From an uncultured Paracoccaceae bacterium (lineage in GTDB: Bacteria; Pseudomonadota; Alphaproteobacteria; Rhodobacterales; Rhodobacteraceae), in NCBI GenBank assembly GCA_947492585.1, contig CANLND010000009.1, forward strand, positions 62,001 to 126,000: DNA of 64,000 bases, given 5' to 3'. The notes below the pieces were generated by a model, which was not told the origin of the DNA, did not search any database, and saw nothing but the letters and a program-made list of their open reading frames with translations. Of the stretch, positions 1 through 64,000 are shown piece by piece. Both the position numbers and the translations under genes were made by a program. Position 1 is the first letter of the stretch. Each line of letters begins with the position of its first letter.

Positions 1-1915
1 TGCCCAGCGGAAACTCTGCCGTCACGTTCTTGAGGTTGTTGCCGGTGGCCTTGACCACTTTGATCTTTTTCTTGTTGCCCTTGCGGCGCTCCGACGGCAC
101 GGCAATCTCACGCGTGCCAGACAAATATTGCCCGGTGACAGATCCTGCATCTGCGGTCACCGCGTCTGGCGTGCCGTGGCTGACCACCTGCCCACCGTGC
201 ACACCAGCGCCGGGGCCGATGTCAAAGACGTAATCCGCCTGCCGGATCATGTCTTCGTCATGTTCCACCACAATCACCGTATTGCCCTGATCCCGCAGGT
301 TTTTCAGCGTGGTGATCAACCGGTCATTGTCACGCTGGTGCAGACCAATCGACGGCTCATCCAGCACATACAACACCCCCGTGAGGCCTGACCCGATTTG
401 GCTGGCCAGTCGAATACGCTGGCTTTCGCCACCTGACAGCGTGCCGCTGTTGCGGCTGAGCGACAGATATTCAAGGCCGACATTGTTCAAAAACCCCAGC
501 CGTTCACGGATTTCTTTGACGATGGCGCGGGCGATTTCCTGTTTTTGCTGGGTCAGATGGTTGGGCACATCTTCGATCCAAGCCAAAGCCTCGCGGATCG
601 ATTGCTGGACCACCTGCCCCGCATGCACGCCTGCGATCTTCACCGCCAGCGCTTCTTCGCGCAGACGATAGCCCTCGCAGGTGCCACAGGAGCGATTGTT
701 CTGATAGCGTTCAAACTCTTCGCGGATCCAGTTGCTGTCCGTCTCGCGGTAGCGACGTTCCATATTGGGAATGACACCTTCAAACACCCGCGTCACATTG
801 TAGACACGGCCACCTTCGTCATAGCGAAACTCGATCTCTTCGGCGCCAGAACCATACAAAAACACCTGCTGCACCTTCGGGGGCAGATCCTTCCACGGGG
901 TGTTTTTGTCAAACTGGTAGTGCTTGGCAATGGCTTCGATGGTTTGCAGGAAATAGGGCGATTTGCCCTTGCGCCAGGGGGCTAGCGCACCGTCATAGAC
1001 TTTTAGCGCATGATCCGGCACCACCAGCCGTTCGTCAAAGAACAGCTCCACCCCCAGGCCATCACAATCCGGGCAGGCCCCAAACGGCGCGTTAAACGAA
1101 AACAGGCGCGGTTCGATCTCGGGAATGGTAAATCCGCTGACGGGGCAGGCAAAATTTTCCGAAAAGGTGATGCGTTCGGGATCCCCATCACGCGGCGCGG
1201 TTTCCAGAATTGCAATCCCATCCGCCAGATCCAGTGCCGTGCGCAAGGAATCCGCCAATCGCGTTTCCAAGCCCGCCTTGACCACCAGACGATCCACCAC
1301 AACATCGATGTCATGGCGGAACTTTTTGTCCAAGGTTGGCGGCGTGTCGAGCTCGTGGAATTCGCCATCCACCTTTACCCGCTGAAAGCCCTGCTTGCGC
1401 AGTTCCAGAAATTCCTTTTTGTATTCGCCCTTACGGTCCCGGACGATGGGAGCCAGCAGATACCCGCGGGTCCCCTCCTCCAGCTGCATGATGCGGTCGA
1501 CCATGTCCTGTACCTGTTGGGCTTCAATCGGTTTGCCCGTCGCCGGTGAATACGGCGTCCCGGCCCGGGCAAACAACAGGCGCAGATAATCATATATCTC
1601 GGTCACGGTGCCCACGGTGGACCGCGGGTTTTTCGAGGTTGTCTTTTGTTCAATGGAGATCGCCGGGGACAGGCCGCTGATGTGGTCCACGTCCGGCTTT
1701 TCCATCATATCAAGGAACTGGCGGGCATAGGCGGACAGGCTCTCGACATAGCGCCGCTGCCCTTCGGCATAGATGGTATCAAAGGCTAGGGAAGACTTGC
1801 CCGACCCAGACAGACCGGTGATCACCACCAGCTCATCGCGGGGAATATCCACATCGATGTTCTTGAGATTATGCTCGCGCGCACCGCGCACCTCGATGGA
1901 TTTTAGCTCAGCCAT
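1..1915 (-). CDS. uvrA: Excinuclease ABC subunit A, N-terminal two thirds (cut by window edge)
   Basis: UvrA is the DNA damage-recognition ATPase of nucleotide excision repair; it dimerises and loads UvrB onto lesions. The reading frame is open from the ATG at 1913-1915 to the window edge, about 638 of the usual 940-960 residues, so the C-terminal part lies outside. Visible are the first Walker A motif (GLSGSGKS, near residues 34-41), the Q-loop region with SAYARQFL, a Cys-rich zinc-binding stretch (ACPDCDG) and the ABC signature [12 protein letters not shown] of the first ATPase. The second ATPase domain begins near the edge ([13 protein letters not shown]). It stands alone, separated from the MFS gene by about 190 bp. 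The identification is secure. Confidence 0.97.
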
Positions 1916-2107
1916 TGTGCCCTCAATTTCCGTCCGCTCCGCCGCGTGCATTGCGCTGTGATACAGATAGGCAAAGAGATCAAAATCTCCAAGCCCAAAA
2001 TGTGAACAAAAAACGAACGGCCGTGTTGACGCGGAGGGGATTTAGCACCGAAACCGGGATCGCAGGCGACATTACATGTGATCTGCCCCGCGATGACGCA
2101 GTGCAGC

Positions 2108-3322
2108 CTATTGCGCAGTCGCCCTGCGCCGCTGTAGCGCCAATGCAGCATGTGCCAAGGCCCCGCCGACAAGCAACACTCCGGTCAGCGTGATCATCGC
2201 GCCAAAGCCCCCCTGCGCCAGAACGTAAGCCATCATGGGCGTGCCGACGGTATTGCCCATATTCCCGGCCTGAGCCAATGCGCCATTGGCTTCGGCCTGC
2301 GCGGTCGGGTCTGGATTCAGTTGCGGTGTCACGGCAAAGCTGGCGCCTTGCACCAACCCCAATGCGGCTGCCAGCGCAAGGCATCCCACAGGATCTCCGG
2401 GGACCATCCACAGCCAGACACATAGACCGGTGCTGAGCACAAATCCCAACTGCACAACACGTACTGCCGCAAGGTGACGCAGCAGGAACACGCCCAGCGT
2501 CAACGAGCTGGCGATGCTGGCCAGTGGCATGGCCCCCATGACCTGGGCACGCCACTGCGGGGCAATATATGGCGGAAGCAGCGTCAGCAACGACACGAAG
2601 CAGCAGGTGTAGAAAATCCACCCCGCCGAAGCGCCCATCTTCCATGGGCTGCGATAGATCTTCAGATGCAAAGCAGGCAGGGCGTTGAGGGCGGGAAAGG
2701 GTTTGCGCGGCGGGACCCGCACCGTTTTCAACGCCCGCGCAAGCGCCACGGCAAGCACTGCCATGAACACTGCGTGCGCGCCATACAGGGCCAGAACCCC
2801 ATAGGCGTCGGCAAAAGGCACCCCAATCCACGCCAACAGGGCAAAAGCCACGCCAAAAAAGCTGCTCCAGAGGGTCATCGCAAGGCCGCGCTGCTGTTGT
2901 GCGGCCAGTAGCGCAATCAGCGTTGGGCCGGCCACGACGACCCCCAAATGGGAAATGCCTTCGACAACGCGGGTGAACAAAAATAATCCAAACGGCAGAT
3001 GCAGCGCCTGCAAGGCAGACATCGCCGCCCCCAGCCACATGGACCAGGTAAACGTACGGCGAAAGCCAAAGCCGGCCACAAACATCCCGGCCACCACGCC
3101 AAACAAAATGCCCAAAACCCCGACCAACGACACCGCAAAGCTGGCCGCGCCGCCGACAGCGGGATACAGTTCGGGCAGGCGCTCAAAGGTGACGCTGATC
3201 TTACCATATTGCGCCGCAGCACCCAAACCGGCGGCCCAGATCGTCAGGATGACACCCCAGCGGGTTCCGGTCTGTGTGATCATAGTGTGGCCCCAGATTG
3301 ACGCTGTGTCGCGCACAGACAT
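2108..3322 (-). CDS. MFS transporter
   Basis: This is a predicted inner-membrane major facilitator of about 404 residues made almost entirely of hydrophobic segments consistent with 12 membrane helices. An Arg-rich loop (GFGFRRTFTW) follows the second helix, as in the family's A motif, and the protein ends in a basic tail (LQRRRATAQ). The substrate cannot be read from the sequence. I chose the ATG at 3322 because AGGA lies six bases upstream; an in-frame ATG at 3283 is also possible. It is a single gene, divergent from the VWA gene at 3721. Confidence 0.85.
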   Translation of the reverse strand: MSVRDTASIWGHTMITQTGTRWGVILTIWAAGLGAAAQYGKISVTFERLPELYPAVGGAASFAVSLVGVLGILFGVVAGMFVAGFGFRRTFTWSMWLGAAMSALQALHLPFGLFLFTRVVEGISHLGVVVAGPTLIALLAAQQQRGLAMTLWSSFFGVAFALLAWIGVPFADAYGVLALYGAHAVFMAVLAVALARALKTVRVPPRKPFPALNALPALHLKIYRSPWKMGASAGWIFYTCCFVSLLTLLPPYIAPQWRAQVMGAMPLASIASSLTLGVFLLRHLAAVRVVQLGFVLSTGLCVWLWMVPGDPVGCLALAAALGLVQGASFAVTPQLNPDPTAQAEANGALAQAGNMGNTVGTPMMAYVLAQGGFGAMITLTGVLLVGGALAHAALALQRRRATAQ

Positions 3323-3720
3323 GTTACGTCCTACCCTGTCACCGCCCCCCATGCCAGAGGCAAGATTTCCACCGCAGATCCCAATGTAACCGACTGACCT
3401 ATGTTGATCTCGGCGGCGGAGAGGAAAATTCAGCCTTGCCGAAACCTGCGCAACAAACTGGCGACAATATGATATATTTTCAAATGATTACGCGGTTAAC
3501 TTAATGTTAATGGCGGGGTACCGTTTGTGGCGGCGTCTAAGCGCTTGATGTCATATGGAAACCTTGTGTTGGGCGCCTGTTGGTTGTTGGCAGCAACGCA
3601 TAAATCGACCAGTTCGAAATATATAAAATCCCCGCTGTAACAACGAATTACTAGGTAGTCTGTGCGAGTTTTTTGGTTCACCCCTGTCTCAGCAACGCGT
3701 GCGCAAAGGAACTGCTTTTT
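3323..3720. other. Divergent intergenic region with a CtrA-like box
   Basis: This roughly 400 bp gap separates the divergent MFS and VWA genes and must hold both promoters. It is more AT-rich than its surroundings. At 3496-3510 it contains TTAA-N7-TTAA, the full-site consensus of the alphaproteobacterial cell-cycle regulator CtrA. Short open frames here lack ribosome sites and family features, and I do not call them. Confidence 0.5.
3496..3510. promoter_or_regulatory. Candidate CtrA-binding site (TTAA-N7-TTAA)
   Basis: The sequence TTAACTTAATGTTAA matches the CtrA full-site consensus exactly and is nearly symmetrical. It lies 211 bp before the VWA start and 174 bp before the MFS start, so which gene it serves is unclear. 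The motif is short and AT-rich, so chance occurrence is possible. Confidence 0.4.
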
Positions 3721-4665
3721 ATGGATACCCGTCTCATTTCACGTCTGGGCGCCCTCCTGTTGGTAACTTTTGGACTGGCCTCCCCGGCGCTGGCGCAAAG
3801 TAACGCGATGCTGGTATTGGATGGTTCTGGATCTATGTGGGGACAGGTCGAAGGACGCAGCAAGATCGCGATCGCCCGCGACGTTGTGCATGACTTGCTG
3901 AAAAACATGCCACAGGAGGTGCATTTGGGGTTGGCTGCCTATGGTCATCGCCGCAAAGGCGACTGTGGAGATGTAGAAATTCTGGTGCCTCCGTCCGCCA
4001 ACAGTCGGTCCGCAATTGGCGCGGCGGTTGCGCAGTTACAGCCGCGAGGGAAGACCCCACTTGCCACAGCGGTGGTCAAAGCAGCACAGGCGATGAACCA
4101 TGAAACACGCCCCGCCACGGTAATTCTGGTGTCTGACGGGGTCGAAACCTGCGCCCCAGATGTCTGCGCCGTGGCGCGTGAGCTTGAACGCAGTGGCGCC
4201 GATTTCACCGCCCATGTCATCGGGTTTGATATTGCAGATGATGCGGCCCACGCGCAGTTCACCTGCATGGCCGATGCAACAGGGGGGCGGTACACTTCGG
4301 TCAACACGGCTGTGGATCTTGGCGCGGCTTTGGCAAAAACTGCGGCGCTCACCAGACATGGGGCAATCGCCGCGGCGCAGCCCTCGGCCCTGCAGACGGC
4401 CAATATCTCTGGCGCGATCTATTATGGCGCCGAGCGCAAAGAGAATGGCCAATACCAGAACGTTGCCGCCCATTGGCAGATCACCGATGAAAACGGCGCG
4501 ATGGTATTGTCAGGGTTTCAACGCTCTGGTGGTCAAATCGTGCTGGTGCCCGGCACTTACCAGATCAAGGCAACAGATCCAGACAGCGGCCACAGTGAAG
4601 TGCGAAACCTGACCATCCGCGACGGCGGGACATTGCAGATCATGCTACATTTCCCGCCTCTCTAG
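3721..4665 (+). CDS. Secreted von Willebrand factor type A domain protein
   Basis: This is a 314-residue protein with a Sec signal peptide (residues 1-25, ending SPALA before QSN), so it is periplasmic or exported. A VWA domain fills about residues 28-210. The metal-ion-dependent adhesion site is complete: DGSGSM at 34-39, a Thr in RGKTPLATA, and an Asp in SDGVET. The last 100 residues look like a beta-rich domain (YYGAERKENGQYQN to the end). VWA domains bind proteins through a divalent cation; the partner here is unknown. The start is the ATG at 3721, with AAGGA ten bases upstream. It is a single gene ending in a shared hairpin terminator facing lpdA. Confidence 0.88.
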   Translation: MDTRLISRLGALLLVTFGLASPALAQSNAMLVLDGSGSMWGQVEGRSKIAIARDVVHDLLKNMPQEVHLGLAAYGHRRKGDCGDVEILVPPSANSRSAIGAAVAQLQPRGKTPLATAVVKAAQAMNHETRPATVILVSDGVETCAPDVCAVARELERSGADFTAHVIGFDIADDAAHAQFTCMADATGGRYTSVNTAVDLGAALAKTAALTRHGAIAAAQPSALQTANISGAIYYGAERKENGQYQNVAAHWQITDENGAMVLSGFQRSGGQIVLVPGTYQIKATDPDSGHSEVRNLTIRDGGTLQIMLHFPPL

Positions 4666-4687
4666 CCCAACACACCAGTTCCATAAG

Positions 4688-4724
4688 AAAACGCCCGGTC
4701 GCAGATGCGCCGGGCGTGCTTTTG
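4688..4724. terminator. Bidirectional intrinsic terminator between the VWA gene and lpdA
   Basis: ACGCCCGG (4691-4698) pairs with CCGGGCGT (4710-4717). T-rich tails follow on both strands (TTTT on plus, TTTTCTT on minus), which suits the two convergent genes. Confidence 0.8.
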
Positions 4725-4746
4725 GATTGGACACAAAAGTCCAAAA

Positions 4747-6141
<1,395 letters not shown>

Positions 6142-6174
6142 GGTGCTTCCCTTCCTGTACAGGATCCTCAAAAC

Positions 6175-6192
6175 TAGTTTACCGTTAAACTA
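6175..6192. promoter_or_regulatory. Palindromic operator upstream of lpdA
   Basis: TAGTTTA (6175-6181), four bases, then TAAACTA (6186-6192). The centre lies about 42 bp before the lpdA start. The same arms and spacing occur upstream of pdhA at 25700-25717, which points to a shared transcription factor. The regulator is not identified. Confidence 0.75.
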
Positions 6193-6326
6193 TTCCTGAG
6201 AGGCTCGCAATCACCCAGTACCGTCGCACAACCACCGTGTGCATTTTGGCCAGTATTGCGCCTGTACCGCCACAGTTGGCGTAAAAAGCCCGCCAAAAGC
6301 GCGCCGCCCAACCGATGGCCCGCAAC

Positions 6327-6353
6327 AAAAAACGCGGCCCAAACGAGCCGCGT
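6327..6353 (-). terminator. Intrinsic terminator of the DUF924 gene
   Basis: On the minus strand ACGCGGC/GCCGCGT (6332-6338 with 6347-6353) forms a stem followed by a run of six T. It lies about 50 bp past the stop of the DUF924 gene. Confidence 0.8.
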
Positions 6354-6399
6354 CAGAAACGAACTTAGGTGACCAATACCCAAGTGATGTGAGGGCGCG

Positions 6400-6978
6400 C
6401 TATTGCGCCGCTTGCAACACCCGCACCGTGCTGCCGTATCCGCCCGCCTCAACGTAGTTGCGTTCGGCATGGGTGCTGGCGCGCCCCATGGCGGAATTGC
6501 GATAGGGAAAGCGGCCAAACAGACGGATCACTTCGCGATGCGCACGCGCATGCAGCAGGTTCTGCGCGCCCGTCTCCGGCATCCGGTTGAGGAACATGCG
6601 AATGCATCGCTCCTGATCTGCCAGGTTTTCAGAATGCATCAACGGCAGATAGAAAAACTGCCGCGCGGGTTCGTCAATTTTCAGATCCCATTTCTTTTTG
6701 ATAGCCACTTTGGCCGCCGCGCGGGCAATGCGGTCCGAACCATAGGCGCGGCCGTCGTCGCGGAACATATTGCGGGAAAACTGATCGGTCAGAATGATAT
6801 AGGCAAGGGTGCCGCTGGGATAGGTGAGCCACATCGAAAACTTGCCGTCAACCGCGCCCTCCCAGGCGCTCATGAAACGATGGCGGATCTCCTGATCCAG
6901 CGTCGTATCCTGCAGATACCAGCCCTTTGGTCCGACTTCATCCAGCCAGAATTCCAGGATCTGCTCAGGCGCTGTCAT
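6400..6978 (-). CDS. DUF924 family protein
   Basis: A 192-residue soluble protein that matches the DUF924 family by its landmarks: an N-terminal ILEFWLDE, a central DQFSRNMFR and a helical RQFFYLPLMHSE segment. Members are predicted all-helical TPR-like proteins of unknown biochemical role. There is no signal peptide or membrane segment. The ATG at 6978 is preceded by GGAGAGAGACCC. It appears to be a single gene with its own terminator. Function unknown. Confidence 0.9.
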   Translation of the reverse strand: MTAPEQILEFWLDEVGPKGWYLQDTTLDQEIRHRFMSAWEGAVDGKFSMWLTYPSGTLAYIILTDQFSRNMFRDDGRAYGSDRIARAAAKVAIKKKWDLKIDEPARQFFYLPLMHSENLADQERCIRMFLNRMPETGAQNLLHARAHREVIRLFGRFPYRNSAMGRASTHAERNYVEAGGYGSTVRVLQAAQ

Positions 6979-7040
6979 GGGTCTCTCTCCGTATAAATAC
7001 CTAGGTGTTCGATGAGGCGCTTTTTAAACGTATTTTACAA

Positions 7041-7069
7041 GCCCGTTGCAGTCACAAAATGCAACGGGC
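7041..7069 (-). terminator. Hairpin downstream of the second MFS gene
   Basis: A perfect 10 bp stem, GCCCGTTGCA (7041-7050) with its complement at 7060-7069. The T-tract on the minus strand is poor, so it may be a weak or Rho-assisted terminator. Confidence 0.5.
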
Positions 7070-7116
7070 CATGAAGAATTTGAAATATTAACCATCATTT
7101 TGGGAGGTTAGCGCAA

Positions 7117-8391
7117 TCAAGTGGCAGGTTCGGCACTATCCTGCTCTTCCAGCTCGGTCTCGATCACGTATTCCTGCCCCCATTCCACCGCAACGGGGGA
7201 CGAGGTTGGGATCATCATAGCCATGGCGCCGGTCTCTTCGACAGGCAGCGTTTTACGCTGGGTCGAGCGATACAGGGCAAAACACACCAAAGAGCCCAGA
7301 AGAACAGCCAAGAACAAGAAGAAGCCGCCAGGGCCCAGGATATGCTCTCCCATCAGCCAGCCAATAATCAGTGGCCCGGTTGAGGCCCCCAGCCCGTTGA
7401 TGAACACCAATCCCCCCGAGGCCGAGGCCATATCGTCATGGTCCAGATAGTCATTGCTGTGGGCCAGAATGATCGAATACAGCGGATTGATCGCGCCACC
7501 GATGACAAAAGCGGCCCCCAGCAACAGCGCGAACTGGTTCGACAGAGTCATGGCAAGCAGCGACGTCAGCCCGGCCAGGCCTGCGATGATGATGATCAGC
7601 TGGCGACGGTCCATCCGGTCAGACACCCACCCCAGTGGGTATTGCGTGACCAGCGGGCCAATAAAGAAGAACGCCACAAACAGCGAGGTTTGTTGCAGAT
7701 CCAGACCCGCCGAGGTGGCGTAAACCGGCGACATGCCAAAGATAGCCGAGAACATCCCCCCCATTAGGAACATCCCCACACAGCCCAACGGCGTGGCTTC
7801 GAGCAGCTCGCGCATGGTCATCCGTTTGGCGGTGTCAAAAGCGGGGGTGGGTGAAATCGACAACAGGATCGGCGCGACTGAGATTGAAACCACAATCGAG
7901 GCAATGACAAACGGCAGGTAGTCCGCAGGATCGCCAATCAACAAAAACGCCTGCGCCGAGACCAAGCCGGCCATCATCACCATCATATATAGAGACAGGG
8001 CTTTGCCGCGGTTTTCATTGTCCGCCGCGTTGTTCAGCCAGCTTTCTGCGGTCACATAGACGCCCGAAAAACAGAACCCAACGATCAGACGCCCAATGAC
8101 CCAGACCACAGGGGAAGTGAGTGCAGGATAGAGGATCATCACCGCCGAGATCAACGACGCAAGCGCCGCAAACACCCGCACATGGCCGACCCGGCGGATC
8201 ATGCCCGGCGCCATCCAGGATCCAAACAGAAGACCCACAAAATACCCCGACATCACGATGGACATCACGAAGGTTGAATAGCCTTCAATGTCCCCGCGCA
8301 CCCCCAGCAATGTGCCCTGAAGCCCATTGCCCAGCATCAACAGGCCAACCCCCAACAACAGCGCCCATGCGCTTGACAACACCTGTAGCAT
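7117..8391 (-). CDS. MFS transporter
   Basis: A 424-residue integral membrane protein with about 12 hydrophobic segments. It has an MFS loop-2/3-like stretch (GSWMAPGMIRRVGHVRVFA), a repeat of it in the second half (GWVSDRMDRRQLIII), and a long acidic C-terminal tail (ETELEEQDSAEPAT). AESWLNN, in the middle of the first half, is typical of a group of uncharacterised proteobacterial MFS carriers. The substrate is unknown. The ATG at 8391 was chosen over an upstream start because AAGGAG lies eight bases before it. It reads in the same direction as queA but is separated from it by 180 bp containing hairpins. Confidence 0.88.
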   Translation of the reverse strand: MLQVLSSAWALLLGVGLLMLGNGLQGTLLGVRGDIEGYSTFVMSIVMSGYFVGLLFGSWMAPGMIRRVGHVRVFAALASLISAVMILYPALTSPVVWVIGRLIVGFCFSGVYVTAESWLNNAADNENRGKALSLYMMVMMAGLVSAQAFLLIGDPADYLPFVIASIVVSISVAPILLSISPTPAFDTAKRMTMRELLEATPLGCVGMFLMGGMFSAIFGMSPVYATSAGLDLQQTSLFVAFFFIGPLVTQYPLGWVSDRMDRRQLIIIIAGLAGLTSLLAMTLSNQFALLLGAAFVIGGAINPLYSIILAHSNDYLDHDDMASASGGLVFINGLGASTGPLIIGWLMGEHILGPGGFFLFLAVLLGSLVCFALYRSTQRKTLPVEETGAMAMMIPTSSPVAVEWGQEYVIETELEEQDSAEPAT

Positions 8392-8439
8392 CCCAGTCGC
8401 TCCTTTTTGCAGCGGGACTCGTGCCCCGCTCACACAGGG

Positions 8440-8515
8440 CTAGCGATCAAAGGTAAAAAACATGCAGCTGCGCGGCAGTTGCTTCGATTTAAGACCGGCG
8501 GTGCCGGTTTTTTTT
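8440..8515 (+). ncRNA. Possible small RNA ending in an intrinsic terminator
   Basis: On the plus strand ACCGGC (8494-8499) and GCCGGT (8503-8508) form a tight stem followed by eight T. Both neighbouring genes are on the minus strand and no plus-strand gene lies upstream for many kilobases, so this terminator has no coding client. The simplest reading is a short transcript starting somewhere in 8400-8460. The 5' end is a guess and no clear promoter was seen. Confidence 0.35.
8494..8515 (+). terminator. Orphan plus-strand intrinsic terminator
   Basis: A 6 bp GC-rich stem with a three-base loop and a T8 tail, orientated plus between two minus-strand genes. Read on the minus strand it lacks a T-tract. 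Confidence 0.7.
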
Positions 8516-8516
8516 C

Positions 8517-8568
8517 ATCAGATAGACGAATCTGATGTTTTGTCTACACCCGTTCGCGACATCAGATT
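8517..8568. repeat. Triple inverted CATCAGAT element after queA
   Basis: The sequence holds CATCAGAT (8517-8524), AATCTGATGT (8529-8538) and ACATCAGATT (8559-8568). The second and third are a perfect 10 bp inverted repeat with a 20 bp spacer, starting just past the queA stop. It could form alternative hairpins at the queA mRNA 3' end or be a protein-binding site. Confidence 0.55.
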
Positions 8569-8573
8569 ACGAA

Positions 8574-9629
8574 TTACGCCGTTTCTGGTATCAGCAAGGA
8601 GGCATCGCCATACGAAAAAAAGCGATACCCGTCGCGCACAGCATGGTCATAAACCCGGCGCATCCGGTCTTGCCCCATCAAGGCCGAAACCAACATCAAC
8701 AAAGTTGATTTGGGTAAGTGGAAATTCGTCATCAGCGCATCGGCCACGTGAAAGGTAAAGCCGGGGTAGATGAAAATATCGGTCTCGCCTTCCCAGGGTT
8801 CGATCTGACCACTTCGCCCGGCACTTTCGATCAGGCGCAGCGCGGTGGTGCCAACCGGAATGACCCGCCCGCCTGCGGCTTTGGTGGCGGCAATCTCAGC
8901 GGCGGCCTCGGCGCTGACATGGCCCCATTCGGCGTGCATTTTATGGGTGGTTACATCCTCGACTTTCACCGGCAAAAATGTCCCCGCGCCCACATGCAGG
9001 GTCACATGGGTAAAGGTGACGCCCTTGTCCGCCAAGCCCGCCAACAATGGGGCATCAAAATGCAACGACGCCGTTGGAGCCGCCACCGCGCCCGCGTTTT
9101 TGGCCCAAACCGTCTGGTAATCGGTTTTGTCCTGCGCATCCGCCGGACGTTTGGCTGCGATATAAGGGGGCAATGGCATGGCGCCTGCCTCTGCCAGGGC
9201 CGCGTCAAAATCTTCGCCTGTCAGGTTGAACCGCAAGATCCCCTGCCCGTCTTCAACGCCATCGAGTGTGGCAGACAGGGTGTCCGAAAAAATGACGTCT
9301 TCGCCAACTTTGATCTTCTTTAGCGGCTTCAGAAGCGCGCTCCAGCAACCGTTCGCGCGGGGTTCCAATAGGGTCACTTCGATTTTGGCCTGTACCGGGC
9401 CTTGGGCGCTGTCGCGGTGGCGCAGACCAGACAGGCGCGCGGGAATGACCTTGGTGTCGTTCAGCACCAGCCGATCTCCCGGACGCAACCATGACAAAAG
9501 GTCCTGCACAGATCCATCGTGCAGCGTATCGCCATCGGCTACCAGCAGGCGCGCCGAAGAGCGCGGGGTGACGGGGCGTGTGGCAATCAGAGTGTCGGGC
9601 AGGTCAAAATCAAAATCACTGAGTTTCAT
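8574..9629 (-). CDS. queA: tRNA preQ1(34) S-adenosylmethionine ribosyltransferase-isomerase
   Basis: QueA transfers and isomerises the ribosyl part of SAM onto 7-aminomethyl-7-deazaguanine at the tRNA wobble base, the penultimate step of queuosine synthesis. The 351-residue product has the family N terminus ([16 protein letters not shown]), RLLVADGD, the conserved [11 protein letters not shown], and the C-terminal [15 protein letters not shown] with [11 protein letters not shown]. The start at 9629 has AGGACGG upstream. No other queuosine gene is in the window. Confidence 0.97.
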
Positions 9630-9673
9630 GCGCCGTCCTATAGGCGGGCACGCAGCGCAAGCAAAGCAGAAAC

Positions 9674-12600
9674 TTACCGTTCGTCTCTGCGCCGGCGTTG
9701 CTCCTCGCGCCGCTCTTCGCGTGTTTTGCTCCAATTACGCACAGGGGCCGTTTCGCCGGGGGCAAGTGGCTTGGAACCACGAAATATCTCGCGTAGGAAG
9801 CCCGGTGCGAGGCCCGACAGGGGGTTCACCTGTACGCTTGGATCGTCTGCGGTGCCGCGCAGCCGGAAGGTAAAGCCGATCAACCCCTCACCTTTACGGG
9901 TCAGTACGCGGCCAATGGCATTGACCACATAGATGGGTGACAAGACCCCGCGCATATTCAAAACGCTGCTGTTCAGATCGTAAACCCCATCCATTGACAG
10001 GCCAATCGATGGGCCAACAGCGCTGCTTTTGATCAATTTGATATGGGTGGGCGCCAGTTCGAAATCGGCGTCGACTTCGGTGAACAGCAGCCCCTGCCCG
10101 GTCAGCTCGGTGACCAGCCCCACCAGACTGATGCTGTTGATCAAGGCGAGCATGGCCGGGGCATTTTTCACCCGCGTGTTTTTTGCCTTGATTTGTCCGG
10201 AAAACACACCCGCGCGGGCACTGGGCACCAATGTCATATCAAAACTGCCGCCCTGCGCGTTTTTCAACAGACCCGCGGAACGGAACACGCCGCCCGCATC
10301 ATCAGATTGGATCCGCAACGCCGTGCCATTGGCCTGTCCCACCACGACACCGTTTACCGGGGTTTGTCCGTTCAGACGTCCTTGGAATTGCCCGTTTACC
10401 CCGCCTTGCGTCGATATACGCCCACGTGCGCCATGCAGCGCGATGGAATCGGTCACGACAATGCGATCCAGCGCATAGCGGATGGGGCCAACCCCTGACG
10501 CGGCGGTGCTACCGCCGCCGGTTCCACCATCTGCGCTGCCAAACGGAGCGGTGCGCAGGTCCAGAACCCCGCCTGACAGCTCCAGTGAGGGCGGCGCCGT
10601 GCCGCGCCCGGTAAAGGTCACAGCGCTGCGCAGCCAGTTGCCAACGCGCACCGCGCCAAACTGTGCCCGGTCCAACCCTCCGTCACGGCGCAGAGATATA
10701 GTGCCGTTGGCCTGCAAACCGGCCGCGTCCAATTCAATCCGATCCACGCGCGGCGTTGCCCCCAGTGTTGCCGCCACCTGCAACCGCCCGGTTGCGTTTT
10801 CCCCCTTGCGCCAGCCAAGCGCGGGAACCCGCAACCCAACGCCGCGCAGATTGCTTTCAAGGGTCAGCGTGGGGGCGCGCCCCTTGGGAAGATCCAGCAC
10901 ATAATCGCCACGTCCCTGCCCAAACACACTGCGACGCGGCAACCCGATGTTCAGCGCCTGCACCGCATCACTGGACAGGTCGATCTGACCGCTGACCTGA
11001 TGACGACCGGTGGCCTTTGGTCCAAAAGGCAGCCGCCAGCGCGCCGTCGCTGGCACGCCGCTCAAGGTGCCGGCCCCGGCAATTTCTACCTGATCCTGAT
11101 CACCGGTCAGACGCAATTTGGGCGCGCGCAGAACATGGTCCGGCACCAGAGTGTCGCTTTCGATGTTCGTAAGATCAGCGCGGTAGTGATAGCGGATCTG
11201 TTCAAGCGGTACATTTTCCTTCATCGGCAATGACAAGGTGCCATTCAGCGCCGCCTGCCCCGTGGCAAGACTGACGGGCAGGCCAGAATTTTTCATAACC
11301 TCCAAGGGAGGGCGATCCAGCAACGACAGGGCTGCGGTCACCGGCCCAGTGGCCTGAAGGCGGACCACCGCATGACCACCATCGGTGACGGTCATATCTG
11401 GAATGATAAACGACGTGCCAGTCACATCCAGCGCGCCCCCGGTATCTGCCTGCACACGGCCGGCCGATGCAGTGGCCACCAACCGGTTGCCGTAGATCGA
11501 CAACTGGCCCGACGCCTCGTGCAGGACGGGAAGGTTCTTTTGATAACGGACAACCGCGTTCTGATAGCCAAGGTTCAGGGCAATAAACGGTGGCATGCCG
11601 GGACGCCCCCGCATTGAAAACCGCACATCATGGCCATCGGCCTGTTTGATATTGTCGCGCACCCATTCGCGTGGTTTTGGGGGGGCCGCCGCCGGCCACA
11701 GTGCTTTAACTTGCTGGGCTGTGACCTGATCCACTTTTGCATCCAGATTATACCGCCACCCTGCGGCTCCAGCCTGTACATCGCCCCGCAACAGAACATT
11801 GCTGTCTTCTTGTTGGATCAGCGTCTCGCCAATTTTGAGGCGAAAGGGATTCAGCTCCAGTTTGAAATCGCTGCGCACACCAGAAAATGTTTGCGGATGG
11901 TCATACAGGGCCAAAGGGTTGAGCTGAAGATCGGTAAATTGAAGCTGCCCCACTAAAGAGGACAACGTGCCCTGCGCCAACCCCTCCATCTGCGCTTGAC
12001 CGGACATCTGCCCGCTGACCCAGGCGCTGTCGACGGTCACATCATCAAATTGCAGCACCTGCGCCTTGGGGAAATAGGTAAAGTAGCTGCTGGCGCCAGA
12101 AAACGGCACGGGTGTGGTCTGATCGGTGGGCTGCAAGACCCCCTGCCCCAGTTCAAGACTGGCCGAAACCGGTCCCAGATCTCCGGCGCTGTCCAGACTG
12201 CCGCGCAAGGCGCCGGAAATTGGCACGCGCAGCACATCCAGCCAGGCCAGGGCGGGGCTTTGTGTTGCAATATCGCGGGCGGAAATTTCGGTGAACCCGA
12301 TGCCAAAATCCGCTGCTGTATCTCCGATCTGCGAGGTATAGCTGGTCTCAACCAAGCTGGCGCTGTCGCCACCGCCCAACACCGAAAATCCGGCCGACAG
12401 CGCGACATCCTGGTGCTGGCGCTCCAATCGGACATAACCGCCGTCAAAGGTCCAGGCCCGACCACTGCGCAGATCCTCATAGCGCAGCGTCACCCCGTCC
12501 ACATCAAGAGCCGCCAACAGGGTCAGGCCAGGCGCGTTCAGCGCCTGCTCCCAGTCCTCGATCAATTGCGGCAGGCTGCGCGCTTGCCGCAGGGCGTCTG

Positions 12601-13111
12601 CCCCATCCGCAAAGCTCAGCGCGACACCGTCATTGGCGCGGCGCAGGGTGGCCGATAGCCCGTTGAGAGAGACCGATTTTGGCTGTACCTCGCCGCGCAG
12701 CAGTGCCTGCATGGACACCGCCACCTGCGCATCCGCCAGCGCCAGCGCCGGGCTGCCATTGGGGTATCGCAACGTGACATCGCGCAGGCCAACACGCGGA
12801 TGCCACCCCTGATGGACCACCAGCTGAATGGCGCCAAATTCAATCTGCAACCCCCCGAGGCGGGTTTCAATTCTTTGCTCAATCTGCTGACGCAACCAGG
12901 GCGGCAGGTCAAACTGGGTGCCAATGGCATAATACAGCGAAGCCGCTCCGGTCAGGCAGATCAGCGTCAAAGACCACAAAATCCGTCGCCCCCAACTGCG
13001 GCGCCGGGGCGTGGCACCTGTTTTGGGGGACTCCGGCGCATCTGCGTCTGGGCCCTGCACCGGTGTCGCCACGGCGCTCACAGCCGCGTCCGGCACGTCC
13101 GTCGGCGTCAC
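9674..13111 (-). CDS. Large AsmA-like envelope protein (DUF3971 / AsmA-2 type)
   Basis: A protein of 1145 residues with a short Pro/Ala-rich cytoplasmic N terminus, a basic RRRSWGRR stretch, one membrane anchor (about residues 44-64) and a huge beta-rich periplasmic region. The architecture and C-terminal region ([31 protein letters not shown]) match YhdP/AsmA-type proteins, now thought to be bridge-like proteins carrying phospholipid across the envelope. That role is inferred from the family. It ends in a charged, low-complexity tail ([17 protein letters not shown]). The frame opens at a GTG at 13109-13111 with no convincing ribosome site, so the exact start is uncertain. It runs divergently from bcp and may be co-transcribed with queA. 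Confidence 0.85.
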
Positions 13112-13247
13112 CGAGCGACCTTGCGAAGAGGCCGGTGCGATATCGCTGTTATTTTTGTCAGAGGGTTGGATCGGTGTTTTTCCTTCGCGCGGGATCGCCT
13201 ATGTATGACACGCAAGTTTTGAAAAACCCTGTGCGGAGATCTGTAAC

Positions 13248-13730
13248 ATGTCTGACCCTTCTGAGCTGGCCGCTGGCGATGCGGCCCCCGCCTTTACCTT
13301 ACCGCGTGACGGTGGTGATCTCGTGTCACTGTCTGATCTTCAGGGTCAAGCGGTTGTTCTGTTTTTCTATCCTCGTGATGATACGCCGGGCTGCACCAAG
13401 GAATCCATCGGATTTTCTGAGAAACTACAGGACTTTGCCGATGCGGGGGCTGTAGTGCTTGGCCTGTCACGCGACACTGTCGCAAAACACGAAAAATTTG
13501 TCGCCAAACATGGGCTGACCACGCCACTGTTGTCGGCAGCGGACACACAAACCTGCGAGGACTACGGGGTTTGGGTTGAAAAGAACATGTATGGCCGCAA
13601 AAGCATGGGCATTGAACGCAGCACGTTCCTCATCGATTCCAACGGGAAAATCGCGCGCATCTGGCGCAAGGTCAAAGTCCCCGGTCACGTGGATGAGGTG
13701 TTTGAGGCGGTTCAAGCGCTCACCGTGTAA
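13248..13730 (+). CDS. bcp: Thioredoxin-dependent thiol peroxidase (BCP/PrxQ)
   Basis: A 160-residue cytoplasmic peroxiredoxin that reduces H2O2 and organic peroxides. The peroxidatic Cys49 is in the motif DTPGCTKE. The second Cys that most PrxQ proteins have five residues later (CTxxxC) is absent (CTKESIG). The only other Cys is Cys103 in TCEDYGVW, matching the third, non-essential Cys of E. coli BCP. The enzyme may therefore work as a 1-Cys type or use Cys103. The ATG at 13248 has GGAG upstream. It is monocistronic and divergent from the AsmA-like gene. Confidence 0.95.
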   Translation: MSDPSELAAGDAAPAFTLPRDGGDLVSLSDLQGQAVVLFFYPRDDTPGCTKESIGFSEKLQDFADAGAVVLGLSRDTVAKHEKFVAKHGLTTPLLSAADTQTCEDYGVWVEKNMYGRKSMGIERSTFLIDSNGKIARIWRKVKVPGHVDEVFEAVQALTV

Positions 13731-14076
13731 AAGGAAATAAACCAAGCACTCCCGCGCCTGCGCCTGCCCGAAACGGGCGGGCTGGCAGCCTTGGGCCTGG
13801 CGCCGCGCAGTTGCGCGGCGCGGGCGCGCCCGCCTGACAGGTTTCGCTGTGGCGCCAGCTGTCACCGGCCTCTGATCCCACGTTGTGTCTGGCGCGATGT
13901 CCGGTGAAATCACTGCGGCGCTGGCGGGGATGCGGCGCTGGCGGGGATGCGGCAATTTTGCTTGCAGCGCGACGACAGCAATGGCAGGGGACTGATCAGC
14001 GGATGGGCGATCGAAAGAATTTCCTTGGGTGCGCCCAGATCCCGCCCCCATTTGATGAGTGACGCCGGAGCAGATG
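13731..14076. other. GC-rich intergenic region with hairpin and tandem repeat
   Basis: No gene is supported here. At 13800-13821 is a perfect 10 bp stem (GCGCCGCGCA with its complement) without a T-tract, likely a transcript-end structure for bcp. At 13914-13953 a 17 bp unit is repeated 2.4 times. The region shows very high GC and simple-sequence character. Confidence 0.6.
13914..13953 (+). repeat. 17 bp tandem repeat, 2.4 copies
   Basis: The unit TGCGGCGCTGGCGGGGA occurs at 13914-13930 and 13931-13947, followed by a six-base partial copy. It is non-coding and could vary in copy number between strains. Confidence 0.8.
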
Positions 14077-14928
14077 ATGACCCAGACAGACGCCCCCCAA
14101 ACCCTTGCTGCTATGGCCAACGAGGTTCTGACCACCGCAGACGGGCGCGCAAAGACCGCGCTGTCTCGACGTCACGCGGCCAGCTGGCGCGCGGCGCGCT
14201 GCGGGGACGCGGCCCCCATTGACGTGGGCACCGCCACCCCGCCCGATCACCCCAGCCGCCCCGATCAACCCGAACTGCTGAACCCCCGCGATGTGCCCAA
14301 ACGCAAGCCCGGCTCTGAGGCCGGGCGAATTGCCTTGCTGCATGCGGTCGCGCATATCGAATTAAATGCGGTGGACCTGCACTGGGACATCATCGCACGG
14401 TTTTCCCATGTGCCTCTGCCATTAGGGTTCTTTGATGACTGGGTGCAGGCCGCTGACGAAGAAAGCAAACATTTCAACCTGATGTGCGACTGTCTGGAAG
14501 CTCTGGGCAGCCATTATGGTGCCCTGCCCGCCCATGCGGGCATGTGGCGCGCCGCCGAAGACACTGCGGGTGATCTCATGGGGCGGCTTGCGGTGGTGCC
14601 GATGGTTCTGGAAGCCCGCGGGTTGGATGTTACCCCCGGTATGATCAAGATCTTTCGGAACGCAAAACTGGATCAGGCCGTCAAAGCGCTTGAACTGATC
14701 TACGCCGAAGAGGTCAGCCACGTCGCCTATGGATCAAAGTGGTTCAATTTCTTGTGCGGGCGCAACAATCAGGACCCAAAAGAGGTGTTTCACGACTTGG
14801 TGCGGACCTATTTTAAGGGTGCGCTAAAGCCGCCGTTTAATGAAGAAAAGCGCGCAGATGCGGGGCTGCCACCCGATTTCTATTGGCCGCTGTCAGATCA
14901 GGAACGCAGCCTGCCAACGCTGGAGTGA
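14077..14928 (+). CDS. DUF455 family ferritin-like protein
   Basis: A 283-residue soluble protein of the DUF455 family, which has a ferritin-like four-helix fold. Candidate di-metal ligands can be seen in HAVAHIEL, AADEESKHF, and the paired EEVSHVAYG motif. Substrate and reaction are unknown; the fold suggests a di-iron oxidoreductase or metal-binding protein. There is no signal peptide. The start at 14077 (second of two adjacent ATGs) lies six bases after GGAG; the first ATG at 14074 is also possible. It stands alone upstream of the M23 peptidase gene. Confidence 0.88.
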   Translation: MTQTDAPQTLAAMANEVLTTADGRAKTALSRRHAASWRAARCGDAAPIDVGTATPPDHPSRPDQPELLNPRDVPKRKPGSEAGRIALLHAVAHIELNAVDLHWDIIARFSHVPLPLGFFDDWVQAADEESKHFNLMCDCLEALGSHYGALPAHAGMWRAAEDTAGDLMGRLAVVPMVLEARGLDVTPGMIKIFRNAKLDQAVKALELIYAEEVSHVAYGSKWFNFLCGRNNQDPKEVFHDLVRTYFKGALKPPFNEEKRADAGLPPDFYWPLSDQERSLPTLE

Positions 14929-15145
14929 TCCCCCTCCCGACGTGTAAATCCAGACCAACGCCGCTGCAGTCAATCGGCGGGTTCTCGCCCAAAGCCCCGT
15001 GTAACAACGCCAATTTCGCGTCATATTCGCAACAGGCTTGCCCCGGCGTTAACGGCTGGTTATTCCCTTGCGTCAGGACTGTTGACCAGCGCCACCGTTG
15101 TGGCAGGGTGCAGTCCTTTAATTGGGACGGTACAAGGAGCAGACG

Positions 15146-16477
15146 ATGCGCACACGTCTGGGGATCAGAATGCACGGGTTTCTGGAACGTCGGTTTCCAG
15201 AACGACGGGTATTCCTGAAGTCCGACAGTGATACGCGTTTTGTGCGACTGAGCTCTGAGATCCAGCTCTGCGTGGCAGCGGGTGTAACGCTTTTTGTAGG
15301 TTGGTCTTTTGTTGCAACCTCAGTGGTGCTGATCGACAGCATTGGCGCAGGCAACTACCGTGAGCAGGCCAAGCGCGATCAAACCACCTACCGCGCCCGT
15401 CTCAACGCGATTTCCGATGAACGCGATGCGCGCGCCAGCGAATCCCTCGCCGCCCAAGGCCGGTTCACGGCTGCGTTGAAACAGATCTCGGCAATGCAGT
15501 CTGAGCTTTTGGCGTCCGAAACCCGTCGCCGTGAACTTGAAACCGGCATCGAGGTTATTCAGACAACCCTGCGCAAAACCATGAGCGAGCGCGAAACCGC
15601 GCGCCGTACGCTGGAGCAGCTGAAAGAAAGCACCCAAGCCGACAGCGCAGCCCAGCTGGCGGCAGCCACCGCGCCGCAACAAATGGATTTTGTCGCGATG
15701 GCTTTGGCTGACACCGCCCGCGAGCGCGACCAGATCCGCGCGGATGCCCAGCACGCGCTGGATGATATGGACGCGCTGAAGGACGAAATTGACCAGATCG
15801 AGACCCGCAACGATCAGATCTTCCGCCAACTGGAAGAAGCGATGCAGATTTCGGTCGAGCCTTTGGACAAAATGTTCCGCAAGGCTGGCATGCCCACCGA
15901 CAGTATTCTAGAGCAGGTGCGCCGCGGCTACACCGGTCAGGGTGGCCCGCTGGAACCCCTGGCGATGTCAACGCGCGGTGAAGAAATCAGCCCCGAGATG
16001 CAGCGCGCCAATGATCTTTTGGCGCAGATGAGCCAGCTGAACCTCTATCGGCTCGCCGCCCAAAAGGCGCCCTTTGCGGTGCCGGTTAATTTAAATCACG
16101 TGCGTCAAAGCTCAGGCTTTGGCTACCGACGTGACCCCAAAACCGGGGGGCGTCGCCTGCACAAAGGATCGGATTTTGCTGGATCTCCCGGCACCGACAT
16201 CTTCGCCACTGCCGATGGCGTTGTGAAAACGGCCGGATGGCAATCCGGCTATGGGCGTGTGGTTGTGATCCAACACGCCTTTGGCATTGAAACTCGTTAC
16301 GCCCATAATTCAAAACTCCGCGTCAAGGCTGGTCAAAGGGTCTCGCGCGGGGATCATATTGCTGATATGGGTAATACCGGACGGTCCACCGGGACCCACC
16401 TCCATTATGAGGTTCGGGTCAATGGCAATCCCGTAAACCCGATGATCTATATCAAGGCTGCAAGAAATGTTTTCTAA
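15146..16477 (+). CDS. M23 family metallopeptidase with coiled coil (cell-wall endopeptidase)
   Basis: A 443-residue protein with an N-terminal membrane anchor (about 40-63), a long periplasmic coiled coil (about 75-240) and a LytM/M23 domain (about 315-435). Zinc-site motifs are present: HKGSDFAG for the first His and Asp, and HLHYEV for the HxH. This is predicted to cut peptidoglycan cross-links. It overlaps the bactofilin gene by 11 bp. Such pairs occur widely and usually mean that the bactofilin scaffold places the hydrolase during shape determination. The ATG at 15146 follows AAGGAG; upstream in-frame starts lack such a site. Confidence 0.95.
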   Translation: MRTRLGIRMHGFLERRFPERRVFLKSDSDTRFVRLSSEIQLCVAAGVTLFVGWSFVATSVVLIDSIGAGNYREQAKRDQTTYRARLNAISDERDARASESLAAQGRFTAALKQISAMQSELLASETRRRELETGIEVIQTTLRKTMSERETARRTLEQLKESTQADSAAQLAAATAPQQMDFVAMALADTARERDQIRADAQHALDDMDALKDEIDQIETRNDQIFRQLEEAMQISVEPLDKMFRKAGMPTDSILEQVRRGYTGQGGPLEPLAMSTRGEEISPEMQRANDLLAQMSQLNLYRLAAQKAPFAVPVNLNHVRQSSGFGYRRDPKTGGRRLHKGSDFAGSPGTDIFATADGVVKTAGWQSGYGRVVVIQHAFGIETRYAHNSKLRVKAGQRVSRGDHIADMGNTGRSTGTHLHYEVRVNGNPVNPMIYIKAARNVF

Positions 16478-16976
16478 GAGCAAAATCAACGAGCCCGGCA
16501 CCAAGCCAGAATCCACCTCGCCTGCGATGCCGTCATCGTCTGCGCCATCTTCGGCCCCTGCGGCCCCCGCGGCCAGCGATTTCAAATCTGGCAGTGCGCC
16601 AAAGGCCAAGCCGCCCGCGTCAATCCTGTCGTCGGATCTGCACATCACTGGTAATCTGAAAACCAGCGGTGACATTCAGGTTGAAGGCACCGTCGAAGGC
16701 GACATCCGCGCCCACCTGCTGACCATCGGCGAAAGCGCCACCATCAAAGGTGAAGTGACCGCAGATGACGTGGTGATCAACGGCCGCATTATTGGCCGTG
16801 TGCGGGGTCTCAAGGTCCGCCTGACCGCCACTGCACGTGTTGAGGGTGACATCATCCACAAGACAATCGCCATAGAGAGCGGTGCGCATTTCGAAGGCTC
16901 CGTTCAGCGTCAGGACGATCCCCTGAACCCCGGCAAAGCCGCAGCCAAGCCTGTTGCAATGGCGGGCGACGTCTAA
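16467..16976 (+). CDS. Bactofilin (polymer-forming cytoskeletal protein)
   Basis: A 169-residue protein with a disordered Ser/Ala/Pro-rich N terminus (about 1-52), then a right-handed beta-helix of hydrophobic six-residue turns (about 53-150), e.g. LTIGESATIKGEV and VVINGRIIGRV. Bactofilins polymerise without nucleotide and recruit wall enzymes. It starts inside the end of the M23 gene, which indicates translational coupling and a shared function. A good intrinsic terminator follows. Confidence 0.96.
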   Translation: MFSKSKINEPGTKPESTSPAMPSSSAPSSAPAAPAASDFKSGSAPKAKPPASILSSDLHITGNLKTSGDIQVEGTVEGDIRAHLLTIGESATIKGEVTADDVVINGRIIGRVRGLKVRLTATARVEGDIIHKTIAIESGAHFEGSVQRQDDPLNPGKAAAKPVAMAGDV

Positions 16977-17424
16977 AAACTTTTTGGGCACAACGGGCTT
17001 GGCCCCTGCCCTCTCAGTAAACAGAAACGCTACAGCTCGCCTGTGGCGTTTTTTGCTTTGTGTCCGTTGTTTATTTGCGCGATCGATGATCTGCGTTTTC
17101 TGATGCCCAATCTGTTGGCGAATTTCAAAGATCGGACGCCGCACAATGTAATGGTGTGGCACTGAATTTACATTCGAATTTAGTGTGCATTTCCAATTCG
17201 ATCATTGGTGGCTTCCCATTCCGGCTGGCGCAGCGACATATACTTACTGTGTTCAGGTGCGCTTGTTCGCCAAATGCACACAATGATGATTATGCGCACT
17301 TATTTGCGATCTGTTAGCACCTGTAAGGATATATTAACTTTTCTGGGTATCGAAAAACTTGCATTGGTAGGAATTTTCTGGAAAAAACCCGCTGAATTTA
17401 ACTGTAGCAAAGAAGATTTGGATT
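16977..17424. other. AT-rich intergenic region upstream of the RTX genes
   Basis: After the bactofilin terminator the base composition shifts to clearly more AT than nearby DNA until the first RTX gene. The region probably carries its promoter. A frame at 17205-17447 was considered and not called. Confidence 0.5.
17026..17055 (+). terminator. Intrinsic terminator of the M23-bactofilin operon
   Basis: AACGCTACAG (17026-17035) pairs with CTGTGGCGTT (17041-17050), with one G-T pair and a five-base loop. Six T follow. Confidence 0.88.
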
Positions 17425-18861
17425 ATGACCAATATTGTTCTCACTGACGCCCTGGACAATCAAAGCATTTACGACCTTTACCACAATGACAACCTGCTAG
17501 TCGTTGAACTGCTTTCGAGAAACAACGGTACGCTCGTGTTTGGCGGATCTGATGGATACACCTATAGCCTGACAGGTAACTTCTCTAATTTGAACCCCAC
17601 TCTTTGGACCATCGAAGGGATGCGTTTGGCTCAAAATGGCACAACTTTGATCACCCTATCGGATGCAAGTTTCAACTTCTCTGAACTTGGTGACGACCTT
17701 ACCTATCGGGAATTCCAGGAGCTGCTTCATGCTGGGGATGATGTGATCACCAGTCGCTCTCCATCGACGTTTACCCAATCTTGGTATGGCGGAGCGGGTG
17801 ATGACACTTTTGACCTGACGCTCGGGAGCAATCGTGTTGATGGCGGCAACGGCATTGACCGCCTGATCTTGCAGGCAGATTACGCAGACGCCCAATTCCT
17901 ACCACATCCATATCTTCCAAGAGTATCCATTTCATCTGAACCCTCTGGGCCTTACTCTTCCTATACTATGTGGATTGGCTCTGGAAATTACAATATCCTC
18001 GATGTGGAAATTTTGGAATTTAACGACCTGACCATGTCCGTGCAGCAAGCTGGACACGAGGCTGCTGTTCTGGTCGGAAACAACATTTCAGGCATTGAAG
18101 CGGATGTGCTCTTTGGTAGTGACAGCCACGATAACATTGACGGGCGCAGTGGCAACGACTTGCTGATGGGCGAGTGGGGCGACGACACGTTGGCCGGTGG
18201 CAGCGGCGATGATGATGTGTTTGGCGGTTCGGGCGATGATCTGGTGCTGGCTGGAACCGGGTCGGACACAGCGTTTGGCGACGACGGCCGTGACGTGCTC
18301 CGCGGAGCTGGCGGCAACGACTCTTTGCATGGCGGTGAGGATGATGACGTCCTGTATGGCAGCCGTGGCCACGACCAATTGTATGGCGACAGTGGTGATG
18401 ACGCCCTAAGAGGCGGCAATAACCGGGATCGCTTGTTTGGGGGCACCGGTGAAGACACCTTGTACGGTGGCAATCAAAACGACGTTCTGCGTGGTAATGG
18501 TAACAATGACACGCTACACGGCGGCAATGGCCGCGACCGTTTGTTTGGTGGAAATGGCCGGGACGAGCTGCTGGGCGGCAACCACAACGATCGCCTGTAC
18601 GGCGGGAAAGGTCGCGACACGCTGACAGGTGGAGCTGGTGAAGACAGCTTTGTTTTCAATAACGACAGCGGGTTTGATGTAATCACCGACTTTGAAGTCG
18701 GCAGCGATCTGCTTGTCTTTGGTGCCGGCATTTCCTCAGTTGATGACCTCAGCATCAGCGAAGCTGGCGGCGATATTGAAATCAACTACAATTCCAACAC
18801 AGTGGTTTTGGTGGACGTTGACCTGACCGAGCTGCTGGCGAGCGATAGCTTCTTGTTCTAA
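17425..18861 (+). CDS. RTX calcium-binding repeat protein (shorter of two paralogues)
   Basis: A 478-residue acidic protein with no Sec signal. Residues about 1-225 are a non-repeat region, with an early nonapeptide at 125-145 (GGAGDDTFDL). Residues about 226-410 are glycine/aspartate nonapeptides of the GGxGxDxLx type, which bind calcium. The C terminus (DSFVFNNDSGFDVITDFEVGSD, then a hydrophobic end LLASDSFLF) resembles RTX type I secretion signals. Export by a type I system is inferred; no transporter genes are nearby. The N-terminal region matches that of the next gene, so the two are paralogues. AAGAAGA precedes the ATG. Function unknown. Confidence 0.85.
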   Translation: MTNIVLTDALDNQSIYDLYHNDNLLVVELLSRNNGTLVFGGSDGYTYSLTGNFSNLNPTLWTIEGMRLAQNGTTLITLSDASFNFSELGDDLTYREFQELLHAGDDVITSRSPSTFTQSWYGGAGDDTFDLTLGSNRVDGGNGIDRLILQADYADAQFLPHPYLPRVSISSEPSGPYSSYTMWIGSGNYNILDVEILEFNDLTMSVQQAGHEAAVLVGNNISGIEADVLFGSDSHDNIDGRSGNDLLMGEWGDDTLAGGSGDDDVFGGSGDDLVLAGTGSDTAFGDDGRDVLRGAGGNDSLHGGEDDDVLYGSRGHDQLYGDSGDDALRGGNNRDRLFGGTGEDTLYGGNQNDVLRGNGNNDTLHGGNGRDRLFGGNGRDELLGGNHNDRLYGGKGRDTLTGGAGEDSFVFNNDSGFDVITDFEVGSDLLVFGAGISSVDDLSISEAGGDIEINYNSNTVVLVDVDLTELLASDSFLF

Positions 18862-18900
18862 ACAAAAGGCTCATCATTGGGCCTGACTAACAATGTGTTT

Positions 18901-18930
18901 GCCCCGGTGATCCTGCCTGATCATCGGGGC
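18901..18930 (+). terminator. Hairpin after the first RTX gene
   Basis: GCCCCGGTGATC pairs with GATCATCGGGGC around a short loop. The tail (TTCGCG) is not T-rich, so this may be a weak terminator. Confidence 0.5.
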
Positions 18931-19152
18931 TTCGCGTCTGTGGTTCAGGTGGTTCATTCCGGACCCTGCCAGACCGACCACCATAGGCGAACGCAATTTT
19001 GCGCGGATCCAATGCCTGCCGGTCCCTGCCCGCCCTCTCCTGTTGCGCTACCATAGGAATATTTTTGCCCGCCCCAGTACCGGGGGACTTGTGGAAAATG
19101 CGGACTTTGGTAATAAAAGATTAATTTATATTAATATGAAGAAGTTGGATTT

Positions 19153-22100
19153 ATGACCCAAACAACAATTATTGAACCGTCTGAGAGTATCGACGTATTT
19201 CGTTTGATCAACAGCATCGACCCTGACCTATTGCCGTCGTCCACTTCAACCAGCTCCAGTTTTGAGGTCAGCCATACGGATGGTCTTTCCTTTACGTTTG
19301 GGGGGACATTCAGCGACTCGGATAGCGACAACTGGGTTATTGAAAGTATCACATTGGTCCAGAACGGCATCACGCTGGCCTCGGTGACGCTGGCTTCGGT
19401 GAACTACGGGCAGTTTCGCCAGGATCTGGAGAGCAATGTTGACATCCAAGAGCTATTCCTGAGCGGCAATGATGTTCTGATCAACAATGCGACATATGAT
19501 GACGTATATATTTTCACGAGTTGGGACGGTTTGGGGGGCGACGACACCGTCTACGTGGACGTCCCGGAAGACGGAGAGCTACGTGTCACCAGTCAAATTG
19601 ACGGTGGAGAGGGCATTGACCGGATCATCGTTAATCAGGAGTTTACTGATCAGGTAACATTTAGCACCTCTGCCTTTCGTGGTATGATGCAGATTGCAGG
19701 CTACGACAACGGCCGACTGGTATACCAAACTATCGACCTGTTTGAGAACTTCGAAATCCTTGAATTCACCGATCGTACGCTATCTGTCCAAAATGGATAT
19801 TATGGAAGCGATACTCTGACCGGGGACAACCGCACAGGGATTACAGGCGACCTCATCTTCGCGGGTCCCCGGAACAGTACTGTGAACGGCGGAATCGGCG
19901 ACGATATTCTGGTTGGGGGGCATCAAGACGATGTCTTGAACGGAGGCGATGGAAATGATGTCCTGGCTGGAAGCTCTGGTAACGATACGCTGAACGGCGG
20001 CGAAGGCGATGACCGCCTAACAGAACGTTCCGGGAGAAATTCACTGTTTGGTGGAGCGGGGAACGACACCCTAGATGGTGCATTTCTGGATGATACGCTG
20101 AACGGTGGTGTTGGTGATGACAGTCTGGATGCTGAGCACGGCGACGATACACTGGACGGCGGCGACGGGAACGATACCCTAGACGCTGGGCACGGCGAAG
20201 ATACACTGGACGGCGGCGACGGGAACGACAGCCTGGATGGCGGGTTTGACGACGATACACTGTACGGCGGCGACGGTGACGACACTCTAATCGGTGGGTT
20301 CGGCGACGATACACTAGACGGCGGCGACGGCGACGATGAACTAATTGATACGTCTGGCGACGAATCGATGGCTGGCGGCGGCGGCGACGACACCCTGAAC
20401 AGTGGGCGTGGCAACGATACGCTGAACGGCGGTCTTGGTGACGACAGTCTGGATGGTGGAATAGACGATGACACGCTGATAGGCGGGGACGGGAACGACA
20501 CCCTTCTCGGCAGCTCTGGCGATGATACGCTGAACGGCGGTCTTGGTGACGACAGTCTGGATGGTGGCAACGACGATGACACGTTGATGGGCGGGGACGG
20601 GAACGACACCCTTCTCGGCAGCTATGGCGACGATACAATGCAGGGCGGTGCTGGTAACGACAGTCTGGAGGGTGGCAGCGGCGATGACACGTTGCTGGGC
20701 CAGGACGGCGACGACACCCTAATTGGCGACACTGGCCACGATACAATGCAGGGCGGGGTTGGTGACGACAGTCTGGAGGGTGGCAGCGGCGATGACACGC
20801 TGCTGGGCGAGGACGGCGACGACACCCTAATTGGCGACGCTGGCGATGATACGATGCGGGGCGGTCTTGGTGACGACAATTTGGAGGGCGGAGCTGGCAA
20901 CGATACGCTGCTCGGCGAGGACGGAAACGACAGTCTGGATGGTGGCGCTGGCAATGACACACTGCTCGGCGAGGACGGTGACGACACCCTAGCGGGTGGC
21001 GATGATCGCGATACGCTGCGCGGCGGGCTTGGGGACGACAGTCTGGATGGCGGTGATGGCGAGGATACCCTGGTCGGAGACGACGGGGATGATACCCTAG
21101 TTGGCGGATATGGCGACGACACGATGCAGGGCGGCGCTGGGAACGATAGCCTAAACGGTGAACATGGCAATGACACGCTGCGCGGTGGCGGCGGTGATGA
21201 CACCCTAGATGGCGGAAGTGACAACGACCTCCTGCGCGGGTACAGCGGCGATGATCGTCTCATTGGGGGAACGGGCAATGATACCCTGCGCGGCGACGAC
21301 GGCGATGACAGCGTGGATGGCGGTTCCGGCAATGATGAGCTGAGCGGCAACAACGGCAACGACAGCGTAGATGGTGGGTCTGGTAATGATAATCTGCGCG
21401 GCGACGGCGGTGATGACAGCCTAATTGGTGGACATGGCGTTGATACGCTGCACGGTGGCGTTGGAGACGATACCTTAGACGGTGCATTGGACAATGATAT
21501 CCTGCGCGGCGGCACTGGTGACGACAGCCTATTGGGGGGATCTGGCACCGATGCGCTGTACGGCGGCGGTGGGAACGATACCCTAGATGGTCAAAATGAC
21601 GACGATGAGGTGCGGGGCTACAGCGGCAATGACTGGCTCTATGGTGGGCTGGGCAATGATACGTTGAACGGCGACGGCGGAGCAGATCGCCTGGACGGCG
21701 GATCTGGCGATGACACGCTGTTTGGGGGCGCTGGCAGGGATAGAGTGCTCGGCAGCGAGGGTGAGGACAGCCTGGAAGGCGGATCCGGCAATGATACCCT
21801 GCGCGGCGGCTCTGGCAACGACACTCTACGTGGTGGGAGCGATGACGATGTTCTACGCGGCGACAGCGGTGACGATAACCTCAACGGCGGGACCGGCGAT
21901 GATACCGTGCTCGGCGGCGGCGGGAGCGACACCTTGGGCGGCGGGGACGACGATGATGTCGTACGCGGCTACAGCGGTGACGACAGCCTCAATGGCGGTT
22001 CCGGCGATGACATCGTGCTGGGCGACCACGGGAACGATAGCCTCGCGGGGGGAACGGGCAATGATACCCTGCGGGGCAACAAAGGAGACGACAGCCTCTA

Positions 22101-22494
22101 CGGCGGCGATCACGGAGATCAGCTGTTTGGCGGTGTCGACAATGATTCTCTGGACGGCGGCCGCGGTGACGACACATTAAACGGTGGCAGAGGTCTGGAC
22201 ACCCTGAATGGTGGCCAAGGCAATGACACGCTGACCGGGGGTGGAGGGGCTGATACCTTTGTCTTTGAGGGCAGCAGCGGTTCCGACGTGATCACCGATT
22301 TCGATGTGGGCAGCGATCTGTTGCGCTTTGACCCCAACGCTTTGTCGTTTGAGGAACTCACGTTCCACGAGGGAGACGGCGAGGTTCGGATTGACTTTGG
22401 CTCCGGAGATGTGGTTCTGACCAACGTCGATCTGGACGAACTCATGGCGAGCGACAGCTTCGAGTATGTCATAACTACTATCGACTTCGCTTAA
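19153..22494 (+). CDS. Large RTX calcium-binding repeat protein
   Basis: A strongly acidic protein of 1113 residues. Residues about 1-240 are a non-repeat region similar to the previous gene: both have a FxFGGTF/YSLTGNF strand, a WxIEsitLxQNGTT segment, and an ExLEFxDxTxSVQ motif. Residues about 240-1030 are roughly 85-90 tandem RTX nonapeptides. The end ([23 protein letters not shown], then DELMASDSF) is a typical RTX C-terminal cap and type I secretion signal. No catalytic domain was recognised, so it may be a surface or matrix protein; that is inference. The ATG at 19153 follows GAAGAAG. A strong terminator follows the stop. Confidence 0.88.
20416..20990 (+). repeat. 108 bp higher-order repeat inside the large RTX gene
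   Basis: Nearly identical blocks recur at a 108 bp period (36 residues, four nonapeptides): the run starting GATACGCTGAACGGCGGTCT is at 20416 and again at 20524, and degenerate copies continue to about 20990. This indicates recent expansion by unequal recombination. Confidence 0.75.
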
Positions 22495-22498
22495 CAAA

Positions 22499-22525
22499 AA
22501 AAGCCCGGCATAGAGCCGGGCTTTT
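22499..22525. terminator. Intrinsic terminator after the large RTX gene
   Basis: AAAGCCCGGC and GCCGGGCTTT form a perfect stem with a five-base loop. It has T-rich tails on both strands, so it also serves the converging cyclophilin gene. Confidence 0.88.
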
Positions 22526-22578
22526 TATGGAACGACGTCCACCCCGAAGTGCCGTTGGGCGCATCGGGGTGTGATGTT

Positions 22579-23136
22579 TTAATCGGTGACGGTGACTTTG
22601 GTCATCACATCCGGCGCGCCGATCACTGCGCCATTGCCGCCTGCGCCCAGCTTAATTGCATCAACAACATCCATGCCGCCGGTGACTTTGCCCACAACGG
22701 TGTATTGACCGTTCAGGAAGTGGCCCGCATCAAACATGATAAAGAACTGTGAGTTGGCGCTGTGTAGGTTTTGCGACCGCGCCATGCCCACCACGCCGCG
22801 GTCAAACGGCAGCTCGGAAAACTCGGCCTTCAGATTGGGACGGTCGGACCCACCGCTTCCGGCATAAGACATGTTTTCGCCCAGCTTGCCAAATTTGACA
22901 TCGCCTGTCTGCGCCATAAAACCTTCGATGACCCGGTGAAACACCACGCCATCATATTGGCCCTCCCCAGCCAGTGCAGTGATCTGCTCGACATGGCCGG
23001 GGGCCACATCTTCGAACAGGTCAATCTGCACTGTGCCGTTGGCACCCTCACCGGTGACCTCAATCTCAAGACCTGTGGCAAAGGCGGGGGCTGCTGCCAG
23101 CCCCGCCACGATCACAGCTGTTGCCAGCTTAGACAT
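22579..23136 (-). CDS. Peptidyl-prolyl cis-trans isomerase, cyclophilin type, periplasmic
   Basis: A 185-residue protein with a Sec signal peptide (residues 1-20, ending PAFA), so a periplasmic folding catalyst. The cyclophilin core shows VVFHRVIEGFMAQTGD, SANSQFFIMFD and FLNGQYTVVGKV. Its start overlaps the end of the upstream cytoplasmic cyclophilin gene by 8 bp, which implies translational coupling. The two are clear paralogues kept in different compartments. Confidence 0.95.
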   Translation of the reverse strand: MSKLATAVIVAGLAAAPAFATGLEIEVTGEGANGTVQIDLFEDVAPGHVEQITALAGEGQYDGVVFHRVIEGFMAQTGDVKFGKLGENMSYAGSGGSDRPNLKAEFSELPFDRGVVGMARSQNLHSANSQFFIMFDAGHFLNGQYTVVGKVTGGMDVVDAIKLGAGGNGAVIGAPDVMTKVTVTD

Positions 23137-23635
23137 CTGCGGCCACTTTCACGGTGATCATGCGATCAGGGTACATCGGCGGCTCGCCTTTAGTGATGTT
23201 ATCGACCAGCTCCATGCCTTCGATCACCCGACCATAGACAGTGTACTGACCGTTCAGGAAGTGGTTGTCTTTGAAGTTGATAAAGAACTGCGAGTTGGCG
23301 CTGTTGGGGTTGGCAGACCGTGCCGCACCCAGCGTGCCACGGTCGTGGGGCAATTTAGAGAACTCGGCAGGCAGGTCGGGCAGCGAAGAGCCACCGGTGC
23401 CCGCGGACCGCAGGTCAAATCCATCTTCCATGTCGCCATTGGCCACGTCGCCGGTTTGCGCCATAAAACCGTCGATCACACGGTGAAAGCAAACGTTGTC
23501 ATATTCACCGGCACGTGCCAGCTCTTTCATGCGCTCAGAATGCTTGGGTGCCACGTCGGGCAGCAGTTCGATCAGCACATTGCCGCCTTCCAGCTGAACG
23601 ATGATTGTGTTTTCTGGATCCTTGATCTCGGCCAT
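23129..23635 (-). CDS. ppiB: Peptidyl-prolyl cis-trans isomerase, cyclophilin type, cytoplasmic
   Basis: A 168-residue cyclophilin without a signal peptide, close in size to cytoplasmic PpiB. It has the core motifs VCFHRVIDGFMAQTGD, NSANSQFFINF and FLNGQYTVYGRVIEG. The ATG at 23635 has AGGAGAG seven bases upstream; longer in-frame starts lack a ribosome site and would overlap the pgk promoter. It is first gene of a two-gene operon with the periplasmic paralogue and divergent from pgk. Confidence 0.94.
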   Translation of the reverse strand: MAEIKDPENTIIVQLEGGNVLIELLPDVAPKHSERMKELARAGEYDNVCFHRVIDGFMAQTGDVANGDMEDGFDLRSAGTGGSSLPDLPAEFSKLPHDRGTLGAARSANPNSANSQFFINFKDNHFLNGQYTVYGRVIEGMELVDNITKGEPPMYPDRMITVKVAADV

Positions 23636-23788
23636 GGGGCTCTCCTGATGGTCAATAGTTTGCGCGATTGTTACGCCGCAGAGACGGGATTGCCAAGGGA
23701 CCATTGACGGATGGGCAAAAAGCCTCGAAACAAGCGAGGAAACCAACCGTTGGGTTTGGAAACACGGACAGTTGCACAGGAGCACGGC

Positions 23789-24979
23789 ATGGGCTGGAAT
23801 TCACTTGATGATATGGATCTACAGGGCAAAGGCGTTTTGGTGCGCGTCGATATCAACGTACCGGTCGACAATGGCCGCGTGACCGACGACACCCGCATTC
23901 AGCGCATTGTACCAACCATTCGTGACATTCTGGCACAAGGTGGCCGTCCGGTACTGCTGGCGCATTTTGGCCGTCCCAAAGGTCAGGTGGTGCCTGAGAT
24001 GTCGTTGCAAACGCTGGTCCCTGCCCTTGAGGCTGCGTTTGACGCGCCTGTGCTGTTTTGCGCCGATTGCCGCGGGCCCGCCGCAGAATCTGCGGTTGCG
24101 GCACAAACGACCGGTCAGGTGGTCCTGCTGGAAAACACGCGTTTTCACGCGGGTGAAGAGAAAAACGATGTGGCCTTGGCGGCCGAGATGGCCAAACTCG
24201 GCGACATCTATTGCAATGATGCGTTTTCCGCAGCGCACCGCGCCCATGCGTCAACCGAAGCTCTGGCGCGTTTGCTGCCCGCATGTGCGGGGCGTTTGAT
24301 GCAGGCCGAACTGACCGCGCTGGAGGGGGCATTGGGCACGCCAGTGCGTCCGGTGACAGCTGTTGTGGGCGGTGCCAAAGTGTCGACCAAACTCGACCTG
24401 CTGGGCAATCTCGTGGCCAAAGTAGACACATTGGTAATTGGCGGCGGCATGGCCAACACGTTCCTGGCGGCGCAGGGCGTTGATGTGGGCAAATCCTTGT
24501 GCGAACACGATCTGGCCGACACCGCACGCGAGATCCTGACCAAGGCTGAGGCAGCGGGCTGCACCATATTGCTGCCCACGGATGTGGTGGTTGCGCGCGA
24601 ATTTAAAGCAGGGGCGGACAACGAAACAGTTGCCGCAGCCGCCTGCCCTGCGGATGCGATGATCCTAGATGCGGGCCCCGAAACAGTGGCGGCCGTTGGC
24701 GCTGCGCTGGACGCGTCCAAAACGCTGATCTGGAACGGCCCGATGGGCGCATTTGAGATCGCACCATTTGACATGGCCACCAATGCAGCTGCGCAAAAAG
24801 CGGCCGCGCTGACCACAAACGGTTCGCTGACCTCGGTTGCGGGCGGTGGCGACACGGTTGCGGCGCTGAACCAGGCGGGCGCGGCAGAGGCCTTTACCTA
24901 TATCTCCACAGCCGGGGGCGCGTTCCTGGAGTGGATGGAAGGCAAAGAACTGCCCGGCGTCGCCGCGCTGACCACATAA
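23789..24979 (+). CDS. pgk: Phosphoglycerate kinase
   Basis: Pgk interconverts 1,3-bisphosphoglycerate/ADP and 3-phosphoglycerate/ATP in central carbon metabolism. The 396-residue length is normal. Seen are the N-terminal [14 protein letters not shown] substrate motif, [25 protein letters not shown], the hinge-side [10 protein letters not shown] and the nucleotide-site WNGPMGAFE with [11 protein letters not shown]. The ATG at 23789 follows AGGAG; more upstream starts have none. It is monocistronic and followed by a very strong hairpin. Confidence 0.97.
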
Positions 24980-25031
24980 ACGGGGGCGCTCCCGCGTCTT
25001 TATCCCCCAGGCCAGCTGGGGGCGCAGACTT

Positions 25032-25068
25032 GGGCCGGGCAGAGCGCAAAAGGCGCTCTGCCCGGCCC
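25032..25068 (+). terminator. 16 bp perfect hairpin downstream of pgk
   Basis: GGGCCGGGCAGAGCGC (25032-25047) pairs without mismatch with 25053-25068 around the loop AAAAG. There is no T-tract, so it may block 3' exonucleases or act as a repeat element rather than terminate by itself. Confidence 0.6.
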
Positions 25069-25261
25069 GACCCACTGCAACCAGTTCCAAACACCTGATG
25101 CGCCGCGCGCTGCTGTGTCAGGGCGTCACCCTGCGGCAACACAGTGTGGCTTTGATCTTTAAAGTTTTCACAAAGTGCACCCTATATGGCATACTTGGCC
25201 GTACGCAGAATAATATCCTGTGAAATCAAAACTCTAGTCAAATTTTACGGGCCAGATCTAC

Positions 25262-25561
25262 GTGACTCGCAACCACAATCCCTCAGTAGGTGCTTTTGTG
25301 TTTTTCGCCATCGCTTTTGCGTTGAGCGCTTACTTCACGTTTGCCGCTGTTCAAGGCGACTATGGGTTGTTTCGACGTGTCGAAATTCAGGCTGAGGCCG
25401 AGCAGCTGCAGCAGGATCTGGATCAGCTGTCGGACGAGATTTCAACCATGGAAAACCTGACGCGGCGGCTGTCAGACAACTATCTGGATCTCGACCTGTT
25501 GGATGAACAGGCCCGCGCCGTTCTTGGCGTGTTGCGCGCTGACGAATTGGTTATCCACTAA
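25262..25561 (+). CDS. FtsB/DivIC-like septum formation initiator
   Basis: A 99-residue bitopic membrane protein: a short cytoplasmic N terminus, one membrane helix (about 11-29), then a periplasmic coiled coil (EIQAEAEQLQQDLDQLSDEIS, about 41-61), with LDLLDEQARAVLG near the end. This is the layout of FtsB/DivIC, which joins FtsL and FtsQ in the divisome. The start is a GTG at 25262. It sits directly before the pdh operon, a gene order often found in alphaproteobacteria. Assignment rests on architecture rather than on strict motifs. Confidence 0.85.
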   Translation: MTRNHNPSVGAFVFFAIAFALSAYFTFAAVQGDYGLFRRVEIQAEAEQLQQDLDQLSDEISTMENLTRRLSDNYLDLDLLDEQARAVLGVLRADELVIH

Positions 25562-25696
25562 CCGCCTTGCATCTCTTTTGTTTTCGGGTTTGACTTGGTC
25601 TTTCAGGAGGCTGGGTCGTGTATTTTGTGCGCGAAAAGTGACACAACTTAAACTTGTGCAACTTATTACTCGCCAGAACCGGCAAAATGATTTATG

Positions 25697-25720
25697 AGAT
25701 AGTTTAACACTAAACTATCT
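25697..25720. promoter_or_regulatory. Palindromic operator upstream of pdhA
   Basis: AGATAGTTTA (25697-25706), ACAC, then TAAACTATCT (25711-25720), a perfect 10 bp inverted repeat. Its centre is about 36 bp before the pdhA start. The inner TAGTTTA-N4-TAAACTA is identical to the element before lpdA. Confidence 0.8.
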
Positions 25721-25744
25721 TGCCAAAAGGGGGAGCCTGCCACC

Positions 25745-26734
25745 ATGGCCGCAAGAAAAACCACCAAGAAACCAAATGTTTCAGCTGACGAACTCAAAAC
25801 GCACTATCGCGAAATGCTGCTGATCCGCCGATTCGAAGAAAAAGCCGGACAGCTTTATGGCATGGGTCTGATCGGGGGGTTTTGCCACCTGTACATCGGC
25901 CAGGAAGCCGTTGTTGTAGGCCTTGAGGCTGCGGCCAAAGAGGGCGACAAACGTATCACCTCCTACCGCGATCACGGCCACATGCTGGCCTGTGGCATGG
26001 AGCCGGGCGGCGTAATGGCCGAACTGACCGGACGTGAGGGCGGCCTGTCAAAAGGCAAAGGCGGCTCGATGCATATGTTCTCAAAAGAGAAGCATTTCTA
26101 CGGCGGCCATGGCATCGTGGGCGCGCAGGTGCCTCTGGGGGCCGGTCTGGCGTTCTCGGATAAATACAAAGGCAACGACAATGTGACCTTTGCCTATTTC
26201 GGCGACGGGGCTGCAAACCAGGGTCAGGTCTATGAGACATATAACATGGCGCAGCTGTGGGATCTGCCGGTGGTATTTGTGATTGAAAACAACCAATACG
26301 CCATGGGCACCTCGGTACAGCGGTCGACCAAATCCCCTGCCCTGTGGAAACGCGGCGAAGCCTATGGCATCTCGGGCGAAGAAGTCGACGGCATGAACGT
26401 GCTGTCCGTAAAGGAAGCAGGCGAGCGTGCCGTGGCGCACTGCCGCGCGGGCAAAGGCCCTTATATCCTTGAGGTAAAGACCTATCGCTATCGCGGCCAC
26501 TCTATGTCGGATCCGGCAAAATACCGCACCCGCGAAGAAGTGCAGAAAATGCGTGATGAGCGCGATCCCATCGAACAGGTCCGCGACATGCTGTTGACCG
26601 GCGGTCACGCCACGGATGAGGATCTGAAAGCGATCGACAAAGAGATCAAGGCTGTTGTGAACGACGCCGCTGAATTCTCCAAGACCAGCCCAGAGCCCGC
26701 GCTTGATGAGCTGTGGACTGACATTTACGCCTAA
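25745..26734 (+). CDS. pdhA: Pyruvate dehydrogenase E1 component, alpha subunit
   Basis: E1 alpha binds thiamine diphosphate and, with E1 beta, decarboxylates pyruvate and reductively acetylates lipoyl groups. The 329-residue protein has the ThDP/Mg motif (GDGAANQG at the start, IENN at the end, near residues 155-185), the substrate-loop YRGHSMSDPAKYR, and GGFCHLYIGQEA early on. GGGGGAG precedes the ATG. It is the first gene of pdhA-pdhB-pdhC, with 16 bp to pdhB, and is preceded by the palindrome shared with lpdA. Confidence 0.97.
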   Translation: MAARKTTKKPNVSADELKTHYREMLLIRRFEEKAGQLYGMGLIGGFCHLYIGQEAVVVGLEAAAKEGDKRITSYRDHGHMLACGMEPGGVMAELTGREGGLSKGKGGSMHMFSKEKHFYGGHGIVGAQVPLGAGLAFSDKYKGNDNVTFAYFGDGAANQGQVYETYNMAQLWDLPVVFVIENNQYAMGTSVQRSTKSPALWKRGEAYGISGEEVDGMNVLSVKEAGERAVAHCRAGKGPYILEVKTYRYRGHSMSDPAKYRTREEVQKMRDERDPIEQVRDMLLTGGHATDEDLKAIDKEIKAVVNDAAEFSKTSPEPALDELWTDIYA

Positions 26735-26750
26735 GGGGAAGACTTAGATT

Positions 26751-28127
26751 ATGGCAACTGAAATTCTGATGCCCGCCCTGTCGCCGACCATGGAGGAAGG
26801 CACGCTGGCCAAATGGCTGGTCAAAGAGGGCGATACTGTGAACTCAGGCGATATCCTCGCCGAGATCGAAACCGACAAAGCCACCATGGAATTTGAAGCC
26901 GTGGACGAAGGCACCATCGGCAAGATCCTGATCGATGAAGGCCGTGAGGGCGTGAAAGTAAACACCCCCATTGCCGTGCTGCTGGAAGAGGGCGAAAGCG
27001 CCGATGACATCCAGAGCGCGGCCCCTGCCGCCAGTGAAGCGCCCGTCGCCGAGGCACCTGCGGTGCCCGCAGCGCCCGTCGCTGCTGCCGCGGCTCCGAT
27101 TGCTGCTGTTGCGGATGTTGAGCCGGACTATCCTGCCGGGACAGAGCTTGTGCAACAAACTGTACGTGAAGCGCTGCGCGACGCCATGTCAGAAGAGATG
27201 CGCCGCGACGAAGATGTGTTCTTGATGGGCGAAGAAGTCGCCGAGTATCAGGGCGCGTATAAAGTCAGCCAGGGCATGCTGGACGAATTTGGGTCAAAGC
27301 GCGTCATTGACACGCCGATCACCGAGCACGGTTTTGCCGGCATTGCCACCGGGGCGGCCTTTGGGGGCTTGCGTCCGATTGTGGAATTCATGACCTTCAA
27401 CTTTGCCATGCAGGCGATTGACCACCTGATCAACTCGGCGGCCAAGACCCTGTATATGTCCGGCGGTCAGATGGGGGCGCCTATGGTGTTCCGTGGCGCC
27501 AATGGTGCCGCGGCGCGCGTCGGCGCGCAGCACAGCCAGGACTATGCCGCCTGGTACATGCAGGTGCCTGGCCTGAAGGTCGCGATGCCCTACTCCGCCT
27601 CGGATGCCAAAGGTCTGATGAAGACCGCGATCCGTGACAACAACCCGGTGATTTTCCTTGAGAATGAGATCCTTTATGGCCGCTCGTTCGAAGTGCCCAA
27701 ACTGGATGATTACACCGTGCCCTTTGGCAAGGCGCGCATCTGGCGGGAAGGCACAGACGTGACCATCGTGTCCTTTGGCATTGGCATGCAATACGCGTTG
27801 GAGGCGGCGGAGAAGCTGGCCGAAGACGGTATCTCAGCCGAAGTCATCGATCTGCGTACCCTGCGCCCGATGGACACGCCTGCAATCATCCGCTCGGTGA
27901 TGAAAACCAACCGTCTGGTCACTGTCGAAGAAGGCTGGCCACAGGGCTCTGTCGGCAACTACATCAGCTCGGTTGTGATGCAGGAAGCGTTTGATTACCT
28001 CGACGCGCCCGTCATCAACTGCACCGGCAAGGATGTTCCGATGCCGTATGCCGCCAACCTTGAAAAGCACGCGCTGATCACCACCGATGAGGTGATTGCC
28101 GCTGTGAAACAAGTCACCTATCGCTAA
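26751..28127 (+). CDS. pdhB: Pyruvate dehydrogenase E1 beta subunit with fused lipoyl domain
   Basis: A 458-residue protein: a biotinyl/lipoyl domain (about 1-78, lipoyl Lys43 in ETDKATME), an Ala/Pro-rich flexible linker (about 85-125) and a full E1 beta domain (about 130-458), including [23 protein letters not shown] and [11 protein letters not shown]. Lipoyl-E1 beta fusions are known in several alphaproteobacteria, where both E1 beta and E2 carry swinging arms. The lipoyl domain is almost identical to that of the next gene. It sits in the middle of the pdh operon, with 12 bp to pdhC. Confidence 0.97.
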
Positions 28128-28139
28128 GGGAGCGCGTTC

Positions 28140-29438
28140 ATGCCTATTGAAATTCTCATGCCCGCCCTCTCGCCGACGATGGAAGAAGGCACGCTGGCCA
28201 AATGGCTGGTCAAAGAAGGCGACACCGTCAATTCTGGTGACCTGATTGCCGAGATCGAAACCGACAAAGCCACCATGGAATTCGAAGCCGTGGACGAAGG
28301 TATTGTGGGGAAAATCCTGGTGACCGAAGGCTCCGAAGGCGTCAAGGTCAACACGTTGATCGCTGTGCTGCTGGAAGACGGTGAAACCGCAGGTGACATT
28401 GCCACAGGTGCCGCCCCGGCTGCCCCTGCAGCCGCAGAAGCTGAGGCGGCCCCAGCGGCCTCCGAAGCGCCTGCCCCGACGGCCAGCGCGGCCCCCGCCG
28501 CACCTGCCGCCGCAGATGGCACCCGCATTTTCGCCTCCCCTCTGGCCCGTCGCATCGCAGCGGACAAAGGTCTGGATCTGGCGACACTGCAGGGGTCTGG
28601 CCCACGCGGTCGTATCGTCAAAGCCGACGTTGAAAACGCCACAGCAGCACCCAAAGCCGCCCCCGCAACCGCGGCCCCTGCTCCGGCAGCGCCTGCGCCA
28701 GCGGCAGGCCCCACAGCAGATGCCGTGGCAAAAATGTACGACGGTCGTGAGTTCGAAGAAGTCAAACTGGACGGCATGCGCAAAACCATCGCCGCCCGCC
28801 TGACCGAAGCAAAACAGACCATCCCGCATTTCTACCTGCGTCGCGACATCAAGCTTGACGCGCTGTTGAAATTCCGCAGCCAGCTCAACAAACAGCTGGA
28901 AGCGCGCGGTGTGAAACTGTCGGTCAATGATTTCATCATCAAAGCCGTCGCCAATGCATTGCAAGCGGTGCCCGAAGCCAATGCGGTCTGGGCCGGAGAC
29001 CGTGTGCTCAAGATGAAAGCCTCAGATGTCGCGGTTGCCGTGGCCGTTGAGGGCGGTTTGTTCACCCCGGTTCTGGAAGACGCCGACAGCAAATCTCTGT
29101 CGTCTTTGTCCACCCAGATGAAGGACATGGCCAGCCGCGCGCGTGATCGCAAATTGGCACCCCATGAATATCAGGGCGGCTCCTTTGCGATTTCCAACCT
29201 TGGCATGTTTGGCACTGACAATTTTGATGCCATCGTGAACCCACCCCATGCAGGCATTCTGGCTGTGGGGGCAGGCACCAAGAAGCCGGTAGTTGGTGAC
29301 GACGGTGAACTGACCGTTGCCACGGTGATGTCTGTCACCATGTCGGTCGATCACCGGGTGATCGATGGAGCCTTGGGCGCAGAACTTCTGAACGCTATTG
29401 TGGACAATCTCGAAAACCCAATGGTGATGCTGGCCTAA
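28140..29438 (+). CDS. pdhC: Pyruvate dehydrogenase E2, dihydrolipoamide acetyltransferase
   Basis: E2 is the core of the complex and passes the acetyl group from lipoyl to CoA. The 432-residue protein has one lipoyl domain (about 1-78, Lys43), an Ala/Pro linker, a peripheral subunit-binding domain (about 122-158, [14 protein letters not shown]), a second linker, and the catalytic domain (about 200-432) with [13 protein letters not shown] carrying the catalytic His and Asp. Last gene of the operon, followed by an intrinsic terminator. The matching E3 is lpdA at 4747-6141. Confidence 0.97.
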
Positions 29439-29463
29439 CCAGAGTGTCCCCCGCAGAAAATTC

Positions 29464-29498
29464 AAGGCCCTCAGGGATGTCTCCCTGGGGGCCTTTTT
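29464..29498 (+). terminator. Intrinsic terminator of the pdh operon
   Basis: AAGGCCCTCAGGGA pairs with TCCCTGGGGGCCTT (one G-T pair) around a four-base loop. Five T follow. Confidence 0.9.
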
Positions 29499-29576
29499 AC
29501 ATACACCGGGACGCACAACAGCAACGCCTGAGTGTCACAGTCTCGCAGGTCCACCCTGCACAGCAGATCCAAAGGA

Positions 29577-29608
29577 CAAAAAAAGGCCAAGCGGTGCGCC
29601 GCTTGGCC
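29577..29608 (-). terminator. Intrinsic terminator of cysE
   Basis: On the minus strand GGCCAAGCGG and CCGCTTGGCC form a perfect 10 bp stem followed by seven T. It lies 40 bp past the cysE stop. Confidence 0.9.
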
Positions 29609-29646
29609 ATCTGACGTGTCCCGCGATGCATGCACCGCCTGGTGGG

Positions 29647-30450
29647 TTATTTCGCGACCACCTGATTCATGCTCAGCGCAGGTTGGCTACAGCCCGCCTC
29701 ACCGACGATTTTGGCAGGGACACCCGCGACGGTTTTGCACTTGGGCACCTCGTGCAAGACCACAGAGCCGGCAGCAATGCGGCAGCACTCTCCGACTTTG
29801 ATATTGCCCAGAACCTTGGCCCCGGCTCCGATCAATACGCCATCGCCAATCTTGGGGTGACGGTCTTCTTCTTCTTTGCCGGTCCCCCCCAGGGTAACGG
29901 AATGCAGCATTGATACATTGTCGCCCACCACGGCCGTTTCACCGATAACAATGGAATGGGCATGGTCGATCATGATGCCACGGCCAATCTTGGCGGCGGG
30001 GTGAATATCAACGCCAAAGATCTCGGAAATCCGCATCTGAAAGAAATAGGCCAGATCCCAATCGCCTTTTTGCCACAGATAGTGGCCAACACGATAGGCT
30101 TGGATGGCCTGATAGCCTTTGAAATACAGGATCGGCTGCAACATGCGATGGCAGGCGGGATCACGGTCGTACACCGCCATCAGATCCGCCCGGGCCGACG
30201 CAACCAAACTGGCGTCTGCCGCATAGGCATTGTCAACAATCTCCCGCAGGATCACCATCGACATCTCATTTGAACACAACTTGGCGGCAATGCGGTAGGA
30301 CAGCGCTTTGTCCAACGAGGTGTGATGCAAAATACACGCGTGGATCAAGCCACCCATCAAAGGTTGCTGACGCACGGCCTCCTGGGCCTCGGTGGCGATC
30401 TGGTCCCAGACCGGATCCATTGGGGTAACGGCAGATTGCGTTTGGGTCAT
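29647..30450 (-). CDS. cysE: Serine O-acetyltransferase
   Basis: CysE makes O-acetylserine from serine and acetyl-CoA, the committed step to cysteine. The 267-residue product has the helical N-terminal domain (LGGLIHACILHHTSLDKALSY type region) and a left-handed beta-helix of hexapeptide repeats with the active-site DHAHSIVIGETA and GKEEEDRHPKIGDGVLIGAGAKVLG. AGGAGG precedes the ATG at 30450. It lies directly downstream of the GTA cluster on the same strand but has its own space and terminator. Confidence 0.95.
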   Translation of the reverse strand: MTQTQSAVTPMDPVWDQIATEAQEAVRQQPLMGGLIHACILHHTSLDKALSYRIAAKLCSNEMSMVILREIVDNAYAADASLVASARADLMAVYDRDPACHRMLQPILYFKGYQAIQAYRVGHYLWQKGDWDLAYFFQMRISEIFGVDIHPAAKIGRGIMIDHAHSIVIGETAVVGDNVSMLHSVTLGGTGKEEEDRHPKIGDGVLIGAGAKVLGNIKVGECCRIAAGSVVLHEVPKCKTVAGVPAKIVGEAGCSQPALSMNQVVAK

Positions 30451-30627
30451 GGCTTTGCCTCCTGAACACGGGCTATTTATGCCATGTAAGGCACCACAGG
30501 ACAAACGCAATCCCGTGATCGCATATATTTAAACTTGTGATGAAAACCATTGTGTTCCCCGCGACGCCAAAGCAAAAAGCACAAGGCTGCGCGGGATATC
30601 AGACACGTAGCCCCCGCCCCGTACCCG

Positions 30628-30655
30628 CCTCTTGCCTGCCTCTTGCCTGCCTCTT
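30628..30655 (+). repeat. 11 bp tandem repeat, 2.5 copies
   Basis: CCTCTTGCCTG occurs at 30628 and 30639, followed by a six-base partial copy, in the non-coding gap between cysE and the GTA-end gene. Confidence 0.7.
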
Positions 30656-30743
30656 TTTCGCGCTCGGCGCAACTGGGCGCGACCGGCGGGCCGCTCTGCG
30701 GCCCGAGTGGCCCAACCGCCCGATGGTGCAGATTTTCTGCATC

Positions 30744-31079
30744 TCAAGGGCGGGCGGGAGCGCCTCCGGTTGCGGGCGCCAAACCGCCCCTCTGCCCCGA
30801 CAACCGCCCCCGCAACGCGTCAAGAACACACAGCGTACACCTCAGATACTCGACGTGATCATATCCCGGTTCACAGGCCAGCGTAAAACGGCGCGCCGCG
30901 GCGGACAGCGTCCCATCCCCCCACACTGGGTGCAAACGGCTCCGGCGCTCAACATAACGCACCGCCTGCGCCGCCCCCACAAAGATCTGATCGCACACCG
31001 CCGCGCGCTGCGCTTCTGGCTGGGCCAACAGCGCGCGTGCCATATCGCTGATATCTCCGGGTAAAACCGGCCGCCGCAT
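30744..31079 (-). CDS. Small conserved protein at the GTA 3' end (DUF7742-like)
   Basis: A 111-residue protein (MRRPVLPGDISDMARALLA...) whose start lies 12 bp after the g15 stop and follows a GAGGGGG ribosome site, so it is almost surely co-transcribed with the GTA genes. Small proteins with this N terminus lie after g15 in related genomes, as far as I recall; the family name is tentative. No catalytic motif, signal or membrane helix is visible. The C terminus (GLAPATGGAPARP) is low-complexity. Function unknown. Confidence 0.65.
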   Translation of the reverse strand: MRRPVLPGDISDMARALLAQPEAQRAAVCDQIFVGAAQAVRYVERRSRLHPVWGDGTLSAAARRFTLACEPGYDHVEYLRCTLCVLDALRGRLSGQRGGLAPATGGAPARP

Positions 31080-31090
31080 GATCTACCCCC

Positions 31091-34000
31091 TCACACCAAG
31101 ACCCGTTCCACCGACGCCCCCGGCCCCACACGGGCCGAAATCTGGGCGAGCTTCAGCACATCCCCGGGCAGAACCCCATCCGCCGCCTGTTCGGCCGCAG
31201 CATAGCGCCATCTTGGCGTGGCGACCTCAACGTCACGCAACACCATAGCGCCGCGACATACGCGCAACCGGTACGCTTCGCGTTCCTCCCCCAAGGGCAC
31301 CTCACCGCTGTCCCAGTCATCCCCGGCAATTCGGGTGCGTCGGATCCAGTCAAACTCCACATCCCCGCCCAGCGCGCCGCTTTGCCGTAAGTGCACAGGT
31401 GCAAAGGGGCGCAACCCGCGCCCTTCAAAACTGTGCACCTCATGCACATATGAAGGATCATCATAGCCACGGCGCGCCGACCCGATCCGAAAATGCTGCG
31501 CGTGCTGCAACAGGCTTGGCGACACCTCCAGCTGCCCCACCAGACCGTCCAGCGCCACCACATAAGACCCCTCGGGCCAGACCTCTCGCATCTCCGCATC
31601 GCTGCCCAGCTGTCCGCGCAGGCGGTCCCGCAACAGATAGGTGTCAGGGGCGATCAATTCCGCCTCGCGAAACTGCAACAGCTCCCATCCGCCCGGTGTG
31701 CCGTCGCCAATGGCGATCACATTGCCGCCGTTTAAAACTGCGTCACGTTCGCGGCTTTGCAGTTGACCTGAAATCAAGCGCAGCTGTAGATCCGCGCCCA
31801 GATCCCACACGCCGGGCTGGGCGGCGGCCAGCGGGCTTTCGGTGATCCCAACCGTTGCGCGTGCGGCGATGATCTGATCCAGCTGGTAATCGCTGTCCTG
31901 TGCGGCGCGATAAACCGCAACGCTGCCCGGCCAGGGTGTGGCCGTCACCGCCAGATGCGGCGCGTGGGGCAGCTCGTCACCGCGCATCAACGGCAGGTCC
32001 AGAAACAATGGCAGAACCGGCACCGGCGCGGCAAATACATTCACCCCGGGCAGATCTTCGGGCCCCTCCGCGGGGCGATAGATCTCGGGATCAATACGAA
32101 CCGCTTCCACCAGCTGCGCCTCGCCCTGTTCGATCCGATCAATACGATACAAGGCCGCGTGGCTGCTGCCTCCCAGATCCACCACATCCCCGGCGCCCAG
32201 ATGCAGCGCTGAGGGCGGCAGCATCAGGCGCAGACTGTCGCGCGCCATACGCGCCTCGGCCAGCCAACGTTCAACCGTGGCGCGGGCTTCTGCGCGTGTC
32301 AGTGCCATCGGCAGATCATTTTGGCTGACGGCATGGGTGCTTTCATCAGGCAGCACCGCCTCTTCGGACAAGAGCGCGTGATCACCACCCCATTCAGAAA
32401 ACCGCAGACGCACGCGACCGTTCAGATCGGCGTCACTGGCGCGGGTCTCTTCAACGGTGCCATCCAGATCGGCGCTGTGCACCAGTTGATCCAGCTCCAG
32501 ACGTGTCGCCGCGGTGCCCTGACGCATACGAAACACCAACACCCCGTCACGTTCAATCGCATCAAAGCCAAAGCGCAGCATCAAAGGTTGCAACGCGGCC
32601 CGTGCTGCCCCCACGTCGCGCACACCATATCCCCGGACCATACCGTGCAGATCAGATGTATCGATGTCGTGCAGCCCGGCGCGGGCGCAGATCTCAGTGA
32701 CAACATCAGACAGCGGCCGTTGTCCCACCCGTCCATTCAACCAATGTCCGCGCGTGTAATTGTCCCCGTCGCTCCAGATCGCGCGGGCGTTGGGAAACAA
32801 TGGAAAAGGCCGCGCGTCCCAGGCCCAGACATAGGCATTGGACATATCCACCATCGGCGCGTCGTAACGCTCCGAGATGGGGTTGTTTTCGGGCGTATTC
32901 CAATGGGTGATCAGCGCGCGCAGATATTGCAGCTGCATCAGATCATCACGTTGCCCGTTGGAAAATTTTGGCACTTTGGATTCCGAGCTTTTGGGATCCA
33001 GAAACTTGTTCGGCTGGTTGGTGCCCTTGTCGATGGCCGCACAGCCAAATTCGGTGAACCAGATCGGTTTCGAGCGCGGCTGCCAGGCGGTGGCATTCTG
33101 CTGACGCACACCATTGAGACGCTCATGGTGATCATTCTCCCACCAATTGCGAATATCCTTATAGCGCCAGATCCATGGTTCATCATGGGCGCCATCGGTG
33201 ATCGGAGTGCGGATCTGTGCAGCCTCAGCCTCGGCAGAGTGGTAATACCAATCATAGCCCTCGCCGCCTTCGACATTGGCGCGCAAATAGTCCAGATCAT
33301 AGATAGAGGACGTGCCGGCAATCTTGTCCAGATGATCGTCCCCGTCGCGCCAGTCCGACAGGGGCATGTAATTGTCGATCCCGATGAAATCGATATTTTC
33401 ATCTGCCCAGAGGGGATCCAGATGAAAATACCTGTCTCCCTCCGGTGCGGTATAGCCCCAGTATTCGGACCAATCCGCCGCATACCCCAGTTTCGTCTCC
33501 GGGCCTAGCAGCTGACGGACCTCTTGAGTTAAGGCCCGCAACGCCTCCACCATGGGAAAGCCCGCAGCCCCGCGGATCTGTGTCAGCGCGCGCAGCTCAG
33601 ATCCGATGCAGAAACTCGCCACCCCCCCGGCAGAGGCACAAAGCGCCGCGTAGTGCAGAATAAACCGGCTGAGACTCCATTCGTTTGGACCGCTATAGGT
33701 GACGTTCCCCTCTCCGACAGCAAAATCCGCCGCCGTGACAGTCCCCACAAAGGTGGCAACTTCGCCATCGGCAACCGCCGTTTGATCCGGCGTGCCCGGA
33801 CGCCCCGGTGCGATGCTGGTGGTGATCCGTCCCCGCCACGGCAGATGTGGCTGCTCGGGGCTGTCGCTCCATGGGTCGGGCAGCGTATTGCCCGCCTGCT
33901 GATCCATCAGGATAAACGGGTAGAACATCACCCGTTTGCCCGTGGCGTTCATATGTCGTATCGCCTGCACCACAGAGGCATCCGCCGGGGTGCCACCGTA

Positions 34001-35005
34001 AATGGGCCGCTCGTCCTGCTGCACGATTTCTGCGGCCTCGGCACGCGCCAGTCCAGACACGGTCCACGCCATAGAGCCATCCGTATCTGCTTTTTCCACC
34101 TTCGGGGTCAGCGCGCACTGACCGCAGCGCAGATCGCCCCCAAACCATGACACAATAAGCGAGACGGCGTCACAGCGGGGCAGTTCCTCTTCCAGCGCGG
34201 TCAAGGAGGTCACCAGATCGGTCTCACCGCTGTGTGAATGGCTGTTGGCCGGAACCTTTTGGCCCGGCCCGTGATCATAGGTGACAGGCGCACTGGCCAA
34301 GGCATATTCGCCTGTGCCGGGCATCAGCGCCACGCCTTGGATCAATTGCGGCAGATCATGTTCATGGTTTGTGCTGTTTGACTGCTCTGCCCGTAGGACT
34401 TCAAACGAAAACTGGGGCACCCTGTTCCCGAAACGTTCCAAATCCAACTGTTCAATGACCACATAAGCGGTGCCACGATAGGCAGGCGCTTGGCCGGGGC
34501 CTTCAACCGCCTCGATCACCGGATCGGGCAACTGGTCCTGCGTGCCGGAATAGATGTTCAGGTTCAGATCCTTTGGCGCGATCTCTTCTCCGTCGGCCCA
34601 GATCCGCGACACCGACAGAATTTCGCCCTCACATAAGGCCACCGCAAGCGAGACCCTGTAGCCATAGCGCGTGACCTCCGGCTGGCTGGGCGCGCCTTTG
34701 CCACCGCCCCCAGAGGTGGTGGTGCGTTCGATGAAATCTGACGCCCAGATCACCTGCCCGCCGACGCGCATACGGCCGTAGACCTGTGCAATGGGCGCGC
34801 CTTCGCTGGCTTCGGTCAGACGAAACCGATCCACTTTGCCGGTTTCCACCGGAGCGGATCCGCTGCCCAACAGGCGCTGATCAATTACGCGGCCCAGTGT
34901 CGCCCCCACCGCACGTCCAAGCACGGCGGTCGAAAGGCCCAAAACAGTGCCGCCCGCCGCGCCGCCAATGGCGGCTCCGGCCGCGGACAATAAGATCGTC
35001 GCCAT
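31091..35005 (-). CDS. GTA g15: host-specificity/tail tip protein with TIM-barrel domain
   Basis: At 1304 residues this is the largest GTA gene, corresponding to RcGTA g15, the megatron/tail-tip protein that contacts the recipient surface. The N terminus is glycine-rich and hydrophobic (residues about 5-35). A glycoside-hydrolase-like TIM barrel, about 430-720, shows FIGIDNYMPLSDWRD and WFTEFGCAAIDKGTN. A phage-tail domain (about 770-960) and beta-rich C-terminal modules follow. It is translated just after g14 (15 bp gap). It appears complete. Confidence 0.95.
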   Translation of the reverse strand: MATILLSAAGAAIGGAAGGTVLGLSTAVLGRAVGATLGRVIDQRLLGSGSAPVETGKVDRFRLTEASEGAPIAQVYGRMRVGGQVIWASDFIERTTTSGGGGKGAPSQPEVTRYGYRVSLAVALCEGEILSVSRIWADGEEIAPKDLNLNIYSGTQDQLPDPVIEAVEGPGQAPAYRGTAYVVIEQLDLERFGNRVPQFSFEVLRAEQSNSTNHEHDLPQLIQGVALMPGTGEYALASAPVTYDHGPGQKVPANSHSHSGETDLVTSLTALEEELPRCDAVSLIVSWFGGDLRCGQCALTPKVEKADTDGSMAWTVSGLARAEAAEIVQQDERPIYGGTPADASVVQAIRHMNATGKRVMFYPFILMDQQAGNTLPDPWSDSPEQPHLPWRGRITTSIAPGRPGTPDQTAVADGEVATFVGTVTAADFAVGEGNVTYSGPNEWSLSRFILHYAALCASAGGVASFCIGSELRALTQIRGAAGFPMVEALRALTQEVRQLLGPETKLGYAADWSEYWGYTAPEGDRYFHLDPLWADENIDFIGIDNYMPLSDWRDGDDHLDKIAGTSSIYDLDYLRANVEGGEGYDWYYHSAEAEAAQIRTPITDGAHDEPWIWRYKDIRNWWENDHHERLNGVRQQNATAWQPRSKPIWFTEFGCAAIDKGTNQPNKFLDPKSSESKVPKFSNGQRDDLMQLQYLRALITHWNTPENNPISERYDAPMVDMSNAYVWAWDARPFPLFPNARAIWSDGDNYTRGHWLNGRVGQRPLSDVVTEICARAGLHDIDTSDLHGMVRGYGVRDVGAARAALQPLMLRFGFDAIERDGVLVFRMRQGTAATRLELDQLVHSADLDGTVEETRASDADLNGRVRLRFSEWGGDHALLSEEAVLPDESTHAVSQNDLPMALTRAEARATVERWLAEARMARDSLRLMLPPSALHLGAGDVVDLGGSSHAALYRIDRIEQGEAQLVEAVRIDPEIYRPAEGPEDLPGVNVFAAPVPVLPLFLDLPLMRGDELPHAPHLAVTATPWPGSVAVYRAAQDSDYQLDQIIAARATVGITESPLAAAQPGVWDLGADLQLRLISGQLQSRERDAVLNGGNVIAIGDGTPGGWELLQFREAELIAPDTYLLRDRLRGQLGSDAEMREVWPEGSYVVALDGLVGQLEVSPSLLQHAQHFRIGSARRGYDDPSYVHEVHSFEGRGLRPFAPVHLRQSGALGGDVEFDWIRRTRIAGDDWDSGEVPLGEEREAYRLRVCRGAMVLRDVEVATPRWRYAAAEQAADGVLPGDVLKLAQISARVGPGASVERVLV

Positions 35006-35020
35006 CTGCTACTCCTCAGA

Positions 35021-35461
35021 TTAGGTTGGATTGCGGGGGGGAAAGGCAAAACGCGCCACAATGCGGCGTTGCCAGGGGCGGCTCAGCGGGCTTTCGACCA
35101 CACCGTGCCCCTGATAGGCGTGAACAAATGTAGAACACGCACCGATACCTGCCTGTATCCCAAGGTGTTTGGCCACGGCCCCTGCGCGCATCCGAAACAG
35201 GAGGACATCGCCGGGCGCGACCTGCTGCACCGGTTTGGGCCGCAAGTGGCAGGTGGCCGCGCGCCACAGTCGCTCGTCGCCCTGTGGTTCGGACCAATCC
35301 ATACTGTAGGCGGGCGGGTGTTCCGGCGTGTCGCCATAAAGATCCAGCCAGACCCCACGCACCAAGCCCAGACAATCACAGCCCGCGCCATGGGTTGCAG
35401 CCTGATGCACATAAGGCGTGCCCAGCCAGCGCCGCGCTGCGGTCACCACAGTGGGGCTCAT
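35021..35461 (-). CDS. GTA g14: NlpC/P60 family cell-wall peptidase
   Basis: A 146-residue peptidase of the GTA tail, thought to open peptidoglycan of the recipient. The catalytic Cys is in GAGCDCLGLVRGVW (near residues 26-39) and the His in AVAKHLGIQAG. The start overlaps the g13 stop by 4 bp (ATGA type). Size and order match RcGTA g14. Confidence 0.95.
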   Translation of the reverse strand: MSPTVVTAARRWLGTPYVHQAATHGAGCDCLGLVRGVWLDLYGDTPEHPPAYSMDWSEPQGDERLWRAATCHLRPKPVQQVAPGDVLLFRMRAGAVAKHLGIQAGIGACSTFVHAYQGHGVVESPLSRPWQRRIVARFAFPPRNPT

Positions 35462-36357
35462 CTGCGGCTGCCCCCGGTGTTGCGGTTGCCCTGGCGCGGC
35501 ACTGCCATCAGCCAGTCTTCGCCCGGAATGTCGGGAAAACCCTGAAAGTTCAGCGCATTGTTGAACTTCAGCCGACAGGTTTCAAACCGCCGATCACAGC
35601 CCGCCGTCAGACGCAGCTGATCCCCATCACGGATGTCCGCGCGCAGGGCCTGCCACAGGGTGATGGTGCGGCTGTCACCCTGGGTGACATCGCTTTTGAT
35701 TGCGCCCCACAGGCCCTGCCCCGCGCCAGTGTTCAACCGAAGCACGCCACGGGTGAACCACCCCGGTTCAAACCCCGGCAACAGGGGCAGCCTAAAGATC
35801 TGTGTTTCGCGCACCTCGGAAATGACCGCTTCGGCCACATAGCCCGGCGTGGTCAGATCAAAGCCGCAGGTGGCATCCCCCAAGACCGCCGTGCAGGGTT
35901 TTTGATATACGCGCCCAACCGGTCGATTCAGCTGCTCGCTGAGCCCGCGCAGTTCGGCCTGAAACGCCCCCCCCGCGCGGCGGATTTCCCCGATGTGACC
36001 GCGAAACTGCAACACGCGTTGGGACACATCTGCCCAGTTCACCAACCAGGCGCGGACTTCGGCATCATCAAAACGGCCCGCATCAATATCAGCCTCGTTC
36101 ACCGCGTCATCACTCAGCGCGCCCAGCGCTTCGGTGTTGTCCACCGACAGGCCGGTGGCCTGCTGTAAACTGCGCGCCGTCAATCCGCTGCTGGCCTTAA
36201 AGGTCAGGCCGTCAAACGACAGCGAACAGTCATGATCTGTAAATCCGTACACCTCACCGTCGCGGCGTGTCACCGCCCAGCAGCGTGCCAGCGTGGTGTG
36301 GCCGGTCTCCAGATGCGCCCGTAGCGCGGCGGGCATCCCCCGGCCTGCGCCGCTCAT
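35458..36357 (-). CDS. GTA g13: DUF2163 baseplate/tail hub protein
   Basis: A 299-residue protein of the DUF2163 family with the C-terminal FAD/phage-tail-associated region. It contains FTDHDCSLSFDGLTF, a Cys-rich stretch (KPCTAVLGDATCGFDL) and CDRRFETCRLKFNN. The latter Cys pairs match the iron-sulphur/metal-binding hub seen in GTA and siphophage distal tails. Overlaps g12 and g14 by 4 bp each, as expected for a coupled tail-tip module. Confidence 0.94.
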   Translation of the reverse strand: MSGAGRGMPAALRAHLETGHTTLARCWAVTRRDGEVYGFTDHDCSLSFDGLTFKASSGLTARSLQQATGLSVDNTEALGALSDDAVNEADIDAGRFDDAEVRAWLVNWADVSQRVLQFRGHIGEIRRAGGAFQAELRGLSEQLNRPVGRVYQKPCTAVLGDATCGFDLTTPGYVAEAVISEVRETQIFRLPLLPGFEPGWFTRGVLRLNTGAGQGLWGAIKSDVTQGDSRTITLWQALRADIRDGDQLRLTAGCDRRFETCRLKFNNALNFQGFPDIPGEDWLMAVPRQGNRNTGGSRR

Positions 36358-36986
36358 ACCCGGATCTCCACCACCGGCACATTTGGGGCTTCGCCCGCCT
36401 GAAACGACGCCACCGAGGTTTGAATGCGATCGGTGTCAAAACGCACCGGCACGTCAAATTCAAATCCCGCCATCACCGCGCGCCCCGGTTCGGGGGCCAG
36501 CGCCAGTTCGATCAATCCGGTGGTGGTATCCAGCGTATAGTCGACGCCGTCGCGCATTTCGTCCTGATCCAACCCAACGCGCACCGAGCCCGCAACCGGT
36601 TTGGCAATGGGACGCTGATAGTGATGCGCCCCCGACCTGTAGGTCTTCAACAGCTGAAATTGCTGTGTCACCCCGTCGCCCAATGCGATCTCCTGATCCC
36701 GAAAGCTGATCTCAGCGTTTGCACCGCAGGATTTGTAATCAGACCAGTCTTTCCAACGAAACCCATGCATCTGCCCGCCACGTGCCTCAAAAAAGGCAAT
36801 CAGCAGTTCAATGTCTTCAAGGCCGCGCAGACCTAAACCCGCGTCAAAACGGCGACGCGAATGGGCCCAGGGGGAATTGCGTTCTTCAAAACCATTGGCA
36901 AGCGTCACAACATCGGTGCGCCGTTCCGGCCCACCAACCGAACCAAAGCTGAGGCTGGCGGGAAATCTGACATCATGAAAGCTCAT
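36354..36986 (-). CDS. GTA g12: DUF2460 distal tail protein
   Basis: A 210-residue protein of the DUF2460 (TIGR02217) family, which forms the distal tail ring in RcGTA. Visible are the N-terminal FHDVRFPASLSFGSVGGPERRTDVV and the RRRFDAGLGLRGLEDIELLIAFFEARGG core (quoted in part). It starts 12 bp after the g11 stop and overlaps g13 by 4 bp. Confidence 0.94.
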   Translation of the reverse strand: MSFHDVRFPASLSFGSVGGPERRTDVVTLANGFEERNSPWAHSRRRFDAGLGLRGLEDIELLIAFFEARGGQMHGFRWKDWSDYKSCGANAEISFRDQEIALGDGVTQQFQLLKTYRSGAHHYQRPIAKPVAGSVRVGLDQDEMRDGVDYTLDTTTGLIELALAPEPGRAVMAGFEFDVPVRFDTDRIQTSVASFQAGEAPNVPVVEIRV

Positions 36987-36998
36987 CTCTTGCGCTCC

Positions 36999-37625
36999 TT
37001 ATGCATTGCGATTGCCCCGCGCGAGCGCCCGGCTCATCTGGGCCGCGATCTGGTTCTGACTGCGTTGAAATCCCTGCACGTCCGGGGTCTGGACGTGCAT
37101 CACCACTGACACCGGTGCGCTACGGGGCTGTGGCGCGTGGGAGCGCGCTGCCGGACTGGGGGCCGCGGGCATGGTGGCCGGGCTGCTTGCGCGGCTCTCG
37201 GCGACCCGTGCCACGCTGCCCCCAGCCCCAAAGGATCCTTTGGCCTGCGCCGAGGCCGACGGCGCTGAGGCCGGGCCCAGCCAGCCGCCGATCAAATTGG
37301 TCAGCCCATCAGTCAACACTCCGCTGACGTGGTTGGTCACCGGTTTCAGCGCGGCGCTATAGGTGGTGTTGATCATCGACTTGGCAATGTTTTCCAGCGC
37401 GTCCGACAGCTTGATCCCATCAAACACAAGCCCATCAAACGCCCGCCGCAAGCCTTTTGACAGGCCATGTTCCAGCGTTTTGACATCCTTTTCGGTGGCC
37501 GCCACGGCGCCACGCATCCGTGTCAACTCAGTGTCAAAACTGGCCGCCATCGCAGCGGCGCCGCCCAGACTCTCCTCGAGTGACGCGGCACTGACATCTA
37601 AGGCGTTCAAATCTTCACGGGCCAT
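36999..37625 (-). CDS. GTA g11: tail tape-measure protein
   Basis: A 208-residue, Ala-rich helical protein, close in length to RcGTA g11. GTA tails are short, so their tape measures are short. It has helical N-terminal ALDVSAASLEESLGGAA, a central LENIAKSMINTTYSAALKP and an Ala/Ser/Pro-rich C-terminal part. The ATG at 37625 follows CAGGAGG. The start overlaps the end of the chaperone gene by 11 bp. Confidence 0.92.
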   Translation of the reverse strand: MAREDLNALDVSAASLEESLGGAAAMAASFDTELTRMRGAVAATEKDVKTLEHGLSKGLRRAFDGLVFDGIKLSDALENIAKSMINTTYSAALKPVTNHVSGVLTDGLTNLIGGWLGPASAPSASAQAKGSFGAGGSVARVAESRASSPATMPAAPSPAARSHAPQPRSAPVSVVMHVQTPDVQGFQRSQNQIAAQMSRALARGNRNA

Positions 37626-37839
37626 GGGACCCTCCTGTTTCGCGTGTGGTGGCCACATCGGGCCGGTCGGGAAAGGCGCGCATCAAATCGTTCAGGCCCG
37701 CGCGGTTCAGCGGGGCCTGTGCGTCGAGGCCCAGCAACAGCTGCAATTCACGCGGGGTCAGCGCCCAGAACACATCTGGGGACAGGCCCAATCCCCCAAG
37801 ACCCGCGCGCATCAATACGGGCCAGTCGAACCCCGTCAT
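37615..37839 (-). CDS. GTA g10.1: small tail assembly chaperone
   Basis: A 74-residue protein in the place of RcGTA rcc01693. It has the family pattern FDWPVLMRAGLGGLGLSPD and FWALTPRELQLLLG. Tail chaperones of this kind act with the preceding g10 product to load the tape measure. Overlaps both neighbours (4 bp with g10, 11 bp with g11). Confidence 0.9.
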   Translation of the reverse strand: MTGFDWPVLMRAGLGGLGLSPDVFWALTPRELQLLLGLDAQAPLNRAGLNDLMRAFPDRPDVATTRETGGSHGP

Positions 37840-38153
37840 GGCGCGGGCGCGGCAAAACTGCGCGCCAGAAGCTCCGCGCCAGCCTGCGTCGCCGCAATCG
37901 GCCCGCCGTCCAGCGTGGCCTGCGCCAGATCCGTTGCCGTCAGCGTTGCCCCGCCACCACGCAGCCCCGCCAGAAGCAGCGCCATCAGATCCCGTGCGGA
38001 AAAGCTATGGGTTTCAAAGCGTTGGATCAGGGAAAACAGGTCCTTGGTGTCCAGATCCTGCTCCAGTTCGGCAAGCGCGCCCAACGTCAGACGCAGCACA
38101 TAGCGGGTGCCGTTCAGATCAAGCGCGACGTCTCCACGGTACGGGTTCACCAT
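37836..38153 (-). CDS. GTA g10: tail chaperone/GTA family protein
   Basis: A 105-residue protein whose start MVNPYRGDVALDLNGT and ALAELEQDL region match the GTA TAC (tail assembly chaperone) family. The order g9-g10-g10.1-g11 is that of RcGTA. It starts 4 bp after the g9 stop and overlaps the next gene by 4 bp. Confidence 0.92.
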   Translation of the reverse strand: MVNPYRGDVALDLNGTRYVLRLTLGALAELEQDLDTKDLFSLIQRFETHSFSARDLMALLLAGLRGGGATLTATDLAQATLDGGPIAATQAGAELLARSFAAPAP

Positions 38154-38157
38154 CAGA

Positions 38158-38571
38158 TCACACCGCTGTAAAGTTAAGCGCCGCTGCGCTGGCCAGCGTC
38201 AGCTCATAGGTGGCTTCACCGTTGTGGCTGCCGGCATACTCCAGCCCCGTGACCTGAAACGCGCCCTCAATGATGCCGAAATCAGGGATGACGACCTGAA
38301 AGGCTGGGGTTTCGCCATCAAAGAACAACTGCCGCGCCCGTGCATCGGTGCCGGCATCGCGAAACACCCCTGATCCCGAAATGGTGGCCGAGCGCACGCC
38401 CGCCCCGCCCAACAGCTCGCGCCAGCCCCCCTGACTGTCCAGACTGGTCACATCAACGCTTTCGGCATCAAAACTGATGCGCGTGGCACGCAGGCCCGCG
38501 ATGGTTTCAAAGGAACCGCCGCCTGTCATGTCGACTTTCACCAATAGATCTTTTCCGTTCTGGGCTGCCAT
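38158..38571 (-). CDS. GTA g9: major tail tube protein
   Basis: A 137-residue protein of the TP901-1 major tail family; many copies build the GTA tail tube. Seen are AAQNGKDLLVKVD at the start, RISFDAESVDVTSLDSQGGW and the C-terminal LEYAGSHNGEATYELTLASA. AGGAGG precedes the ATG. Confidence 0.95.
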   Translation of the reverse strand: MAAQNGKDLLVKVDMTGGGSFETIAGLRATRISFDAESVDVTSLDSQGGWRELLGGAGVRSATISGSGVFRDAGTDARARQLFFDGETPAFQVVIPDFGIIEGAFQVTGLEYAGSHNGEATYELTLASAAALNFTAV

Positions 38572-38597
38572 GGGGCACCTCCTTTGAAATCAATGCG

Positions 38598-39014
38598 TTA
38601 TAGGGCTGGGTTGTCTTCAACCTGAATTTTGAACCGCAGCGTGATCTCGCGCCCGCCGGTTTTCAGAACCTTGGCGGTGGCGCGGTCAAACCATTGGCCC
38701 GTGACCACGCCGCGCGTCAGCACCAGTGGCGTTTCAAGAAGCGCGGTTGAAATCGCTCCGGCCAGCTGCTTGGCCTGGGCAAAACCGGCGCTATCGGTGA
38801 TCACCCGAAGGCTGATCAGATGCAGCGCGGCCTGGGTTGTGCTGTCAGATCTGTCGCGCACATCTTCTCCCCCAAGCACCACATAGGTGTCCGGCAGGCT
38901 ACCACTGGGAACCGCGTCATAAATGGCCGACCCAACATGTGAAGAGACACCCGCATCTGCCTGAAGGCATTCATAAATACCCTGTTGTAGGGCGGCAGAA
39001 ATCGCATAGGTCAT
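38598..39014 (-). CDS. GTA g8: DUF3168 tail terminator-like protein
   Basis: A 138-residue protein of the DUF3168 family, which caps the tail in siphophage-like particles. Landmarks are YVVLGGEDVRDRSD and the EITLRFKIQVED C terminus. It overlaps g7 by 4 bp. Confidence 0.93.
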   Translation of the reverse strand: MTYAISAALQQGIYECLQADAGVSSHVGSAIYDAVPSGSLPDTYVVLGGEDVRDRSDSTTQAALHLISLRVITDSAGFAQAKQLAGAISTALLETPLVLTRGVVTGQWFDRATAKVLKTGGREITLRFKIQVEDNPAL

Positions 39015-39358
39015 ATGGCCACCTCTTCAACTGCAAAACAGGTCAGAAAGCGCCCGTCGGAGTCCGTTTCTGCAACCGATTGGATCAGGAACCTGCGGGT
39101 CCCGTCCTCAAACCGTTGATCCGGCAGCGGGCGTTCGGCGCTGCCGACGGGGGCTGCACGCACAGTGATGCGATAACGTTGCAGCGATGTCGCGGTGCCG
39201 CTCTGGGCACTGGTACGTCCACTAAGGGCACGCAGATCAGCCCAAAGGGTTCCAAGCGGCGCCCAGCTTTCATGGTAGCCGCCGGCGCCATCGGCGATCT
39301 GACGGACCGCGCTCAGCGTCAGTTGCCGGTTCAGACGTCGGGGGGATGTGCGGCTCAT
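39011..39358 (-). CDS. GTA g7: head-tail joining (stopper) protein
   Basis: A 115-residue beta-rich protein of the phage head-tail joining family (SPP1 gp16-like). Landmarks are GAGGYHESWAPLGTLWADLR and RFLIQSVAETDSDGRFL. It overlaps both g6 and g8 by 4 bp. Confidence 0.93.
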   Translation of the reverse strand: MSRTSPRRLNRQLTLSAVRQIADGAGGYHESWAPLGTLWADLRALSGRTSAQSGTATSLQRYRITVRAAPVGSAERPLPDQRFEDGTRRFLIQSVAETDSDGRFLTCFAVEEVAI

Positions 39359-39954
39359 GATGGGGTTCCGATGCGCAGGCGCACGCTCCGATACCGTTCA
39401 ATCAGGCTGGTGACCCCAAAGGGCATACAGCCCCCATGCAATCCGGTGTCTTCACGATGTTCGTAGTAATGCGCCGCCAGCATCAGCACGGCCTGCGCCA
39501 GATCCGCCGGCAGTTCCGCGTGGGTGGCGGCGGTGCCGGCCGTGAGAGTGATCCGCACATATCCTCCAGTGGGCACCGCAGGAAGGCAGGCCGAATGCGG
39601 GCACAGACGCGGGGTTTGTGCGTCACGTACCAGCCGATATTGATCCCCGGTGATCACAGTTTCTGATCCGTCAGCGGCGACCTGCGTCAGAGCAGAGATC
39701 GCAGTGACCGGCGCCAGGGGCAAAATCTCGGCACTGGGATCGCGCCAGCGGGTCAGCTCCAGCTGAAACTCGCGGGTGATCAGCACCTTACCCGTGCGGC
39801 TTTCGATGGCGGCAAACGCGGCGCGCAAAAACCCTTCAAGCAGCGGGTCCTGCAAGCTGTCGGTCCCAAATCCGCGCCCGAGGCGCAGGTGGGCCTGAAA
39901 GGCCGCGACCGGCACGGCGGCCAAAGGTATGGGGGTGAGTTCAGTCAACATCAT
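39355..39954 (-). CDS. GTA g6: head-tail connector (adaptor) protein
   Basis: A 199-residue protein of the phiE125 gp8/connector type that sits below the portal. It contains AHLRLGRGFGTDSLQD, FAAIESRTGKVLITREFQL and the C-terminal MLAAHYYEHRED. Two ATGs are adjacent; the first (39954) has GGAG seven bases upstream. It is separated from g5 by 190 bp, the widest gap in the g3-g15 part. Confidence 0.92.
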   Translation of the reverse strand: MMLTELTPIPLAAVPVAAFQAHLRLGRGFGTDSLQDPLLEGFLRAAFAAIESRTGKVLITREFQLELTRWRDPSAEILPLAPVTAISALTQVAADGSETVITGDQYRLVRDAQTPRLCPHSACLPAVPTGGYVRITLTAGTAATHAELPADLAQAVLMLAAHYYEHREDTGLHGGCMPFGVTSLIERYRSVRLRIGTPS

Positions 39955-40144
39955 CGCAGGTCTCCGCTGGCGGTTGGCGGGTGTCGGATCCAACACCGGG
40001 ATGGATCAGGAAGGCAATTGGGGGCGTGCGCGTCGCTTTGACCGTGTGGACGGAGGGGAGCAGCGGGACGGCCAAAGACCGTTGACGCACACGCACCGAC
40101 GAAGGCGGGCTGCCGCCCTCGTCATTCAGACATCAAGACCGGGG

Positions 40145-41314
40145 TCAGGATGTGCCGAATTTCAACAGTTTGATTGCAGCAAAATCGCTGACATCACCGC
40201 CCACACGTTTGGTAGCAAAGAACAAAACATGCGGTTTGGCACTAAACGGATCGCGCAGCACCCGCAGATCGGGGCGTTCGGCGATGGTGTAGCCGGCAGA
40301 GAAATCGCCAAAAGCAATGGACAGGCTATCGGTCGCCACATCCGGCATGTCTTCGGCGATCAGAACGGGATACCCCATCAGGCGTGCAGGTTCCCCCGTG
40401 GCCAGACCGTCGGACCACAGGAAACGGCCATCTCCATCCTTGAGCTTGCGCACCTGCCCGGCGGTTTTAGAGTTCATCACAAAGCTGCCATTGGCGCGAT
40501 ATTGCGCACCCAATGCATAGACCAGATCGACAATTGCATCGACATCGCCCAAATCGCCATTGCTGCCCGTGGCCACATAGCCCAGATTACCCCAACTCCA
40601 GCTGTCATTGTCGACAGTGGGATGGGTCAAAAATCCAGTGGGTTTGTCGACGCCGTTCCCGCCTACAAAAGCCGCCGCCTCGGCACGGGCAAATGTATCG
40701 GCAATGCGCCCCGCCATCCAGGTTTCAATGTCGAACGCGCTGTCATCCAGCAGGCGTTGCGAAACCTTTGGCAACGCGCTCAGTTCATGCAGCGGAATTG
40801 CAATACGGTCCAGCGTGCCGGTTGCCGTCTCCACCGCCGTTGAGGCTTCATTGGCCCAACCTGATCCCAATTCGGCCTGATCGATCAACACGTCATATGA
40901 CGAGGCCTCGACGTTCACCACCGATGCAACAGCGCGCAAAGAGGCCGTTGAGGCCAGAACAGATTTCACGGTGTCTGCGGTGGTTGAATCCACCAGATAT
41001 CCGCCATCACCGTTGACGGCGGTCGACATGGCCTTGCCCTCAAAATCCAACCCCCGCAGCGGCGCGTCATCGCCGGACCGCAGATAGGTGTTAAAGGCTT
41101 TTTGGTGTGGGGCGTCAGCAGTTGCCGAAGAGGCAAGATGCGGCCGCGCCGCCTGTCGGGTGGATCGATCCAGCATGGTCACTCGCTCATTTGTTTGTTT
41201 CAGTTGGGTCTTCACTTCGTCCTGAAAGCCTTTGATTTGGCTGACAAAATCATTCATTGATGCGGCCAGTTCCGCGGTGGCCGCGGCATCAGAAATCGCT
41301 GGGGTGTCCATCAT
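40145..41314 (-). CDS. GTA g5: major capsid protein (HK97 fold)
   Basis: A 389-residue capsid precursor. Residues about 1-100 are a charged, helical scaffold/delta region (LKQTNERVTMLDRSTRQAAR) that the g4 protease should remove. The rest has the HK97-family pattern, with VEASSYDVLIDQAELGSGW, KVSQRLLDDSAFDIETWM and the C-terminal ADRPD/IAERPDLRVLRDPFSAKP. It overlaps g4 by 4 bp. An imperfect 11 bp hairpin (about 40100-40126) after the stop may hold back read-through. Confidence 0.96.
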   Translation of the reverse strand: MMDTPAISDAAATAELAASMNDFVSQIKGFQDEVKTQLKQTNERVTMLDRSTRQAARPHLASSATADAPHQKAFNTYLRSGDDAPLRGLDFEGKAMSTAVNGDGGYLVDSTTADTVKSVLASTASLRAVASVVNVEASSYDVLIDQAELGSGWANEASTAVETATGTLDRIAIPLHELSALPKVSQRLLDDSAFDIETWMAGRIADTFARAEAAAFVGGNGVDKPTGFLTHPTVDNDSWSWGNLGYVATGSNGDLGDVDAIVDLVYALGAQYRANGSFVMNSKTAGQVRKLKDGDGRFLWSDGLATGEPARLMGYPVLIAEDMPDVATDSLSIAFGDFSAGYTIAERPDLRVLRDPFSAKPHVLFFATKRVGGDVSDFAAIKLLKFGTS

Positions 41315-41889
41315 TTGGTCTCCTGTGGTTGACCCGCCGCAAGCGCGGCAGTGGCGGCGCGCAAACTGCGCGCCAGGATCTGTGACGCGGTCTCGGGCGT
41401 TTGAGATTTGCCGCGCATGTCATCAAGACGCGCCGTGGCCAGCATGGGAAACGTCACCAAGGACACCTCCCACAACTCCACGGTCATCAGCTGTCGCTGT
41501 CCGCTGTCTGTTTTTCGGCTGCGGCGGGTGCGATACCCAATCGACAGCCCGTCCAACGCGCCGGCTGAAATGAGAGCAATCGCCTCGGCGCCACGTTGGG
41601 TTTCACGCAGCAGACGCCCAGACACCCATAGGCCGGTGGCGTCTTCGCGCACCTCATCCCAGACCCCGATGGGCTGCGCCGGGTCGTGCTGCCACAGCAT
41701 TTTCACCTTGCGCCCAGAGGCCGAGAGCGCCGAAAGGGACGCTTGATAAGCCCCAGGCATCACCAGATCGCCGCCCTGATCCACCTCGCCAAACCGGCTG
41801 GCATAGCCTTCGATCCGGGTCTCGCCCTGCAAGGTCAACGGCGCATCGCTGCGGGCGTATTTGGTTTCCAATTGCGGATGACGGAACAT
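41311..41889 (-). CDS. GTA g4: HK97 family prohead protease
   Basis: A 192-residue serine protease that matures the capsid. The fold signature EGYASRFGEVDQGGDLVMPGA, the catalytic His in MLWQHDPAQPIG and the Ser in GLSIGYRTR are visible. It precedes and overlaps the capsid gene, as in other HK97-type modules. Confidence 0.95.
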   Translation of the reverse strand: MFRHPQLETKYARSDAPLTLQGETRIEGYASRFGEVDQGGDLVMPGAYQASLSALSASGRKVKMLWQHDPAQPIGVWDEVREDATGLWVSGRLLRETQRGAEAIALISAGALDGLSIGYRTRRSRKTDSGQRQLMTVELWEVSLVTFPMLATARLDDMRGKSQTPETASQILARSLRAATAALAAGQPQETK

Positions 41890-41946
41890 TAAAAACTCCT
41901 GTTAGGCATTTGTTAACGCTTGAAAATGACCGGAGAATACCTGACG

Positions 41947-42162
41947 CTAAGGCACTAAGAAGGATTGAAACGCTTGTGCGAGGATCACAGCCGCGACGCC
42001 GTACACCGTCAGCCACAGCCGCTTGTCCAATCGCTCCATCATCTCTTCGATCCGATCCAATCTCCGGTTCAGCGCCTCTTGTTCGATTTGGTGGATGCGT
42101 TCATGCGCGCTCAACCGCAGGCCCGGTGCGCAGTCAAAGGCCGGAAATGGTCCATCAGCCAT
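41947..42162 (-). CDS. GTA g3.5: small head-formation protein
   Basis: A 71-residue protein with a charged N-terminal helix (HERIHQIEQEALNRRLDRIEEMMERLDKR in part) and one C-terminal membrane helix (about 50-67, TVYGVAAVILAQAFQSFL). Place, size and layout match RcGTA rcc01685. The ATG at 42162 overlaps the end of g3 by 8 bp; a longer frame begins inside g3 but is less likely. Confidence 0.82.
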   Translation of the reverse strand: MADGPFPAFDCAPGLRLSAHERIHQIEQEALNRRLDRIEEMMERLDKRLWLTVYGVAAVILAQAFQSFLVP

Positions 42163-43369
42163 GGGGTGGCTCCTCGTCTGGGGTGGCAACCACAGGCGGC
42201 AGACCCAGCAGACGCCGTTTTTCAGCATCGCTTAGAAAATCTGCCGAAGAAATCCGACGCCACTGTGCCTCACGTTCCGAGGCCAGCGCCGGCACCTGAT
42301 CCAGATCTGGGGTCAGCGCCACATCCTCTGGCGCAGTGGCCAGCCAATCTGACAGCGCGGCAGTCACGCGGGTGGCCAACGGCAGCACCGTCAACCGATA
42401 GAACGCCCGATTGGCCTCTTGGTAGTTGGCATAAGTTGCGTCCCCCTTGATGCCCAACAGCATCGGCGGCACCCCAAAGGCCAGCGCAATCTCACGCGCA
42501 GCAGACTCCTTGGTTTCCTGAAATTCCATATCCGAGGGGGAAAACCCCATGGGCTTCCAATCCAGCCCCCCCTCCAGCACCATCGGTCGCCCGGCATTGC
42601 GGGCGCCCTGAAAACTGTCCGCGATTTCATCGCTCAGGCGGCGGAACTGGTCCTGGCTCATTCCGCCCAGCCCATCAGCGCCCTGCCACACCAGCGCCCC
42701 CGAGGGGCGGGCAGCATTGTCGAGCAGCGATTTGGACCAGCGCGAGGCCGCATTGTGCACATCCACCGCCATGGCCGCGGCCTGCATCGGCGAGAGACCA
42801 TAATGATCATCTTGGGGGTGGAAACTGCGAATATGGCAAATCGGTTGCACATCACCATCAGCGTCAAACCGGTGGGTACGCCCACCAACGCAATACTCAT
42901 AGCCAGCCGGCCAGCCATCTGCCCCCGGCACAACGCGCATGCGATCCGAGCGCAGCACATGCAGCTCCATCGGACCCTCTCGGCCCCAACCTGCGGCCTC
43001 AACATAGGCGTTCCCGCTGAGCAGCAGCTGGCCGTATAGGGCCTCAAACAACTCCGCTCGCCCCTGTGCGGGATTGGGTCGGGTGATCAACGCCAATAGG
43101 GGGTGACGGTCATATCTCTGGCATGTGTCCTGCACCACCAACGGCAGTGCTGCCGCCGCCTCGGCGATCAGTTTCACCGCCCGAAAGCCAACCGGGTTGC
43201 TTGCAAACCCTGCCTGCGTCAGGGACAGCGTGTCACGCGGGCTCCAGGACACATGCCCGCCGGCCACGGCGTTCACCAATCGCGCCGCCGCGCTGGCCTT
43301 GCGCTCCATCTGGGGCGCGTTGGTCTGAGCGGCATCCTGTTGTTTGCGTCGAAAGCGGTCAAACACCAT
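42155..43369 (-). CDS. GTA g3: portal protein
   Basis: A 404-residue HK97-type portal, the dodecamer through which DNA is packaged. Landmarks are NPVGFRAVKLIAEAAAALPL, LLSGNAYVEA, LSPMQAAAMAVDVHNAA, and FGVPPMLLGIKGDATYANYQEA. GAGGAG precedes the start. It is separated from the upstream terminase gene by 188 bp that hold an intrinsic terminator, so g3 and later genes may have their own promoter. Confidence 0.96.
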   Translation of the reverse strand: MVFDRFRRKQQDAAQTNAPQMERKASAAARLVNAVAGGHVSWSPRDTLSLTQAGFASNPVGFRAVKLIAEAAAALPLVVQDTCQRYDRHPLLALITRPNPAQGRAELFEALYGQLLLSGNAYVEAAGWGREGPMELHVLRSDRMRVVPGADGWPAGYEYCVGGRTHRFDADGDVQPICHIRSFHPQDDHYGLSPMQAAAMAVDVHNAASRWSKSLLDNAARPSGALVWQGADGLGGMSQDQFRRLSDEIADSFQGARNAGRPMVLEGGLDWKPMGFSPSDMEFQETKESAAREIALAFGVPPMLLGIKGDATYANYQEANRAFYRLTVLPLATRVTAALSDWLATAPEDVALTPDLDQVPALASEREAQWRRISSADFLSDAEKRRLLGLPPVVATPDEEPPHG

Positions 43370-43499
43370 CTTCGGCTCCTCATCCAGTGGGGGGCTGTTG
43401 CCCGGAACGTGGGAACAGACTGCGCCAAAGGGCTAAAGATTTTCGGATCAGCGCGCCCGCCACCTGCGCAACACCTGATGCAAGCCTTTGTCACAAAAC

Positions 43500-43531
43500 A
43501 AAAAAACGGCCCGCATCTCAGCGGGCCGTTT
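43500..43531 (-). terminator. Intrinsic terminator between GTA g2 and g3
   Basis: On the minus strand AAACGGCCCGC and its complement form a perfect 11 bp stem (43521-43531 with 43504-43514), loop of six, followed by seven T. It lies 27 bp past the terminase stop and before the portal start. The 43370-43499 gap may carry a second promoter or an anti-termination signal. Confidence 0.88.
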
Positions 43532-43557
43532 GGATTTGAGCGCAATATATGGCGTGG

Positions 43558-44940
43558 TTACAGTCGTCGTACGCGCGGCTGTCTGATCGCCTGCGCCGGA
43601 TCAATCATCAGCTCAGTCAACGCCCAGACCAACGCATCCAACCGATCCGGGGACCCCGCCCCCTGATAGCCCTGCGGCGTCATCTGGCACATTTGTTCTT
43701 CCAGTTCGCTCAACCCGGCCACATGGTGCACTTTGCCCTGTTCATACAGACCCGCAACCGGTTCCGCCCGCGCGGCTTTCCCTTTGCTGGCGTGTCGGGC
43801 GCGAAACGGCACCAAGGGATCCACCTGCCGCAGCAAGGTTTCAATTAACGCCCCCCCTTGATTGACCTCCGCCACCACCCTATCGGCATTATACGTCTCA
43901 CGGGCTGCAATCGCCGCCCGCGCCCAGGCCAGTGGACCAACCCCCTGTACGGTGCAATCCGCCAGAACATAAGCCCGCCAATCCGCGACCTCCCCTTGCG
44001 TGACGGCTCCGGCAACCAAGATGCCACAGGCATCTGACGTGCCATGCGCTGTTACGGCCGGATCAACGGCAACAATCACACGATCCAAATCGGGCACCTC
44101 AGAAAGGCCCAGTTGCGACAGCTGCTGGATGGACCACATCGCGCCGTCGACCTCGTGCAGCACCTCCCCCATCAACTCCTGTTGCCCCAGCCGTGTCCCC
44201 CCATATCGCGCCGACACTTCCGCCAGAAAGGATGGAGCCAGATTGGCCCGATTGGCAAAGGTCGAGGCATGCGTCTGCACCGTCGAAGGACTGGCCAGAA
44301 GCCTGCTCAGCACCGGTGCCACCCGCGGGGTTGTGGTGACACATACACGCGGATCCTCGCCAAGGCGCAGCGCAAACTGCAGCATATCCCACGCCTGATC
44401 CCCCTTCTTCCACTTGGCCAGCTCATCCGCCCAGGCCGCGTCAAACTGTGGCCCACGCAAAGCGTCTGGATCTTGCGCCGAAAACGCCTGCGCCTCGGCA
44501 CCATTGGGCCAGATCAGTTTGCGCGCGCTGGCTTTCCATTGCGGGCGCCGGTCCGGCGGCGCACAGGCCAGGAGCCCGCTCTCGCCTTCGATCATCACGT
44601 CGCGCACCTGATCATAGGTCTCCCCCACAAGCGCCACCCGCCGCGCCCGGCCCGGATCCCCCGCCCGCGCCCCTTCCACCAAACGGCGCACCCATTCCGC
44701 GCCCGCCCGTGTCTTGCCCGCTCCGCGCCCCCCCAGGATCACCCAGCTCCGCCAGTCCCCGCCTGGTGGGCGCTGATGCGGCAGGGCCCAGAACCCAAAT
44801 TCATACGGCAGCGCCTCCAGCAGGTGATCACTGAGTGTATCAAGAAATTGTTGTCGGTCCTGCGGCGTCCTGCAAGCGATCCAGCCGCTCCATGAGCTCT
44901 GCGCGCGCGGCGCTGGCATCAAATCCGATGCCGCTGTCAT
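43558..44940 (-). CDS. GTA g2: terminase large subunit
   Basis: The packaging motor. The ATPase has Walker A GGRGAGKTRAG and Walker B-like VALVGETYDQVRD nearby, and the nuclease half shows VIVAVDPAVTAHGTSDACGI and VAEVNQGGALIETLL with acidic metal ligands. About 460 residues. The start is uncertain: ATGs at 44940 and 44919 both lie inside g1, and no good start exists after the g1 stop, so g1 and g2 overlap by 80-101 bp. A strong terminator follows the stop. Confidence 0.93.
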   Translation of the reverse strand: MTAASDLMPAPRAQSSWSGWIACRTPQDRQQFLDTLSDHLLEALPYEFGFWALPHQRPPGGDWRSWVILGGRGAGKTRAGAEWVRRLVEGARAGDPGRARRVALVGETYDQVRDVMIEGESGLLACAPPDRRPQWKASARKLIWPNGAEAQAFSAQDPDALRGPQFDAAWADELAKWKKGDQAWDMLQFALRLGEDPRVCVTTTPRVAPVLSRLLASPSTVQTHASTFANRANLAPSFLAEVSARYGGTRLGQQELMGEVLHEVDGAMWSIQQLSQLGLSEVPDLDRVIVAVDPAVTAHGTSDACGILVAGAVTQGEVADWRAYVLADCTVQGVGPLAWARAAIAARETYNADRVVAEVNQGGALIETLLRQVDPLVPFRARHASKGKAARAEPVAGLYEQGKVHHVAGLSELEEQMCQMTPQGYQGAGSPDRLDALVWALTELMIDPAQAIRQPRVRRL

Positions 44941-45232
44941 TGTCTGTGGCACGGGCGTCACGAAGCTGTTCGACAAGGGTTTTCTCCACTTTTTGACATT
45001 CACGGATCAGGCTCTCCAGCTTGCCAACCGGCGGCCGCTGCGCCATCAGCTCTGGGTCCAGATCAAGGCTATCGCTCAGCATCTCATGCCAGCACTCCAC
45101 CTCTTGTCGAAGCTGTTGAATAGAGCGCAGCAAGGAGCGCAACAGGTCCATGGTCTGCGCCAAAAGCGCATCGGCACGATCGAAATCAATCCTGCCCTCT
45201 GCCACTACGGCAGATCTCTTTGAATGTGTCAT
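44840..45232 (-). CDS. GTA g1: terminase small subunit
   Basis: A 130-residue, mostly helical and highly charged protein at the promoter end of the GTA cluster. RcGTA g1 was identified as a small terminase lacking a classical specific DNA-binding domain, which fits random packaging of host DNA. Here a central helical pair (LLRSIQQLRQEVECWHEML and LIRECQKVEKTLVEQL) is the clearest feature. Position and layout support the call more than motifs do. It overlaps g2 by 80-101 bp. Confidence 0.82.
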   Translation of the reverse strand: MTHSKRSAVVAEGRIDFDRADALLAQTMDLLRSLLRSIQQLRQEVECWHEMLSDSLDLDPELMAQRPPVGKLESLIRECQKVEKTLVEQLRDARATDNDSGIGFDASAARAELMERLDRLQDAAGPTTIS

Positions 45233-45481
45233 AAAGGATCCGAGTTTTTTACACCCGCCATATGGCAGGAGATGACCCGTCCAGACGCACGCATATGCGC
45301 CTTCCGCAGGTCCAGCTTAGCAAGGCTCGCGTTTCAATCAATGCACTCGTAAAAACCAGCGTTCCGCCGCGCTGCCGCAATCCTAGTCACCCGCCCGCGC
45401 TACGCGCAACGCCGGTCCTCTTTTTGGCCCAAACTACCCCGGGGGAGCGGCCAAAGGCCGTGGGGGCAGCGCCCCAAACGC

Positions 45482-45510
45482 AAACACCCGCCCAAATTGG
45501 GCGGGTGTTT
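45482..45510 (-). terminator. Intrinsic terminator of mltG
   Basis: AAACACCCGCCC (45482-45493) pairs perfectly with 45499-45510. It separates mltG from the GTA promoter region; two more GC-rich hairpins lie at about 45440-45475. Confidence 0.75.
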
Positions 45511-45528
45511 CAGGACCAAAAGGTCACA

Positions 45529-46683
45529 TCAGTTATTGTTGCGTTCGGCTTCGATCCGACGCCAATTGGCGACATTTCGATTGTGCTCCGCCAGCGTCTC
45601 GGCAAAGGCGTGACCGCCGGTGCCATCGGCAACAAAGAAGATATAATCCGTGTCGTCCGGGTTCACCGCCGCATCCAGACTTGCAAAGCCGGGGTTGGCA
45701 ATAGGGGTCGGTGGTAAACCATCGATCACATACGTATTCCACGGCGTTGCACGACGCAGCTCACTTTGCCGCAAACCCCGGCCCAGCACGCCTTCCCCTT
45801 TGGTCACGCCGTAGATCACCGTCGGGTCCGTCTGCAGGCGCATGCCGCGATTGATCCGGTTGGTGAAAACCGATGCCACCTGACGGCGTTCGCGCGCCAC
45901 ACCGGTTTCCTTTTCGATGATCGACGCCAGGATCAGCATCTCTTCTGGGCTGGTCACAGCAGCATTGGGCGACCGGCTGGCCCAGGCGGCCTCGATCCGT
46001 TCAACCTGACGCGTCTTCATTTGCGCCAGAACATCCACACGGCTGGTCCCCGGACGGACCTCATAACTGTCGGGGGCCAATGCCCCTTCGTCCGGACGCG
46101 GACCGGGGTCGCCGATCAGAATGTCCATCGCCTTTAGCGCTTCGACAACCTGCCAACTGGTCACACCTTCGGCCAAGGTCACGCGGTAGCGCGTGTCCGC
46201 CTCGCCGCGTACACGGGTGTATTCGGCCGGTGCGGCCTCTAATACAGGCTGAAATTCAGCCCGTTCCACAAACCGGTTGGTGGCGGGATCCAGTTCGCGC
46301 ACCTCTGCCACCACACGGGTGACCCCGACGCGGTACACAATTTCGGTGCCACAGGTTGATGCGCCGCCCCGTGTGATCTGGTCGGTAATCTCAGACATAG
46401 AGGCACCGGGCATCACCAGATAGCTGCCGGCTTTCAGCTGGCTAACTTTTTCGGTGTATTTGGCGCCGATGCGAAAGAGTGGCGCGGATTGAACCGCACC
46501 TTGATCCGCCAGTTCTTCGCTAACGCGGGTCATATTGCTGCCCCGTTCCACCCGCAGGCAGATCGCGGCGTCCAACGGACCGTCAGCGCTGTACTGCGAT
46601 TTACCCCATAGGATGACGCCGCCCAACAGGAACAGCGCCACCATCAGTATGGTCAGCATATTAGAGGCGAGACTGCGCCACAT
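45529..46683 (-). CDS. mltG: Endolytic peptidoglycan transglycosylase
   Basis: MltG cuts nascent glycan strands and sets their length. The 384-residue protein has an N-terminal membrane helix (about 8-27), a LysM-like region (VERGSNMTRVSEELADQGAV), and the YceG catalytic domain with the active-site Glu in ILASIIEKETGV and with RLQTDPTVIYG and TPWNTYVIDGLPPTPIANPG. It begins directly next to the fabF stop and is co-transcribed with it, as in many Rhodobacterales. Confidence 0.96.
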   Translation of the reverse strand: MWRSLASNMLTILMVALFLLGGVILWGKSQYSADGPLDAAICLRVERGSNMTRVSEELADQGAVQSAPLFRIGAKYTEKVSQLKAGSYLVMPGASMSEITDQITRGGASTCGTEIVYRVGVTRVVAEVRELDPATNRFVERAEFQPVLEAAPAEYTRVRGEADTRYRVTLAEGVTSWQVVEALKAMDILIGDPGPRPDEGALAPDSYEVRPGTSRVDVLAQMKTRQVERIEAAWASRSPNAAVTSPEEMLILASIIEKETGVARERRQVASVFTNRINRGMRLQTDPTVIYGVTKGEGVLGRGLRQSELRRATPWNTYVIDGLPPTPIANPGFASLDAAVNPDDTDYIFFVADGTGGHAFAETLAEHNRNVANWRRIEAERNNN

Positions 46684-47949
46684 TTACTTGAACTTCCCAA
46701 ACAGCACCGACGCATTGGTGCCGCCAAACCCAAATGAATTGGACAGAGCGACGTCAATTTTGCGTTCGCGCTTTGCGTTTGGTGCCAGATCAATCTCGGT
46801 TTCAACCGCAGGGTTGTCCAAGTTGATGGTCGGCGGGGCCACCTGATCGCGGATCGCCAGAATAGAGAAGATCGCCTCAATCGCGCCCGCAGCGCCCAGC
46901 AGGTGACCCGTTGCAGATTTGGTCGATGACATGGTGACGTTGCCTGCATGATCGCCCAGCATGCGTTCAACCGCCCCCAGTTCAATCGTGTCGGCCATGG
47001 TCGAGGTGCCATGCGCGTTGATGTAGTCCACATCCGCAGGTGTCAGACCTGCGTTTTTCAACGCAGCACGCATGGAGCGTTCGCCACCTTCCCCCGTCTC
47101 GGACGGCGCAGTAATGTGATAGGCGTCGCCAGACAGGCCATAGCCCAACACTTCGGCGTAGATCGTGGCGCCGCGCGCAACCGCATGATCATAGTCTTCC
47201 AAAACCACAATGCCTGCGCCTTCGCCCATGACAAACCCGTCACGGTCCGTGTCATAAGGACGCGAGGCTTTCTTGGGGTCATCTGCGTATTTGGTCGAGA
47301 GCGCCTTGCAGGCGTTAAAACCCGCAATGCCAATCTCACAGATCGCGGCTTCCGCGCCGCCGGCGATCATAACATCCGCATCGCCCGATTTGATCAGGCG
47401 CGCCGCATCACCAATGGCGTGGGCACCAGTGGAACAGGCCGTCACAACAGAATGGTTGGGACCTTTGAACCCGTGCTTGATCGACACCTGACCCGAGATC
47501 AGGTTGATTAGCGCTCCAGGGATAAAGAACGGCGAAACACGACGAGGGCCGCGCTCTTTGATCATCACAGCCGTATCCGCGATAGAGCTCAGCCCGCCAA
47601 TGCCCGACCCGATCATCACGCCAGTGCGTTCCAGGCTGTCCTGATCTTCTGGCTGCCAGCCCGCGTCTTTGATGGCCATGTCAGCCGCCGCAATGCCGTA
47701 CAGAATAAAATCATCGATCTTTTTCTGATCTTTTTTGATCACCCAGTCATCCGGATTAAAGGTGCCCTCGGACCCATCGCCACGGGGAACCTCACAAGCG
47801 TAGGTGGTTGTCACGCCGCTTGCTTCGGCGTCAAACACCGTGATCGGGCCCGCGCCAGACTGACCGTCCAACAGACGCGACCATGTTTCTTCTACACCGC
47901 TTGCAAGCGGGGTCACCAAACCCAGTCCGGTCACAACTACTCGACGCAT
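46684..47949 (-). CDS. fabF: 3-oxoacyl-ACP synthase II
   Basis: FabF extends acyl-ACP by condensation with malonyl-ACP. The 421-residue enzyme has the nucleophile in VTACSTGAHAIGDA and the two catalytic His in NAHGTSTMA and KSATGHLLGAAGA, with the C-terminal NSFGFGGTNAS. AAGGAGAG lies before the ATG at 47949; a longer frame start lacks one. It is followed without gap by mltG and separated from acpP by the plus-strand PilZ-like gene. Confidence 0.97.
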   Translation of the reverse strand: MRRVVVTGLGLVTPLASGVEETWSRLLDGQSGAGPITVFDAEASGVTTTYACEVPRGDGSEGTFNPDDWVIKKDQKKIDDFILYGIAAADMAIKDAGWQPEDQDSLERTGVMIGSGIGGLSSIADTAVMIKERGPRRVSPFFIPGALINLISGQVSIKHGFKGPNHSVVTACSTGAHAIGDAARLIKSGDADVMIAGGAEAAICEIGIAGFNACKALSTKYADDPKKASRPYDTDRDGFVMGEGAGIVVLEDYDHAVARGATIYAEVLGYGLSGDAYHITAPSETGEGGERSMRAALKNAGLTPADVDYINAHGTSTMADTIELGAVERMLGDHAGNVTMSSTKSATGHLLGAAGAIEAIFSILAIRDQVAPPTINLDNPAVETEIDLAPNAKRERKIDVALSNSFGFGGTNASVLFGKFK

Positions 47950-48354
47950 ACCTTGCTCTCCTTCGCCTCGGCAATTCCGCACTCCAGATAGCTTGGAATG
48001 GCACCAAGGTTCAAGAGCGCCGTCATCCAAGGTGACCGTGAAAAAGATGCATATAGTTTTTATGTTTAATTATCGACGCACAGCATAACTCTGAAACGAA
48101 TAGCCGTCACAGTCTTCATAGTCCGTTCGACCGTGATGCCTTTATTGGTTCCCAAAGGTGTCACCGCGGGTTGGCACATCCCCTTGTGTCGACCCGCAAC
48201 CTCTGAATTCGCCCCACGTTTGCGTGAAATCTGAAAGAAAGCCGCCCGATGTTAAGGCCAAATTAGGGCATGCATCATGATATGGGGAAAGACACCGTAA
48301 AACCCTGCTCCTGGCGGGTAGACCACTGCGAAACACGTAATTCGGAACAAAACT
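47950..48354. other. Divergent intergenic region between fabF and the PilZ-like gene
   Basis: This 405 bp gap must hold both promoters. It has an AT-rich core around 48050-48080. I see no RNA gene, strong hairpin or recognised operator. Confidence 0.5.
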
Positions 48355-49236
48355 ATGCGGAAATTTCTGCAAATTGGCGCATGTATGGCGATGTGGGCAG
48401 CCGCACAGCCGGCCTATGCCGCAAACCGTATCAGCTGCCAACTGCATGAAGATCTGTCCGGGCTGCACACATCAGCCGCTCGTTTTTTGGAGCATATTTC
48501 AACGGGGGCCCACTCTGGCGCACGCGAGAAACTGCGCGCCCAACTGGATGCGCTGTCCGAAGATTTCTTAAAACGAGAGCTTGAAGACGCCGGGCTCACA
48601 CGTCTGACAGCCACGTTTTTGTCATACATCCGAATGCAGGAACGGCTGGTTCAGCAATACGATATCGCGCCCCCCAAAAAGGCAAACGATCTAGCCCAGC
48701 GGTTATCAGCCCATGATGCGACCAAACGGGTGCGTCGCGAAGTCGAAAAGCTTGGCTGTAAAGGCGAAGGTGGCGCTGTTGACGGCCACTCAACCGGTCT
48801 GCCGGGCGGGACGGCCTCCAATTTGGGCCGCCGCGTCGAACCAAAAGAAGCCGCCGCCATGTCGGTTGCGGCCATTGCCCTTATCTTCATTGTGATTGTG
48901 TCGATCGAACGCATCGCGCAGCGGCACAGACGGCGTGCCAAAAGATTTCCCTGTGCCACAGCCTGTTGGGTTGTCCCGCTTGGCGAATTGCGAACAGGCC
49001 AAAGGGCCGAACAGGCCTCCTTTGTCGATGTCAGCCAACTGGGCGGGAAGATCCGAATTGAACATAGTTTCGCGCCCGAAGATTCCATTCAGATTTTGGT
49101 CGGCGATCAAACGTTGGAAGCCTATGTGGTGTGGTGCAATGCGGATTATGTCGGTGTGAAGTTCGGCGCGCGGCTCACCGAAGCTGAGCTGATGCTCATC
49201 CGGTCATCGCAGAAAACTGCCGCAAAATCTGCGTAA
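48355..49236 (+). CDS. Secreted/membrane protein with C-terminal PilZ-like domain
   Basis: A 293-residue protein: signal peptide (about 1-22, ending AYA), a helical periplasmic region (about 25-135), a Gly-rich linker, one membrane helix (about 168-185) and a cytoplasmic C-terminal domain. The latter shows RRAKR at 193-197 and DVSQLG at 225-230, matching the PilZ RxxxR and [D/N]xSxxG signatures for cyclic di-GMP. It could be a receptor that links cyclic di-GMP to the periplasm; that is inferred from two motifs. It sits, reversed, between acpP and fabF. Confidence 0.75.
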   Translation: MRKFLQIGACMAMWAAAQPAYAANRISCQLHEDLSGLHTSAARFLEHISTGAHSGAREKLRAQLDALSEDFLKRELEDAGLTRLTATFLSYIRMQERLVQQYDIAPPKKANDLAQRLSAHDATKRVRREVEKLGCKGEGGAVDGHSTGLPGGTASNLGRRVEPKEAAAMSVAAIALIFIVIVSIERIAQRHRRRAKRFPCATACWVVPLGELRTGQRAEQASFVDVSQLGGKIRIEHSFAPEDSIQILVGDQTLEAYVVWCNADYVGVKFGARLTEAELMLIRSSQKTAAKSA

Positions 49237-49259
49237 TCGAAAACGTGACTCCCAAACAC

Positions 49260-49295
49260 AAAAAAACGGCGCCTCCCACCTGGGACGCACCGTTT
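49260..49295 (-). terminator. Intrinsic terminator of acpP
   Basis: On the minus strand a 15 bp stem with two mismatches (49264-49278 with 49281-49295) is followed by seven T. It lies 30 bp past the acpP stop. Confidence 0.85.
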
Positions 49296-49324
49296 CATGT
49301 TCGGTCGATAAGGACCGAAAAACC

Positions 49325-49558
49325 TTAGGACGCTTCGGTGATGAATTTCACAGCGTCGCCAAATGTCTGGATGGTTTCAGCTGCGTCATCAGGGATTTCG
49401 ATGCCGAATTCTTCTTCGAAGGCCATGACCAGCTCAACGGTGTCCAGGCTGTCGGCGCCCAGGTCGTCGATGAACGATGCGTTCTCGGTTACTTTTTCTT
49501 CTTCAACACCCAGGTGCTCTACAACGATTTTCTTTACGCGGTCTGCAACGTCGCTCAT
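49325..49558 (-). CDS. acpP: Acyl carrier protein
   Basis: A 77-residue acidic carrier; Ser in [10 protein letters not shown] receives 4'-phosphopantetheine and carries growing fatty acids. It has the usual N terminus [16 protein letters not shown]. The start at 49558 is the family start; upstream frame is not conserved. It has its own promoter region and terminator, as expected for a very abundant protein. Confidence 0.98.
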
Positions 49559-49705
49559 GGTCATTCCTCGTCTTTTTTCAGGGCAATCTGCCCGGTTTTG
49601 CCCGTGCCCACAGGGGGCGGCGTAGATATGCCCGAAACGGGCGGTTGCGCCCCAGACGGGGCACGCACACCACATTTATAAATGTGGAGACACGAATATG
49701 CGCCG

Positions 49706-49733
49706 CCTATAGCACAGCTTTCAGCCAAGGCAA
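49706..49733 (-). promoter_or_regulatory. Candidate acpP promoter
   Basis: On the minus strand TTGCCT (49728-49733) and TATAGG (49706-49711) are spaced 16 bp, resembling -35 and -10 boxes. They lie about 150 bp before the start codon, so a long leader would result. Low certainty. Confidence 0.3.
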
Positions 49734-49910
49734 ACGTTTTCACAACGTTAATGTCAACCTCAGGCGTCATGGCAGGTTTGCAATCTCGCAAATGCCACAG
49801 TCTGGCGGCACGGGTTTGGCGTGCTGGATCCTATGTATGTGCCACACCGGCGCAGACAAGACCTTGATCCTATTGAATATGCTCAGGTCGTCAGGGCGTG
49901 ACGATCTCGC

Positions 49911-49942
49911 AAAATGGCCTTCCGCACTGATGCAGAAGGCCC
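49911..49942 (-). terminator. Intrinsic terminator of fabG
   Basis: GGCCTTCTGCA and its near-complement (49916-49941) form the stem on the minus strand, followed by ATTTTG. It lies 40 bp past the fabG stop. Confidence 0.7.
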
Positions 49943-49980
49943 GGAGTTTTCAGTGTTTCATCGATCCCGATCAGGGGCGA

Positions 49981-50718
49981 TTACAGCATCGCCATGCCGC
50001 CGTTGACATGCAGCGTGGTACCGGTAACATACCCGGCCTCGGCGCTGGCAAGATACAGCACAGCTGACGCGATTTCGTCAGAGGCGCCCATGCGGCCCGC
50101 TGGGATCTGTGTCAGGATTGCATCCTTCTGGGTCTCGTTCAGCTTGTCTGTCATGGCTGTGGCAATGAACCCAGGGGCCACTGCGTTGACCGTGATGCCC
50201 CGGTTCGCGACTTCGTAGGCCAGCGATTTGGACATGCCGATCATGCCGGCCTTGGAGGCTGCATAGTTGCCCTGACCCGGGTTACCGGTGGCGCCAACGA
50301 TCGACGAAATGTTGATGATACGTCCCCAGCGCGCCTTCATCATGCCCCGCAATACACCACGGCACAGGCGCATGGTGGAGGTCAGGTTGACGTTGATCAC
50401 GCTGTCCCATTCCTCATCCTTCATCCGCATAAACAGGTTGTCTTTGGTGATGCCGGCGTTGTTGACCAGAATGTCCACCGACCCCATCGCCGCAACCGCC
50501 TGTTTGGGCAGCGCTTCTACGGCGTCGGCGTCGCTTAGATTGCAGGTCAGAACATGGGCGCGTTCCCCCAGTTCAGCGGCCAGCGCCTGCAGCGGTTCTT
50601 CGCGGGTGCCTGACAGAGCAACGGTGGCGCCGGCGCCGTGCAACGCGCGCGCAATGTCTCCACCAATGCCGCCCGAAGCGCCGGTGATCAGGGCTGTTTT
50701 GCCGTTCAAATCAAACAT
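49981..50718 (-). CDS. fabG: 3-oxoacyl-ACP reductase
   Basis: FabG is the NADPH-dependent reductase of the fatty acid cycle. The 245-residue short-chain dehydrogenase shows the cofactor motif TGASGGIGG, NNAG(I) in VNNAGITKDN, the catalytic Ser in INISSIVG and the YAASKAG Tyr/Lys pair. GGAAGAGAC precedes the start. It follows fabD by 84 bp and precedes acpP, the classic fab order. Confidence 0.97.
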   Translation of the reverse strand: MFDLNGKTALITGASGGIGGDIARALHGAGATVALSGTREEPLQALAAELGERAHVLTCNLSDADAVEALPKQAVAAMGSVDILVNNAGITKDNLFMRMKDEEWDSVINVNLTSTMRLCRGVLRGMMKARWGRIINISSIVGATGNPGQGNYAASKAGMIGMSKSLAYEVANRGITVNAVAPGFIATAMTDKLNETQKDAILTQIPAGRMGASDEIASAVLYLASAEAGYVTGTTLHVNGGMAML

Positions 50719-50802
50719 TGTCTCTTCCTTATACAGTGGTCGGCGCGCTGTGCTGTCCGTTTCCAGAGGTCAACACCGCGCCGAAATTCTCCAAAACTCA
50801 GA

Positions 50803-51732
50803 TTAGGATGCGGCCGACTGGGCGTCTTCGGCGGTGCCCACCTGACGCGAAGTCAGCGAACGGTCAATCTTGCGGATCATGCCCGACAAGGCCTTGCCGG
50901 CGCCAATTTCCCAGAACTCGGTGACCCCTTTGGCCGCCATGACCTGTACGCTTTCGCGCCACCGCACCGAACCTGTCACCTGTTCAACAAGCAATGCACG
51001 GATTTCGTCCGGGCTGGTCACCACATCGGCGCGCACATTGGCGATCAAGGGCACTGCTGGCGCCTTGATTTCGACCCCCGCCAAGGCCTCGGCCATGACA
51101 TCCGCAGCGGGCTGCATCAAAGCACAATGGAATGGTGCGCTCACCGGCAGCATCACGGCGCGTTTTGCGCCCTTTTCTTTGGCGATCACAGCCGCGCGTT
51201 CAACGGCTGCTTTGCTGCCGGACACCACCACCTGTGTTGGATCATTGTCGTTTGCCGCCTGACACACATCGCCATCAGCAGCTTCGGCTGCGACGGCGCG
51301 CACGGCCTCAAGGTCAAGGCCCAGAATGGCCGCCATCGCGCCCTGCCCCACCGGAACCGCGCTTTGCATTGCCTGACCACGGGTCCGCAACAGGCGTGCC
51401 GTGTCGGCAATCGAAATCGCACCGGCCGCCGCCAGAGCGGAATATTCCCCCAAGGAATGCCCGGCCACAAAAGCCGCGGTGTCGATCGAAACGCCTTCGG
51501 CTTCCAGCGCGCGCATTGCCGCCATTGACGTGGCCATCAGAGCGGGCTGGGCATTTTGCGTCAGGGTCAGGGTTTCGATGTCCCCCTCCCAGATCAGCTT
51601 GCTCAGGCTTTCCCCCAACGCGGCGTCAACCTCATCAAATACGGCTTGGGCCGCCGGATAGGCCTCAGCCAGCGCACGGCCCATGCCGATCGTTTGGGCG
51701 CCCTGCCCCGGAAACACAAATGCGATTGTCAT
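50803..51732 (-). CDS. fabD: Malonyl-CoA:ACP transacylase
   Basis: FabD loads malonate onto ACP. The 309-residue enzyme has FPGQGAQ at the N terminus, the nucleophile Ser in GHSLGEYSAL, the Arg of the malonyl pocket (RTRGQAMQ), and the catalytic His in APFHCALM. The ATG at 51732 follows GAGGTCCG. First gene of the minus-strand fab group. Confidence 0.97.
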   Translation of the reverse strand: MTIAFVFPGQGAQTIGMGRALAEAYPAAQAVFDEVDAALGESLSKLIWEGDIETLTLTQNAQPALMATSMAAMRALEAEGVSIDTAAFVAGHSLGEYSALAAAGAISIADTARLLRTRGQAMQSAVPVGQGAMAAILGLDLEAVRAVAAEAADGDVCQAANDNDPTQVVVSGSKAAVERAAVIAKEKGAKRAVMLPVSAPFHCALMQPAADVMAEALAGVEIKAPAVPLIANVRADVVTSPDEIRALLVEQVTGSVRWRESVQVMAAKGVTEFWEIGAGKALSGMIRKIDRSLTSRQVGTAEDAQSAAS

Positions 51733-52016
51733 CACGGACCTCGTCTTTTTTGTAACATTTCCCTCTGATGTAGCCGCCTTGTGCAAAGGGCACAAGCGAT
51801 GGTGCAAATCCGCGCACAGACTGTGTGGGCTTTTGCGGCACAAATCCGGTCTTCCGGCGGTTGCTGTAGCCGATTTGGCCCCCTAGTGTTTTTACAAGAC
51901 AGCCTGTTTTTGCGCGCTCCCATGTTTATGGGCGAATAAATATGCGTGCTTGGTTGTTTAACCTCGTGGGACCTTCGCCCCACACGCCATCGCCCCGAAC
52001 AAAAAGGAACGGATCC

Positions 52017-53285
52017 TTGCGCCTTCACAACACGTTCTCCCAATACGGCAGCGTCGCAAAGGGCTTTCACTGGGCAACTGTCCTTTTGATCTTTGCGACC
52101 TTTCCAATTGGCTACTTTGCAAACGGTCTTGCAGAGCAGATCCAAGCCCCGGAATTCACCGGAGATGCCGGCCTGATCACACGTGCCGCATTTTTGTTTT
52201 CGCTCCACAAAACGTTAGGCATTGCCGCACTTGGCACAGCAGCGTTGCGGGTGCTGTGGACGGTGACACAGACCAAACCGGGCCTGTTACACCCCGACAA
52301 CGCCCCCGAGGCAATGGCCGCAGAAACCGTGCATTGGTTGCTGTATGGGCTGATGCTGATGGTGCCGCTCACCGGGTGGATGCACCATGCGGCATCCACG
52401 GGATTTGCACCAATCTGGTGGCCCTTTGGGCAGGGGCTGCCCTTTGTGCCGCAAACCGAAACGGTTGCAGGTTTCTTTGGCGTTTTGCACTGGCTGATGG
52501 TCTGGAGCCTGTTTGCCACCGTTGGGCTGCACATTGCGGGCGCGTTGAAACACCATATCATTGATCGCGACAGCACCCTCCGCCGGATGCTGCCGTTTGG
52601 AGGCCCCACCCCGACGCCGCCGGAACAGACCCACTCCAAAGCGCCGATGCTGATTGCCGGCCTCGCCGCGCTGAGTGTCCTGGCTGGCGCACAGGCGCTG
52701 GGCGTTTTCGCCGACGGGCACACCCATCATCATGCCGACGGCCACAGCCATGCGCCACCTGTCAGCGCCCCAATTGCAAAGACCACCGATGCACCGGACA
52801 AACAGGGGTGGACGGTCCAAAGCGGCACGCTTGAGATCGAAGTCACGCAGCTCGGCGGGTTGGTGCGGGGGCAATTTGAAAATTGGTCAGCGGACATCGA
52901 TTTCAACGAGCCCTCCGGCCCGGGTGCTGCGGGCGCGGTTGACGTTGTGATTGATATTACATCGCTGACCTTAGGCAGTGTGACCAGCCAGGCGCTTGGG
53001 TCAGATTATTTTGACTCTGCCACCTATCCCACCGCCCGGTTCACCGCAGATCTCGAAAAAACGGATCAAGGTTATCACGCTATTGGAACCCTGACCATTC
53101 GCGACCAAACACACCCTCTGACCCTGCCGTTCACGTTGGAAATCGACGGCGACACCGCCAAAATGCAGGGCGCAGCAACCGTGCAACGATTGGATTTCAA
53201 CATCGGGCAAAGCCAGCCGACCGACGGCACGCTTGGCTTTGATGTGGGGATCAATGCCACGCTGACTGCGACACGGGCGCACTAA
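52017..53285 (+). CDS. Cytochrome b561 fused to a YceI domain
   Basis: About 422 residues. The first 190 form a four-helix cytochrome b561 with His candidates for haem in VAKGFHWAT, SLHKTLG, GWMHHAAS and GVLHWLMV/VGLHIAGA. A fifth helix and a His-rich linker (GHTHHHADGHSHAP) follow, then a YceI lipocalin-like domain (about 250-422) that binds isoprenoids such as quinones. It could pass electrons between membrane and periplasmic quinone; this is inference. I chose the TTG at 52017 because AAGGA precedes it and b561 proteins start just before this point; an ATG at 51942 has no ribosome site. Confidence 0.88.
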   Translation: MRLHNTFSQYGSVAKGFHWATVLLIFATFPIGYFANGLAEQIQAPEFTGDAGLITRAAFLFSLHKTLGIAALGTAALRVLWTVTQTKPGLLHPDNAPEAMAAETVHWLLYGLMLMVPLTGWMHHAASTGFAPIWWPFGQGLPFVPQTETVAGFFGVLHWLMVWSLFATVGLHIAGALKHHIIDRDSTLRRMLPFGGPTPTPPEQTHSKAPMLIAGLAALSVLAGAQALGVFADGHTHHHADGHSHAPPVSAPIAKTTDAPDKQGWTVQSGTLEIEVTQLGGLVRGQFENWSADIDFNEPSGPGAAGAVDVVIDITSLTLGSVTSQALGSDYFDSATYPTARFTADLEKTDQGYHAIGTLTIRDQTHPLTLPFTLEIDGDTAKMQGAATVQRLDFNIGQSQPTDGTLGFDVGINATLTATRAH

Positions 53286-53446
53286 GTTGCGATCCAAATA
53301 AGGCGGGGCAAACTCGAGGGTGCCACACGGCACCCTCGAAACGCAGCCCTTGCCCAACGCGTTCGGTGACGACAGGCCTCACCTGCATCTTGTTTCCCCC
53401 AAGGGACCACGCGAATTTCTCATATATTTCTAACGCAAAACGACAA

Positions 53447-53473
53447 ACCGCCGCCCGGGCTCCGGGCGGCGGT
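53447..53473 (-). terminator. Intrinsic terminator of the yceI gene
   Basis: ACCGCCGCCCGG pairs perfectly with CCGGGCGGCGGT around a three-base loop. TTTGTCGTTTT follows on the minus strand. Confidence 0.85.
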
Positions 53474-53498
53474 CGATCAGAACAGCAGTTCTATTGAT

Positions 53499-54074
53499 TT
53501 ATTCAGCCTTCATGGCCTCAATCGAGATCATCACCTCAACTTCGTCGCTGACGAAGGGTGCGAACTGGCCCAGATTGTACTCAGAGCGCACAAGGGTTGT
53601 GGTTGCGTTAAAGCCTGCCCATGGTTTTTTGGCCATCGGATGCTCACCAATCTGGTTCAGGGTGGCGTCCAGAACCACAGCTTTTGTGACGCCATTCAGG
53701 GTCAGATCGCCGGTGATCTTTGCGGTGCTATCGCCGGTGACTTCGATACCGGTGGATGTGAATGAAATGGTTTCATCATCGGTTGCGTCAAAGAAGTCTT
53801 TTGACATGAAGTGGTTCAGGCGACCTTCCCAACCCGTGAACATCGAGCTGAGCGGCATGGACACCGAAACAGAAGAGGCCGCAGGATTTTCCTGATCAAA
53901 AGCGATGTCACCCTCAAAGCCAGAGAACATGCCCCAGGTGGTTGAGAAACCGAGGTGGTTGTAGCTAAAGACGATCTGGCTGTGGCTGGCGTCCAGAACA
54001 TATTTTTCAGCGGACGCAAACGCCGTGGTGGCGGTAGATGCGATCAAGGCAGCGGCTAGCAATGCGCGTTTCAT
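53499..54074 (-). CDS. Periplasmic YceI family protein
   Basis: A 191-residue protein with a Sec signal peptide (about 1-21, ending AFA). The YceI barrel is complete, with YVLDASHSQIVFSYNHLGFS, HFMSKDFFDAT, the ITGDLTLNGVTK strand and VEVMISIEA at the end. YceI proteins bind polyisoprenoids. It converges with the b561-YceI fusion gene, whose C-terminal domain belongs to the same family. GGAG lies nine bases before the ATG at 54074. Confidence 0.95.
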   Translation of the reverse strand: MKRALLAAALIASTATTAFASAEKYVLDASHSQIVFSYNHLGFSTTWGMFSGFEGDIAFDQENPAASSVSVSMPLSSMFTGWEGRLNHFMSKDFFDATDDETISFTSTGIEVTGDSTAKITGDLTLNGVTKAVVLDATLNQIGEHPMAKKPWAGFNATTTLVRSEYNLGQFAPFVSDEVEVMISIEAMKAE

Positions 54075-54230
54075 AGAACAGGCTCCGTATGATTTCAATG
54101 TGTTGCAGCTTCAAGATGACACTGTCCTGATCAAAATAAAGCCCGTATTTTCCAACATAGTCTGTTCCGTGATGAACAGTAACACAAACCAATGATATTA
54201 CGCATTTTTCACGAACCTGTGAGGGGTTAT

Positions 54231-54749
54231 TCAAGCGTGAATTGGCACCACTCCGCGCAACTGCTGTTGTAACATCATACGCGCCTTGCTGCGGCTGAGC
54301 GGCAAAGTCAGGAGAATGCTGCCATCGGCCTCAAGAACATCCACATGATCCTCCCGCAGACGGACGCCGCCGATACTGTCAAATGAACGTTGCAACAAGA
54401 TGCGAGATTGCCCGCCTGCGCCCGGTTTGATCACACGCAGCTCGCGGCGTTTGGGGTCGAGACGGACTTCGGGCGCCTTGCCCGGATCCTCCAGCGTCAG
54501 CAACACCACCGCAAAACACACAGACGCAAGGCTAAGCCCGGCCTTTATGGTGCTCAACTCGGGATCCGCATGGCCCAGATCAATCACCCAAATAGCGGCG
54601 CCTGCAAGTCCCAGCATCACGCCAACCGCGCGACACATCATCAATCTCAGCACAATATTTGGCTGAAACTCCACCGCAAAACGATATCGGTGCAATGCAG
54701 CATTGCGCCCAAAATCCTTCCATCGGCTTTCAAAGTCTGTCATCGACAT
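54231..54749 (-). CDS. Hypothetical membrane protein with two helices
   Basis: A 172-residue protein not assigned to a named family. Residues about 30-90 carry two hydrophobic helices (GVMLGLAGAAIWVIDL and AGLSLASVCFAVVLLTL). The C-terminal half is a beta-strand pattern (ELRVIKPGAGGQSRILL, VRLREDHVDVLEADGSILLTL) that could be a PH-like domain. AAGGGG lies before the ATG at 54749. Monocistronic. Function unknown. Confidence 0.75.
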   Translation of the reverse strand: MSMTDFESRWKDFGRNAALHRYRFAVEFQPNIVLRLMMCRAVGVMLGLAGAAIWVIDLGHADPELSTIKAGLSLASVCFAVVLLTLEDPGKAPEVRLDPKRRELRVIKPGAGGQSRILLQRSFDSIGGVRLREDHVDVLEADGSILLTLPLSRSKARMMLQQQLRGVVPIHA

Positions 54750-55118
54750 GGCCCTGTCCCCTTCTGGCTGACGCGTTATTTTTCGTTGTCGTTTCACGAT
54801 CAATTAACTCTGACAATGGGCCGGTAATTGCGACCCAAATGGGGCGCAGCCATGGCGATATGCGGAAAAGTCGCGCAGATTTTGTGATGCGACGCCCGCC
54901 AGACGGCGCACAATCAGGTCTGGCGAATGGGCTATTCTGGACCCGTTCCCGACATCTGTTTTTGGGGGCCTCACTTCGCGCTTGCGAAACGGTGCAAAGC
55001 CTGTATATGGGACCAACCTTCCGTCCAAATATCGATCCGCGCAGACTCTCGTGGTGGGGCCTCGGAAGGTTTAACTGCCCTGCCTATGAAATGCGCCTTG
55101 AAACAAACAGGAGTTCAC
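54750..55118. other. Intergenic region with the rpsF leader
   Basis: This 370 bp gap separates divergent genes and carries the ribosomal protein operon promoter and leader. A 9 bp inverted repeat lies at 55015-55071. No gene is supported. Confidence 0.6.
55015..55071 (+). promoter_or_regulatory. Candidate rpsF-rpsR leader structure
   Basis: AACCTTCCG (55015-55023) and CGGAAGGTT (55063-55071) would close a stem-loop that ends 47 bp before the rpsF start. Many bacteria have a leader bound by S6:S18 at this place, with a conserved CCG; a CCG is in the left arm here. The match to that RNA family is unproven. Confidence 0.45.
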
Positions 55119-55472
55119 ATGCCCCTTTATGAGCATGTAATGATTGCGCGTCAGGACCTGTCCAACTCGCAAGCAGAAAGCCTCGTCGAACATTTCGGCA
55201 CCGTACTGGCAGACAACGGCGGCAACGTTGTTGAAAGCGAGTATTGGGGTGTCAAGACGATGGCCTACAAGATCAACAAAAACCGCAAGGGCCACTACGC
55301 CTTTCTGAAGTCGGATGCGCCTGCAACCGCCGTTCAGGAAATGGAACGCCTGATGCGCCTGCATGATGACGTGATGCGCGTTCTGACCATCAAGGTCGAC
55401 GAGCACGCCGAAGGCCCCTCGGTCCAGATGCAGAAACGTGACGAACGCGACAACCGTCGCGAGCGCCGCTGA
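55119..55472 (+). CDS. rpsF: 30S ribosomal protein S6
   Basis: A 117-residue S6 with the family start PLYEHVMIARQDLS and WGVKTMAYKINKNRKGHY. The C-terminal tail is charged (QKRDERDNRRERR). CAGGAG lies before the ATG. First of rpsF-rpsR-rplI, the standard order. Confidence 0.98.
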   Translation: MPLYEHVMIARQDLSNSQAESLVEHFGTVLADNGGNVVESEYWGVKTMAYKINKNRKGHYAFLKSDAPATAVQEMERLMRLHDDVMRVLTIKVDEHAEGPSVQMQKRDERDNRRERR

Positions 55473-55500
55473 TCTAAGCTTGAGAAAAGGACGCTAAACC

Positions 55501-55728
55501 ATGGCTGCAAAACCATTTTTCCGCCGTCGCAAAGTTTGCCCCTTCTCGGGCGACAACGCACCGTCGATCGATTACAAAGACACCCGTCTTCTGCAACGCT
55601 ACATCTCTGAGCGTGGCAAAATCGTTCCATCGCGTATCACTGCCGTTTCGGCAAAAAAGCAGCGTGAACTGGCCCGTGCTATCAAGCGCGCCCGCTTCCT
55701 CGCCCTGCTGCCCTACGCCGTTAAGTAA
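55501..55728 (+). CDS. rpsR: 30S ribosomal protein S18
   Basis: A 75-residue S18 with [31 protein letters not shown] and the basic [14 protein letters not shown]. It sits 28 bp after rpsF and 13 bp before rplI. S18 pairs with S6 on the 30S platform. Confidence 0.98.
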
Positions 55729-55741
55729 GGAGACCTGATCA

Positions 55742-56353
55742 ATGCAAGTTATCCTTCTGGAACGTGTGGCCAAACTGGGCCAAATGGGTGAAATCGTAGA
55801 CGTCAAAGCTGGCTACGCACGCAACTTCCTCCTGCCCCAAGGCAAGGCGAAGACCGCGTCGACCGCCAACCTGGCTGCTTTTGAAGCCCAGAAAGCGCAG
55901 CTTGAAGCGCGCAACCTGGAAACCAAAAAAGAAGCAGAAGCTCTGGCAGAGAAGCTCGACGGACAACAGTTCATCGTGATTCGCTCCGCCTCGGACGCTG
56001 GCGCTCTGTACGGTTCCGTCACACCTCGTGACGCGGCAGAGGCTGCAACCGCAGCAGGCTTCACCGTTGACAAGAAACAGGTTGCCCTGATCGCTCCGAT
56101 CAAAGACCTGGGTCTGCACGCGGTTTCCGTCATCCTGCACCCTGAAGTTCAAGTTGAAATTCAGATGAACGTTGCACGTTCTGAAGAAGAAGCTGAACTG
56201 CAGGCGTCTGGTAAATCGATCCAAGAGCTGGCCGCGGAAGAAGAAGCCGCAGCTGAGTTCGAGATCGCTGAACTGTTCGACGACATCGGCAGCGCCGCGT
56301 CTGACGACGATGACGACGCTCCCGCAGCTGAAGCACCCGCAGAAGAAGAGTAA
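55742..56353 (+). CDS. rplI: 50S ribosomal protein L9
   Basis: A 203-residue L9, longer than the usual 150 because of an acidic, Ala/Glu/Asp-rich C-terminal extension ([18 protein letters not shown]) common in Rhodobacterales. The N-terminal [21 protein letters not shown] and [13 protein letters not shown] are standard. Last gene of the operon, followed by tandem terminators. Confidence 0.97.
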
Positions 56354-56423
56354 GCCCTTATTGGGCTTAGGATTTTTCCTGCTGAACATAGAAAAGGCCG
56401 CTCCTGAATGGGCGGCCTTTTTT
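56352..56423 (+). terminator. Tandem intrinsic terminators after rplI
   Basis: A small hairpin (AAGCCC with GGGCTT, 56352-56368, then ATTTTT) is followed by a stronger one, AAAAGGCCGC with GCGGCCTTTT (56392-56421), and a T-run. Confidence 0.88.
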
Positions 56424-56538
56424 GATGCTGTCGTCTGATGGGTGGCATTGGCTCTCTGCCCTCAGATCTTTTTCCTTTTGGCGGGTCATGTCGGCTGGGG
56501 CGGTCAGAACACCTACCGCCCCTTGAATGTGACCCTGT

Positions 56539-58083
56539 TCAGAGCCGGATGCCAAGGCTGTGTAAGATCGGCAATTTCTGGTCCTGAAAACGCGTGGCGT
56601 TCAGGACGAGTTCCGCCAAATTTTCATCATCACTTTGCAGGATTTTACCGCCACGCAAGAGCCGCTGCCCTTGTGGGGCGAGAATGGTCCACGCCAGTTC
56701 GGCCCACTCCTGCGGTGTTTGCAAACCCTCGGCAAGGGCCAACAAAAACAGTTGTTCAAAACGATCAACCGCATGGCCGCTGCCCGTCACCGGTGAGGCG
56801 AGAAAGCGCAGGGTCTCGCTGTCTTCGGCACGGGTGCAGATGGCGCGATTTAGGCTGGCACACTGCGCCGCGCGGGCATCATACCCCTCCTGCGGTAAGG
56901 CGGGGCTGATCACGCCTTCGCCGATCAGGATCCGCAACAGGCGCAGAATGTCGCCCCAGCTTTGCGCCCCAAACACGCCTGCGCCCAGCAGATCCTTGAC
57001 CGACACCGGGCCATCTCGCAACGCGTCCAGAACCGGGCGCAGCACGGCCTCGTCCAATGTAACAGCCCCTTGCCGCCACATGATCGCCAACGGGTCGTCG
57101 GTGATGTGACGGGTCAGCACCAGCCGCGTGTTAAACCAGCCCCCAACCGCGCTGCGTTCCGTATGCGGCACCTCGCCCTTGCGGTACAGATCACAGCGAA
57201 ACTGCTCATTCACCATAATGTCGCGCAGCGCTTCACGGCGCACCGGGTCACGCTCGTCGGTCAGCATTGCCGCCTGTTCAGTTGTGACGCAAATATCATC
57301 TACCTGATCCAACGTGTTGCAAGGGCCGATAAATTTCAGCTTCGCCCCTCCGAGTTCCGCAGCCACATCTTCAAAATGGAACGGTGTCCAGTCGCGGTTT
57401 AGGTATTCATGGGCCACATAGTTATGCGGCATGGACCCCATCTGTTTCAGGCGTTTGCGCACCGCGCGGTTGCCACTGAAATACCCCGCCTGCGCGGCCT
57501 CCAGTTTGCGCGCAAAGGCGATGGCATTGTCGATACGTTCAGACGGCGTGCCTGTTTCCAACGCAGCGCGGCTGGAAATCAACCGCCGCAACGGCAAGGC
57601 AGACGCCCAGCCCGGCAAGGTGTTGTAGCTGACATAGACCAGCCCGCCGGGTTTCAGATGACTGGCGATAAAGCGCAAAATGTGTTGACGATTTTCCGAC
57701 GACACCCAGCTGAAAATCCCGTGCATCGCAATCACATCGAACTGGCGCGGCAAATCGGGTTCATCGGCAAACGTGTCAAAGGACTGCTCGTAAAAGCTGA
57801 CGTTGGTCAGCCCCGCTTCGGCCGCAAGCGCCTGCGCCCCAGCAATGTGCGAGGGGTTAAAGTCCATCGCGTGAAACTCAATATGGGGATTGGCCGCAGC
57901 CAACAGATTGGTGGTGACCCCCTGCCCGCAGCCCAGCTCACAATAGTTGAGGTTGGGAGAATTCAGCCCATGCTTCTGCCCGCTCGACAGCGCACAAAGC
58001 GCCAAATGCGAGGGGGACAGTTCCTTGTAGAAATCATGGGTATAGTCAACGTCGGCCATATAGCCGGAGGTCCAATCAGTCAC
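56539..58083 (-). CDS. Class I SAM methyltransferase with regulatory domain
   Basis: A 514-residue protein. The first 240 residues form a Rossmann methyltransferase with CELGCGQGVTTNLLAA (SAM motif I), HAMDFNP (motif II) and FDVIAMHGIFSWV. A methyltransferase regulatory domain follows (about 260-345). The rest is helical. The family N terminus (WTSGY.ADVDYTHDFYKEL) supports the GTG start at 58083; an ATG at 58059 is the alternative. The substrate is unknown. It stands alone. Confidence 0.9.
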   Translation of the reverse strand: MTDWTSGYMADVDYTHDFYKELSPSHLALCALSSGQKHGLNSPNLNYCELGCGQGVTTNLLAAANPHIEFHAMDFNPSHIAGAQALAAEAGLTNVSFYEQSFDTFADEPDLPRQFDVIAMHGIFSWVSSENRQHILRFIASHLKPGGLVYVSYNTLPGWASALPLRRLISSRAALETGTPSERIDNAIAFARKLEAAQAGYFSGNRAVRKRLKQMGSMPHNYVAHEYLNRDWTPFHFEDVAAELGGAKLKFIGPCNTLDQVDDICVTTEQAAMLTDERDPVRREALRDIMVNEQFRCDLYRKGEVPHTERSAVGGWFNTRLVLTRHITDDPLAIMWRQGAVTLDEAVLRPVLDALRDGPVSVKDLLGAGVFGAQSWGDILRLLRILIGEGVISPALPQEGYDARAAQCASLNRAICTRAEDSETLRFLASPVTGSGHAVDRFEQLFLLALAEGLQTPQEWAELAWTILAPQGQRLLRGGKILQSDDENLAELVLNATRFQDQKLPILHSLGIRL

Positions 58084-58286
58084 GTATTTAGCCTGTGTGT
58101 TGCATTCTGCTCCTGCACCTCATGGGTGCGTCAGATACCCTACTGACAACAGAGTTAACGGAGCGTGAAAGGGGCGCCCAGAGCAGATGAGATTTCCGTG
58201 ATCACCCCCGGAATTTGAAACAGGCCGCCTAAGCAGGCTGAATGTCATCGGCCGGATGGTCGGCCACACATGTGAAAGAGATGTTC

Positions 58287-58327
58287 GGAGGAGACCACTG
58301 GAATGGGAAACAGACATGGTCTCCTCC
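58287..58327. repeat. 11 bp perfect inverted repeat
   Basis: GGAGGAGACCA (58287-58297) and TGGTCTCCTCC (58317-58327) with a 19 bp spacer, in non-coding DNA. It could be a stem-loop that masks GGAGGAG or a regulator site. Confidence 0.65.
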
Positions 58328-58368
58328 TGTGGCAGTCCTACAAGAGGCTATCAGCAGAACCGGCCCTT

Positions 58369-58378
58369 GGGGGGGGGG
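58369..58378 (+). repeat. Homopolymer run of ten G
   Basis: An uninterrupted G10 tract about 205 bp before the lytic transglycosylase start, in non-coding DNA. Such tracts are prone to slippage. Confidence 0.85.
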
Positions 58379-58583
58379 AAGTGCCTCGGTCTTCGCAGAC
58401 AATTTGCGACATTGTGGGGAAATTAACAAATCCTTAGAAAAAGCAATTAAGCTAAAATTTGCTCAAATCTTTAAAATCGGTGGGGGTCCGCCGACGCTGC
58501 TTTTCCCCCTTAGACCGCCGCCCGCGCTGACCTAGTTTGAAGAACAGCAGCCCCACAGGTTGCGGATTTATCTGGAGATCCAT

Positions 58584-59057
58584 TTGAAACGCAGAACTTT
58601 TCTGGCCATGCTCAGCTGGCCCCTGGTTGTCACCGCCTGCGGTGCAAAGGCGCCGGCTGAAACCCCCGCTCCGGTCTATGCCCCGCCCCTGTTTCCAAAT
58701 GAAACACCTGAGCTGCGCAAAAAGATCAACCATTGGGCGGATTTCTACGAGGTGCCGCGCAGTCTCGTGCACAAATTGGCAATACGGGAAAGCACGCATC
58801 GCCCACATGCGATCAACCGGCCCTATTATGGGTTGCTACAGATCTTGCCCGCGACGGCGCGTTCCATGGGGTTTGACGGTGCTCCCCAGGACCTGTTGGA
58901 TGCCGACACCAATTTACAGTTCGCGGTCAGATATTTGCGTGGTGCATGGTTGTTGTCAGACGGGGACGAAGCGACAGCGATTAAACATTATTCACGTGGC
59001 TACTGGCACGAAGCCAAACGTCGCGGAATGCTGAAAGAGACCGGTCTGGTCCCTTGA
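58584..59057 (+). CDS. Lipoprotein lytic transglycosylase (SLT domain)
   Basis: A 157-residue outer-membrane-type lipoprotein. A basic N terminus (KRRTF) and a hydrophobic stretch end in the lipobox VTAC. The SLT domain shows the catalytic Glu in LAIRESTHRPHAIN, YYGLLQILPATARSMGF and NLQFAVRYLRGAW. It cuts peptidoglycan strands to anhydromuropeptides. The TTG at 58584 follows GGAG by seven bases and gives a normal lipoprotein signal; a TTG at 58560 is possible but weaker. Confidence 0.9.
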   Translation: MKRRTFLAMLSWPLVVTACGAKAPAETPAPVYAPPLFPNETPELRKKINHWADFYEVPRSLVHKLAIRESTHRPHAINRPYYGLLQILPATARSMGFDGAPQDLLDADTNLQFAVRYLRGAWLLSDGDEATAIKHYSRGYWHEAKRRGMLKETGLVP

Positions 59058-59170
59058 CCCTATCGTGGCTTAAAGAGACAGTATTAAAATCAAACGTCTG
59101 CGCCGGGGCTGTCATCGGGCGACCGCGCAGACTGACCAAGTGATAATATTTCTCAAGACTGGAGCCTATC

Positions 59171-61129
59171 ATGCCCATTCAACTTGACCGTCGGTCTTTT
59201 CTTGCCGGCACCGCTGGTCTCATTGCGCTGCATCCGTTTTCCGTTCAGGCCGCAACCAATCAGGTGCACCTGCGCCTGATGGAAACCACTGATCTGCACG
59301 TGCATGTTTTTCCTTATGATTATTACGCTGACAAACCCCGTGATACCGTGGGTCTGGCCCGCACCGCGTCGATCGTAAAAGACATCCGTGCCGAGGCAAC
59401 CAATTCACTGCTGCTGGACAATGGTGACTTTTTGCAGGGCAACCCGATGGGCGACTACATCGCCTATGAAAAGGGCCTAAAGGAAGGCGACACCCACCCG
59501 GTGATCGCTGCCATGAACACTGTCGGCTTTGATGCCTCCACCTTGGGCAACCATGAATTCAACTACGGTCTAGAGTTTCTGGGCAAAGCGCTGGCTGGCG
59601 CGCAGTTCCCTGTTGTCTGTGCCAACATCGCCAAAGAAACCGGTGCCACCCCGCGCGACGATAAAACCCTGCTGAAACCATATGTGATCATGGAACGCAC
59701 CGTCACCGACGGCGCTGGCAACCAGCACATGATCAAGGTGGGCCTGATTGGCTTTGTGCCTCCACAGGTTATGAACTGGGACCGCCGCCATCTGGAAGGC
59801 AATGTGCAGGCGCGCGACATTCTGGAATGTGCCCGTGCCTATGTACCTGAAATGAAGGAAAAAGGCGCGGACATCATCATCGCGCTGTCGCATTCCGGCA
59901 TTGGCGAGGCGAACGAAACCGAGGGCATGGAAAACGCATCCGTACCGCTGGCCGCGGTCGAGGGCATTGATGCCATCATGACCGGACACTCGCACCTTGT
60001 GTTCCCGTCTTCCAAATACGCCGATTTCGCCGGTGTCGACGCCGACACAGGCACCATCCACGGCAAGCCTGCTACTATGGGCGGCTACTGGGGCAGCCAC
60101 ATGGGTCTGATCGACCTGATGCTAGAGCGTGACGGCAACGGCTGGCGCGTTGTGGGTCACGCCTCCGAAGCGCGCCCAATCTCGAAACGCAACGAGGACC
60201 GCTCAACCACTGCGCTCGTCGAGAGTGCCGCCCCCGTACTGGCCGCGGCTCAGGCCGATCACGACGCCACTCTGGCCTATGTGCGCCGCGCCGTCGGCAA
60301 AACCGACGCTCCACTCCACAGCTATTTCGCGCTGGTGGCGGATGATCCCTCGGTGCAAATCGTGTCCATCGCGCAAACATGGTACATTCAACAGATGTTG
60401 AAAGGGACTGAGCACGAAGGTCTGCCCATTCTGTCGGCCGCAGCTCCGTTTAAGGCCGGCGGCCGTGGCGGTCCTGAATACTACACCGACGTGCCAAAAG
60501 GATCCGTTGCAATCAAGAACGTTGCCGATCTGTATCTCTACCCCAACACAGTGCGTGCGGTGCGCGTGACGGGTCAGCAGGTCAAGGGCTGGCTGGAACG
60601 CTCCGCAGGGGCCTTTAATCAGATCGAAGCAGGTAAAGATGATCAGCTGCTGCTGAACGAAGACTTCCGCTCGTACAACTTTGATGTGATCGATGGTGTC
60701 ACTTATGAAATCGACCTGTCGCAACCGTCGATGTTTGGGCCCAAAGGCGAGCTTGTGAACGCAGATGCCAACCGTATCGTGAACCTGATGTTCAATGGGG
60801 CGCCTTTGGACATGGATGCGGAGTTCATCATCGCCACCAACAACTACCGCGCCAGCGGGGGCGGAAAGTTCCCCGGCGCGCTGGGCGACACCATTGTGTT
60901 TGAAGGCCCCGACACCAACCGCGACGTCATCGTGCGGTACATCGTCGAAAAAGGCACCATCAGCCCGCGCGCAGACGCAAACTGGAGGTTCGCCCCGCTG
61001 CCCGGCACCAGTGTGCTGTTCGACACCGGCCCAAAGGCCGCAGCCTATGCAGACAGTGTACCGGGTGTTTCCATTGCACCAGCGGGCGACGGCCCCGACG
61101 GTTTCGCGCGGTTCAAGATCTCTCTTTAA
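59171..61129 (+). CDS. cpdB: 2',3'-cyclic-nucleotide 2'-phosphodiesterase/3'-nucleotidase
   Basis: A 652-residue periplasmic enzyme that hydrolyses extracellular cyclic nucleotides and 3'-nucleotides for phosphate and nucleoside scavenging. It has a Tat-type signal (DRRSFLAG, hydrophobic core, cut near residue 27). Metallophosphatase motifs are DLHVHV, DNGDFLQGNP, GNHEFNYG, and GHSHLVF; the nucleotidase C-terminal domain has NNYRASGGGKFPG. GGAGCC lies before the ATG. Monocistronic with its own terminator. Confidence 0.95.
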   Translation: MPIQLDRRSFLAGTAGLIALHPFSVQAATNQVHLRLMETTDLHVHVFPYDYYADKPRDTVGLARTASIVKDIRAEATNSLLLDNGDFLQGNPMGDYIAYEKGLKEGDTHPVIAAMNTVGFDASTLGNHEFNYGLEFLGKALAGAQFPVVCANIAKETGATPRDDKTLLKPYVIMERTVTDGAGNQHMIKVGLIGFVPPQVMNWDRRHLEGNVQARDILECARAYVPEMKEKGADIIIALSHSGIGEANETEGMENASVPLAAVEGIDAIMTGHSHLVFPSSKYADFAGVDADTGTIHGKPATMGGYWGSHMGLIDLMLERDGNGWRVVGHASEARPISKRNEDRSTTALVESAAPVLAAAQADHDATLAYVRRAVGKTDAPLHSYFALVADDPSVQIVSIAQTWYIQQMLKGTEHEGLPILSAAAPFKAGGRGGPEYYTDVPKGSVAIKNVADLYLYPNTVRAVRVTGQQVKGWLERSAGAFNQIEAGKDDQLLLNEDFRSYNFDVIDGVTYEIDLSQPSMFGPKGELVNADANRIVNLMFNGAPLDMDAEFIIATNNYRASGGGKFPGALGDTIVFEGPDTNRDVIVRYIVEKGTISPRADANWRFAPLPGTSVLFDTGPKAAAYADSVPGVSIAPAGDGPDGFARFKISL

Positions 61130-61151
61130 GCGCATTAAACATGACAACCTT

Positions 61152-61180
61152 AGCCGCTCCCGATTGGGGGCGGCTTTTTT
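61152..61180 (+). terminator. Intrinsic terminator of cpdB
   Basis: AGCCGCTCCC pairs with GGGGGCGGCT (one G-T pair) around a four-base loop. Six T follow. Confidence 0.9.
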
Positions 61181-61320
61181 GTTTCTGTCCCTTGGCCAGA
61201 CCATGGGTGGATTGGGGGTCCTAAATACTCCCGCTAGGAGTCAGTAAATATTTACCACTCCCCCTTAGGTTGCTTTGGTCTGATTTCTTCGCCATGCAGT
61301 TCCAGCCAACGAGTGACCAC

Positions 61321-63213
61321 ATGAGAAAATTGTTCCAAACCAAATCCATCATGTTCAAGATCGCCACTCCAATTCCGGTGGTCATTCTGCTGGCAGTGGT
61401 GGCCGCCGCCATTTTGATCCCAAAAGCCATCAATCAAAACATGCAGGCCGCCGCCACCGAAAGCGCCACGCAAACGGTCAATCAGTTTAAGAAAATCCGC
61501 GCCTACTATACCAAATATGTCATCTCTGATGTGAAAGGTTCCGGCACGCTTAAGCCAGGGATCGATCATAAAGAAGATCCAAATGTTGTGCCCCTTCCCG
61601 CGACGTTGGTTCATGACGTCAGCGCCCTGCTGTCCGAGGAAAACACCAGCCTTTCGCTTTACAGCGCCTTTCCATTCCCAAACCGTCAAGACCGCCAACT
61701 CGATCCTTTTATGCAGGAGGCCTGGGACTATCTGACGGCCAACCCTGACGGTGAGTATCAGCGGGTGGAAACCATCGACGGCGCGCCAATCTTGCGCGTT
61801 GCCAAAGCCGATCAAATGGTGTCCGAAATTTGCGTGGCCTGTCACAACACCATCGCCAGCTCCCCCAAAACCGACTGGAAACTGGGCGATGTTCGCGGCA
61901 TCCTTGAGGTGCGCCAAAATATCACCTCGGCTGTGGCCGCCGCTGACAGGCTCACGAATGAAATTTTAGCGGGCATTATCATCGCTGGCGGAATTTTGTT
62001 GACGGCGGCGGTAATGATCGCCCGAAGTCTGAGCAAACCCCTGCGTCGTTTGTGCTTTGACATGGATCTGATCAAAAGCGGTGAGTTCTCTCGTGACATC
62101 CGGGCGGCCCATCGCGGGGATGAAATCGGTGAAATCGGCAAGACTCTGGTGAAAATGAAAGAGGACCTTAGCCAAGCGCGAGAAACGGAAAAGCAACGCG
62201 GCGTTGAACAAGAGCAAACCCAAGCGGTTGTAGATGATTTGCGCGATGGCCTTGCAAATCTCACCAAGAATGACTTTTCCCAGCCCATTCTAAAGGCGTT
62301 CCCACCGAAACATGAGCAGCTTCGCCTCGACTTCAATGACGCGCTTTCTAAGCTGAGCGCGACAATGACACAGATTTCGGCCGCCGCGCGCAGTGTTCAA
62401 AATGGGGCGCGTGAAATAAGTCAGGCCTCGGGTGATCTGTCGTCCCGCACCGAAAGCCAGGCCGCAACGCTGGAGCAAAACTCAGCCGCGCTTGATGAAC
62501 TCACACAAAGCATCACATCAGCTGCTGTTGGTGCAAAAAGTGTAGAAACCGCCATGAGCGACGCCAGAGCAGAAGCTGAAAACAGCCGCGAGGTGGTCGA
62601 CTCTGCCGTAAACACAATGAACGACATTGCGGAATCCTCGCAGCAGATTTCGCAGATCATCTCGGTGATCGACGACATTGCATTTCAAACCAATCTGCTC
62701 GCCCTCAATGCCGGGGTAGAAGCCGCACGCGCAGGCGAAGCGGGACGTGGGTTTGCGGTTGTTGCAAGCGAAGTACGGGCACTGGCCCAACGCTCTTCAG
62801 ATGCGGCGATGGAGATCAAAACACTGATCAACAACAGCTCCGGCCAGGTGGAACATGGCGTAGATCTGGTGGGCAAAGCCGGAGATGCGTTGCAAAACAT
62901 CACCGCACGGGTCAACAAAATTTCCGAACTGGTCACAGAAATCGCAACCGGCGCCGACGAACAATCCCAAAGCGTCGGAGAGATCAACACCGGCGCGCAG
63001 CAGCTTGATCAGGTGACCCAGCAGAACGCGGCAATGGTCGAACAAGTGACCGCTGCGGGGCATATCCTTGATGCGGATGCGACCACGCTGTCCGGGTTGG
63101 TTCAGGGGTTCAAGATCGACACCACGACTGGAGAACGCGGACAACACGGACGGGTCGATGATAACGGCTGGGCCGAGCCTTCGCCCCCAACCTACAGCGC
63201 GGCTGCGTCTTAA
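61321..63213 (+). CDS. Methyl-accepting chemotaxis protein with haem-type CxxCH sensor
   Basis: A 630-residue chemoreceptor. A first membrane helix (about 16-35) is followed by a periplasmic DUF3365/Tll0287-like domain (about 40-205). In it Cys171, Cys174 and His175 form CVACH, a c-type haem attachment motif. Then come a second helix (about 213-233), a HAMP domain, and the MCP signalling domain with [24 protein letters not shown] (in part) at its tip. Redox, oxygen or NO sensing is a sensible inference. No C-terminal CheR pentapeptide is seen. The ATG at 61321 is the best start; 61294 and 61270 are alternatives. It is not in a chemotaxis operon here. Confidence 0.92.
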
Positions 63214-63380
63214 TCACCTAAACACCGAAAGGGCTGCCTTCCTCAGGCGGTCTTTTCAAACATTGACCATCAGTTGAGCGCGACTATTTTTTTAAAACGA
63301 AATGCTTGCCTCGTTTACCTGACGTTCACCCGGACCACGCAATGGTGCGCAAGTGATTAAAACGTAAGGTAAAATGGACT

Positions 63381-64000
63381 ATGAAGACCTTTGCAATTAC
63401 AGCCGTTGTCGCCGTGCTTGCCTCCTCTGTCGGAGCCACCGAAATCAAATTGGTGCAGGACGTCGCCTACCCGCCCTATACCTACGCTGAGGGTGGAACG
63501 CCAAAAGGGATCATCGCGGACATCGTAAACGAAGCCAACAGCCGCATGGATGGCTACAATATTACCGTAGAAGCCATGCCCTGGTCCCGTGCGCTGGCAA
63601 CGGTCGAAGGCGGCGCCGCGCAGGGTTTGCTCGGCACCTACTACCGCCCTTCGGTACGCCCGTGGATTTCTGATTACTCGGTACCGACCCTCGAGGAGGT
63701 GGTCAGCGTATATTGCCACACAGGCGTGGCACAGGCATCGTGGCGCTTTCCTGAAGATTTCAAAGGGCTGACGTTTGGCAACAATCGCGGCTATGGATCC
63801 GCCGGAGCACGGTTTTTTGAGATGGTCGACGCAGGCGAGATCAAGCTGCAAGAGGTTGACTCGACTGTGCAGAACATCATGAAGCTGGCAGGCGGGCGTG
63901 TCGATTGCTATGTGCAAGAACGTCTGAATGCTGAAATGGCAATCAATGCCAAAAACGTCGGCGCCAAAATTGAACGCGTGACGGATGTTTCGGTCGAAAA
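63381..64000 (+). CDS. Periplasmic solute-binding protein, family 3 type (partial)
   Basis: The frame is open to the window edge (206 residues seen). It has a Sec signal (about 1-19, ending VGA) and the SBP family 3 opening EIKLVQDVAYPPYTYAEGG, with GIIADIVNEA and MPWSRALATVEGG. FGNNRGYGSAGARFF and CYVQERLNAEMA match the second lobe. It is probably a binding component for amino acids or similar molecules; the ligand is unknown. GTAAGG lies before the ATG at 63381. No transporter subunit is visible within the window. Confidence 0.88.
   Translation, partial: MKTFAITAVVAVLASSVGATEIKLVQDVAYPPYTYAEGGTPKGIIADIVNEANSRMDGYNITVEAMPWSRALATVEGGAAQGLLGTYYRPSVRPWISDYSVPTLEEVVSVYCHTGVAQASWRFPEDFKGLTFGNNRGYGSAGARFFEMVDAGEIKLQEVDSTVQNIMKLAGGRVDCYVQERLNAEMAINAKNVGAKIERVTDVSVE

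Follow-up and report, generated by a model that had tools for sequence, protein, structure and literature searches.

The palindrome that precedes pdhABC and the distant lpdA gene very probably marks a small regulon, consisting of pdhABC, lpdA and maeB, under an unlinked MarR repressor. The motif was partly known before; what is new is the separate three-target regulon, its lpd member, its family-wide reach and the MarR candidate. The sites, their targets, their conservation, the co-occurrence with MarR and the pairing of site sequence with recognition helix were all computed here. The control of carbon entry into acetyl-CoA is poorly defined in Rhodobacteraceae, which are abundant marine bacteria; the analysis provides a predicted three-target regulon, present in the majority of the family genomes surveyed, together with a named candidate gene and a collection of natural helix–operator pairs.

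Sites in the window and in its genome

The window, a stretch of 64,000 nucleotides, contains the motif TAGTTTA-N4-TAAACTA at two places. The first (25,700–25,717) lies within the predicted pdhA operator at 25,697–25,720, AGATAGTTTA-ACAC-TAAACTATCT, whose arms reach 10 bp and whose centre is 36.5 bp before the start codon. The second, the predicted lpdA operator (6175–6192), reads TAGTTTA-CCGT-TAAACTA with 7-bp arms and is centred 42.5 bp before the lpdA start at 6141, on the minus strand. An earlier note made from the sequence alone had reported both sites, the 10-bp arms at pdhA, a spacing of 36–42 bp from the start codon and the absence of a third copy from the window; our measurements agree, with these two matches only in the window at up to 3 mismatches. 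Dinucleotide shuffling of the window (100 shuffles) gave a mean of 0.15 matches, two being reached once. Pfam supports the identification of the genes as E1, E2 and E3 of pyruvate dehydrogenase. pdhA (25,745–26,734, plus strand) encodes E1 alpha (329 aa; PF00676, 3.5e-104), pdhB (26,751–28,127, plus strand) E1 beta with an N-terminal lipoyl domain and pdhC (28,140–29,438, plus strand) the E2 acetyltransferase; the spacing suggests that the latter two belong to the target operon. lpdA (4747–6141, minus strand) encodes the E3 dihydrolipoamide dehydrogenase of 464 aa. A terminator-like stem-loop with a T-rich tail is also found upstream of the pdhA operator, at 25,591–25,618 of the window (1 found, 0.3 expected).

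The genome to which the window belongs (3.59 Mb, 83 contigs, 95.6% complete) has the pdhA and lpdA sites and no others at up to 1 mismatch, and unrelated copies do not crowd it. Five places are found at up to 2 mismatches: pdhA, lpdA, maeB and two asymmetric matches, one between TRAP transporter genes and one on contig C45. These last two were taken as chance because they are asymmetric and because the reversed control pattern gives 18 matches at the same threshold. The maeB copy, AAGTTTAGCCTTAAACAA, is weaker, with 2 symmetric mismatches, and sits on another contig than the window; domains of malic enzyme and of phosphotransacetylase are found in MaeB. The genome also contains a second malic enzyme-like gene (L070, G000:C11:99360-101594; 43% identity), and the stretch fetched around it has no site at up to 4 mismatches.

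The chance that the palindrome is an RNA element or an accidental repeat is negligible. A short A–U hairpin is conceivable; however, Rfam has nothing matching at 25,500–25,800, where the pdhA region was scanned, the palindrome sits at or before the likely transcription start, and the base composition of the window predicts only some 0.002 exact matches per genome.

Conservation and targets of the site

The genus is represented by 17 further genomes, and in 15 of them the motif matches at exactly three places when 1 mismatch is allowed; the reversed control gives 0 to 2 matches per genome. The exceptions are G009 (67% complete), with two places, at pdhA and lpd, and G007, with four. The fourth place in G007 (L037, 1 mismatch) is asymmetric with no target adjoining, and was discarded. 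The third place precedes maeB in all 16 of the 17 genus genomes for which it was fetched; the pdhA and lpd places were fetched in part. Across the family, 120 genomes, each from another genus and with our own included, were searched; the exact motif occurs in 51 and the reversed control in none. These 51 genomes hold 91 exact places (summed from the table). After removal by hand of six duplicate loci from 99 classified locus–site pairs, 93 distinct exact sites remained, of which 22 come from the genus and 71 belong to the 91 family places. They precede pdhA (40), maeB (38), lpd (13) or other genes (2), so that 91 of 93 are at the three targets, at distances of 11 to 93 bp from the start. The pdhA upstream regions of named records carry the site in 80 of 80 cases, with 0, 1, 2 and 3 mismatches in 46, 21, 9 and 4 loci, and one shuffle of each (n = 80) gave at least 5 mismatches; these 80, at 81–92% identity, rank highest among 586 confirmed PdhA hits and hence represent close relatives. 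The site is thus conserved before pdhA and lpd in relatives, and the proposal in the earlier note that one regulator is common to pdhABC and lpdA is supported at the level of sequence, neither of the two outcomes that the note named as refuting having been observed, and can be extended to maeB, to a MarR candidate and to repression as the likelier mode.

From the functions of the enzymes, the three targets would jointly govern the route from malate through pyruvate to acetyl-CoA. One family genome, G156, has an exact site (L115, 1501–1518) 50.5 bp before aceE, which encodes the homodimeric pyruvate dehydrogenase E1, a non-homologous enzyme type. It seems that the operator follows function when the type of pyruvate dehydrogenase is replaced. 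No regulator gene is a target among the family sites classified. AkgR, a GntR protein, has a target list of TCA operons such as suc and sdh (PMC4344238); 91 of our 93 exact sites are elsewhere, and the other two do not adjoin such genes by the frames read. These two, which are family sites without any of the three targets, are L059 (G045) and L045 (G100); the latter lies 128.5 bp ahead of a gene that resembles threonine/serine dehydratase and whose product can make pyruvate.

The MarR candidate and other possible regulators

A survey of 288 alphaproteobacterial genomes, 4 of them in the family, found the exact motif in 7, namely these 4 and 3 of the 284 others; the reversed control matched in 1 of the 288. 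The three outside genomes are from three different families and each has a tandem pair of palindromes before an acg-marR operon, which encodes an Acg-family FMN oxidoreductase and a MarR protein. Our own genome has one close homologue of this MarR (48% identity, E 1e-35; the next is at 30%). The gene, at G000:C11:74355-74795, is unlinked to the targets and stands in a glutaredoxin (grxC)–nitrilase–marR arrangement that converges on a methyltransferase gene; its product scores 39.9 bits with PF12802 (cut-off 27) and 24.4 with PF01047, just below the 24.6 required. A MarR profile run over the same 288 genomes identified 28 with a hit at E ≤1e-30, 24 of them outside the family, and by eye most of those loci have an acg-like neighbour. 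Short, near-perfect palindromes at the core promoter are a MarR-type trait, one that the candidate regulon fits (promoter elements being assigned by conservation). The comparisons that follow suggest that a MarR protein with an unlinked gene is the most likely regulator.

Sequence variation in the helix is accompanied by variation in the site. We compared 40 loci, comprising 26 loci of the class outside the Rhodobacteraceae clade and 14 further family copies. The helix [VL][TA][KR]GA[MI]TN is accompanied by a site (up to 3 mismatches) at 12 of 15 loci, against 1 of 25 with other helices (Fisher 9.5e-7 with kinship ignored, a descriptive value given that the grouping was post hoc). Tandem pairs, counting a second copy at up to 4 mismatches, occur at 12 of the 13 loci that have a site. 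Three MarRs with the same helix lack a site at up to 3 mismatches, L229 and L238 having pairs at 4 and L236 none; L240 has the site despite a somewhat different helix. Among the 14 further family copies (L307–L320), all but L318, 13 in number, are linked to acg and have the helix PK[TN][ST]M; tandem palindromes around CGATATCG appear in several of the corresponding promoters. L241, with the helix VSKPSMTATL, has TTAGTTAGCTAACTAA. The PK[TN][ST]M paralogs with their own palindromes constitute a natural set of helix–operator pairs.

Presence of MarR also tracks presence of the site. A MarR hit at E ≤1e-20, a threshold that admits acg-linked paralogs as well (G129 has a divergent copy only), was found in 103 of the 120 family genomes; exact sites occur in 50 of these 103 and in 1 of the 17 without MarR (Fisher 0.0009, kinship ignored). 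We then inspected the pdhA promoters of the 17 MarR-less genomes and, from the 53 that have MarR but no exact match, those of the first 13 in order of handle. All 13 MarR-bearing genomes have a pdhA palindrome with 1 to 5 mismatches, 12 of them at up to 4. Two of these sites are weak: in G019, with 4 mismatches, 6 of 200 shuffles matched as well, and in G036, with 5 mismatches, 7 did. None of 200 shuffles equalled the site in any of the other eleven. A pdhA site is present in one of the eight MarR-less genomes that were testable and absent in seven, whose best matches, at 5–6 mismatches, were equalled by between 11 and 200 of the 200 shuffles. The one exact pdhA site without a MarR is in G123 (590 contigs, 92% complete), where the marR gene was perhaps not assembled. 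The remaining nine MarR-less genomes comprise one (G095) with pdhA at a contig end and eight without a close PdhA: G033, G059, G066, G078, G082, G104 and G131, with no hit at E 1e-60, and G110, with a 38% hit only. This suggests that in those eight genomes MarR and PdhA were lost together, with another type of pyruvate dehydrogenase in place. In G126, three exact sites are present even though one stop is reported in the MarR frame.

The centre of the site is often CG, as is typical of LacI operators, and the LacI-type regulator CceR was reportedly the subject of a ChIP study in mBio in 2015. The central CG, together with PMC4344238, made LacI (CceR) our first lead, which was ranked behind MarR once co-occurrence proved partial. 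The palindrome could be a longer-spacer variant of the site of CceR/GapR (RSP_1663), with its genes falling within the broad CceR regulon, a reading we consider quite unlikely. In R. sphaeroides, malic enzyme and PdhAB are predicted to be under RSP_1663, with [A/G/T]GTT-N6-8-AAC[A/C/T] as its predicted recognition sequence (PMC4344238), and the N8 form of this repeat fits the palindrome. MaeB is lowered by deletion of cceR in Paracoccus denitrificans (PMC11323563). Close hits (E <1e-100) to the CceR-type LacI L121, which we assume to be orthologous to RSP_1663, occur in 11 of the 13 genomes that have the site and in 2 of the 7 that lack it (Fisher 0.02, kinship ignored), an association less sharp than that with MarR. 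However, G060 and G117 have the LacI (E 3e-109 and 6e-106) with neither site nor MarR, and in G018 and G031, where both site and MarR occur, the LacI hits reach only about 40% identity. Moreover, the site sits in acg-marR promoters of other families and tracks the MarR helix, and the GapR regulon as set out in PMC4052901, where RSP_1663 is called GapR and given a 20-bp palindrome, consists of glycolytic and gluconeogenic genes, pdh and malic enzyme not being listed in the text available to us. No GTT-N6-AAC was found near L119 or L121, the two loci inspected of the 8 LacI genes found in our own genome. MarR therefore appears to fit the site better than CceR, the LacI co-occurring partly.

The two clusters of predicted RSP_1663 sites (15 and 36) differ in spacer and likewise place GTT-N6-8-AAC at malic enzyme and PdhAB among carbon genes (PMC4344238, the main text of which does not contain the word MarR). 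They are assigned to LacI and mixed with glycolytic targets, whereas here the N8 form stands apart with three targets, lpd added, and a MarR candidate. This suggests that part of the published CceR regulon prediction should be reassigned.

Some other conserved regulator of the Rhodobacteraceae (GntR, XRE or another) could bind the site, the MarR association reflecting shared ancestry; the genomes are related and the co-occurrence comparison covered MarR and LacI proteins. We regard this as very unlikely. An unrelated factor would not explain why the site is found at marR promoters in several other families, nor why its sequence shifts with the helix. Among the papers listed in literature searches of limited journal coverage, none linked a MarR to the control of pdh in Rhodobacter, Rhodobacteraceae or roseobacters, or to Acg.

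Promoter layout, proposed mechanism and origin

The position of the palindrome within the promoter bears on the mode of control. In the 12 acg promoters printed, TTGA (9 of 12) or at least TTG (11 of 12) is found just before the first palindrome, which is usually followed by a TATATT-like stretch and then by the second palindrome; the pair would thus cover the spacer and the start, a repressor layout. TTGA is conserved about 18 bp before the palindrome of lpd (15 rows) and GTTCC about 18 bp before that of maeB (45 rows), and for both the −10 element would fall inside the palindrome. In the window a candidate −35-like TTGCGA (6205–6210, minus strand) starts 18 bp upstream of the lpdA operator, its TTG being strongly conserved in 15 aligned lpd promoters. 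Before pdhA (80 rows) TA..AGA is conserved directly ahead of the palindrome; a candidate −10-like hexamer, TATGAG (25,693–25,698, plus strand), abuts the operator upstream with its columns conserved in the 80 aligned relatives. A sigma-70 consensus scan before pdhA found no promoter match. Since covering of the core promoter usually means repression, this layout makes repression the likelier mode. Some MarR proteins are activators, and the candidate might bind the same sites and activate transcription; we consider this unlikely, given that the sites overlap the probable −10/start region of all three targets and, in the acg operons, the spacer together with the start region.

We propose that the palindrome serves as the operator of the small pdhABC, lpdA and maeB regulon in Rhodobacteraceae. 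A MarR-family dimer expressed from the unlinked grxC–nitrilase–marR operon would bind it and would repress by covering the core promoter, and a metabolite that signals the need for the malate to pyruvate to acetyl-CoA route might free MarR from the DNA. Physical binding, repression and the existence of such a ligand are what we infer from the patterns above.

Comparable control of these genes is known elsewhere. The operator of PdhR differs from the palindrome described here. PdhR, a GntR protein of Gammaproteobacteria, likewise controls pyruvate dehydrogenase genes including lpd, but belongs to another protein family than our candidate (PMC5343134). The pyruvate dehydrogenase and NADP malic enzyme (tme) proteins of Sinorhizobium meliloti are among those positively affected by PhaR (AniA), which is also a different protein, with a GC-containing motif and a broad, PHB-tied regulon (PMC12542648). 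In other Alphaproteobacteria, relatives of our MarR adjoin acg in Acg-family FMN oxidoreductase operons (NF047509), the promoters of which often contain the same palindrome. The Rhodobacteraceae MarR clade instead adjoins nitrilase, with the palindrome located before pdh, lpd and maeB. In E. coli, the MarR dimer occupies two operator sites in marO, one in the −35/−10 spacer and one downstream. The acg-marR promoters share this two-site layout; unlike E. coli MarR, the Rhodobacteraceae protein has putative targets in central metabolism and its gene shows no operator nearby.

In a tree of 73 MarR sequences the 33 members of the Rhodobacteraceae clade form one group (support 91/94). They share a fork of 50 rows, the support of which is uncertain (93/37), with 13 of the 15 class rows that have their helix; the tree is rooted at its midpoint, from which the direction of change is read. 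A nitrilase neighbours marR at 32 of the 33 clade loci. In 32 of the 33 stretches fetched, no operator was found at the marR locus within 3 mismatches, L267 being the sole locus with a nearby site, at 3 mismatches; autoregulation has therefore apparently been lost in this clade. A possible history, to which we give an even chance, is that a repressor of itself and of acg left the acg operon in an ancestor of the Rhodobacteraceae, kept its helix and operator, and became the unlinked, non-autoregulated repressor of acetyl-CoA entry (malic enzyme and the whole pyruvate dehydrogenase complex, even AceE), with the acg-linked paralogs in the family changing helix and operator together. L318 (G129:C18), which has no site nearby and is not linked to acg by the pattern used, is a divergent sister of the Rhodobacteraceae clade, with the helix VTRGAMSNTL.
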